This document shows, piece after piece, positions 1 to 36,189 of a DNA stretch of 36,189 nucleotides. Numbering within the stretch: the first letter of the stretch is position 1; the number at the start of each line of letters is the position of its first letter. The position numbers and the translations under genes are program-made. Source of the DNA: Candidatus Melainabacteria bacterium (lineage in GTDB: Bacteria > Cyanobacteriota > Vampirovibrionia > Obscuribacterales > Obscuribacteraceae); NCBI GenBank assembly GCA_027451745.1, contig DAIDIP010000025.1, positions 1 to 36,189 of the forward strand, written 5' to 3'. Below the pieces are notes generated by a model. It saw nothing but the letters and a program-made list of their open reading frames with translations, was not told where the DNA came from and searched no databases.

Positions 1-3000
1 TATTGATGAACCACTTCCCAACGCAACTGTTAATGCATTGCCAGTAGCATTCCCTTGAATGGTCAAATTGCCAGTACTTGCTACCAAGCTTCCATTATCT
101 GTCAAACTCGGTGTTGTTATTGTTGTTGTTGTTCCAGTGACTGTATTGCCACTAGCGATAGTCATACTACCTGTTGAACTGGTTATTGCAGCAAATGTTC
201 CAGCACTGGTTATATTTTGTGTTGTAGATATTGCTCCACTTGTTGCATTATTTGTTAACGCAATATTGCCGCTGGTATTACTAATATTGCCTAATGTGAG
301 ATTACCGGTGCCAACAGTGTAAGTTACTGCTCCAGCAGTAGAGTTATTATTAACGATGCCGGTTAATCCACCAGCACCAGTTACACTTATTGCTTGTCCG
401 CTTTGCGATGTGAAATTGATATTGCCATTTGTAGTTCCACTGGCAGCTATAGTTCCTGTTAATGTAGCTGTTAATGCTCCAGCAGCTGTATTAGTTATAT
501 TTACTGTTCCACCTGTTCCAGAACCTGGTGCATTGGCTGATATATTGCCATTGATGTAGCTATTGAGTCCAGTTGCTCCAATTAGTAATGGATTGGTTGC
601 ATCATTGTATGTGATATTTATTGTGCCGCCATTACCTGTTCCAGCTCCGTTTGCACTTAATGCACTTGCTATTTGCAAATTACCGGCTGCAGCTGAACCA
701 GCTGTTAAGCTGATAGTTCCACCACTAGAATTAGTCCCAGCACCATTAGTGATTATTGAGTTGATTACCGCCGAACTGCCAGAAGTTACTGTTACAACTC
801 CACCAGGTGATGTGAGAGTACCAGCAGAAATACCTCCGGCATTAGTAGTACCACCAACATAAGTTGTTCCATTGGTTATAGAACCATTTAAAATAGTCAT
901 TGTGGTAGCGCCACTAATTGTAGGCGTTTGCGTAGCAATTGTGACATTACCACCAACACCAGTACCACCAGTTGTATTTACATTGCCCATGCTTACAGCC
1001 GTGCCACTTGTCGCACCAGCAATTACACTCACATTACCGTTAGTTCCAGTTCCAGATCCACCTGAACTGACTGTTAAAGTGGCAGGTAACGTTACTGTAC
1101 CTGCACCTGCTCCAGAGCCACCGTAGGCAACTAACATTATATTGCCACCGTTGCCACCCCCTGCATTAGTGCTGGCTGATGTCAGTGAAGTTATAGCCGT
1201 ACCGGTGTTAAGATCGATTTTGCCACCGGTAGCACTTCCCCCACTTATAGTCAATGTGCTGGTTGTATCATTACTACCAGATGCTGCCCCTGATGAAGTA
1301 AAGTTGGCTCCAGCTATCATAGTAATATTGCCACCATTTCCAGTTGAATTGGCAGTACTAATAGTCCCTGCTCCTGCAGCTGTAGTTATATCTGTTGCTG
1401 CAACTATCGCCAAATCTTGTCCAGAAAAACTTAAATTGCCTGCTATGGTTACTGAACCTGCTGTATTAAAATAACTGGGGTCACCACTTATACTTGTGTT
1501 ACCTATAATCAAATTGGCGGTTGATGCTTGTACATGTTCTACACCGGCTTTTGTATTGATTACCCCTGTAACGTTACCAATATTTGCTGTTGCTACCCCA
1601 CTTCCAGAATTTAAATTGAGTGCTTTAGATAAATAATCTCCACCACTTAGATTCATATTTGCTGATCCAGCATAAGATACATCTCTTATGTTTATTGCTC
1701 CATTTTGTGCACTCACTACTCCACCAGCATTAGCTATATTAATATTCTGATTAGTTGGTGCAGTAAATTGCACATTGCCAGTAGCTGCAGCAATAGTGCC
1801 TGTATTAGTAAAACTGCCTGTGCCCGCTGATAGATTGACGTTAGCTCCAGTTATATTTGCTGTATGAACACTGCCACCTACTGTACTGCTTAAATTGCTA
1901 ATTGATCCACCGCTCAAAATAGAAAGTGTTCCACCTGAATTTATAGAACCATAATTCAAAACAGAATTGAGAACATTCAAACTCAGTGAACTTGAAGAAA
2001 AGAGACTATTGGCACCAGGTTGGCTACCCAGTACAACGTCAGTAACAGTACCTCTCATACCAACTGACAAAGAACCAAAGTTTGCAGTTGAACCAGTATT
2101 AGCTACAGACTGCAAAATGTCCAAAGTCCCACGTATGCTTGAAGCACCACTTACTGTTAACGGATTGCTCGAGGTAAAACCTATTGCATCAACTGTGACA
2201 TTCTTTGGTACAACGATGCTCGCTAAAGATCCTGTTTGTCCAGCTGCTAAAGTTAGTAAACCTGCCGCTGCTGCACCATGAGAATTGACTACCAAAGTCT
2301 GTTGCCCTGAAGTTACTACTTGTTGCATAGCCGCATACTGGGCGGCTGTTAACATTTGTCCTGGATGAATGACCATTTCACTTCGCGCACCAACTATTTG
2401 TCCCGTGCTTGTGATAGTGCCACCTACCAAAATAGTTACATTATGAGTAATGCCTGTAGCAGCAATTATTGCTTGGGTGGAATTTAAATTCAAACCAAAA
2501 GTATTTGGTAGTGTAGCTTGTCCAAGATAAGTGCCATTACCATTAGCACTTGTTGTTAGAGTTACTGGTCCTTGACTGTGTGAGAATCCACCTGGGTTGT
2601 TGCCTTGGCTAAAGAGTGGGTTTGTACTATGTCCAAAATAGTGGTGATGCAAAACCACTTGTCCATCGTTTTCTGGATTTTCCGAATGATAGAAATGACG
2701 GAATACACCAGTATTGTTATTTGCATTATCCAAGTGATGGTGATGATGCAAAACTACTTGTCTGTTGCTCTCGCTATTATCTAAATGGTGATGATGCAGA
2801 GGACTTTGTCCGTCGTTTTCGTGACTATACAGATGATGATGAAAACTGCCTAAGTGTCCGGTATCTTGGTTACTACTCCTGTCAAAAGAATTATTTCCCC
2901 AGGGATTGCCTCCAGGATGTTTTATATAGCCCGCATGATAGCCGCCTATATGTCCATGCATATTAGTAGCATTGACCGCCTGATTTGGTATTGGCATATT

Positions 3001-3354
3001 GCCGTTCTCTGAATAGTGACGACCAAAAAATGGAAAACTCGAACGAGATGGGGCTTGTCCATTCGAACCAGATTGTGCACTCGTATTTTGACCGCTAGGC
3101 GTAGAAATACTTCCATGATGCGTAGGCGTATTATCATCATGCATAAATGCATGACGAGCTCCTGCCATAGCACCTGTATGATCTGTATGGTGCATATGGT
3201 GAAAATTATGAATGGTGGGTGTTATTGCTGGTGCTGCACCTGGCGTTGGTCCACTTCTTTGAGCAAACACTGCTAGAGGGAATATTAATCTCTCTAGCAT
3301 CATTAGGCACAAAATTATTGAAGCAAGCTTTTTGTAAGCTCTTTTCCCTAACAC
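1..3354 (-). CDS. Large beta-strand-repeat surface adhesin, N-terminal 1118 residues (3' end outside window)
   Basis: The minus strand is open without a stop from 3354 to the left edge; I read the frame in samples across the whole span. The start is probably GTG at 3354: a GAGGAA-type ribosome site lies just upstream, an in-frame TGA precedes it, and the product begins with a good signal peptide (basic start, hydrophobic core, AVFA|Q at about residue 31). The ATG at 3303 would cut this peptide in half. After the signal come a Gly/Pro/His-rich stretch, a His-rich repeat block (about residues 165-245), a segment with LTAAQYAAMQQVV near residue 350, and then hundreds of Gly/Asn/Thr/Ser/Val residues with recurring GGN and GNI turns. 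This is the composition of a parallel beta-helix of the filamentous-haemagglutinin or autotransporter kind. Cysteine is almost absent in the repeats. It is probably secreted and cell-surface bound. The secretion route is unknown because the C-terminus is missing and no TpsB partner is in view. Confidence 0.85.
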   Translation of the reverse strand, partial: MLGKRAYKKLASIILCLMMLERLIFPLAVFAQRSGPTPGAAPAITPTIHNFHHMHHTDHTGAMAGARHAFMHDDNTPTHHGSISTPSGQNTSAQSGSNGQAPSRSSFPFFGRHYSENGNMPIPNQAVNATNMHGHIGGYHAGYIKHPGGNPWGNNSFDRSSNQDTGHLGSFHHHLYSHENDGQSPLHHHHLDNSESNRQVVLHHHHHLDNANNNTGVFRHFYHSENPENDGQVVLHHHYFGHSTNPLFSQGNNPGGFSHSQGPVTLTTSANGNGTYLGQATLPNTFGLNLNSTQAIIAATGITHNVTILVGGTITSTGQIVGARSEMVIHPGQMLTAAQYAAMQQVVTSGQQTLVVNSHGAAAAGLLTLAAGQTGSLASIVVPKNVTVDAIGFTSSNPLTVSGASSIRGTLDILQSVANTGSTANFGSLSVGMRGTVTDVVLGSQPGANSLFSSSSLSLNVLNSVLNYGSINSGGTLSILSGGSISNLSSTVGGSVHTANITGANVNLSAGTGSFTNTGTIAAATGNVQFTAPTNQNINIANAGGVVSAQNGAINIRDVSYAGSANMNLSGGDYLSKALNLNSGSGVATANIGNVTGVINTKAGVEHVQASTANLIIGNTSISGDPSYFNTAGSVTIAGNLSFSGQDLAIVAATDITTAAGAGTISTANSTGNGGNITMIAGANFTSSGAASGSNDTTSTLTISGGSATGGKIDLNTGTAITSLTSASTNAGGGNGGNIMLVAYGGSGAGAGTVTLPATLTVSSGGSGTGTNGNVSVIAGATSGTAVSMGNVNTTGGTGVGGNVTIATQTPTISGATTMTILNGSITNGTTYVGGTTNAGGISAGTLTSPGGVVTVTSGSSAVINSIITNGAGTNSSGGTISLTAGSAAAGNLQIASALSANGAGTGNGGTINITYNDATNPLLIGATGLNSYINGNISANAPGSGTGGTVNITNTAAGALTATLTGTIAASGTTNGNINFTSQSGQAISVTGAGGLTGIVNNNSTAGAVTYTVGTGNLTLGNISNTSGNIALTNNATSGAISTTQNITSAGTFAAITSSTGSMTIASGNTVTGTTTTITTPSLTDNGSLVASTGNLTIQGNATGNALTVALGSGSSI
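2634..2862 (-). repeat. Histidine-rich repeat block inside the adhesin gene
   Basis: Three to four diverged units of the type EN(D)GQ-xx-LHHHH-x-LDN sit at about residues 165-245 of the adhesin. Cores seen are LHHHHLDN, LHHHHHLDN and LHHHYFGH, plus an outer SFHHHLYSH. At DNA level the unit starting near 2648 recurs near 2747 and 2795, so spacing is 99 and 48 bases, both multiples of three. Runs of three to five histidines suggest metal binding; that is inference. Confidence 0.75.
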
Positions 3355-3949
3355 TGCGTTTCCTCACCAACAGGCTCTACGCTACGAAGGCAGTTCTAGA
3401 CATTCAATGTTTAAATTTTCAACTTACTCATTTGAAAGAATTGTCTTTGAAACATCGTCTTTCAATTACGATTTTCTGGAACTACAACAACACAGCAACT
3501 ACAACAACTACTTCATACCCAGGAATTAGCTTTATTCACGACAGAAAAAGTTCAAATTTAACTTTAAAGACTAGCCTTACCAAAGTTTTTAGCTATCGAA
3601 TATTCTGCCAAATAGCGCTGCCATTCCTCATTTCCATTATCTCACGCCTCGCTTTGCGACCTGTGGCTAATTTGATTAAAGATTTCATTTGCAAACAAAA
3701 AAATCTCAAATTCACCCCCTGAAAAGACTCTTTTCACCCAGAAGTGTTTCTTTAAAAACACTCAATAGTGATTTATGTTTTGAATATTATTTGCTGCTTT
3801 TTGCTCTATTATCTAAATCACATATTTGTCTCTTAAATATGAGCAAATTGTGCATTATAGCCTTGCTTATAATGCTGAATTTTTTAATCTTTTTTTGAGA
3901 CAATTGTATGACTTTGATGTTTAAAATTTATGCTGCTGAGGTAACCGTA
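3355..3949. other. 595-base intergenic region between FecR-like gene and adhesin
   Basis: No convincing gene is seen on either strand. The region is AT-rich and holds two short inverted repeats (3721-3735, GAAAAG/CTTTTC; 3743-3762, AGTGTTT/AAACACT) and an 8-8-8 dyad at 3852-3875. It probably carries the adhesin promoter and a long leader on the minus strand. Plus-strand open frames here have phase and composition unlike the real genes nearby. Confidence 0.5.
3852..3875. promoter_or_regulatory. Perfect 8-bp inverted repeat carrying TATAAT in both arms
   Basis: GCATTATA, an 8-base spacer, then TATAATGC. Each strand therefore reads a consensus -10 hexamer in its own direction. It lies about 75 bases downstream of the FecR-like stop and about 500 bases upstream of the adhesin start. 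On the plus strand it is followed by T-rich sequence (TTTTTTAATCTTTTTTT), so it could also act as a weak terminator in that direction. Operator, promoter pair or terminator cannot be told apart from sequence alone. Confidence 0.35.
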
Positions 3950-4786
3950 TTAGAGTTGTCTATTCGTATGTGCCAATTGAGCTGGTTGAATTGGTCCAAG
4001 ATAATCATGCAATGCCGCTGCACCTTTCAATATTTTTTCAAAAGTTGCTTTATCGTATTTGTCATTTGAAGCAATCAATTGTCTTAGTGGCTTAACTGTT
4101 AAAAACGTAGCCGAAATCGAAAATTCACTCAAAAATACATTTGCATTCTTTGTGGATAGTATTACTTTTTGCGGCACACCATGAATAATTGAATGACAAT
4201 CCAGGTCTAGTTTTTCAAAATTATCATTTCCATATTTGGTTACAACCAGCATATAACCAGGCTCTATAAAAATCTTCTGATTATCTATTAAAACGCTGAC
4301 TTGTTTTGCTGAACTTTGCCTTAAGTCATATAACACTAAGCCATCATTTGAGACCATAGCAAAAACAATTGCACCAGCTCCTAGTTCTAAACGTCCATGT
4401 GCCGTATCTACCAATATATTTTTATCAGGTACAAAAAGAACATTACCATCTTCCAGCCTCAAACAATTTTCTTTACCAGTGCTAGATATTCTAATTCCAT
4501 CTTTAGCCAGTAAAGCAATTTGCTGTGTATCTAAACTATGACTATATAATTTGACTCCTTTAATAAGATGACTTAGCCTGGGGTCCCCCGCTTGTCCTAG
4601 TTTATCTGCAGGAGCAGCTGAAGAAATTGATGCACCGTCAGAAAATTCTATTGTGTCAGCGCAAGCTAAATTAGCCAAAGAGCTGCTCAGCACTAATATG
4701 CTAAAGCTAATTGAACTGGCCACTTTTATACTGCTTCTATTCATTAGACACTTAATCTTGTTTGGAAGAGTTCCATTATTGCCCAT
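3950..4786 (-). CDS. Secreted FecR-like protein
   Basis: A 278-residue exported protein. A hydrophobic segment ending NLACA|D fits a signal peptide. A second ATG at 4744 (MNRSSIKVASS...) would give a more typical 30-residue signal peptide; neither start has a strong ribosome site. Residues about 100-180 resemble a FecR-type beta domain: LRLEDG, then VDTAHGRLELGAGAIVF, then a run of short strands ending IEPGYMLVVT. FecR domains occur in sigma-factor relays and also in periplasmic or secreted proteins beside large adhesins. No sigma or anti-sigma gene is adjacent here. It lies upstream of the adhesin on the same strand with a 595-base gap, so a functional link is plausible but unproven. The C-terminal third is alpha-rich and unrecognised. 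Confidence 0.65.
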   Translation of the reverse strand: MGNNGTLPNKIKCLMNRSSIKVASSISFSILVLSSSLANLACADTIEFSDGASISSAAPADKLGQAGDPRLSHLIKGVKLYSHSLDTQQIALLAKDGIRISSTGKENCLRLEDGNVLFVPDKNILVDTAHGRLELGAGAIVFAMVSNDGLVLYDLRQSSAKQVSVLIDNQKIFIEPGYMLVVTKYGNDNFEKLDLDCHSIIHGVPQKVILSTKNANVFLSEFSISATFLTVKPLRQLIASNDKYDKATFEKILKGAAALHDYLGPIQPAQLAHTNRQL

Positions 4787-4833
4787 ATAAGTCTTTTCTT
4801 CTTAGCCTTTCAGAGCAAGTTTAACCTAACTAT

Positions 4834-4856
4834 GGGAATTTCCCCACCCCCGGGGG
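4834..4856. promoter_or_regulatory. Two adjoining palindromes in a divergent promoter region
   Basis: GGGAA-T-TTCCC (4834-4844) is followed two bases later by the perfect palindrome CCCCCGGGGG (4847-4856). They stand out in AT-rich DNA between the divergent FecR-like gene and the 79-residue gene. A regulator site is possible; no family is recognised. Confidence 0.35.
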
Positions 4857-4987
4857 AGAAACACCAATTGTTCTAGATCCTTACATTTTTTAAACTGTTC
4901 ACATCTTGAGAACCCAAGCCTCAGTAGTCCAAATATCAAGTCGGACAAGGCAAACAAGAGTATTTTTGATAAACGAGGAGAGGAATC

Positions 4988-5227
4988 ATGAGTATATTTA
5001 AAAATCCTACAGATGAAGACAGGTTGTGCCAAGTGCTTAAGGCTTATGTGGAAGAATGGGGGCCACAACACGTTATAGTGTCAGTTCCTAATAAATGGAG
5101 CAATTACAATGCTGACAGTCTTGGTTTAGTCAAACTTGAATTTTCCACATCTGACACAGTTTCAATTCGAGTTGAATATGACAAAGAAGTTCAGCTTTCT
5201 TATGCAATTCAATTACAAGCTGCATAA
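4988..5227 (+). CDS. Small conserved-looking protein of unknown function (79 aa)
   Basis: ATG is preceded at ideal distance by a strong ribosome site (GAGGAGAGG), which makes this a real gene despite its size. The product has no signal peptide or membrane segment. It begins with a helical part (about residues 8-25, ending VEEWGPQHV) and continues as alternating strands rich in Val/Ser (KLEFSTSDTVSIRVEYDKEV). The layout suggests a compact alpha/beta fold. I do not recognise the family. It ends 7 bases before the convergent gene at 5235, so the two transcripts probably overlap at their 3' ends. Confidence 0.7.
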   Translation: MSIFKNPTDEDRLCQVLKAYVEEWGPQHVIVSVPNKWSNYNADSLGLVKLEFSTSDTVSIRVEYDKEVQLSYAIQLQAA

Positions 5228-5234
5228 TCAATCA

Positions 5235-6518
5235 TTATTGAATCTTTTGTCGTGTTAAAGCCAGTTTAGTATGATGATCCACCCAAACTAATTGATGCTT
5301 AAGTTTCGGATAAGGAGTTAAAAAGCATAAACTAAGATGTTGTGTAGAATGTGGCTCAACATGAAAAAGAAATTGCGAATTTTCATCAGGACTTGAAACT
5401 ACAGGGTGACGCTCGCCGTTACTATCTTCCAAAAAAAGGTCAATTGAACTTAGATCGCTATCGCTCTCATTTATCACCGTTGTTTGTACAGTAACAAAAT
5501 GCCCACCTAGCCCATCACTAATAACTTTACTCTTCTCGATTTCCATTTTAAGATCAGCAATAGCTGGTCTTTTACTTCTAGGATCTACTTCACTTGCAAC
5601 TGGCATAAGCAAGTCATTTTCAATAGAAATATTTAAGTCGTCACCCGGCTCCAATGTTGCTTTAGGTCCTTTTCGCATAATGGCATAGCCTGTAGCCAAT
5701 AATGCCCCACCTGCCGCTCCGCCAGCTATATTATATCCGTGCATAGCTATGGTTTTCTCCATACCAAAAAGCTGATATGCAACTAGGGCACCAACAATTG
5801 CACCGCCAGCTGCATGGGCTGCTATTATGCCTAAGCCTTTTGCCTTTGTTTTCGCTGTTGATGCCTTTAAATTGTTTGCCTCTGCTCTGAAGGCAAATTT
5901 ATGTCCGTCTGGAGTAACTAATTGATTAAATGAAAGTTCCAAAGATCCAGGCCGCCCAACCCGGCGCGGCGGAAGAATTTTACTTACTTCTCCACATAAT
6001 AATGTTCCTTCTGGAATGATTTTATTATGATCAACGTATATATCTTCAGTTGTTTTAGCAGTTATTTTTTGTCCTAATTTAGCCGGGTATAAATTGCCGT
6101 CAAAGTCTCGATCCATTATTTTCATAGGATGACTTGGTACTGCAGCAAGCTTGAGCTTAATTGGGGTGCCAGAAGGTACAGTGTAGGTAATTTGTCCTTG
6201 CAAAAGCTTATTTGAAGGTTTACTTTCACCCTTAACCGGCTCAACGGTATCAATATCTTTAACATCAGTATCGAAGCTCTTTTCTTCTTTTTCTGATTCT
6301 TCCTTAGTCAAATCCTTTGGAATATCAGTAGCATTTTCGCCCTGGACAAGCTCCGCATCTTCTTCCAGGTCGTTAGTCTTCTTTTCTGGTTGATGCAAAC
6401 TAAACTCCAGACTGTCTTTAGGAGAATTGGCAGCAAAACTCATAATCATTGTATTAGCCAAAAGGCTAACAATGAGAGGCAGAACTAAAAGCTTTTTCTT
6501 AATCAACAAATTTAGCAC
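5235..6518 (-). CDS. Exported protein with central beta domain, glycine-zipper hairpin and C-terminal FxLYD-like domain
   Basis: A 427-residue protein with a signal peptide (basic LIKKK, hydrophobic core, MSFA|AN). The start is GTG at 6518 by default, as no better codon or ribosome site is seen. Residues about 32-100 are an acidic, Lys/Glu/Asp-rich linker. About 105-225 form a beta-rich domain (ITYTVPSGTPIKLKL, then IIPEGTLLCGEVSKI) reminiscent of the VirB10/TrbI-like fold. About 232-280 hold two Gly/Ala-rich hydrophobic helices (AAGGAIVGALVAYQLFG and AGGAAGGALLATGYAIM) of the glycine-zipper type. The final 100 residues look like an FxLYD/DUF4352-type sandwich (VTVQTTVINESDSDLSSIDLF). A periplasmic or envelope location is likely. 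The function is unknown. Confidence 0.75.
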   Translation of the reverse strand: MLNLLIKKKLLVLPLIVSLLANTMIMSFAANSPKDSLEFSLHQPEKKTNDLEEDAELVQGENATDIPKDLTKEESEKEEKSFDTDVKDIDTVEPVKGESKPSNKLLQGQITYTVPSGTPIKLKLAAVPSHPMKIMDRDFDGNLYPAKLGQKITAKTTEDIYVDHNKIIPEGTLLCGEVSKILPPRRVGRPGSLELSFNQLVTPDGHKFAFRAEANNLKASTAKTKAKGLGIIAAHAAGGAIVGALVAYQLFGMEKTIAMHGYNIAGGAAGGALLATGYAIMRKGPKATLEPGDDLNISIENDLLMPVASEVDPRSKRPAIADLKMEIEKSKVISDGLGGHFVTVQTTVINESDSDLSSIDLFLEDSNGERHPVVSSPDENSQFLFHVEPHSTQHLSLCFLTPYPKLKHQLVWVDHHTKLALTRQKIQ

Positions 6519-6699
6519 TGCTGATATATACTCATTTCTAAAAAATCCGAATTAATTATCTCAAAAAACTGCCTTATTGTATCTGTTTCAAAACACAGAC
6601 GATAGCCTAGATTAAGGTTGCGCTTTGTTGGGCATAGCATTTTTGGAAACCTTTTATGTCTACCCATAAATTTTCTATAGCTGGCTTAATGGTTAATTG

Positions 6700-8580
6700 A
6701 TGTTACCAGGACAAGTTGAGACAACTCCTATTTTAACCACAGATAGTGGAGTAGCGGAGAATATTTGTGTTCTCCATAATAGTCCGCAATTGCTTGACGA
6801 ACTTGCATCTTTAGTATTAACCAAAAAAAAGTTTGAACTTATCCTTATCGATACTCAAGAGAACGGTTTTTTATTTCCTAGCGAAATACTGTTTGAAAGT
6901 AGCAGCTTGGCTAAACAATTGTTAGAAGTAGAAGGCATATTGGTTTTTCTAACCGGTACAAGAGCAATTACAATAACAAAAGAATCTCTACTAGGAGATT
7001 TATCTTTTCATACATTTGCTAATTATTCAGAACTGTTTGACTATTCACCGTCATTAACTAAACACATTCAAGCTGTTCACAATAGAAATGCCATCTTGCC
7101 TGAAAACACCGACCTTACACAGCAAGTTCTAATGTCGAGTGTGCCCATATTAACCGAGAGTGGCATAAAAGCAAAAGGACTAAGGGCTGGGGCAAATAAA
7201 ACCAATTTGGTTCTCAGTTCTGTGGACAATTTTACACCTGTCAGTGCTCTTTGCTTGCGTTTGGGAGAAAGCAGTAAATTAACCAACGATGAAATATTGC
7301 TCGAATTAAAGTCGCTTGAAGTACAAAAACTAATTTATCCTCTATTTGCCAAAGTACCTTTCTTAGTCAATTGCTTTCGCAACCGTGCACCGTTTACCTT
7401 GAAAGATTACTTATTAGCTGCCAAATTAGTTAGCCAAACTCAATTAGACGAATTGATGATCGAATTAGGAAATAAGCCAGTTAAAGAAGAAGCCTCATTG
7501 GGTGGACTATTATTAAAAAAAGGGTTCATAAATGCCAGACAATTGGAAATCATCATGCAAGATCTGGCTTTTTACGGACAAAAGGCCGGTTTAGATAGTA
7601 ACAAGCTTATTAAAGCATCTGGCGAAGAAGCGCAATTACAAACACTTGTCGGTTATCTAGGCACTACTGATCCTGCTAATTTATTGCAAAATTTTGCTCA
7701 AAATAGAGATACTGGTGTCCTTTCTGTTGAGCACCGTGATGCTCATTTCCGCGCCCATTTTGAAGAAGGCAAATTGACACATGTTCGGATCGGAAAAATT
7801 ACTGGCAATAAGGCTATCCTAGAATTTGTTAGTGCTTGGAAAGAAGGTATTTTCGTTTTTATTCAACGTAAACCCCCTCAAGATCTCACTATGGAAACAT
7901 GCAAACTAACCAAGAACCTAGACAAATTACTTTTGGAATCAGCTCTTGCCAAAGATAATATGGACCAAGATATGCTGGCATTACCCAAAGGTCTGGATAT
8001 TATTCTTGAAAAACTGTCTGATGAAAACAAGCTCCTTGAACAAGATGGCATGCAAAATGTATTGAAAGATCCAAAAGACAATACTCCAATCTCTGGTAAA
8101 GAAGTAGCTCTAATGCAAAGACTTTGGTGTGAATTAGATGGTTTGACTAAATTATCTGACTCAATCAAAAGATTAGGAGATGTCGCTCTTTATGAAGGTG
8201 TAAGAGCCGCTCATTTGTTAGTGCATAGTGGCTTAAGTCACGTACCCGAAACTGATTTGGCCCAACCGTTGGCAAAATTCAATCTCATTTGCTGCCATAT
8301 TTGTGAAAAAATTGGACTAGAACGCAATCTCGCTTTCTTAAGGCTCAGCCTAAGAGATGCTCTTGGCTATTCTGCTCGAGCACGACTTTATTTAATTAGT
8401 AGTGCTGGTGAACTTGGTATTGATCAAGCAGCAGCCCATTCAGCCCATGTTTCTTTGTCTCAAGTTTTGCAGGATGTTGAGGATTGGCAAGTGAAGTATA
8501 TAGAATATATCAGCCAAGAAATTAATCCTGATGAATTAATGACTTTAATCGAGCAAGTCCATATAGACACAGTCAAATAA
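6700..8580 (+). CDS. PatA-like protein with DUF4388 domain
   Basis: A soluble protein of 626 residues from ATG 6700 (a TTG lies just before it at 6697). The N-terminal 130 residues look receiver-like in their alternating strands and helices, but I do not see a clear phospho-acceptor pattern. About residues 233-290 (LKDYLLAAKLVSQTQLDEL, LGGLLLKKGFI) resemble the N-terminal domain of GspE/PilB-type ATPases. About 317-390 match DUF4388 (NRDTGVLSVEH, then FEEGKLTHVRIG), found in PatA-like regulators and chemotaxis or pilus signalling proteins. The C-terminal 200 residues are helical and unassigned. It is divergent from the gene at 6518, with 181 bases between. Probably an adaptor in motility or gliding-type signalling; this is inference from domain company. 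Confidence 0.7.
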   Translation: MLPGQVETTPILTTDSGVAENICVLHNSPQLLDELASLVLTKKKFELILIDTQENGFLFPSEILFESSSLAKQLLEVEGILVFLTGTRAITITKESLLGDLSFHTFANYSELFDYSPSLTKHIQAVHNRNAILPENTDLTQQVLMSSVPILTESGIKAKGLRAGANKTNLVLSSVDNFTPVSALCLRLGESSKLTNDEILLELKSLEVQKLIYPLFAKVPFLVNCFRNRAPFTLKDYLLAAKLVSQTQLDELMIELGNKPVKEEASLGGLLLKKGFINARQLEIIMQDLAFYGQKAGLDSNKLIKASGEEAQLQTLVGYLGTTDPANLLQNFAQNRDTGVLSVEHRDAHFRAHFEEGKLTHVRIGKITGNKAILEFVSAWKEGIFVFIQRKPPQDLTMETCKLTKNLDKLLLESALAKDNMDQDMLALPKGLDIILEKLSDENKLLEQDGMQNVLKDPKDNTPISGKEVALMQRLWCELDGLTKLSDSIKRLGDVALYEGVRAAHLLVHSGLSHVPETDLAQPLAKFNLICCHICEKIGLERNLAFLRLSLRDALGYSARARLYLISSAGELGIDQAAAHSAHVSLSQVLQDVEDWQVKYIEYISQEINPDELMTLIEQVHIDTVK

Positions 8581-8607
8581 AAAATTAGAGTTTAGGTTAA
8601 AATTGTT

Positions 8608-8627
8608 GGTGTCAGCATAAGGACACC
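8608..8627 (+). promoter_or_regulatory. Short hairpin over the thiolase ribosome binding site
   Basis: GGTGTC and GACACC form a perfect 6-bp stem around the loop AGCATAAG. The AAGGA ribosome site (8619-8623) is split between loop and stem, and the ATG starts at 8629. If the stem forms in the mRNA it would mask the ribosome site. Confidence 0.35.
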
Positions 8628-8628
8628 C

Positions 8629-9825
8629 ATGAAACAAGCTTATATTATTGATGCTATACGTACTCCTATTGGTCGCTATGGTGGAGCGCTTAAATCTTGC
8701 CGTCCTGATGATCTTGCTGCTCTGTTAATTAAAGCACTTGTGGCTCGAAATAATTTGCCAGTAAACATGATCGAAGATGTAATTCTTGGTGCTTCCAATC
8801 AAGCCGGTGAAGACAATAGAAATATAGGCAGAATGGCAGCTTTATTAGCCGGCTTACCGGTAGAATGTGCTGGCGCCACCGTAAACCGTCTGTGCGGTTC
8901 GGGTCTCATGGCAGTGAATGAAGCTTGTAAATCGGTAATGGTCAATGAAGGTGATCTGTTTATTGCCGGTGGCGTAGAGTCAATGACTCGAGCACCATTA
9001 GTAATGGCTAAACCGGAAGCTGGTTTTCCCCGTGGAAACCCTGTTTTGCATGACACAACCATGGGTTGGCGCTTTACTAATGAAAAACTAGCTGCTCTAT
9101 ATCCACCTTTATCAATGGGCGAAACAGCAGAGAAAGTAGCTGAACAATACAGAATAAGCAGAGAAAGACAAGATCAATTTGCTCTAGAAAGTCAAAAACG
9201 CTATGCTCAAGGCAAACAGAACTTTGTCAAAGAAATTATTCCTGTTCTCACAGAAGAAAATGGCAAAGAAAAAGCTTTATTAATAACCGAAGACGAACAT
9301 CCGCGTCCTCAAACAACCATTGAAGATCTAGCAAAGTTAAAACCGGTTTTTAAAGCAAATGGCGCAGTCACTGCTGGCAACTCTTCTGGTATCAATGATG
9401 GTGCTGCAGTCCTGTTAATTTGTTCAGAAGAAAAAGCAAAAGAACTAGGATTAAAACCCTTAGCTCGTTATATAAGTTCTGCAGTTTGCGGAGTAGATCC
9501 TTCTTATATGGGCATAGGTCCAGTACCAGCTACAAAAAAGGCACTAGATAGAGCCAAATTAACTTTGTCAGATATTGATCTTATAGAATTAAACGAGGCA
9601 TTTGCTGCCCAGTCTCTCGCCTGCATTGATTTATTGAACCTAGATCCAAGCATTGTCAATGTAAACGGAGGCGCCATTGCCTTAGGACATCCAATCGGTT
9701 GCACTGGTGCTCGCATCATTACTAGTCTTCTTCATGAAATGGAGCGGCGAAAGGTTAAAAGAGGATTAGCAACTATGTGTATAGGTGTTGGGCAAGGCAT
9801 CGCTACCATAATAGAAAAACTTTAA
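8629..9825 (+). CDS. Thiolase (acetyl-CoA acyltransferase, PcaF/PaaJ-like)
   Basis: A 398-residue thiolase of full length. The nucleophilic Cys89 is in NRLCGSG, the catalytic His354 in GGAIALGHPIGCTGAR and Cys384 in MCIGVGQG. The early motif IIDAIRTPIGRYGGAL and the stretches NQAGEDNRN, DTTMGWRF and DEHPRPQTT are characteristic of beta-ketoadipyl-CoA/oxoadipyl-CoA thiolases rather than of biosynthetic PhaA. The reaction is CoA-dependent cleavage (or condensation) of a 3-oxoacyl-CoA. No other aromatic-degradation gene is present, so the physiological substrate may simply be a short or medium 3-oxoacyl-CoA. The acyl-CoA synthetase at 29-31 kb could supply related substrates. A clear AAGGA ribosome site supports the start. 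Confidence 0.93.
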   Translation: MKQAYIIDAIRTPIGRYGGALKSCRPDDLAALLIKALVARNNLPVNMIEDVILGASNQAGEDNRNIGRMAALLAGLPVECAGATVNRLCGSGLMAVNEACKSVMVNEGDLFIAGGVESMTRAPLVMAKPEAGFPRGNPVLHDTTMGWRFTNEKLAALYPPLSMGETAEKVAEQYRISRERQDQFALESQKRYAQGKQNFVKEIIPVLTEENGKEKALLITEDEHPRPQTTIEDLAKLKPVFKANGAVTAGNSSGINDGAAVLLICSEEKAKELGLKPLARYISSAVCGVDPSYMGIGPVPATKKALDRAKLTLSDIDLIELNEAFAAQSLACIDLLNLDPSIVNVNGGAIALGHPIGCTGARIITSLLHEMERRKVKRGLATMCIGVGQGIATIIEKL

Positions 9826-9938
9826 AATAAAGACTTTAAATAGAGCCTCACAACAATTATTCAAATACGATTATTGATCACCGAAAAAGCTTATTTTTGG
9901 CTTAAAATTTATATACTTAATGAGGTATTGGATTGCAA

Positions 9939-10334
9939 ATGATGCGCAAAATGCTGGCTTCAAAGATACATAGAGCCACCGTCACTGAAAGTAATGTGGA
10001 CTATGAGGGAAGTATTGCTATTTCCAGCAAGCTTCTAGACGCTGCACAACTGCTGCCCTATGAAGCAGTGCAGGTATGGAACGTCACTTCTGGTACACGC
10101 TTTGAGACCTACGCCATAGATGCTGGTCCAGACACCAAAGATATTTGTGTAAATGGCGCTGCAGCTCATCTAGTCAAACCAGGTGATTTAGTCATTATTG
10201 CTCGCTTTGTTTGGCTAAATGAAAACGACTGCAAAAACTTTAACCCTAAAGTAGTTTTTGTAGATGCAAACAATCAAATTAAAGCTGTAAAGAATACTGA
10301 AACCAAGATTAAACAAGCTACCAAAGTATCTTAG
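9939..10334 (+). CDS. panD: Aspartate 1-decarboxylase
   Basis: PanD makes beta-alanine from L-aspartate for pantothenate and CoA synthesis, using a pyruvoyl group made by self-cleavage. The cleavage motif YEGS is present, with the Gly24-Ser25 bond in E. coli numbering if the start is ATG 9939; Lys9 and the KIHRATVT motif also line up. The TSGTRFETYAI stretch supplies the conserved Arg, Thr and Tyr. Ser25 is the pyruvoyl precursor. Three in-frame starts compete: TTG 9933 (7 bases from a GAGG site), ATG 9939 and ATG 9942. Family numbering favours 9939 and ribosome-site spacing favours 9933. The C-terminus is slightly longer than in E. coli (about 132 against 126 residues). It is not beside panB or panC here. 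Confidence 0.95.
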   Translation: MMRKMLASKIHRATVTESNVDYEGSIAISSKLLDAAQLLPYEAVQVWNVTSGTRFETYAIDAGPDTKDICVNGAAAHLVKPGDLVIIARFVWLNENDCKNFNPKVVFVDANNQIKAVKNTETKIKQATKVS

Positions 10335-10432
10335 ATAACAAATTACTTTGAACTTTTGTTGATTCAGAGAAGAAGCTATTGAAATAGCTGCCGGCTTTGC
10401 TGAATATATAGAGGGAAAGCAATAACTGAATT

Positions 10433-11077
10433 TCAGGCAGTTTCAAGTTCTTTGCTTGCTGGCAATGTATAACCAGTAAGACCAGCTAGAGCATTCATGA
10501 TTTCCCATGTTTTTGCTTCTAGATCTGGTCCCGGAGCAATCAACTTTCCAATTCGCGCTATGCTTTTCTTGTCTTTTTTATCTGTATCAATTAAACCTAA
10601 TGGTAGTATTGGTAATTGATTTGCATGAGCAAAATAAGCAGGCCCGGTTTGTGGTTTTCCCAATACACCAGAAATTTTACTGCGTGTACCTTCAATAAAA
10701 ATCCCAAGCGACCAACCGGCTTTGATCGCCTTTTTTATTTGTTTAATTGAAGACAAAGACGGTTTTTGCCTGTCTATTGACACAGCACCTAAAAGTTTGA
10801 TCAACAATGCCAATTGCGAGTGTTCGAATAGTTCTTTTTTAGCTATATAACAAATGGGTTTGCGTGTGGCTATAGACATTATTGGTGGATCCCAATATGA
10901 ACGATGATTAGACACAACCACAACAGGAATGTCTTTTGGAATGTTTTCTTGTCCAGATACTTCTAAATTCTTGAAAAACTTATAAGCCGGGCGAACAATA
11001 AATAATTCCGTAGCCAACTGAATAGCAGCTCTTCTCGAATCAAATATAGGACCGCTTTCACTCACCAGTTTTCCCAT
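10433..11077 (-). CDS. Lysophospholipid (1-acylglycerol-3-phosphate) acyltransferase, PlsC type
   Basis: A 214-residue acyltransferase that transfers a fatty acyl group onto lysophosphatidic acid or a similar acceptor at the inner membrane. The HX4D catalytic motif is SNHRSYWDPP (His58, Asp63) and the acceptor-binding motif is FIEGTRSK (Glu129-Arg132); spacing and order are those of the PlsC family. Residues 92-103 and 205-208 give two further conserved blocks (LLGAVSIDR). It starts 5 bases after the stop of the upstream TPR-NHL gene, on the same strand, so the two are probably co-transcribed. It is convergent with panD. The exact acceptor cannot be told from sequence. Confidence 0.9.
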   Translation of the reverse strand: MGKLVSESGPIFDSRRAAIQLATELFIVRPAYKFFKNLEVSGQENIPKDIPVVVVSNHRSYWDPPIMSIATRKPICYIAKKELFEHSQLALLIKLLGAVSIDRQKPSLSSIKQIKKAIKAGWSLGIFIEGTRSKISGVLGKPQTGPAYFAHANQLPILPLGLIDTDKKDKKSIARIGKLIAPGPDLEAKTWEIMNALAGLTGYTLPASKELETA

Positions 11078-11082
11078 AACAA

Positions 11083-12216
11083 TTATGGACTAGATTGATT
11101 GACAGTATCAGAAGCAACAGAATTGTGTGTGAAACTTATGCGCACAATTGTATTATCTTCCTGTTGGCTAACAAAAATATTGCCTTCTTTATCTCTTGCT
11201 AGATAATAAGGTTTTTTCAAACCCGATACTATAATTTGCGCAATACCTGCCGGATTTATTTTAGTTACAGTGCCGGCTATATAATTAGCTACATAAATAT
11301 TACTATCATCATCACTAATTAAGCCTATAGGTCCCTTTAGATTAATTCCTGCACTAAACTGGGTTTTCTTACCATCTGGAGCTAATCTATCAATAGTACT
11401 AGTGACGAAATTAGCTACATACAAATTGCCTTGTCTATCAAAAGTCAATCCAGATGGCGCAGAAAAGCCATTAGCTACTACCTGTACTGAAGCATTATCT
11501 ACAACAGCAACAGGATTACTAACACTACTTGGTATTGGCACAGTTGCAGAGGACACTACACCATTAGTAGCCGTTTGACTAACTACTGAAGTAATAGTCG
11601 GTGGCGCTGGATTAATTACATTGGTCGGAGCAACTGTTTGAATGTTACTAGTACTTGTACTTACACTTGGATTTGAAACCGCATTCTGGCTCAAGGGCAC
11701 TGGTTGGCTCATGGCTACAGCACCAGGGTTAGCCAATTGAGCATCAATGGCAGCTACCCTTTTTTGCGCATCAGTGAAATGACTATTATTTGGAGCAATA
11801 GTCATAAGCTGCTGACGAGCCTCAGACAATTCGTTCAAATCTATTAGAGCCAAAGCTAATTGATAGTGTGAATCAGCATCCTCCGGTCTCACACGCAGAG
11901 CTTCTTTGAAGCGTGGCACTGCTTCTTTTAACCGTTTTTCGCTCTGATAAAGCACACCCAAATTATATTGAGCATCCGCTAAATCAGGATCCAAGTCTAC
12001 TGCTCTTTTAAAAAAGATAATTGCTGACTCTGGACTGCCTTGTTTGTAAGCATTCAAGCCAAGATTATAAAGACTAATAGCATGTGGATTAACCCCAGCA
12101 GTATTGCTCGAAGGGCTATTTTGAGCTAGTCCAGCTCTTGTAGTCAAATTACCTGTCGAAATAACATTTGCCAAAACAAGGACTGCTAGTAGAACTTGGC
12201 GTTTTGCTTGAATCAT
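11083..12216 (-). CDS. Exported TPR and NHL-repeat protein
   Basis: A 377-residue protein with a signal peptide (MIQAKRQ, hydrophobic core, AGLA|Q near residue 31). The ATG at 12216 is chosen because AGGAGA lies 6 bases upstream; a GTG at 12249 would add 11 residues and has no ribosome site. Residues 45-147 hold three TPR units (YNLGLNAYKQGSPESAIIFF, YNLGVLYQSEKRLKEAVPRF, YQLALALIDLNELSEARQQL). Residues 165-245 are a Ser/Thr/Val/Pro-rich linker. Residues 250-362 hold about three NHL strands (PSGLTFDRQGNLYVANF, GLISDDDSNIYVANY, YLARDKEGNIFVSQQ), half of a usual six-bladed propeller. Periplasmic protein-protein binding is the likely role. It precedes the PlsC gene in what looks like an operon. 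Confidence 0.85.
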   Translation of the reverse strand: MIQAKRQVLLAVLVLANVISTGNLTTRAGLAQNSPSSNTAGVNPHAISLYNLGLNAYKQGSPESAIIFFKRAVDLDPDLADAQYNLGVLYQSEKRLKEAVPRFKEALRVRPEDADSHYQLALALIDLNELSEARQQLMTIAPNNSHFTDAQKRVAAIDAQLANPGAVAMSQPVPLSQNAVSNPSVSTSTSNIQTVAPTNVINPAPPTITSVVSQTATNGVVSSATVPIPSSVSNPVAVVDNASVQVVANGFSAPSGLTFDRQGNLYVANFVTSTIDRLAPDGKKTQFSAGINLKGPIGLISDDDSNIYVANYIAGTVTKINPAGIAQIIVSGLKKPYYLARDKEGNIFVSQQEDNTIVRISFTHNSVASDTVNQSSP

Positions 12217-12301
12217 TTGCTTCTCCTGGGCACTTTTTATCAATTTCACTGTTCAGTATCGTCTAATTGCCGGTGTGGGTGGTATATCAATGAAATAAAA
12301 C

Positions 12302-12330
12302 TTGCATAAATTAGTATATTAGCTTAAATT
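12302..12330 (+). promoter_or_regulatory. Candidate sigma70-type promoter for the YdjM-like gene
   Basis: TTGCAT, a 17-base spacer and TAAATT, placed 45 bases before the ATG at 12375. It lies in the divergent gap with the TPR-NHL gene. Confidence 0.4.
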
Positions 12331-12374
12331 AAGAACACAATTGTCAGTAGATTTGGAAGAAAGGTTAGGTTGTC

Positions 12375-12830
12375 ATGAGAACAGTAGGTCATATCGTTAC
12401 TTCCGCAGGAATCGGTCTGGCTAGTTATGCTCGTTACAAGTCTCCTCCAGCAGCTATTGCAAGTTTTTTGGCTGGCTGGTTAATCGACCTTGATCATATC
12501 GTGGATTATGTTCGTGCTCATGGCTGGACGCTAAATTGGTCAAAATTCAATGAAGCTGCTCATGAAAAATATAGCGGCAAACTATATTTGCCTCTCCATT
12601 CTTTTGAACTCTTGGCTTTGTTTTTTATGTTATTCCGTGGCACACGTTTGCATCCGTATCGCATTGGCATTACCGTATCTATTCTTGCCCATTTACTCTT
12701 AGACCAAAAATGTAATCCATCACGCAGTCGATATACATATTTTTTGGCCCATCGTATTCGTCATCGTTTTGATGCCAGAATGATCCTCAAAGACCATCCA
12801 TTGCACTCAGCGAAAAACGAAGCTCAATAA
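12375..12830 (+). CDS. YdjM-like membrane-bound metal-dependent hydrolase family protein
   Basis: A 151-residue membrane protein. GHIVTSAGIG at the N-terminus, DLDHIVDY after the first hydrophobic segment (FLAGWLIDLDH), LPLHSFELLALFFML in the middle and SILAHLLLDQ in the third hydrophobic segment reproduce the His/Asp pattern of the YdjM/DUF457 family, thought to bind metal at the membrane. The C-terminus is basic (RIRHRFDARMILKDH) and probably cytoplasmic. An AGG ribosome site and a candidate promoter lie just upstream. The substrate is unknown in this family; the LexA-binding name from E. coli should not be carried over. Confidence 0.65.
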   Translation: MRTVGHIVTSAGIGLASYARYKSPPAAIASFLAGWLIDLDHIVDYVRAHGWTLNWSKFNEAAHEKYSGKLYLPLHSFELLALFFMLFRGTRLHPYRIGITVSILAHLLLDQKCNPSRSRYTYFLAHRIRHRFDARMILKDHPLHSAKNEAQ

Positions 12831-12882
12831 TCTGCGCTGATATTAAAGCGCACTGCAGTCCTTCTCTAATTTTCGCTTTCCT

Positions 12883-13314
12883 TCATTTTGAAGGAAATTC
12901 ACACAAGGGGATTGATAATGTTGGACGAGCGAGCAAATCAGAAATGGTAGTCTCAGCAAAAGTTTTCTCAATTAATGCTGTTGCTTCATCCAGTCTTTTA
13001 TGCAGAGCGCACAAATTACTGCCATGTGCTTTAAGATCAAGAGGGCATCTTTTTATACGTTGAATAGGATCAACTGCATTCAACACTGCCAGAATATCTA
13101 TTTTGCCAGCAGATTTAGCTAAAATGAAACCACCGCCGATTCCTCTTTGAGATTTTATCAAGTCAGCTTTTACCAGCGATTGAAGCACTTTAGAAAGGTA
13201 AGCTGAGGGCACTTTAGTGACCACAGAAATCTGCCTAGTTGTGAATTCACTACCTGGATTCATCGCCAGATAAACTACGGCACGCAAAGCATATTCTGCT
13301 GTTCGAGATATCAT
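12883..13314 (-). CDS. Rrf2-family transcriptional regulator
   Basis: A 143-residue winged-helix regulator. The family start (MISRTAEYALRAVVYLA), the recognition helix region (VPSAYLSKVLQSLVKADLI) and the wing (SQRGIGGGFILAKSA) are all present. The Cys pattern is RCPLDLKAHGSNLCALH, giving Cys90 and Cys102, with a third Cys near the C-terminus (IPLCEF). Typical NsrR/IscR proteins carry three clustered Cys ligands, so a [Fe-S] cluster here would need a different third ligand. A strong GGAGGAGG ribosome site supports the start. It lies 17 bases after the RIC gene, same strand, so it is probably in one operon. Likely a sensor of NO or Fe-S status that controls its own operon through the dyad at 14301-14332. 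Confidence 0.9.
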   Translation of the reverse strand: MISRTAEYALRAVVYLAMNPGSEFTTRQISVVTKVPSAYLSKVLQSLVKADLIKSQRGIGGGFILAKSAGKIDILAVLNAVDPIQRIKRCPLDLKAHGSNLCALHKRLDEATALIEKTFAETTISDLLARPTLSIPLCEFPSK

Positions 13315-13331
13315 TTGCCGCCTCCTCCTAC

Positions 13332-14285
13332 TTAAGGTTTTGTTGCCGTCGCTTGTGTCTTATTGATGCCACGTAACAACAGAGCTCGTGGAAATAATAT
13401 ATTGTTTTCTTTGTGCACATGCTCATGCATTTGAGCTTCGAATTTAGCTAATGAATGAAGCAGAACTTTAAAAGTGTTGCAAGCATCGCTAGGTGGAGTG
13501 TATTCATGCGTTAACTGCCGCATAGTGCCAAGAGCATCGCCGGCTACTTCATGTTCCTGAGTCATTACATCAATTGGCTGTTCAATCCCCCCACCGCAAC
13601 CTACAAATTGTAGATCTCCTCCTGCCTCGATACGGACAATAGCAGGAAATAAAATCATTTCTTCTTTTTGCATATGTAATTCTAATTGTGTTCTAAAATC
13701 ACTCAATACTTCTTTAACCTTGATCATCTCTGGATGATTTTCGCCATGAACACGCGCTACTTTATCTGCAAGTTCTGTTACACGCACTAGCTCTTGTCGC
13801 AATGGTTCATGATATGACTCTACTATATGTTCTATCAGTTTGTTCAGACTAGATTGTGTCCAATCGGGTTCATGAGACTGACCTTCTTTGGCAATAACCG
13901 CTCGAAATTTTTCCAATAAATATTCCACCTTTACACCCTTCTTGCGGCAGGCTTCATCTAATTTGCCTTTACCACCACAACAATAATCAATTCCATATTG
14001 CTCTAAAAGACAAGCAACAGATGGATGTTCTGCTACTATTTGCTCAACAGTCATGCTGCCATCAATGACGTTCTTCTTTTCTGTTTCCACTGCACAGTTT
14101 TGTCCATGAGATGGAAAGCTCACACAAGAGCAGGGTTGAAACATATCTTTTGTAGAACCACATTCTGGACATTTCCATTCATCAGATAAATCTTCAAATT
14201 TCAGCATTTGCTTAGTGTCTGATTTACCCTTTGCTTCATCATAAATATAATTACAAACTGTACAGATAGTTTTGCCGTTTGACAT
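13332..14285 (-). CDS. Rubredoxin-RIC fusion: Fe-S cluster repair di-iron protein (ScdA/YtfE family)
   Basis: A 317-residue protein in three parts. Residues 1-50 are a rubredoxin-like iron site: C8-TV-C11 and C39-PE-C42, around TICTVCNYIYDEAKG. A Cys-rich linker (C52, C54, C64) follows. Residues about 74-132 are the ScdA_N/DUF542 domain (MTVEQIVAEHPSVACLLEQYGIDYCCGGKG). Residues about 145-300 are a hemerythrin-like four-helix bundle with His/Glu ligands (IEHIVESYHE, LELHMQKEE, MTQEHEVAGD, HEHVHKENNILFPR). RIC proteins repair Fe-S clusters damaged by NO or oxidants; they are usually near 220 residues and lack the rubredoxin part. The added domain could deliver electrons to the di-iron site in the same chain; that is inference. 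GAGGGGG gives a good ribosome site. Confidence 0.9.
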   Translation of the reverse strand: MSNGKTICTVCNYIYDEAKGKSDTKQMLKFEDLSDEWKCPECGSTKDMFQPCSCVSFPSHGQNCAVETEKKNVIDGSMTVEQIVAEHPSVACLLEQYGIDYCCGGKGKLDEACRKKGVKVEYLLEKFRAVIAKEGQSHEPDWTQSSLNKLIEHIVESYHEPLRQELVRVTELADKVARVHGENHPEMIKVKEVLSDFRTQLELHMQKEEMILFPAIVRIEAGGDLQFVGCGGGIEQPIDVMTQEHEVAGDALGTMRQLTHEYTPPSDACNTFKVLLHSLAKFEAQMHEHVHKENNILFPRALLLRGINKTQATATKP

Positions 14286-14300
14286 AAATACCGCCCCCTC

Positions 14301-14332
14301 ATTATAGATATCTGGACCTTTATATCTATAAT
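14301..14332. promoter_or_regulatory. Candidate Rrf2 operator: perfect 11-bp inverted repeat
   Basis: ATTATAGATAT, a 10-base spacer, then ATATCTATAAT, with no mismatch. It sits 16 bases upstream of the RIC start codon and includes TATAAT-like -10 sequence, so binding would block transcription. The regulator encoded two genes downstream is the natural candidate to bind it. Confidence 0.6.
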
Positions 14333-14432
14333 AACGAAGCTGTCATTAAAGCGAACCAGTCTAAAGGATGATCTTGCTTCAATAACGTGAAAACTCAATC
14401 CCTTCCAATAAAGCCCACTGCTAACAAAAACA

Positions 14433-15170
14433 TCATTGAACGAGAGGATAATTATCTTGAAAAATTGAGCGACAGGCCTTCTGGTTTTCTGCTTCTAGCA
14501 GAGCTAAAAGGTTGCGACAATTCTTCTGATTAAGTGCCGTTCCATGCATAGTCGCCAAAATGGGGATATTGATGTCCTGCAGTCTTCGAATACCCTCCGC
14601 CATTGACGGTCCAAAAGGCATATAGCCCAGTTTTTGTTGTAGAGCAAAAATCTCCTCAACGACATCACGATTATCTAATGAATCTTTAAATCCCTGCTGT
14701 GTACCAATATCCGAACCGAATAGCACACCACTTGTAGTATCATAAAATACGCTTGCTTCCCAAGCATGAGGAAAATGTGGTGTTTCAATCATTTTCAATT
14801 TATGCTTACCAAGATCCAAGATTTCTCCATCTTTCAATACTAAAGATGGTTTACCAATAAAACCTTTTACTGACCAGTCGCATATTTTGTTAATGGCGAC
14901 TTGGGCGTTTAGTGCAATCTCAAGCCATTCATTCAAGCTCCCACACTCATCTGGTTCAAAATGAGAAAAAGTAATATAGCTCAGATTTTCAGCATTTATT
15001 ATCTTGTTTACTTCTTCATAGACATATTGAAAAAGCTCCCGATGCCCTGTATGAATCAATGTTGGCTTTTCATCTTTAATAAGAAAATGATTGAACGAAA
15101 TAAAGCTGCCTTTAGGACGCAAACAAATCCGGAAGATGTTTTGTTGAATCTCCTCGATCTTTGTGTCCAT
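14433..15170 (-). CDS. ODP-type (flavodiiron-like) metallo-beta-lactamase-fold diiron protein
   Basis: A 245-residue protein with the fold of the diiron domain of flavodiiron proteins but no flavodoxin domain. Predicted ligands in order: His70, Glu72 and Asp74 in SHFEPDECGS (the HxExD motif that marks this group), His132 or His135 in TPHFPHAWEA, Asp154 in FGSD, and His209 in ATMHGT. Such stand-alone proteins (ODP) bind O2 and act in oxygen sensing or O2/NO handling. The start has a GGGTG site upstream. It begins 33 bases after the rpoC2 stop on the same strand, so it may be read from the rpo transcript. It is followed, after 147 bases, by the RIC-Rrf2 pair. Confidence 0.88.
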   Translation of the reverse strand: MDTKIEEIQQNIFRICLRPKGSFISFNHFLIKDEKPTLIHTGHRELFQYVYEEVNKIINAENLSYITFSHFEPDECGSLNEWLEIALNAQVAINKICDWSVKGFIGKPSLVLKDGEILDLGKHKLKMIETPHFPHAWEASVFYDTTSGVLFGSDIGTQQGFKDSLDNRDVVEEIFALQQKLGYMPFGPSMAEGIRRLQDINIPILATMHGTALNQKNCRNLLALLEAENQKACRSIFQDNYPLVQ

Positions 15171-15203
15171 AAAGGCGCACCCTAATTTGAATCAAGAACC
15201 AGC

Positions 15204-18200
15204 TTAAACAGGAGCGTTGAAACTGCCTTCACCAATTGGAGGATAAATGTCTTCTTCCTCATCCTCTGGTTCAGTGGTCATTTCATGACCCTGGAAGCCA
15301 GTACCAGCAGGAATTAGACGTCCAATGATGACGTTTTCTTTCAAACCGCGCAACCAGTCTTTCTTACCTTCTACAGCTGCTTCAGTAAGAATTCTCGTGG
15401 TTTCTTGGAATGATGCAGCAGAGATGAAGCTTTCTGTATTCAAGCTAGCTTTGGTTATGCCAAGCAGTATAGGAGAATAAGCTGCCTCTATTTGCTCATT
15501 CATTGCCGCTTTTTCGTTTTCATTTTGAATATAGAAACGATCGAGCAATTCACCAGGAAGCATGATTGTTTCGCCAGGCTCATCTACACGTACTTTTCTA
15601 GTCATCTGACGAACAATTACTTCGATATGTTTGTCAGCGATTTCTACACCTTGCGAGCGATAAACTGATTGCACTTCATCAACTAGATATTTTTGTGCAG
15701 CTTCCAAACCACGCAGTCTTACAACATCGTGTGGATTTGGTGGACCATCGGTAAGTGCTTTACCAAGAGTAATTTCTTCGCTATCTTCAACAATGACGTT
15801 CAGTCCGGCTGGAATGGAGATTTCTTCTTCATTACCGTCGCCATAAACGACAAATAAATGGGTAAGATCTTCTTCCATTACTATTTTAGCTTTACCAGCT
15901 TTTTCAGCTAGGATCGCACTTTCTTTTGGTTTTCTTGCTTCTAGCAATTCTTCTACACGAGGCAAACCTTGAACGATATCTCCAGTTTTTTGTCTTTCAA
16001 AGATTAGAGTTGCTAGCAAATCGCCTCTTTGTACTAGAGCGCCATCTTCGCCTTGCAATTGAGTATTTGTAGAAATAAGATAAGGTCTACCTTTACGTAC
16101 AACTACTTCACCAGCTTCAACGCCAGTTACTTGCCCAGAATGAACTGCAGGTGTAGCTTTGGAAAGCGGATCACCAGCTTTCACTAGATCGCCTTCTTTA
16201 GATGTTGGATTACCTTTTATTTGATGAGGTATTTGCTGATCAGCTGTAATAAGCAAAATTCTGCGTTCATCTGTCTTGGATAATTGCACACGAGCAGAAG
16301 TCTTAGTTAACACCTGTGTTGTAGCCACAGGAGCTTTGGCTTCTACTATTTCGCCTGGCTCAACAGAGAGCAAGGTGACATTCAAATCTTGATCGCGACG
16401 CAACAGAATATTTTCTTGTACGACGATATTCAACTCTTCGCCAATTTCTACGATACCTTTGAGTGTTTGAAGATGTCCTTGCATCTGCAATACTAAAGAT
16501 GTACGAGTCAATTGAGCGCCATTGATATTGCGCACTTTTTCGCGATCTTTGAACAGCAATTGTGTCACTGCTCTTAGACTGATTTTGTCATCAGTGGCTT
16601 TGTATTTAAATTTAGTATCTAAAGGTTCAATCCAGAATTCTTCTACTGGTCTTACCAATACATACATGGTGCCATCTTCACGTTCGAAGATATTGACCAT
16701 CTTTCTTTCTTTGAATGTCAAACCAGCAATAATTTCAGTACCTGGTTCAACAACTTGCCCTTCTGGTACTTTTACTTCAGTTGGGTCGGTAATAACATGC
16801 AATTCACCAGGACGAATAACTACTTCGTGAATAATGTCATTATCAGCAACGATTTCAATGATCCCGTCCATATGGGCGAATACATCTTTAACCACTTCCT
16901 GACCAGCGGTGACTTGCTCTGCTGTTTCAGCTATCTTTAGTGAAATATCTTTGGAGATGAAATGCACTTCTTCAGGTACAAAGAGCACACGACCTGGCTT
17001 AATAATTACCCGTCTGTCGTCTACTTCTACACCATCATAAATAATCTCACCACCGCTGCGGACAACATTTTCACCTTCATCAATAAGTTCAGCAACGATT
17101 TTGCCGTTTTCAACGATTTCATCATTTACTACTTTGATAACAAAGTTTTCTTTTGTCTTTGCTACACGCCAGATATAACCTTGTTTGCTGGCTTCCAATT
17201 TGCCATTAGCAGCACCAACCGACGAAATAATGATGGTTATCTCTTTACCTTTAACAAGTCTAGTTACCTGCTTACGACCTGATTTAACCACTTCGGTTTC
17301 AATTTCAGGACCGAATCTGACTTCCCCACCATATTCAGTACCAATGGTTATTTCAGCCAAAACATCCAAAGGTTTAACGTCCTGACCGTCTTTAACTACA
17401 ACATGAGCACCTGAAGGCAAGTTATATACGTCACCTTCTAATACCCAGATAATGCCACTCCGGTTGGCAGTGCGTGAAATATTACCTTGTCTATCACGTT
17501 TTTCATCAGCCTGGAAGCCATGGAACATGACCCGACCAGAAATATCAGCAGTAATATCTTTTGTAGCCCGTTCAGTTAGGTTTTTCTTAGCACCTGGTGG
17601 ATCATATTCAGCTAACACGGTACCAGATTTTACCTCTGTACCAGATGGGATCAATATCAAACTACCTTGTGATATTGGCACACTATGTTCTTTGGTGCCA
17701 GATATTTTGATCACACCATCTTTGGTTGTTTGTTCAACAACATCACCATAGGCAGTACGTACAGAGCGGCTAGGAATATTGAAGGTCATAGTTCCAGCCC
17801 CTGGAGCCTTTAATTGGGCACGGCTAGCACCACCAGCTACAGCACCACCGGTGTGGAATGTTCTCATGGTGAGCTGAGTTCCAGGCTCACCGATTGATTG
17901 AGCAGCGATAATACCGATTGCTTCACCAATATCTACCAATCTGTTATTGGTTAATGACCAACCATAACATTTTTGGCAAACGCCAAATTGGCTCTCACAA
18001 GTAAGCGGTGAACGTACTTTGACATTTCTGTCTTTTTTGCTGCCAGCAGCAATTTTTTCAGCCAATTCACGATGAACTAAATCACCAGTTTTAGCAATGA
18101 TTTCACCTGTTTCTTGATCGGCAATGTCTTCAGCTAGCACACGACCATAAATACGCTCGGTCAATTTGACCATAGCTTTATCGCCTTCCATAATGGCTTG

Positions 18201-18887
18201 CATATTAATGCTGCGCTTTGACTTACAATCAAGATCGCGAACAATTACATCTTGAGCAACGTCTACTAGACGTCTAGTTAAATAACCAGAGTCAGCTGTT
18301 TTCAAGGCTGTATCTACAAGACCCTTACGAGCTCCGTAGCTGGAAATGATGTATTCAGTAACGTTCAAGCCTTCACGGAAATTGGCTTTAATTGGCAAGT
18401 CAATAATCTGACCTTGAGAATCAGCCATCAAACCACGCATACCAACTAACTGACGAACCTGAGAGATATTACCCCGGGCACCAGAGAAAGCCATCATATA
18501 CACTGGATTTAAGCGATCAAAATTATCCACAACTTCTTTTGTTAATTGGTCAGTGGTTGCAGACCAGGTATCGATAACTTTGTTATAGCGCTCAACTTCT
18601 GTGATTTCCCCAAGTTCATAACGTTTTTGAGCAGCTTCAATTTCTTTTTCTGCGCTAGAAATTAATCCACGTTTTGCTTCTGGAACATCAAGGTCATTAA
18701 TAGAAATGGTCACGCCAGCTTTAGTAGCATATTTAAAACCAAGATCTTTCAATGTATTAGCTAGCTCTGAAGATCGAGCTGTGCCAAATTTTTCATACAC
18801 TGTAGATAGGAGAGCGCCAAGTTTTTTCTTGTCCACAGTTTGGTTAATGAATTCCAACTGGTCCTTCTTATCGGTATTAGCCGCCAT
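15204..18887 (-). CDS. rpoC2: RNA polymerase beta' subunit, C-terminal part
   Basis: 1227 residues. It begins where cyanobacterial RpoC2 begins (INQTVDKKKLGALL). The segment SGARGNISQVRQLVGMRGL (about 135-153), the bridge helix (GARKG 185-189, then TADSGYLTRRLVD), the second zinc site (Cys221, Cys297, Cys304, Cys307) and the start of the trigger loop (QSIGEPGTQLTMRTFHTGG, with His345) are intact. From about 349 to 955 runs a long beta-rich insertion within the trigger loop, corresponding to the large SI3 of cyanobacteria. The conserved chain resumes at GLPRVEELLEARKPKE (about 967). An AGAGGAT ribosome site supports the start. It is the third gene of rpoB-rpoC1-rpoC2. The length is somewhat under that of Synechocystis. 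Confidence 0.97.
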   Translation of the reverse strand: MAANTDKKDQLEFINQTVDKKKLGALLSTVYEKFGTARSSELANTLKDLGFKYATKAGVTISINDLDVPEAKRGLISSAEKEIEAAQKRYELGEITEVERYNKVIDTWSATTDQLTKEVVDNFDRLNPVYMMAFSGARGNISQVRQLVGMRGLMADSQGQIIDLPIKANFREGLNVTEYIISSYGARKGLVDTALKTADSGYLTRRLVDVAQDVIVRDLDCKSKRSINMQAIMEGDKAMVKLTERIYGRVLAEDIADQETGEIIAKTGDLVHRELAEKIAAGSKKDRNVKVRSPLTCESQFGVCQKCYGWSLTNNRLVDIGEAIGIIAAQSIGEPGTQLTMRTFHTGGAVAGGASRAQLKAPGAGTMTFNIPSRSVRTAYGDVVEQTTKDGVIKISGTKEHSVPISQGSLILIPSGTEVKSGTVLAEYDPPGAKKNLTERATKDITADISGRVMFHGFQADEKRDRQGNISRTANRSGIIWVLEGDVYNLPSGAHVVVKDGQDVKPLDVLAEITIGTEYGGEVRFGPEIETEVVKSGRKQVTRLVKGKEITIIISSVGAANGKLEASKQGYIWRVAKTKENFVIKVVNDEIVENGKIVAELIDEGENVVRSGGEIIYDGVEVDDRRVIIKPGRVLFVPEEVHFISKDISLKIAETAEQVTAGQEVVKDVFAHMDGIIEIVADNDIIHEVVIRPGELHVITDPTEVKVPEGQVVEPGTEIIAGLTFKERKMVNIFEREDGTMYVLVRPVEEFWIEPLDTKFKYKATDDKISLRAVTQLLFKDREKVRNINGAQLTRTSLVLQMQGHLQTLKGIVEIGEELNIVVQENILLRRDQDLNVTLLSVEPGEIVEAKAPVATTQVLTKTSARVQLSKTDERRILLITADQQIPHQIKGNPTSKEGDLVKAGDPLSKATPAVHSGQVTGVEAGEVVVRKGRPYLISTNTQLQGEDGALVQRGDLLATLIFERQKTGDIVQGLPRVEELLEARKPKESAILAEKAGKAKIVMEEDLTHLFVVYGDGNEEEISIPAGLNVIVEDSEEITLGKALTDGPPNPHDVVRLRGLEAAQKYLVDEVQSVYRSQGVEIADKHIEVIVRQMTRKVRVDEPGETIMLPGELLDRFYIQNENEKAAMNEQIEAAYSPILLGITKASLNTESFISAASFQETTRILTEAAVEGKKDWLRGLKENVIIGRLIPAGTGFQGHEMTTEPEDEEEDIYPPIGEGSFNAPV

Positions 18888-18910
18888 GTATTTGATCCTC
18901 TTTTTATGCG

Positions 18911-18951
18911 CTGCCTCGCTTCAGTTCCTTCAGCTCGTACGCGCGTATCCT
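18911..18951. repeat. Degenerate GC-rich interspersed repeat, copy A (between rpoC1 and rpoC2)
   Basis: Begins CTGCCTCG and ends TATCCT on the plus strand, like the two copies at 26.1-26.2 kb. It contains the perfect palindrome TACGCGCGTA (18938-18947). It lies in the 109-base gap of an essential operon. Confidence 0.55.
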
Positions 18952-18966
18952 ACTTCGTTCACATGC

Positions 18967-18985
18967 GGATGCTTCACCAGCATCC
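18967..18985 (-). other. Stem-loop just after the rpoC1 stop
   Basis: GGATGC and GCATCC form a perfect 6-bp stem around a 7-base loop, 11 bases after the rpoC1 stop codon. No T-run follows, so it is not a Rho-independent terminator. A processing or stability element is possible. Confidence 0.4.
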
Positions 18986-18996
18986 TTGTTTCACTT

Positions 18997-20796
18997 TTAT
19001 GTAACTGATGCTACTGCTTCTCTTACTGCTTGATTGAAAATTACACGACCTGGTGTGGTTTCAATTGTTTGACCATCAGCGTCCCGCACTTTGATCTTGG
19101 CGTGTAAATCTACAACACCAGATTCATAAGCAGCACGTGCATCAGCCAAATTGACAAAACGCATACCAGCTCCCCTACATGCTTTAGGATCATCACTACC
19201 TGGCTTTTCGATAGTCAGATAATATATACCTAGAACCATGTCTTGAGTAGGTGTAATAGTTGGTCTACCAGTTGCTGGCAACAATATATTGTTAGAAGCT
19301 AGCATAAGCATATGAGCTTCTGATTGCGCCTCTACTGATAGTGGCACGTGCACAGCCATTTGGTCCCCGTCGAAGTCAGCGTTAAATGCCGAACAAACAA
19401 GCGGATGCAATTGAATAGCTCGTCCTTCTACCAATACTGGTTCGAAAGCTTGAATACCTAAGCGGTGAAGCGTAGGAGCACGGTTAAGCAATACTGGATG
19501 TCCTTGAATTACTTCTTCAAGAATTTCCCAAACAATTGCTGAACCTTTTTCGATTTGCTTCTTAGCTGATTTGATGTTTTGAACAATTTGACGTTCAATC
19601 AATTTGTTAATAACAAATGGTTTGAACAATTCAATTGCCATTTCACGAGGTAAACCACATTGATGTAATTTCAATGTTGGTCCGACAACAATTACAGATC
19701 GTCCAGAATAGTCAACCCGCTTACCTAACAAGTTTTGACGGAAACGACCTTGCTTACCTTCAATAATGTTAGACAAAGATTTCAATGGACGATTGTTTGG
19801 ACCAACCACAACTCTTCCACGGCGACCATTATCGATTAGAGCATCTACTGCTTCTTGCAACATCCGTTTTTCATTACGTACGATAATTTCAGGCGCACCC
19901 ATTTCTAATAGACGTGACAAACGATTATTACGGTTAATAACCCGCCTGTATAAGTCATTAAGATCAGATGTAGCAAAACGTCCACCATCTAATTGCACCA
20001 TTGGGCGCAAATCAGGTGGGGTTACCGGAAGATTATCTAATACAACCCAATTAGGATCTGTATTTGAATTAACTAGAGCTTCAACCAAGCGTAAGCGCTT
20101 AATGATTTTGGCTCTCTTTTGTTGCGAACCACCAGCTGTTGCTAGTTCTTCACGGAGTTGCCCAGATAATTCTTTCAATCCTGGCAAGTCCATTAGACGG
20201 CCACGATCTTCTTTGTTGTCTGGACGCTCATATACTGGTTTGGCTATTTCTTGCAAAAGTTGTTTAACGGCTTCTGCACCAATACCAACGTCAAATTGCA
20301 AATTGATATCATCTAAAAGTCTTTCATATTCTTCTTCTGAAAGAAGTTGATGTTTGGCCAAATCAGGCACATTGCCTGGATTGACTACAATATATGCATT
20401 GAAATAAACAACTTGCTCCAAATCACGCAATGGCAGGTCAAGCAAAAGACCAATATAACTTGGAATACCTTTAAGAAACCAGATATGGGTTACTGGGCAA
20501 GCCAAACGAATGTGTCCCATGCGATGACGACGAACTTTTGAATCAGTTACTTCTACACCACAACGCTCGCAAGTGATACCGCGATGACGAACTCGCTTAT
20601 ACTTACCGCAATAGCATTCCCAGTCCTTTGAGGGTCCAAAAATACGTTCGCAGAATAAACCATCTTTTTCTGGTTTCAAAGTACGATAGTTGATCGTCTC
20701 TGGTTTAGTGACTTCTCCGTGTGACCAGCTCAAAATACGTTCCGGTGACGCAACGCCAATTTTTATATAGTCAAAACGATCGATACTCGTAGCCAT
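18997..20796 (-). CDS. rpoC1: RNA polymerase gamma subunit (N-terminal part of beta')
   Basis: 599 residues. The N-terminal zinc site is C61-Y-C63 and C76-ER-C79. The absolutely conserved catalytic motif NADFDGDQ is at 472-479, so Asp474, Asp476 and Asp478 hold the Mg2+. [20 protein letters not shown] and the rudder and active-site helices are complete. The chain ends after [12 protein letters not shown], directly before the segment that starts RpoC2, so the two chains together make one full beta'. This split is shared by Cyanobacteria and their non-photosynthetic relatives and is the best taxonomic clue here. A strong AGGAGG site, 9 bases before the ATG, fixes the start. It lies 49 bases after rpoB. 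Confidence 0.98.
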
Positions 20797-20845
20797 TAAA
20801 AAGGACCTCCTAACGCTGTGGTCAATTGATTACAAAAGTATGCTC

Positions 20846-23800
20846 TTAGACTTCTTCTTCGACAGAATCAGAGGCATCATCTAAACCGCTAGGCTCATCA
20901 TCCACCATACCGATACTATCTTCGATAGGATCGCTTTCTACCTCGCCTTCTGGATCAGCTTCTGAAGCTAATTCGGTTTCCATTTCAGCACCGATTTCTT
21001 TGCCAATTCGCGGTATGCCTAAGTCAGTATCCAAATCAGAGCCAACAGTCAATTCTGTCTCTAATTGTCCACCTTCTGAAGCATCTTCAGCATCTGGATC
21101 ACCAACAGCTACTGCTGTTTGTGGCATCATTTGCTGTTTGCTTAATTCGGCTAATTCAGACTCAAGTCCAATTTCACCAAATGGGCTCATACGTCTGCCA
21201 CCACGTGGACGAACTTCTTCCACTTCCGCCATCAAATCAACTTCAACCTCTTCGCCTTCTTTAGTGCGTTTGGCAACAGACAAATCAAGTCCTATAGATT
21301 GCAATTCGCGAACAAGCACTTTGAACGATTCAGGAATACCTGGACGTCTTAGATTTTCACCTTTAACGATAGATTCATATGCTTTGGAGCGCCCATTAAC
21401 GTCATCTGACTTAATGGTGAGCATTTCTTGCAATGAATATGCACTACCAAAAGCTTCAAGTGCCCAGCATTCCATTTCTCCCAAACGCTGTCCACCAAAT
21501 TGCGCTTTACCACCTAATGGCTGTTGAGTCACTAAGCTGTAAGGTCCTGTGGATCTAGCATGGATTTTATCGTCTACCAAGTGCACTAGCTTCATCATAT
21601 AGATTTTGCCTACTGTTACTGGGTTGTCAAAATTAGCGCCTGTTCTTCCATCATAAAGTGTCATTTTGCCATTGTCGCCAATCCACTCTAAACCGGAATT
21701 AACTTTGCCTTTTTTTATTTCACCATGAACCAATTGACTAGATGCTTCTTTAGCAAACATTTCATCAAATGGTGGTACTTCATAATGATGTCCGGTAAGC
21801 ATTGCTGCTAAACCAAGCAACGTTTCAAATGTCTGACCGACATTCATCCGACTTGGCACACCTAATGGATTAAGTACGATGTCTACTGGAGTACCATCTG
21901 GCAAAAATGGCATATCTTCTGTTGGCAGAATTTTAGCCACAATACCTTTGTTGCCGTGACGTCCAGCAACTTTATCGCCCACGCTAATTTTACGTTTTTG
22001 GGCAATGTATACACGCACCACTTTATTAGCTACTGGTGGAAGCTCATCACCTTTTTCACGATCGAAGACTTTAACATCTACAACCCGTCCGCCTTCACCA
22101 TGTGGAACGCGCAATGAATTATCACGAACATCACGTGCTTTTTCACCAAATATCGCTCTCAATAGCTTTTCTTCTGGTGGATGTTCAGATTCACCTTTAG
22201 GTGTAATTTTGCCAACTAGAATGTCATCTGGATAAACACGTGAACCGATACGTACTATGCCTTCTTCATTCAAGTGACGCAAAGATTCTTCCGAAACATT
22301 TGGCACTTCACGAGTTATTTCTTCTGGACCTAATTTGGTTGAACGTGCGTCAATTTCTAGCTTTTCAATGTGAATTGAAGTCATCACATCATCAAATACT
22401 AGACGACGACTGATCAAAATAGCATCTTCAAAGTTGTAACCTTCCCAAGGCATAAAGGCAACAAGTAAATTGCGTCCCACCGCCAATTCACCGCCGCTTG
22501 TAGCAGCTCCATCAGCGATGATTTGTCCTGGCTGTACCGTATCGCCAACCTTTACGATTGGTTTTTGATTAAGACAAGTGTCTTGGTTAGAACGTTGAAA
22601 TTTAGCTAAAGCAAATTTGACCAAACGCTTGTCTTTGGTGCGCACATGAATTGCCGAAGCACTCACATACTCCACTTTGCCTTCTATATCAGATACAACT
22701 ACCATACCCGAGTCACGAGCGGCTTGTTTTTCAATACCAGTTGTGACATAGGCTCTTTCAGTTTTAATAAGTGGAACTGATTGACGTTGCATGTTCGATC
22801 CCATCAAGGCACGGTTAGCATCGTCATGTTCCAAGAATGGAATTAAAGCTGTTCCAACAGAAACAATCTGAATTGGGCTCACACCAACATAATCTACTTG
22901 ATCTGGACTGGTTTCAATAAATTCAGCTTTATAACGTACCGGTATCAATGGATTAAGGAAATTACCCTTAGTATCAACAGGCACATCGCCTGGTGCTACA
23001 CGATAACGATCTTCTTCATCAGCAGTTAAGTAATGAATGTCTTCTGTTACCACGCCGTTAACTACTTTGCGATAAGGTGTTTCAATGAAACCATAAGCAT
23101 TTACGCGAGCATGAGTGGCTAATGAACCAATCAAACCAGCGTTTGGACCTTCTGGAGTTTCAACTGGACAAATACGCCCATAGTGACTTGGATGAATATC
23201 ACGTACAGCAAATCCGGCCCTTTCTCTTGATAGACCACCTGGTCCTAAGGCAGAAAGACGACGTTTGTGAGTCAATTCAGCTAATGGATTAGTTTGATCC
23301 ATAAACTGTGACAATTGCGAAGAACCAAAAAATTCTCTTATAGCAGCTACCAATGGTTTGGTATTGAGCAAATTAGCTGGTGTAAGAGTATCTGCGTCTT
23401 GCAAAGTCATACGCTCACGAACAATACGCTCTAAACGAGTCAAACCAATGCGGAATTGATTTTGTAAAAGCTCGCCAACTGAACGAATACGACGATTACC
23501 TAAATGATCGATATCATCAACATGTCCTTCGTCATAATGTAAGCCAATTAAATAATCAACTGCAGCAACAATATCTTCTCTGCTCAATGTTCTTTGATTT
23601 TCTGGAATAGAAAGCCCAAGTTTTTTATTGAGCTTATAACGGCCAACCCGTCCCAAGTCATAACGCTTGTCGTCAAAGAAACGACTATCAATAATGCTTT
23701 GACCACCAGCTACTGACGGTGGATCACCTGGTCGGAGTTTACGATAGACCTCAATTAAGCTGTCTTCACGCGACTTTGTATTGTCTTTATCAAATGTTTT

Positions 23801-24457
23801 CTTAAGGAAATCACGGTGGCGGAAAAGACCTTCCATTTCCACATCTGAATAATTGAGTGCTCTCAATAAAGTTGTGACCGGCAATTTGCGGTTCTTGTCA
23901 ATCTTGACATAGATAACATCATTGACATCGCTTTCAAACTTGAGCCATGCGCCACGATTAGGAATCAAGGTAGCTGAGAAAGTACGCTTACCGTTAGTAT
24001 CTACTTCGCGTTTAAAATAAATACCAGGACTACGAACGATTTGGCTGACAATTACCCGTTCAGCGCCATTAATAATGAAAGTACCGCGGTCAGTCATCAT
24101 TGGAATGTCGCCGACATAAATTTCTTGTTCTTTGATTTCACCGATTTCACGGTTAACCAAGCGCATTTGTATACGAAGCTTTTTGGTATAACTGCTGTCC
24201 ATTGCCCTAGCTTCTTCAGGGGTTTTTGGCTTATTAGGTTCGGTGTGGTCTTCACAGCTATAGCTAGGCAAGAAATGTAATTCCAGCCTCCCGGTATAAT
24301 CCCGGATAGGACTGAACGCTTTCAGCTCCTCAGCCAATCCTTCTTCAATGAACCATTTGAAGGATGCTTTTTGAATTTCTGCCAAATCTGGCAAATTAGC
24401 AATACGTGAACCCTCAACACCAAATGTGCGAACGCGTTCAGATAACTCTACAGCCAT
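20846..24457 (-). CDS. rpoB: RNA polymerase beta subunit with acidic C-terminal extension
   Basis: 1203 residues; all main RpoB blocks are present. The rifampicin-binding cluster (about residues 379-410: [11 protein letters not shown], then [13 protein letters not shown]) keeps the Asp, His and Ser residues of sensitive enzymes, so the enzyme is predicted to be rifampicin-sensitive. The conserved chain ends near residue 1076 ([20 protein letters not shown]). A further 127 residues follow, dominated by Asp, Glu, Ser and Gly ([19 protein letters not shown] near the end), which is unusual for the family. An AGAGGT ribosome site precedes the ATG. No rplL gene lies upstream, as in cyanobacteria where rpoB is separate from the L10/L7 genes. 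Confidence 0.98.
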
Positions 24458-24714
24458 CGGTTACCTCTATTATTTTCCTATCTACTACTACGGTTTTAAT
24501 CACTAATCAGTTTATTTTATATATGAAAGAATGGGGACAAATGGTGGTTGTAAATTCAAAGTCTTTTGATATTGCTTTGAATTTAAAAAAATGGTTTTTA
24601 ATTGAGCATGAAACACCTGTCAGCAAGAAAGCAAAGCGCAATTGGTCTAGCTAGATTTCTCTATCTTGCAAGCACGATATGACGCGGCAAGCGCGCATAA
24701 AGCTTGAAGGAGCA

Positions 24715-24744
24715 AATATACGTACTACCTAATTGTATTGTCAA
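24715..24744 (-). promoter_or_regulatory. Candidate promoter of the rpoB-rpoC1-rpoC2 operon
   Basis: On the minus strand TTGACA (24739-24744, full consensus), an 18-base spacer and TATATT (24715-24720). The implied start is near 24708, about 250 bases before the rpoB ATG. Confidence 0.5.
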
Positions 24745-25005
24745 TCTCTAGCAAAGACTTATTGAGAAATAAAACAATAATGATTTACTGACTAAATTTT
24801 GGTCAATATTATCCAAACTCAGGCACCGGCCAAGCAATTGCAGCTTAATAAAAATTATTTTATTTGTTACCAAAAGCCGCCCATTTTTAAGAGACTGCCT
24901 GAAAAACCTTTGGCAGCAGCCACTAAGAAGCTCGTTAGTAGTCAAAATTCATCCATATATTCTCAAAGCTTTTATGCCGTGTTTAAATTGCTCCTTTACA
25001 AAGTT

Positions 25006-25035
25006 TTGAAAGAGCTGATAATTAGAGCTGATAAT
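25006..25035 (+). promoter_or_regulatory. Candidate Xer-gene promoter containing a tandem repeat
   Basis: TTGAAA (25006-25011), an 18-base spacer and GATAAT (25030-25035). The 12-base unit AGAGCTGATAAT occurs twice (25011-25022 and 25024-25035), so the second copy supplies the -10 and the first sits in the spacer. Confidence 0.4.
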
Positions 25036-25090
25036 AATGTAAAATTCATAATCGTTGCCACGTCCTCCGAACTAGAAAGTTGAAATTAAA

Positions 25091-26119
25091 TTGACTCTTC
25101 CAAGACAGGCCCTTGTCTTCCTCGATCAATTTGCTGGCTATTTGCAGCTAGAGCGCAATTATTCTTCTAATACAATCCGCGCTTATCTAAATGATCTAAG
25201 ACAATTAATTTCAAACAGCGATTTTGACGCTTCTCCAAATTCGGATTCCAATGGTGCTAATCTTGACAATTTAGATGGCGATAGTAAAGACTTTGCTCCA
25301 CCTACTCAGACCAGTCTAGACTCAGACAAAGAAATGGACGATAGCCCTATTTCTCCATCTGCTGGGGTGCTTGAGGCTGATAGTTTAAAAGCTTATATTC
25401 GTCGCATTCAAGAGCACTATGCTAGGCCAACTGTCGCTCGAAAAATTTCTGCCATTCGCAGTTTTTATCGCTATTTGCGACGAGAACAATTAATTGATGA
25501 CGATCCTTCTCGTCTAGTGAAAGGTCCTAAACTAGCTAGAAGACTACCTTCTTGCTTAGAAAAAGACGAAATTAAAAGACTTATGCACGTTTGCGACAAT
25601 AGTCCTCTTGGTGTAAGGGACAGAGCAGTCCTTGAAGTACTTTATGCAACCGGTATGCGGGTTGGCGAATTATGCCGTCTTTCTATACAAGACTATGATC
25701 GTACCCTGATGGAAGTCCGAGTTTTTGGCAAAGGATCCAAAGAACGAGTAGTGCTTGTAAACGAAAATGCTCAACAATGGCTAAATAGATATATAGATGA
25801 ACATTGGCAGCATTTCAGCGACAATTTAACTCCAAAAGCCGACAGCCCTTTATTTGTAAGCCGTCAAGCAAGCAGACTCTCCAGTCGTTCAGTGCATCGT
25901 ATCGTACTCAAATATGCTCGTTTAGCAGAAATTGATAAACCTATAACCCCACATACTTTGAGACATACCTTTGCTACACATATGCTTGAAGGTGGCGCAG
26001 ATTTACGTGCTGTACAAGATTTGCTTGGACATACAACTATCAGTACAACACAGATATACACCCATGTAAGTACCGAACGTTTGCGTAAAGTCTATCTCTC
26101 AAGCCATCCAAGGGCCTAG
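25091..26119 (+). CDS. Tyrosine recombinase of XerC/XerD type with acidic insertion
   Basis: A 342-residue site-specific recombinase. The catalytic set is complete: Arg190 (ATGMRVGEL), the GKGSK lysine (about 214), His288 and Arg291 (PHTLRHTFATH), His314 (LLGHTTIS) and Tyr323 (QIYTHVS). Xer proteins resolve chromosome dimers at dif and are usually near 300 residues. The extra length comes from about residues 42-92, an Asp/Ser/Asn-rich low-complexity insertion within the SAM-like N-terminal domain, between NDLRQLI and LKAYIRRIQ. The start is TTG 25091, since no ATG lies before the core domain; the ribosome site is weak. No phage or integron gene lies nearby, which favours a housekeeping role. 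XerC and XerD cannot be told apart here. Confidence 0.9.
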   Translation: MTLPRQALVFLDQFAGYLQLERNYSSNTIRAYLNDLRQLISNSDFDASPNSDSNGANLDNLDGDSKDFAPPTQTSLDSDKEMDDSPISPSAGVLEADSLKAYIRRIQEHYARPTVARKISAIRSFYRYLRREQLIDDDPSRLVKGPKLARRLPSCLEKDEIKRLMHVCDNSPLGVRDRAVLEVLYATGMRVGELCRLSIQDYDRTLMEVRVFGKGSKERVVLVNENAQQWLNRYIDEHWQHFSDNLTPKADSPLFVSRQASRLSSRSVHRIVLKYARLAEIDKPITPHTLRHTFATHMLEGGADLRAVQDLLGHTTISTTQIYTHVSTERLRKVYLSSHPRA

Positions 26120-26125
26120 ATTCGG

Positions 26126-26165
26126 CTGCCGACGCCTCACCGTCGCCGTTCGCTACACTTATCCT
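26126..26165. repeat. Degenerate GC-rich interspersed repeat, copy B
   Basis: Starts CTGCC, contains CCGTTCGCT and ends TATCCT on the plus strand. It starts 6 bases after the Xer stop codon and 57 bases before copy C. Confidence 0.45.
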
Positions 26166-26182
26166 TGTTAATATACTTAGCG

Positions 26183-26224
26183 CTGCCTCGGCTTCGTCCC
26201 TCGCCTCGTTCGCTCATATATCCT
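26183..26224. repeat. Degenerate GC-rich interspersed repeat, copy C
   Basis: Starts CTGCCTCGGCTTCG, contains CTCGTTCGCTCA and ends ATATCCT. It is the most regular copy, close to both copy A at 18911-18951 and copy B. Confidence 0.55.
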
Positions 26225-26272
26225 AACTAGCATATTTTTGTTGTATTCTTAGATGATAGGAAGAATTAAGAG

Positions 26273-28720
26273 GTGAGCTTGTCCAGGCAAAGGCGACAAA
26301 GTCCAGCCAATAAACCAAAATATTCTGAACAAGGATTTTTATCTAAACTGACTAGTTATTTATTTGGTCTGCTTAGGCCCCTTGTTCCTTTAGTTTTAAT
26401 TGTTTTAGCCATTGCCATTGGCTATCTTGGCACTTCGCTATATTTCCAAGCCAAAGACCTGCCTGATGTGGCAACGGTTGAAAAATACGAACCTATTGAA
26501 GCTATACAAATCCTTGATCGCAATGATCACCTCGTTTGTTTAGTTGAGGGGGATGAAAATAGACAAGTAGTTCCACTTGGACAAATCTCTCTATCTATGC
26601 AGCGAGCTATGTTAGCAGCTGAAGACCATCACTTCTTTGAACATCATGGTATTAATTTAAGCAGTATACTGCGAGCATTAATGGTAAACGCTCAAGCAGG
26701 ACATGTAGTTGAAGGCGGCTCAACCATCACTCAACAGCTAGTAAAAAATTTATTTTTTACTCAGTCCGGACGTACATATAATCGCAAGCTCAAAGAAATC
26801 ATTCTTGCTTTTGAACTAGAACAAAAATATCCTAAAGAAAAAATTCTCGAACTCTATCTCAATCAAATTTATTTTGGCAGCAATGCTTATGGTATAGAAA
26901 GAGCTGCGGCACGTTATTTCAATAAATCAGCCCTCAAATTAAACTTAGCTGAATCAGCTTTTCTTGCCGGATTAGTAAAAGCTCCTTCAGATTTAGGCAA
27001 TGTACACAACCGTGCCCAAGCAATTGCAAGACAACATGAAATTTTAGATAAAATGGTTGAATATGGCTATATAACTCCAGGACAGAAAAAAGCTGCTCTA
27101 AATACTAAGCTTGTTTTTCGCAATGGTGCTAATCCTTTTTCACATTATCCTTACTATATAAGTTATGTTTTGCAACTTTTACATGAAAAATACAGCGAAA
27201 ACGATATCCGTAAACAAGGCTTACGCGTTTATACTAACCTCGATCAAAAAGCTGAACAACTTGCTGAAGACACCCTGAAAGAAGCAATTGAGCATGCGCC
27301 TAAAGGTGTAAGTCAAGCTGCTCTTGTTTCAATTTCAGTTTCAGATGGTGCCGTACTAGCGTTAGTAGGTGGGGTTGGGGATTTTTGGAAAAATCAATTC
27401 AATCGCGCTACCAATCCCCATACAGTTGGATCATCGTTCAAACCTTTTGTTTACTTGACTGCTTTTCTAAATGGAGCAGCTACTCCAGACACACCAATTG
27501 ATGATAGTCCTTTTGTTGTTCATCAGGGCTGGGGATTGCCAGATTATGCGCCAAAAAATTTCGATCACAAATTTTATGGTCGCATCCCAGTGCGGAAGGC
27601 TCTGGCTCTTTCCCGCAACATACCTGCTCTGAGAATGGCTCAAAAGGTTGGTATCAATAATGTGATAGAAACAGCTAGACAAGCTGGCATAAAGGCAAAA
27701 TTAGATCCTAATCTTTCCTTAGCATTAGGCAGCTCAGCCATTTCTCCTTTTGATATGGCGGCGGCTTACTCCACTTTTGCTCGCGACGGTATGGCTATCA
27801 AGCCGACTGTTATTAGACGCATCGAAAACAATAGTGGTCAAACAATAGATTCTCCAGTTGAACAAAAAACGAGAGTTTTTCCTTCTGACGCTGTAGCCGA
27901 ACTGATTGATGTATTACAAGATGTAGTTAAATTTGGCACCGGTACACAAGCAAAATTAGCCGATCGTCCTGTTGCTGGAAAAACAGGCACAGCTGATGAA
28001 GGTAAAGATATTTGGTTCATCGGCTTCACGCCAGATCTTGTTACAGCAGTATGGGGAGGCAATGATGAGAATTTACCTATTCCCGGACACAATGTAACCG
28101 GTGGCGTGGTCATGGCTAAAATTTGGCAGCAGTATAATCAGGCTTATTACAAAGTCTATCCTACACCTCCAGGATCTTTTACTACCTACGATCCCAAATT
28201 AGCCCAACAAAAAGTAAATGCTGCTAATCAAAAGCTAGAAAAACAAAGCACTGGGAAAACAGAAGAACAACAAATTACTCAAACAGCGGATTTCTTACAA
28301 CCAAAAGTTGAAAAAATAGATGAGCATAAAGACTTAGCCACTGAAAAACCAACTATTGACGAAACTGGCACTGTTGAATCAATACCACCTTCAAAAGACC
28401 ATCCGCTTGTAAGACTTGTTCCTCAGCAAGCCTCAACTCAAACCCATAAGCCTGCTGTTGAGCCTGTAGCGGAAGAACTATCTATGCCCGCACCTGCTCC
28501 AGAATTACACGCTAAAGCTAAACCATTAATGCCGATAATGCCGACTGTAGCACCATCAGTAGTGCATGAGACAGCTTCAATGCCTCCTCCTTCGCTTCCG
28601 ACTCAACCAACTCTGACCCCCGCTTTATTAGCCCCTTCAGAAAAATTGCCGCTCCCTGGCACAAGCGGTAGACTTTATCCTTATCAACCGAAATCAAATT
28701 TCCGACCACCTATACAATAG
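26273..28720 (+). CDS. Bifunctional penicillin-binding protein 1A-type
   Basis: 815 residues. A basic cytoplasmic start is followed by one membrane anchor (about 36-58, LVPLVLIVLAIAIGYLG). The GT51 glycosyltransferase has Glu117 in AAEDHHFFEHHGI and the motifs GGSTITQQLVKN and LNQIYFGSNAYG. The transpeptidase has Ser387-x-x-Lys390 (VGSSFKPF), Ser447-x-Asn449 (LSRNIPAL) and Lys570-Thr-Gly (GKTGTAD). It polymerises and cross-links peptidoglycan in the periplasm. A tail of about 170 residues (645-815) rich in Pro, Ala, Gln and Thr follows. The GTG start at 26273 has GGAAG 8 bases upstream; a TTG at 26279 with a GAGGTG site is an alternative. The next gene begins 2 bases after the stop. Confidence 0.95.
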   Translation: MSLSRQRRQSPANKPKYSEQGFLSKLTSYLFGLLRPLVPLVLIVLAIAIGYLGTSLYFQAKDLPDVATVEKYEPIEAIQILDRNDHLVCLVEGDENRQVVPLGQISLSMQRAMLAAEDHHFFEHHGINLSSILRALMVNAQAGHVVEGGSTITQQLVKNLFFTQSGRTYNRKLKEIILAFELEQKYPKEKILELYLNQIYFGSNAYGIERAAARYFNKSALKLNLAESAFLAGLVKAPSDLGNVHNRAQAIARQHEILDKMVEYGYITPGQKKAALNTKLVFRNGANPFSHYPYYISYVLQLLHEKYSENDIRKQGLRVYTNLDQKAEQLAEDTLKEAIEHAPKGVSQAALVSISVSDGAVLALVGGVGDFWKNQFNRATNPHTVGSSFKPFVYLTAFLNGAATPDTPIDDSPFVVHQGWGLPDYAPKNFDHKFYGRIPVRKALALSRNIPALRMAQKVGINNVIETARQAGIKAKLDPNLSLALGSSAISPFDMAAAYSTFARDGMAIKPTVIRRIENNSGQTIDSPVEQKTRVFPSDAVAELIDVLQDVVKFGTGTQAKLADRPVAGKTGTADEGKDIWFIGFTPDLVTAVWGGNDENLPIPGHNVTGGVVMAKIWQQYNQAYYKVYPTPPGSFTTYDPKLAQQKVNAANQKLEKQSTGKTEEQQITQTADFLQPKVEKIDEHKDLATEKPTIDETGTVESIPPSKDHPLVRLVPQQASTQTHKPAVEPVAEELSMPAPAPELHAKAKPLMPIMPTVAPSVVHETASMPPPSLPTQPTLTPALLAPSEKLPLPGTSGRLYPYQPKSNFRPPIQ

Positions 28721-28722
28721 TT

Positions 28723-29172
28723 ATGAAAAAAACACCTTTGCAAAAACAAAATCTTATTGAAAACTGCTTTGGTTGTGGGACAGAGAACGAAGAGGGCTTG
28801 CGCATAGAAAGCCACTGGGAAGGCGATGAAACCGTCGCCATTTGGCAGCCAAAACATCACCATCGCAGTGGCAATCCAAAAATATTATATGGTGGAATAA
28901 TTGCTTCTTTAATTGACTGCCACTCAATTAACACAGCCATTTCGCAAGCCTATAAGAACGAAAAACGCGAACCAGGCAGCGAACCAGTCATAAATTATGT
29001 CACTGGACAATTACAAGTTTCGTACAAAAAACCTATTCCAATAGAAAAAACTCTTCGCGTCAAAGCAAAAGTTGTGCGCGTAGAGGGAAGAAAGACCTGG
29101 CTGGAAAGCACTATAGATTATGACAACAATATTTGTGCAGAAGGCAAAGTATTGGCAGTACGAGTCGATTAA
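28723..29172 (+). CDS. Hotdog-fold thioesterase (PaaI/4HBT-like)
   Basis: A 149-residue single hotdog domain. The N-terminal Cys motif NCFGCGTENEEGLRI is typical of one thioesterase subgroup, and YGGIIASLIDCHS, with an acidic residue in the central helix, matches the active region. TGQLQVSYKKPIPIE and WLESTIDYDN supply the following strands. It would hydrolyse an acyl-CoA thioester; the substrate is unknown. The ATG follows the PBP1A stop by 2 bases, so translation is probably coupled. Its stop lies 4 bases from the convergent stop of the acyl-CoA synthetase gene, leaving no room for a separate terminator. Confidence 0.85.
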   Translation: MKKTPLQKQNLIENCFGCGTENEEGLRIESHWEGDETVAIWQPKHHHRSGNPKILYGGIIASLIDCHSINTAISQAYKNEKREPGSEPVINYVTGQLQVSYKKPIPIEKTLRVKAKVVRVEGRKTWLESTIDYDNNICAEGKVLAVRVD

Positions 29173-29176
29173 AATA

Positions 29177-31024
29177 TCAATTTGCATTCTTGGTGTATAA
29201 GTTTTCCAGTGTTTGAGCATATTTTTCTGCAACAACATTTCGTTTAATTTTCATTGTTGCTGTTAATTCGCCTGAATCTACCGACAAATCATGATCCAAA
29301 ATAGTGAAATGCTTAATACGTTCGTATTCAGCCAATTGATCTGGAAATTTAGCCATTTCTTTTTTTAGATATTGATGTAATTCTTTTGACTTTACAAGAT
29401 CAGTATATTTTTCAAATTGCCATTCTTTTTCTTTGGCAATTTCCATTGCTTTATTTTGGTCCAATGTTAGAAGTGCTACCAAATGTTTGTTTTGATCGCC
29501 AAATACTATCGCCTGGCTTATTGGCGGAATAGTTTTTAAAAGTGTTTCTACACGCTGCGGAGCAATGTTTTTACCCGCAGCATTAACAATAAGATCCTTC
29601 TTGCGATCAGTAATCTTTAAATAGCCATCATCATCAATATATCCAACATCACCTGTACGAAACCATCCATCTACAAAAACTTCATCAGTAGATTGAGTAT
29701 CTTTAAAATATCCGCCAAAAATACTTGGACCTTTGAGTAAGATCTCGCCATCCTCACCAATTTTTATTTCAATACAAGGCAAAGATGGACCAACTGTACC
29801 CAACTTGACTCTATCAAACCTGTTCACATTTGTGGGTGCAGCTGTCTCAGTCATACCATAGCCTTCCAAAGCAGGAATACCAATAGCATTAAAAAAGGCA
29901 AGCACTGATGGTGTCCCTGCAGCGCCTCCGCAAACAACAAAACGTAACCGTTTACCTATACGCTGGCGTAATTTGCGCAACACTAATGATTCAGCTAAAC
30001 GATGTTGTATTTTAAGTAATTCTGGAATTGATCTATCGTGAGCCTTCAAATTGACAATTTTTTCACCAACAGACACAGCCCAATTGATTAACCATTGCGA
30101 TAGGCTACTTGCACTAGCTATACCGTTTTTGACTTTGCTATAAATGCCATCTAAAACTCTTGGCACAGCCACAATAAGTGTTGGCTCTGTTTCCTGCATA
30201 TTTTTTGCCATGGTCTCAATCGACTCGGCATATGCACAAACACAACCTGCATAAATCCAATAATATTCCCCGCATACACGTTCAAAAACATGGGATACAG
30301 GTAAATAAGAAAAATAAACATCACTCTCAGTGATAGGAATGACACTTGGCAAATCAGCGAGCACAGCCATAATATTTGTATGCGTTAATGGCACGCCTTT
30401 AGGAGTGCCAGTGGTGCCTGAGGTGTAAATGATAGTAGCTACATCTTCATCTGAAGCTACTGCTACCAACTCTTTTATAGTTTGTGGTTTACTCTCTGCC
30501 AACTCTCTTCCAAACACACACAGCTCATTCAGATGAACAAATACATCACCTAATTGCTCGTATTTAGCTTTTATTTTTTCCCAGTCTTCTTCTTTTTTGG
30601 TCAATGAAGGTAGAAAAACAATTTTCTTTATCTGCGGGATTTTGTCTTTTATACTTACTAGTTTATTTAAAAGCCTTTCGCCCGATACAAAAATTGCCTC
30701 TGCTTCCGAATTATTTAAAATATATTCAATATCGCTTGAAGAACTATTTGGATAAATAGGGACTGAAACGGACCCAATGCTAATAGTAGCTAGATCAGCT
30801 GCAACCCACAGATAAGAAGTAGGAGAAAAGATTGCCACTGCCTTTTTTGTCGAGATAGGAACACTCGCTAATCCAAAAGCTATTTCTTGGACAAAATTAG
30901 ACAATTCCTGCCATGACATAGACTGATAGAGAGGACTTAATTGTTTGTAGCGCAATGCCGTTCGCGTGCCCAGCCTTTGAGCTTGCTCAAAAAACATTTG
31001 TCCAATAGTACTAGAAAACGTCAT
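29177..31024 (-). CDS. Long-chain fatty acid-CoA ligase (AMP-forming)
   Basis: A 615-residue ANL-family enzyme that activates a fatty acid to acyl-CoA through an acyl-adenylate. The phosphate loop YTSGTTGTPKGV is at 200-211, the adenine motif EGYGMTET at 387-394, the ribose Asp459 in WFRTGDVGYI, the hinge at KITDRKKDLIVNAAGK (470-485), and the final catalytic Lys in TATMKIKRN near the C-terminus. The length and the VSHVFERV motif fit the FadD15/long-chain group rather than acetyl-CoA synthetases. No membrane segment is seen. It may feed the thiolase and PlsC elsewhere in the window. The alpha/beta hydrolase gene lies 78 bases upstream on the same strand. Confidence 0.93.
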   Translation of the reverse strand: MTFSSTIGQMFFEQAQRLGTRTALRYKQLSPLYQSMSWQELSNFVQEIAFGLASVPISTKKAVAIFSPTSYLWVAADLATISIGSVSVPIYPNSSSSDIEYILNNSEAEAIFVSGERLLNKLVSIKDKIPQIKKIVFLPSLTKKEEDWEKIKAKYEQLGDVFVHLNELCVFGRELAESKPQTIKELVAVASDEDVATIIYTSGTTGTPKGVPLTHTNIMAVLADLPSVIPITESDVYFSYLPVSHVFERVCGEYYWIYAGCVCAYAESIETMAKNMQETEPTLIVAVPRVLDGIYSKVKNGIASASSLSQWLINWAVSVGEKIVNLKAHDRSIPELLKIQHRLAESLVLRKLRQRIGKRLRFVVCGGAAGTPSVLAFFNAIGIPALEGYGMTETAAPTNVNRFDRVKLGTVGPSLPCIEIKIGEDGEILLKGPSIFGGYFKDTQSTDEVFVDGWFRTGDVGYIDDDGYLKITDRKKDLIVNAAGKNIAPQRVETLLKTIPPISQAIVFGDQNKHLVALLTLDQNKAMEIAKEKEWQFEKYTDLVKSKELHQYLKKEMAKFPDQLAEYERIKHFTILDHDLSVDSGELTATMKIKRNVVAEKYAQTLENLYTKNAN

Positions 31025-31102
31025 TATTGCCGCCTAACCAGCTAATCGATTCTGGATGTCAACACATCCATATTGGACTAATTATAGCCAGAACAAGGCG
31101 AT

Positions 31103-32008
31103 TTAAACCTTATTTTTACCTAGCACTTCGCTTTGCTTATCTTTCTGGTTTTTGAGAGCCCGCTGGCTAATTGCATTAGTCCAATTAATCACTGATTCAG
31201 TTACCTCATCAATTGCTAAGTCAAGAGTTAGATCATGCATACTTTTAGACATAACAACTTTTTTCTTCTCCGGGTTTTTAACCTGTCGAAAAATTAAATC
31301 GCTATTTTTATTAGAAACAATACAATCTTTGCCTGCTGTAATCATCAGAAGAGGACAAGGTAAAACTATATTTTTGAACCGCAAAGCCAGCGTGGCAAAA
31401 AGCAAATCCAACAAAACTTTTGCCGGTACAGCTGCTCTATTGTTACCATATTTGTCTAACCAAACTTGTACTTGTTCGTCTTGAGTAATATCTTCCGTAT
31501 TGTATGGAAGAGTAATTTCTTTGTCGGGAAACAAAATAGCACTGACCAAACTAGACAATTGGTATGACATTGGAAAAAGTTTTGGATGTCCTCCAAAAGC
31601 TGGCGAAAGTAAAATTAGACCACTTGGCTTGCACCGGTTACAAGCCTTAAGAGCCAAAAGTCCGCCCATACTGTTTCCCAATAAAAATACCGGTTTGTCG
31701 CCCATTAGCGAATGTAAATAACACGAAACAGCTTCAATATCTTTTAGCCATCGATCAATACTTGTGTCAGTATCATCCCTACGACTACCAAAACCTGCCA
31801 AATCCAAAGCCATGACAAATGTATGTTTGACCTTTAAACGCCTTGCCAGAGCCTCAAACCAGCCACTATGCCCGCCCAAACCGTGAACAAGCAAAAAAGC
31901 AGTATTACTTTCTGAGGCTATGCCCCACGTTCTACAAGGAATCTTTTTGGCAGATTCGATTTCCAAGAGCGTAGCAGTAGGTGTTAAATTGATTTCTGGC
32001 TTATTCAT
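31103..32008 (-). CDS. Alpha/beta hydrolase, monoacylglycerol-lipase-like
   Basis: A 301-residue serine hydrolase. The oxyanion-hole motif is LLVHGLGGHSGWFEALA, the nucleophile Ser113 is in GNSMGG, the acid is Asp228 in TAGKDCIV and the base is His258 in SKSMHDLTLD. The order and spacing fit lysophospholipase or monoacylglycerol lipase (PldB-like) enzymes, and LDLAGFGSRRDD matches their second block. No signal peptide, so it is cytoplasmic. It is upstream of the acyl-CoA synthetase on the same strand: a lipase releasing fatty acid next to the enzyme that activates it is a sensible pair (inference). It is divergent from the TPR gene at 32058. Confidence 0.85.
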   Translation of the reverse strand: MNKPEINLTPTATLLEIESAKKIPCRTWGIASESNTAFLLVHGLGGHSGWFEALARRLKVKHTFVMALDLAGFGSRRDDTDTSIDRWLKDIEAVSCYLHSLMGDKPVFLLGNSMGGLLALKACNRCKPSGLILLSPAFGGHPKLFPMSYQLSSLVSAILFPDKEITLPYNTEDITQDEQVQVWLDKYGNNRAAVPAKVLLDLLFATLALRFKNIVLPCPLLMITAGKDCIVSNKNSDLIFRQVKNPEKKKVVMSKSMHDLTLDLAIDEVTESVINWTNAISQRALKNQKDKQSEVLGKNKV

Positions 32009-32057
32009 ATCAAGTTATTATAACTATATAGCTAAATTGTGAACTACAGGGAAAATA

Positions 32058-33578
32058 ATGACCCCAAAAATACCCAAAGAACATAAAGCCACTACTGGTA
32101 GTTTCAGACTACAATCTCTTATTTTGGTCACTATTGCCTGCTGTGTGTTATTTGTTTTGTTTGCTCAGCGGTATCTCTTTCGTCCTACTCCGTATATGCA
32201 AGCTGTCTCTTTAGTTAAAGCAGGAAAAGCTGCCCTTGCTCTACCTATGTTAGAAAATTTATTGCAACAGCATCCAGACAATACTAACTTGTTCCCTTGG
32301 TTGGCCCTTGCCTATCTAAGTTGTGATCGCGTTGCTGAGGGCAGAATAGCTCTTGATACTGCTTTGAGAGTAGGCTTGCCTGCAGATGATGTAATCGATG
32401 CACTTATTGCTTATGCCAATTTTTATGAAAGAAGGGATGATTTTGAAGAAGCAGAAAAACTTCTTGCTTCTGCCAGCACTAACTGTCCTGCTCAGTTATT
32501 AAATAATAGTCGCGCCAAACTCTATTTAAATTGGGCAGAAATAGACTTCGACAATAATGAAATTAAAAAAGGTGTTCAGCATTTGGAAACTGCAAGCCAG
32601 ATATCTCCATATGTTTCTGAAAATGTACGCTCTACCATTATCCGTCGATTAGCAGAAGGTTATAAACGTTTATCAGCTATTTGCGAAACTGAAAATAATA
32701 ATGATAAAGCAACCGTTTGGCTCGAAAAAAGTCTCAACATCCTGGACGATCCAACCAATCGAATGTCTCTAGCCCAACTCTATGCCAGCTTAAATAAAAC
32801 CCAAAAAGCCATTGAGAACTACGAAACAGTTGTTGATGCAGATACAAACAATTTGGAAGCACGACACCGCCTTATAGACTTACTTATACAATCAGGTAAT
32901 TACGAAAAAGCCCAAGAAGCATTAGTTGAACTAACCAACAAAGAAAAAAGTGTAGAAAATTACCAACAATTGGTAGAAGTATCTTTGCAATTGAAAAATT
33001 ATGCTGGTGCAGTTCATGCTCTAGAAGACGCCTGTGACTTAGGTGTTAAATCTGATCTTCTCAAACAACTACTATCTGTCTTAAATGACTGGGAATCGAC
33101 ACTTGCTAAAGAAGAAAAACTTGAAGAGGCAGCTTCAGTGAAAGGACATGCAGAGCGGGTTGCCGAACAGCTTAACGAAGCAATTTTAGAAGAAGCAAAA
33201 AGCAATGGTGAAGCTCTTGATACTAAAGACAAATTTGCCTCAGCTAAAAATCTTCCCGTAGCTCTAATTTCATCACGCATTTGGCTTTCAGCTGGCAGCT
33301 TAACTCCAGAAGGCGAGATCAAAATCAAAAATATTACAGGCAAAGCTGTGCGTGATCTGACTTTGACAGCAGTATTTTACGACCATACTTTAGGACACAA
33401 CAATGGTACAGTGAGGCTACCAGTTGCCACCCCCAGCTCGATTCCTTTTGCTGCGGGCAGCTCACGTACTTTATACTTTTCATGTCCAGACACTGTGCGG
33501 AGCGAACACCGTTTAGCTGTAAAATTATATTGGAAAGGATATTTTCTCAAAGAGTTTCCTGTAACAAAAGAGTCCTAA
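32058..33578 (+). CDS. Membrane-anchored TPR protein with C-terminal beta domain
   Basis: 506 residues. A basic N-terminus and one hydrophobic anchor (about 19-37, SLILVTIACCVLFVLFA) suggest a single-pass protein. Residues about 45-370 are TPR-like helical pairs (AVSLVKAGKAALALPMLENL, AQLYASLNKTQKAIENYETV, LIDLLIQSGNYEKAQEALVE). About 395-506 form a beta-rich domain (EIKIKNITGKAVRDLTLTAV, FAAGSSRTLYFSC) similar in style to the C-terminus of the 5235-6518 protein. It is the first gene of a four-gene unit; the next ATG is 5 bases after its stop. GGGAAAA precedes the start. A scaffold for envelope proteins is likely; the function is unknown. Confidence 0.8.
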   Translation: MTPKIPKEHKATTGSFRLQSLILVTIACCVLFVLFAQRYLFRPTPYMQAVSLVKAGKAALALPMLENLLQQHPDNTNLFPWLALAYLSCDRVAEGRIALDTALRVGLPADDVIDALIAYANFYERRDDFEEAEKLLASASTNCPAQLLNNSRAKLYLNWAEIDFDNNEIKKGVQHLETASQISPYVSENVRSTIIRRLAEGYKRLSAICETENNNDKATVWLEKSLNILDDPTNRMSLAQLYASLNKTQKAIENYETVVDADTNNLEARHRLIDLLIQSGNYEKAQEALVELTNKEKSVENYQQLVEVSLQLKNYAGAVHALEDACDLGVKSDLLKQLLSVLNDWESTLAKEEKLEEAASVKGHAERVAEQLNEAILEEAKSNGEALDTKDKFASAKNLPVALISSRIWLSAGSLTPEGEIKIKNITGKAVRDLTLTAVFYDHTLGHNNGTVRLPVATPSSIPFAAGSSRTLYFSCPDTVRSEHRLAVKLYWKGYFLKEFPVTKES

Positions 33579-33583
33579 CAAAT

Positions 33584-34003
33584 ATGGAAAGCAATCAAAA
33601 ACCTTGCAGACATGAATACGTCAAAATCTTTCAACGAAAGTACAAAGATTTTGGGCGCCGCATAGTCTCAACTAGAGGATATCTTCCCACTGGCTTTACT
33701 AACAAAGATTTCGCTTTTCTTTCAAGCGGAGCCTTCTGTTTTTGTGTAAATTGTCGTAAACGCTTGTTTCCTAATCGAGCAGAAAATAAAGCAGCTACAA
33801 TACAGAACCCTGTACTTGTTAGCCAACCTGTCGAAGTGGTAGATAATATATGGGCAGAAGAAAGTTCAGCGACAACACAAACAACTTCACAAGAAATAGA
33901 TGTAGAAGAATTACAAATAGAAACTATTGAAGTCACTGATCTTTTAGATACAAGCATTAGTGCCAACGTTAAAGAAGAAGTGGAAGAAGAAGGAGACGAA
34001 TGA
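33584..34003 (+). CDS. Small Cys/His protein with acidic tail, unknown function
   Basis: 139 residues from ATG 33584. A longer frame from 33482 overlaps the previous gene by 97 bases and is less likely. The N-terminal half is basic and contains Cys and His that could bind zinc (PCRHEY at the start, FCFCVNCRKRLFP near residue 55). The C-terminal half is strongly acidic (EEVEEEGDE at the end) and probably disordered. There is no membrane segment. It overlaps nothing but abuts both neighbours: 5 bases after the TPR gene, and its TGA is directly followed by the ATG of the 42-residue gene. Not recognised beyond the zinc-ribbon look. Confidence 0.7.
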   Translation: MESNQKPCRHEYVKIFQRKYKDFGRRIVSTRGYLPTGFTNKDFAFLSSGAFCFCVNCRKRLFPNRAENKAATIQNPVLVSQPVEVVDNIWAEESSATTQTTSQEIDVEELQIETIEVTDLLDTSISANVKEEVEEEGDE

Positions 34004-34132
34004 ATGAGAAAAATAATTGGAAAATTAATCTGTGCCTTAGTTATATTCCCACCGCTTTATATCGTCGGTAGATTCATCAAATGGTCCTGGAAATCATGGC
34101 AAAAAGAAATGGAAGACACTTCTGAGCAATAG
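34004..34132 (+). CDS. 42-residue single-span membrane protein
   Basis: A short gene: ATG at 34004, TAG at 34130-34132. The product is a basic start (MRKIIGK), one hydrophobic span (LICALVIFPPLYIVG) and a tail with three Trp and then acid residues (KWSWKSWQKEMEDTSEQ). A GGAGA ribosome site lies inside the end of the previous gene, and the start touches that gene's stop. The next gene starts 3 bases after it. The packing and the membrane profile argue for a real small subunit rather than chance. Confidence 0.7.
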   Translation: MRKIIGKLICALVIFPPLYIVGRFIKWSWKSWQKEMEDTSEQ

Positions 34133-34135
34133 AAC

Positions 34136-34738
34136 ATGACCAAATATTTATTGCGTTTGGTAAGAATAGCTCTCGTAAGCACTTTAGGCTTTGGCGGAGG
34201 CATAGGCTTTTTAGTTTTCCTGATTATTATGACCACTAAAGGACGCGAACACGCTGGACAGTATGGGCTGACTGCAGGCATCATTATCGGTCTTATATTT
34301 ACTACTTTATTCTTCTGTGTAATGATGCCCCTTGATCTTTTCTTTCGCTTTTTTGCTGCCAAAAGCAGCAAGAGCAAAGGAAGTGCAGGCATTTTAGAGC
34401 ATGAACAAATGCGAAAGCTCACTCTAAAAGGCACAAAAAAACACATACACTTCATTTGCCGGCAGGCTTTATTGGCTATACCAGGAATAAAAGATGTACA
34501 CGATGATGCTTTTAATGAAATAATGACAGCCTCGACCAATGCTAGTTGGCGCTCAGCCGGCGAAATCATAGAAGTGCGCATTTATAAAGGCGAGCCTGGA
34601 CAGTTTCACTTGCACTGTACAAGCCGACCATCAATGAAAAACGTTATTTTTGATTATGGCAAAAACTTCGAAAATGTAGAAGTCTGGAAAAACAAAAGTG
34701 AAGAGTTTGTCAGAACTGGTCTTGGCTTTAATCAGTAG
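34136..34738 (+). CDS. Two-helix membrane protein with cytoplasmic domain, unknown function
   Basis: 200 residues. Two hydrophobic segments (about 10-33, LVSTLGFGGGIGFLVFLII, and about 46-68, GIIIGLIFTTLFFCVMMPL) are joined by a short polar loop. A soluble domain of about 125 residues follows, with a basic linker (KSSKSKG) and alternating strands (GEIIEVRIYKG, FHLHCTSRP, ENVEVWKNKSEEFV). It is the last gene of the four-gene unit and ends 2 bases before the convergent stop of the broken gene at 34741. I do not recognise the soluble domain. Confidence 0.75.
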   Translation: MTKYLLRLVRIALVSTLGFGGGIGFLVFLIIMTTKGREHAGQYGLTAGIIIGLIFTTLFFCVMMPLDLFFRFFAAKSSKSKGSAGILEHEQMRKLTLKGTKKHIHFICRQALLAIPGIKDVHDDAFNEIMTASTNASWRSAGEIIEVRIYKGEPGQFHLHCTSRPSMKNVIFDYGKNFENVEVWKNKSEEFVRTGLGFNQ

Positions 34739-34740
34739 AT

Positions 34741-35024
34741 TTAATATCGCGCTCTCTGTCTTTCTTCAGCAGCTTGCTGCAATTGAAGCTCATACTGAGT
34801 TTTAGGAGCAGTATTGGATTGTTCTTGAGAATTCGCCAAACCAGCAGAATTATCTATAGCAGGGGCGCTCTGTGCATATCTTTTTGCATAGGGCTCATTA
34901 ACAGACAGTGCATATTTAAAAGTGACTGGTGAAGCCGAATCATCCAACGGACCTACTATAATTTGATAGTCACCTTCGCTCTCTCTCTTACAAGAGCCAA
35001 AATATAAACAATTGCTTTTTTCAT
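34741..35024 (-). pseudogene. Small gene split by a frameshift at an (AG)5 tract
   Basis: An ATG at 35024 opens MKKAIVYILALVRE and then runs into a stop 22 codons on. The next frame carries a convincing continuation, GDYQIIVGPLDDSASPV and so on, to a stop at 34741. The join falls exactly at five AG units (34979-34988). Removing one unit gives a continuous protein of about 93 residues: MKKAIVYILALVRESEGDYQ onward, ending in a Gln/Ala/Arg-rich helix. Without repair, translation of the distal part needs a TTG at 35037 and reads an unlikely start. The cause could be a true mutation, reversible slippage or a sequencing error. The ATG is 2 bases after the stop of the remnant upstream. Family not recognised. 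Confidence 0.55.
34979..34988. repeat. Dinucleotide tract (CT)5 / (AG)5
   Basis: Five CT units on the plus strand, AG on the coding minus strand, at the frameshift point of the small gene 34741-35024. Confidence 0.8.
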
Positions 35025-35026
35025 AC

Positions 35027-35170
35027 TTATGTATCAAAGAGATTGATTAATAAGTTCAACTGCGGCGCATTATACCCTAGCTGACAAATCTTTTGTTTTT
35101 GTGAAAGCGTTCCACCAAGTACATCTTTTGCTAAACCATTATTTGCTGTAGAAATTAATGGTGGCAGGTG
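35027..35170 (-). pseudogene. 3' remnant of a gene without a start codon
   Basis: The minus strand is open from about 35203 to a TAA at 35027-35029 and reads protein-like text (GLAKDVLGGTLSQKQKI, then LGYNAPQLNLLINLFDT), but has no usable start codon and no ribosome site. It runs into the start of the IS66 tnpA on the other strand. Its stop is 2 bases before the ATG of the next small gene, as in an operon. The best reading is the tail of a gene cut off by the insertion or its later decay. The upper limit is not sharp. Confidence 0.35.
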
Positions 35171-35182
35171 GAGACGTATGGC

Positions 35183-35533
35183 ATGGCAACGAGCAACAGA
35201 GATTTAACAAAAGAGAAGTACTGGCAAGAAATAATTGAGCGGCAAAAACAAAGTGGAAAGAATCAAACTCAATTTTGCAGGGATGAAGGTTTAGCTGACG
35301 ATAAATTTAGCTACTGGAAAAAGGTTTTGAGCAAACGGTATAAAGAAAAGAAGCCAATACCTGCATCAGACAAAATAACTATACCGTTTGTTCCTTTAAA
35401 TATTCAAGATAATTTTGATTTTACTAATAAGCAAAATGCTGAGCAAATAGAAATTTGCAAGATTATTTTGCGAATATCAGCTAACACTGATAAAACAACT
35501 ATTGCTAGCATACTTCAATCTCTGGGGGCTTAA
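35183..35533 (+). CDS. tnpA: IS66-family accessory protein TnpA
   Basis: 116 residues. It begins with a helix-turn-helix of the IS66 TnpA kind (WQEIIERQKQSGKNQTQFCRDE, here split: WQEIIERQKQSGKNQ then TQFCRDEGLADDKFSYWKK). The C-terminal half is variable, as usual. The ATG at 35183 has GGTGGAG upstream; a GTG at 35168 is an alternative start. TnpA proteins assist transposition by TnpC and probably bind DNA. The stop codon TAA shares its last base with the ATG of tnpB, so the two are translationally coupled. Confidence 0.8.
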   Translation: MATSNRDLTKEKYWQEIIERQKQSGKNQTQFCRDEGLADDKFSYWKKVLSKRYKEKKPIPASDKITIPFVPLNIQDNFDFTNKQNAEQIEICKIILRISANTDKTTIASILQSLGA

Positions 35534-35946
35534 TGCTAAATCCCATTGCTCACCAACTTCGTATTTTCTTGTGTACTGAACCATGTGACATGCGTAAAAA
35601 TTTTAATGGGCTAAGTGGTTTGGTTAGAAAATCAATGATGCTTGACCCTTTAACTGGTCATCTTTTTGTCTTTAGAAACCAACGCGGCGACAGGCTTAAA
35701 GTACTCTACTTTGATAATGACGGCTTCGCCATCTGGTATAAAATGTTGCAACGCGGCACCTTTCGCTTCCCTGATTTAACTAATTATTCCTCCGCCGGAC
35801 TAGAAATCGATCACTCAACTTTACGCCTCATCCTTGACGGCATTGATCTCTCCACCATCCGCCGACAACATCGCTACAAAATAAATCAACCACCCATTAG
35901 CGCTACCTACAAGCCTCAAGAACAAATTCTTGTCGCCGCCAAATAA
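35533..35946 (+). CDS. tnpB: IS66-family accessory protein TnpB (IS66 Orf2-like)
   Basis: 137 residues of the IS66 Orf2 family. The signature RIFLCTEPCDMRKNFNGLSG near the N-terminus, LFVFRNQRGDRLKVLYFDNDGFAIWYK (residues about 44-70) and LQRGTFRFP are all present. This protein is unrelated to the RNA-guided TnpB nucleases of IS200/IS605 that share the name. It is needed with TnpA and TnpC for efficient IS66 transposition. Intact length and no frameshift suggest recent activity or selection, although tnpC is not visible. Confidence 0.9.
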   Translation: MLNPIAHQLRIFLCTEPCDMRKNFNGLSGLVRKSMMLDPLTGHLFVFRNQRGDRLKVLYFDNDGFAIWYKMLQRGTFRFPDLTNYSSAGLEIDHSTLRLILDGIDLSTIRRQHRYKINQPPISATYKPQEQILVAAK

Positions 35947-36189
35947 TAAATCATAATCACCATATCTGGATTTTTTATCAAAATTTGAAAAATACCCGCT
36001 GTAGCTTTTCCTCCCCCACATATAGCGTGCTATTACGTTGTCATGATCGAAATTGCCTCGCCATTCACTAGCAGCATTTGTCTTGACCGTCCTTGCTTGC
36101 CCTTCTAGATCTAAATGAAACATAAGCTACGATGTAAGACACCCACTACTACCTAAACAAGGAAGAAGATTTAATACCTAATATGCCAC
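35947..36189. other. Right-edge stretch without a supported gene
   Basis: 243 bases after tnpB. A minus-strand frame from 36123 (MFHLDLEGQARTV...) runs back into tnpB with no ribosome site; its first 58 codons could be a gene remnant, but nothing is recognised. No tnpC start is seen. Confidence 0.4.

Follow-up and report, generated by a model that had tools for sequence, protein, structure and literature searches.

Among the closest described counterparts of the locus analysed here is the NsrR regulon of gamma- and beta-proteobacteria, Bacillus and Streptomyces, in which the targets of a repressor of the Rrf2 family include hcp, dnrN (RIC/ytfE), nnrS, norB and globin genes. The cluster motif of NsrR consists of three cysteines, CX5CX5C. 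In the available part of one account, its operator motif is given as gATGyAT-N5-ATrCATc, and enterobacterial hcp has an FNR-like site upstream and an NsrR site downstream (PMC1274295). Operators of other Rrf2 proteins, as far as the accessible parts of the sources go, span 23 bp for ScNsrR (PMC9338935) or are arranged as 11-3-11 for RsrR of Streptomyces venezuelae, a protein initially taken for NsrR, which also has half-site targets and is tied to NAD(P)H metabolism and not to nitrosative stress (PMC5015018); the cluster ligands of RsrR are Cys, Glu and His, according to the title of a work cited in PMC9338935. HcpR, for which control of hcp or norB through the site TTGACnnnnGTCAA has been proposed in two cyanobacteria (PMC1274295, available in part), has proposed targets similar to those described below but belongs to the CRP/FNR family and not to Rrf2.

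We found that an element composed of a -10 box and an inverted repeat, TATTAT-RGAYATAAAGGTCCANWTATCYA, recurs in Obscuribacterales, and that the repeat is likely the operator of a neighbouring NsrR-like Rrf2 repressor. Obscuribacterales are non-photosynthetic and related to cyanobacteria. A literature search, in the sources as far as these were available, found no report of such a regulon in Obscuribacterales and no binding, expression or NO data for it. The element offers a testable nitrosative-stress regulon for this order and a predicted NO-responsive Rrf2 clade with likely cluster ligands unlike those of NsrR, while the operator with its naturally occurring variants, and the choice between a -35 box and an activator site, could serve as probes of how Rrf2 proteins choose their DNA and hold their metal centre.

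The RIC-Rrf2 locus and its regulator

The window, by which we mean the whole stretch of 36,189 nucleotides that was analysed, contains the following features, all on the reverse strand.

12883-13314, reverse strand: Rrf2-family regulator, presumed operator-binding repressor, with E7, C90, H97, C102 and H105 (profile matches)
13332-14285, reverse strand: rubredoxin-ScdA_N-hemerythrin fusion, iron-sulfur repair di-iron protein, RIC/YtfE (profile matches)
14301-14332, reverse strand: perfect 11-10-11 inverted repeat (direct sequence match)
14305-14328, reverse strand: conserved putative operator core TAGATATAAAGGTCCAGATATCTA, 24 bp, 11-2-11 (conservation in relatives)
14305-14311, reverse strand: half-site 3, ATATCTA, which with half-site 1 forms the dyad of the initial annotation (conservation in relatives)
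14313-14317, reverse strand: half-site 2, GTCCA, which with half-site 1 forms the inner dyad TGGAY-N6-RTCCA of relatives
14322-14328, reverse strand: half-site 1, TAGATAT, family form TRGAYAT (conservation in relatives)
14328-14333, reverse strand: -10 box TATTAT, of which one base also belongs to half-site 1 (kept in relatives)
14355-14372, reverse strand: degenerate copy (13/16) of the palindrome ATCATCCT-N2-AGGATGAT, centred 30 bp before the -10 box

The initial annotation had placed the dyad in front of the rubredoxin-RIC gene of an operon that also encodes an Rrf2 regulator, and this is the order of the locus: the dyad lies between an ODP gene and the RIC gene, and the Rrf2 gene comes next. 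The ODP-family gene, which encodes a beta-lactamase fold (14433-15170, reverse strand), stands between rpoC2 and the putative operator. RpoC itself is divided over two genes of 599 and 1227 amino acids (15204-20796), a split also seen in cyanobacteria.

The regulator is a member of the Rrf2 superfamily (PF02082, 101.6 bits against a cut-off of 30; TIGR00738, 107.2 against 73.3), and it scores below the cut-offs of both the NsrR equivalog model (53.2 bits, cut-off 182) and the IscR model TIGR02010 (55 bits, cut-off 207.55). The unusual cysteine pattern that had been noted in it turned out to characterise a whole clade, in which C-X6-H-X4-C-X2-H replaces the CX5CX5C of NsrR in 62 of 63 aligned proteins. 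The residues C90, H97, C102 and H105 are kept jointly in these 62 proteins, position 7 is Glu in 61 and Asp in two of the 63, and the middle cysteine that is found in NsrR and in IscR, a protein of the same family, is absent from all 63. When aligned to ScNsrR (5n07), C102 meets the last cysteine of the cluster motif. Compared with RsrR, the clade conserves E7, but its histidines stand 7 and 15 residues after C90. Together the conserved residues support a putative metal or Fe-S centre in which the set of ligands is altered, the predicted ones being E7, C90 and C102 plus one or both of H97 and H105.

Conservation and anatomy of the promoter element

ATTATAGATAT-N10-ATATCTATAAT occupies 14301-14332, exactly where a perfect 32-base dyad had been claimed: the 11-base arms match at 11 of 11 positions around the 10-base spacer CTGGACCTTT, and at up to three mismatches the pattern matches nowhere else, either in the window or in the rest of the genome (2.996 Mb). 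The bare repeat is weak evidence for function. The window holds two perfect inverted repeats with 11-base arms and a spacer of at most 20 bases, and when the window was shuffled 200 times with its dinucleotides preserved, 56 of the shuffles contained at least one equal repeat, so that we dropped the perfect-repeat statistic as proof; among shuffles of the 147-bp intergenic region, 3 of 5000 contained such a repeat. We judge the repeat to be above chance because the element is conserved in relatives, not because the repeat is rare. A chance palindrome in AT-rich DNA, which the 56 window shuffles would allow, has a negligible probability when set against the conservation of the element with at most one mismatch, at matching promoters, in 24 of the 53 genomes of the family (f1) and its sister family (f2). 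No site of this quality occurs in the 141 other genomes of the class, where two-mismatch matches number 30 against 76 for the backward control. The other perfect inverted repeat of the window (24551-24585, TAAATTCAAAG-N13-CTTTGAATTTA) lies upstream of rpoB.

RIC is present in 40 of the 146 genomes searched, including the genome of the window itself. With repeated loci (e.g. L003 and L032) counted once, an Rrf2 gene follows directly 3' of RIC on the same strand in 16 relative loci and is divergent from it in 12. The RIC-then-Rrf2 loci include L066, though only the rubredoxin part of RIC matched there, and L049, where the Rrf2 match is in two frames; the gene order is also the same in L057, which is more distant, and L009 and L010 have no Rrf2 gene within the available RIC flank. 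Conservation of the dyad upstream of RIC-Rrf2 loci in relatives had been named beforehand as a point on which its interpretation could fall. The outcome was favourable: a -10 box running into the operator element was found upstream of RIC in 19 of 21 regions (window included). It is absent before RIC in L017 and L051, where the RIC match lacks the rubredoxin part, and present in L050 although the RIC match lacks that part there as well. The operator element of L049 is weak (score 7.2). Rrf2 match in two frames and weakened operator being found together in this locus, which belongs to G048, it is possibly a natural loss of both. Among promoters of the divergent type, 17 have the element, and in 12 of these a TTGAC-type -35 box stands 16-17 bases ahead of the -10 box.

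The dyad had also been said to overlap a -10-like sequence. The overlap is real, and the -10 box concerned is TATTAT at 14328-14333 (reverse strand), which is conserved, whereas TATAAT at 14301-14306, in the other arm and nearer to the start codon, is not conserved in relatives and was ruled out. TATTAT was fixed as the -10 box because in relatives a TTGAC-type or TTGACA-like -35 box stands 16-18 bases upstream of the same box; the transcription start is predicted near 14321. The promoter beneath the putative operator is of the sigma-70 type, a -10 box plus either a -35 box or a candidate activator site. With the -10 box overlapping one arm and the conserved core confined to 14305-14328, the 11-base arms in their full length consist in part of promoter and flanking sequence; the 32-bp perfection is partly due to these, and the core measures 24 bp.

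An inverted repeat of about 23-25 bp is the geometry of Rrf2 operators, and it is found in the 24-bp core, with the inner dyad as a rival. Arranged as 11-2-11, the core is intermediate in length: the NsrR site has 23 bp, and the 11-3-11 site of RsrR is one base longer than the core, as these are described in the available parts of the sources. It does not follow the NsrR motif: the half-sites are TRGAYAT with a 10-base spacer, and GAYAT-N10-ATRTC has an even centre, whereas the NsrR motif has an odd one (PMC1274295, available in part).

Symmetry was analysed for 37 possible axes in 51 promoters (50 distinct; the rows are related), with L049 included and L164, whose matrix score is only 11.0, omitted. 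The axis of the initial annotation is the most symmetric of the 37 (0.488 against 0.453 for shuffled partners, with 1 of 1000 shuffles as high), and the inner axis TGGAY-N6-RTCCA ranks second (0.452 against 0.440, with 124 of 1000 as high). The symmetry coupling of the former (z 3.1) is equalled by axes 9.5, 20.0 and 22.5, so that coupling alone does not settle the choice of axis. The inner dyad is better kept than the outer one: out of 50 rows, its core pairs GGA-Y/R-TCC are symmetric in 36, 40, 42 and 49, and in g23-type promoters it is the sole dyad. A third, better kept half-site thus lies inside the spacer, which gives three half-sites at 0, +11 and +21 bp, all facing the same side of the helix. 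The four symmetric core pairs, and the retention in g23-type promoters of repeats like TCTGGAC-N6-GTCCA without half-site 3, favour a functional Rrf2 operator that is the inner 16-bp dyad of half-sites 1 and 2, with half-site 3 optional (for a second dimer or cooperativity) and the perfection of the outer dyad a local coincidence of -10 box and flanking bases. We regard this as rather unlikely, since the outer axis is the most symmetric one and the published operators of 23 bp (ScNsrR, PMC9338935) or 11-3-11 (RsrR, PMC5015018), in the parts available, fit a 24-bp pairing of half-sites 1 and 3. In L164 (2506-2540), a perfect CTGGAATT-N10-AATTCCAG repeat occurs in the operator register, close to an Rrf2 gene that belongs to the same alignment, and is possibly a compensated variant.

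The arms are complementary, and a transcript covering both could fold into an RNA hairpin in the leader, acting as riboswitch, thermometer or stability element in place of a DNA operator. We rejected this as very improbable because half-site 1 overlaps the -10 box and should precede the transcript, in which, with the start placed from the -10 and -35 boxes, only half-sites 2 and 3 would be present.

The second palindrome, ATCATCCT-N2-AGGATGAT, is distributed over the 51 promoters in a way almost complementary to the -35 box: with cut-offs of our own choice (11/16 for the palindrome, 5/6 for the -35 box), 24 promoters have a -35 box, 26 the palindrome, two both and three neither (Fisher 3.6e-9). 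Its centre falls 29-31 bp before the -10 box in 24 of the 26 and at 32 and 33 bp in the remaining two, and all 19 promoters of the RIC-then-Rrf2 type carry it. That the palindrome mostly stands in place of a -35 box suggests a putative activator site; sites of class II CRP/FNR activators are centred near -41.5. Among the matches listed, the palindrome occurs at up to two mismatches in at least 42 of the 50 family genomes, and the backward pattern in 6. Of 32 neighbouring genes, 13 were scanned: three have no family, and the others encode hcp, HypF, NnrS, a cytochrome c, a beta-eliminating lyase, two universal stress proteins, and ArsR, HxlR and rhodanese proteins, which suggests that the regulator may be an anaerobic or respiratory one. 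A single CRP-family match lies above the cut-off in the genome of the window; for this sole clear CRP-family protein, neither a link to the palindrome nor a role as the activator was demonstrated.

Genes behind the site and its co-occurrence with Rrf2

Scanning the 50 genomes of the family with the pattern TATWMTRGAYATAAAGGTMCANWT at up to three mismatches yielded 55 matches in 32 genomes, against 5 for the pattern read backwards as control. By an assignment made by hand from coordinates, without a single script, 46 of the 55 lie at RIC, Rrf2, hcp, NO-reductase, globin, hemerythrin, NnrS or rubredoxin genes, and the other nine are unlinked or were not examined (G005:C1:496606, G029:C4, G012:C233, G001:C3, G033:C263, G019:C2, G043:C399, G025:C120, G004:C28). 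All 28 matches with at most one mismatch are at RIC, Rrf2 or hcp promoters. Across the lineage, the site fronts an NO-detoxification gene set of RIC, hcp, NorB, globins, hemerythrin and NnrS. Pfam matches of the site-linked genes are Prismane (L131, L139), Globin (L133), Bac_globin (L140, L129), Hemerythrin (L137) and Rubredoxin (L140), and in L135 two such genes encode NnrS with DUF1858 and Rubredoxin. NorB/COX1 lies directly behind the site in L136 and after Rrf2 in L138. In L129, L132, L151 and L152 it diverges from an Rrf2 promoter that carries the site, and in L154 from one with a weak site.

RIC, ODP, hcp and isc/suf genes had been proposed as the places to look for further copies. This held for RIC and hcp in the lineage; the examined sites showed neither isc nor suf genes, a further difference from IscR, and ODP had no match beside RIC at E 1e-5 among L003-L067 (flanks of about 1.5-3 kb, less at contig ends), which ruled it out as a member of a conserved operon. 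The genome of the window has one good site only, at RIC-Rrf2, and hcp gave no match there; a looser pattern adds one two-mismatch match (G000:C8:2348). At 13 loci with Rrf2 paralogues (L148-L150, L153, L155-L159, L161, L163, L166, L167) no matrix match exceeded 9.

Within the family, with Rrf2 presence called at E up to 1e-20, 27 of the 35 genomes that have this Rrf2 contain a site with at most two mismatches, against none of the 15 that lack it (Fisher 2e-7). G005 is counted here through an unlinked match, its linked site having three mismatches, and without it the figures are 26 of 35 and Fisher 6e-7; at up to three mismatches, sites are found in 29 of 35 genomes with and 3 of 15 without Rrf2. 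The eight Rrf2 genomes that have no match at two mismatches are G012, G022, G023, G041, G042, G043, G045 and G048. Weaker or variant sites are present in six of them, and none was found in G041 and G042. This co-occurrence is partly the inheritance of one locus, as most sites adjoin the Rrf2 gene, and the rows are related and several genomes incomplete. Cleaner evidence comes from f2, where in G050 and G052 the site precedes rubredoxin-RIC whereas Rrf2 genes of 56-64% identity lie on another contig, behind a NorB gene, and in G051 (88% complete) site, RIC and Rrf2 are all missing.

The element might instead belong to another regulator, or be a mere extended promoter with a coincidental Rrf2 neighbour. 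An AAAGGT core, kept beyond the demands of symmetry and overlapping the expected transcription start, would fit such an explanation; we consider it improbable, given that the site tracks the presence of Rrf2, even across contigs, and not that of RIC. No site was found in the three RIC-bearing f1 genomes that lack this Rrf2 (G008, G018, G021), and stand-alone Rrf2 genes (e.g. G007, G032, G047) carry the site at their own promoters. The site was also sought before norB at the norB-rrf2-rrf2 run of f2, without a match. There, in L252 and L253, two tandem Rrf2 genes stand behind a NorB gene, whose upstream region holds another palindrome, GATATTAATATC.

Proposed regulation by Rrf2

The reading of the dyad as a likely Rrf2 operator, already put forward by the initial annotation, is supported by conservation, by the NO-related gene set and by the tracking of Rrf2 presence, from which we infer binding. 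We propose that the dyad is recognised by the Rrf2 protein whose gene comes second in this presumed operon, and that a dimer of the holo-protein would block RNA polymerase by sitting on 14305-14328, a stretch that reaches from the -10 box to about +17. Nitrosative damage to the predicted metal or Fe-S cofactor would free Rrf2 from the operator, upon which RIC and the regulator itself would be produced. This would be a negative feedback loop of the kind known for NsrR. In the lineage, hcp, NO-reductase, globin and NnrS genes, and further Rrf2 genes, may also be served by this type of regulator. As a -35 box is lacking, a second factor, acting about 30 bp before the -10 box, would be required for transcription to start; this order of activator and operator resembles the FNR and NsrR layout of enterobacterial hcp. 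Taken as a whole, an Rrf2 operator with NO-released repression, a feedback loop and the need for an upstream activator is the explanation we hold to be highly probable.

A more specific version, possible but somewhat doubtful, is that these proteins form a separate class of Rrf2 NO sensors, in which the Glu, Cys and His ligands E7, C90, H97, C102 and H105 would replace the three cysteines of NsrR. Such a sensor would act on the operator of three half-sites, where occupancy of the inner or the outer pair could grade the repression, together with an activator, perhaps an anaerobic one, standing in for the -35 box. Apart from the RIC-Rrf2 locus, the lineage-wide palindrome seen at 14355-14372 of the window and in L199-L218 appears to mark a large regulon, with hcp, NnrS, HypF, Usp and HxlR genes nearby.

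Follow-up and report, generated by a model that had tools for sequence, protein, structure and literature searches.

In the 36,189-nucleotide stretch of Candidatus Melainabacteria DNA that was analysed (the window), four consecutive reading frames on the plus strand, designated A to D, were found with intergenic gaps of 5, 0 and 3 bases for A-B, B-C and C-D, respectively. Gene A (positions 32058 to 33578) encodes a TPR protein of 506 aa that is anchored in the membrane and ends in a beta-type domain, and gene B (33584 to 34003) a soluble Cys/His protein of 139 aa with a probable zinc site (C8/H10 and C52/C54/C57) and an acidic tail motif. Gene C (34004 to 34132) encodes a 42-residue membrane peptide with a conserved PP..Y..R(F/Y)..W core, and gene D (34136 to 34738) a protein of 200 aa with two transmembrane helices and a DUF1499-like soluble domain. 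The reading frames, their spacing and the protein features listed in a preliminary description of this DNA were all recovered.

Two lipid enzymes are encoded on the minus strand. A monoacylglycerol-lipase-like alpha/beta hydrolase (PF12146, Pfam E 4e-35; 31103 to 32008) lies 49 bp upstream of the operon in divergent orientation, and a FadD11-like long-chain acyl-CoA synthetase (PF00501, AMP-binding, Pfam E 4e-73; 29177 to 31024) follows downstream of the hydrolase. A symmetric -10-like box, TATTATA, is located at positions 32016 to 32022 between the divergent units.

Two observations concern other parts of the window. Open reading frames that by eye resemble IS66-type transposition proteins closely follow D and occupy the end of the contig (35168 to 36189). 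At positions 15204 to 20796, RNA polymerase beta' is apparently split into two genes of 599 and 1227 aa; a split beta' is usual in the cyanobacterial lineage.

Conservation of the four-gene operon in the Obscuribacterales

When 38 regions were fetched and read for gene order, A-B-C-D were found in the same order and on the same strand in all 31 loci that had the four genes on the contig (window included), representing approximately 20 genera. One contig that starts after A carried B-C-D (L070), and a second family, f2, from three genomes (L058 to L060) contained A-B-D without C. Since the homologues adjoin in identical order in more than 30 genomes, the gene cluster is more than a chance arrangement. 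Downstream of D, gene content differed from genome to genome while A-B-C-D stayed together.

Gene B was present in 49 of the 53 genomes of the order Obscuribacterales and in 22 of the 22 that were of high quality (completeness of 90% or more, contamination of 5% or less). Where genes seemed to be missing, the locus fell at a contig end (G004, G007 and G015) or the genome was 65% complete (G020). Orthologues of gene A were found in 36 of the 39 Obscuribacterales genomes searched (alignment A3). Within the order, the homologues of A, B and D were strong and those of C were weaker, at the matching place. No credible match to B was obtained among approximately 370 other genomes of the phylum, and B and C had no relative in any library searched. 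Two phylum matches of B (E 0.002 to 0.009) were rejected for stops inside, and matches of C outside the order were rejected either for stops inside or for E values of 0.02 to 1. A profile search of 386 genomes with D added one further genome, which carried a lone D-like gene. The operon A-B-C-D and its conservation are firmly established, and A-B-C-D is a signature locus of the uncultured, non-photosynthetic cyanobacterial order Obscuribacterales. The earlier view of a membrane-linked operon of unrecognised composition was thus borne out by the conserved order and by the existence of homologues for both the Cys/His protein and the 42-residue peptide.

The claim that tight packing implied co-translation did not hold up in relatives. 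There, the A-B and C-D gaps reached approximately 150 nt and some genes overlapped, so that co-translation cannot count as a conserved feature; the 5/0/3 packing is peculiar to the compact 3.0-Mb genome from which the window derives. Some of the large A-B gaps were artefacts of start choice, B having long Pro/Glu-rich N-terminal extensions of approximately 30 to 330 residues in some genera (L078:9466-11094 and L084:8750-9622), which are probably disordered. At L065:1-610, only a Pro/Glu-rich B-type region remains before the contig end.

Divergent lipid enzymes and a putative shared promoter region

Across from the operon, the hydrolase was present in 37 loci and the acyl-CoA synthetase in 36. 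Hydrolase orthologues were 37-62% identical in the main family and approximately 30% identical in f2. In many genomes the synteny ran on into genes for NHL, RsfS and PNPase proteins, and, since these are unrelated, the neighbourhood may be partly passive. In the genus of the window NHL-RsfS-PNPase is absent, yet the six genes, that is, the operon and the two enzymes, stay together. The identification of the upstream genes as beta-oxidation genes, which their size had suggested, was rejected, as they are those for NHL, RsfS and PNPase. In 10 loci, the genes downstream of D encoded EtfB, EtfA and ETF-QO, which carry the electrons of acyl-CoA dehydrogenation.

There are two main alternatives to the lipid-coupled complex proposed below, and the neighbourhood bears directly on one of them, namely that the operon encodes independent small membrane and cytoplasmic proteins that are co-expressed only, form no stable complex and lie in a passively syntenic neighbourhood. 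Such proteins would tolerate the variable spacing seen among relatives and the absence of C in f2, and synteny of RsfS and PNPase in many loci is of the kind expected from passive linkage. They would not be expected to keep an identical order in 31/31 complete loci from approximately 20 genera, nor to stay together while the genes downstream of D vary, and co-expression without a complex is rather unlikely.

The TATTATA box was present in 25 of the 33 orthologous regions between the hydrolase and A, compared to 0.6 expected by shuffling. The region reads as the consensus TATAAT on the hydrolase strand and as TATTAT on the A strand. In published bidirectional bacterial promoters with a symmetric -10, the usual distance between start sites is 18 bp (PMC10268837). 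The box resembles these promoters in presenting a -10 on both strands, with an offset that predicts start sites 18 bp apart. In contrast to them, the orthologous regions showed no enrichment of initiating bases at the predicted start-site positions, and for this reason a bidirectional promoter, with TATTATA as a symmetric -10 common to both divergent units, is put forward as a suggestion. On the hydrolase side, TATAAT lies very near the start codon (32009 to 32022 in the window), so that in 22 of 25 regions the hydrolase messenger is predicted to have a leader of 0-5 nt and thus to be leaderless or nearly so.

Protein A and a possible link to envelope assembly

Protein A has one N-terminal hydrophobic segment followed by TPRs (Pfam TPR_19, E 1e-18). 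Single-pass TPR envelope scaffolds likewise have one N-terminal anchor and then TPRs. Unlike these, A passed the cut-off of none of the named TPR equivalogs in NCBIfam, and its C-terminal domain, which is of beta type by sequence pattern, had no Pfam match. The charge balance slightly favours an N-in orientation of A, which would place the TPRs outside, although the bias is slight.

These features bear on the second main alternative, an envelope-assembly or secretion helper in which A would carry its TPRs outside the cytoplasm as the scaffold of an envelope or surface structure, B, C and D would form its membrane and cytoplasmic base, and the lipid enzymes would be unrelated. A TPR region and a beta domain behind one anchor resemble assembly factors, NCBIfam matches of A to MamA, PilW, LapB and BepA were seen that were weak and fell far short of the cut-offs, and the synteny reaches unrelated genes. 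Nevertheless, no secretion, pilus or envelope genes were linked to the operon in any locus examined, and in nearly all loci the promoter region is common with the lipid enzymes, and a helper of this kind is rather unlikely.

The 42-residue peptide C

Protein C contains one hydrophobic segment with basic flanks on both sides, and nothing significant was found for it in Pfam, NCBIfam or PDB sequence searches. The PP..Y..R(F/Y)..W core was common to 32 homologues at the same place in the locus. In comparison with a sister species, pS and pN were 0.91 and 0.27, respectively, in the coding frame, and pN exceeded pS in both remaining frames. C is a real gene under purifying selection, and it is dispensable in f2. 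Conserved as it is throughout the main family, this micropeptide offers a clean experimental target.

The Cys/His protein B

Residues C8, H10, C52, C54 and C57 of B were invariant in 31 sequences, and B thereby has a conserved Cys/His ligand set, as expected of a zinc-ribbon protein. A hydrophobic segment was absent from every homologue. Pfam, NCBIfam and PDB sequence searches returned nothing significant, and no known zinc-ribbon fold or family was matched, there being no Foldseek hit with E <1 and no Pfam match. Judged by its ligand pattern, B is probably a zinc protein.

The N-terminal part of B is basic and the acidic tail motif is conserved, and weak, non-significant profile matches to the ribosomal proteins eS25 and L40 were seen. 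Combined with the Cys/His cluster, these properties would also suit a nucleic-acid-binding regulator that A, C and D control at the membrane, in a form of membrane-tethered gene regulation; as B matches no fold or family, a regulatory role of this sort appears very unlikely.

Protein D is a distant relative of DUF1499

Protein D has two hydrophobic segments. The AlphaFold2 model (mean pLDDT 85.6) contained helices at residues 2-35 and 40-78 and a domain at residues 91-194 with the topology beta-alpha-beta-beta-beta-beta-alpha. Nothing significant was found for D in Pfam, NCBIfam or PDB sequence searches. Relative to the curated Pfam cut-off of 22.6 bits for DUF1499 (PF07386), the window protein gave no match and its best homologue reached 12.5 bits, and a DUF1499 search of the genome of the window found none. 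When the D domain was compared by hhalign with a profile built from 25 cyanobacterial DUF1499 domains, a match over 99 columns was obtained (Prob 93.6, E 2e-7) with a score of 42.7, compared to 16.9 for the best of 100 column shuffles and 12.3 for the reversed profile. Because the profile match far exceeds the shuffles, the soluble domain of D can be assigned by profile comparison as a distant DUF1499 relative, within a widespread unnamed family. It shares with DUF1499 the C-terminal D-x-G-x-N motif before the last helix, which falls within the 99-column match. D differs from DUF1499 in that two transmembrane helices precede the domain and in lacking both the RSASR motif and the N-terminal CP...NCV portion. 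DUF1499 is itself widespread, and no function is given for it in the literature found to mention the family.

In Foldseek searches, the folds nearest to D were of the KA1 type (TM by target 0.59-0.61) and the START/Bet v 1 (SRPBCC) type (0.2-0.5), both weak at E 6e-4 or worse with the whole chain, membrane helices included, as query. KA1 domains bind anionic phospholipids (PMC6451319). The beta-alpha-beta4-alpha topology modelled for D resembles that of KA1 and START/Bet v 1 domains; D differs from them in having no sequence similarity, weak scores and a membrane anchor. From the positive-inside pattern, the soluble domain of D is predicted to be cytoplasmic.

A possible complex coupled to acyl-lipid turnover

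We tentatively propose that A-B-C-D form an order-specific inner-membrane complex that works with the hydrolase and the synthetase in acyl-lipid turnover, a possibility to which we assign somewhat less than even probability. The hydrolase would release acyl chains from membrane lipid, and the synthetase would turn the freed chains back into acyl-CoA. D would be anchored by its two helices so that its START/KA1-like domain, facing the cytoplasm, can bind either the membrane surface or a ligand of lipid or acyl type. B could be a cytoplasmic adaptor that is stabilised by zinc and docks a partner through its acidic tail motif. C could act as a small subunit packed in the membrane, and A as a scaffold towards the envelope, with the TPRs and the beta domain probably on the outer side.

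Such a complex is consistent with the order and strand kept in the 31 complete loci, with the presence of B in every high-quality genome, with the constraint on B and C, and with the hydrolase and synthetase lying opposite in 37 and 36 loci, respectively, and still adjacent in the genus of the window. The TATTATA box common to 25/33 regions and the EtfB, EtfA and ETF-QO genes in 10 loci point the same way, as do the predicted cytoplasmic position of the D domain, its relation to DUF1499 and its nearest folds, which bind ligands or phospholipids. Against the lipid-coupled complex, synteny past the synthetase takes in the unrelated NHL, RsfS and PNPase genes, f2 is without C, D-like genes occur elsewhere in unrelated contexts such as hutU-hutI in Vampirovibrio, D has weak Foldseek matches (TM 0.3-0.6), and the charge bias for the topology of A is slight. 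A further-reaching version is unlikely. In it, the locus would encode an undescribed membrane machine that is a defining trait of the Obscuribacterales, and one bidirectional promoter would serve all six genes. The TPR scaffold, the zinc adaptor, the 42-residue subunit and D, as a lipid-binding protein related to DUF1499, would together control a cycle of acyl-lipid release and reactivation. The link between D and DUF1499, together with that between the operon and the lipid enzymes, replaces "function unknown" with a testable lipid hypothesis.

D-like proteins at other loci

In a collection scan, D-like genes were found in Metabacillus, Pseudoxanthomonas, a planctomycete-type MAG, archaea and a Vampirovibrio. 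Bacteria and archaea have a widespread family of two-helix membrane proteins that contain a DYGKN(Y/F)xN motif and a domain resembling DUF1499, and this family has no Pfam or NCBIfam name (members at L091:9696-10244, L136:4758-5423, L139:926-1501 and L141:1922-2452), and the five D-like proteins tested gave no significant Pfam or NCBIfam match. The gene of Vampirovibrio sp. (L143:4887-5489) lies between hutU and hutI in an apparent histidine-degradation operon. Moreover, some Obscuribacterales carry extra, divergent D-like proteins (L145:6242-6904, L146:5210-6331, L147:6406-7449, L148:5902-6894 and L149:6494-7225), several of which are fused to other N-terminal regions.
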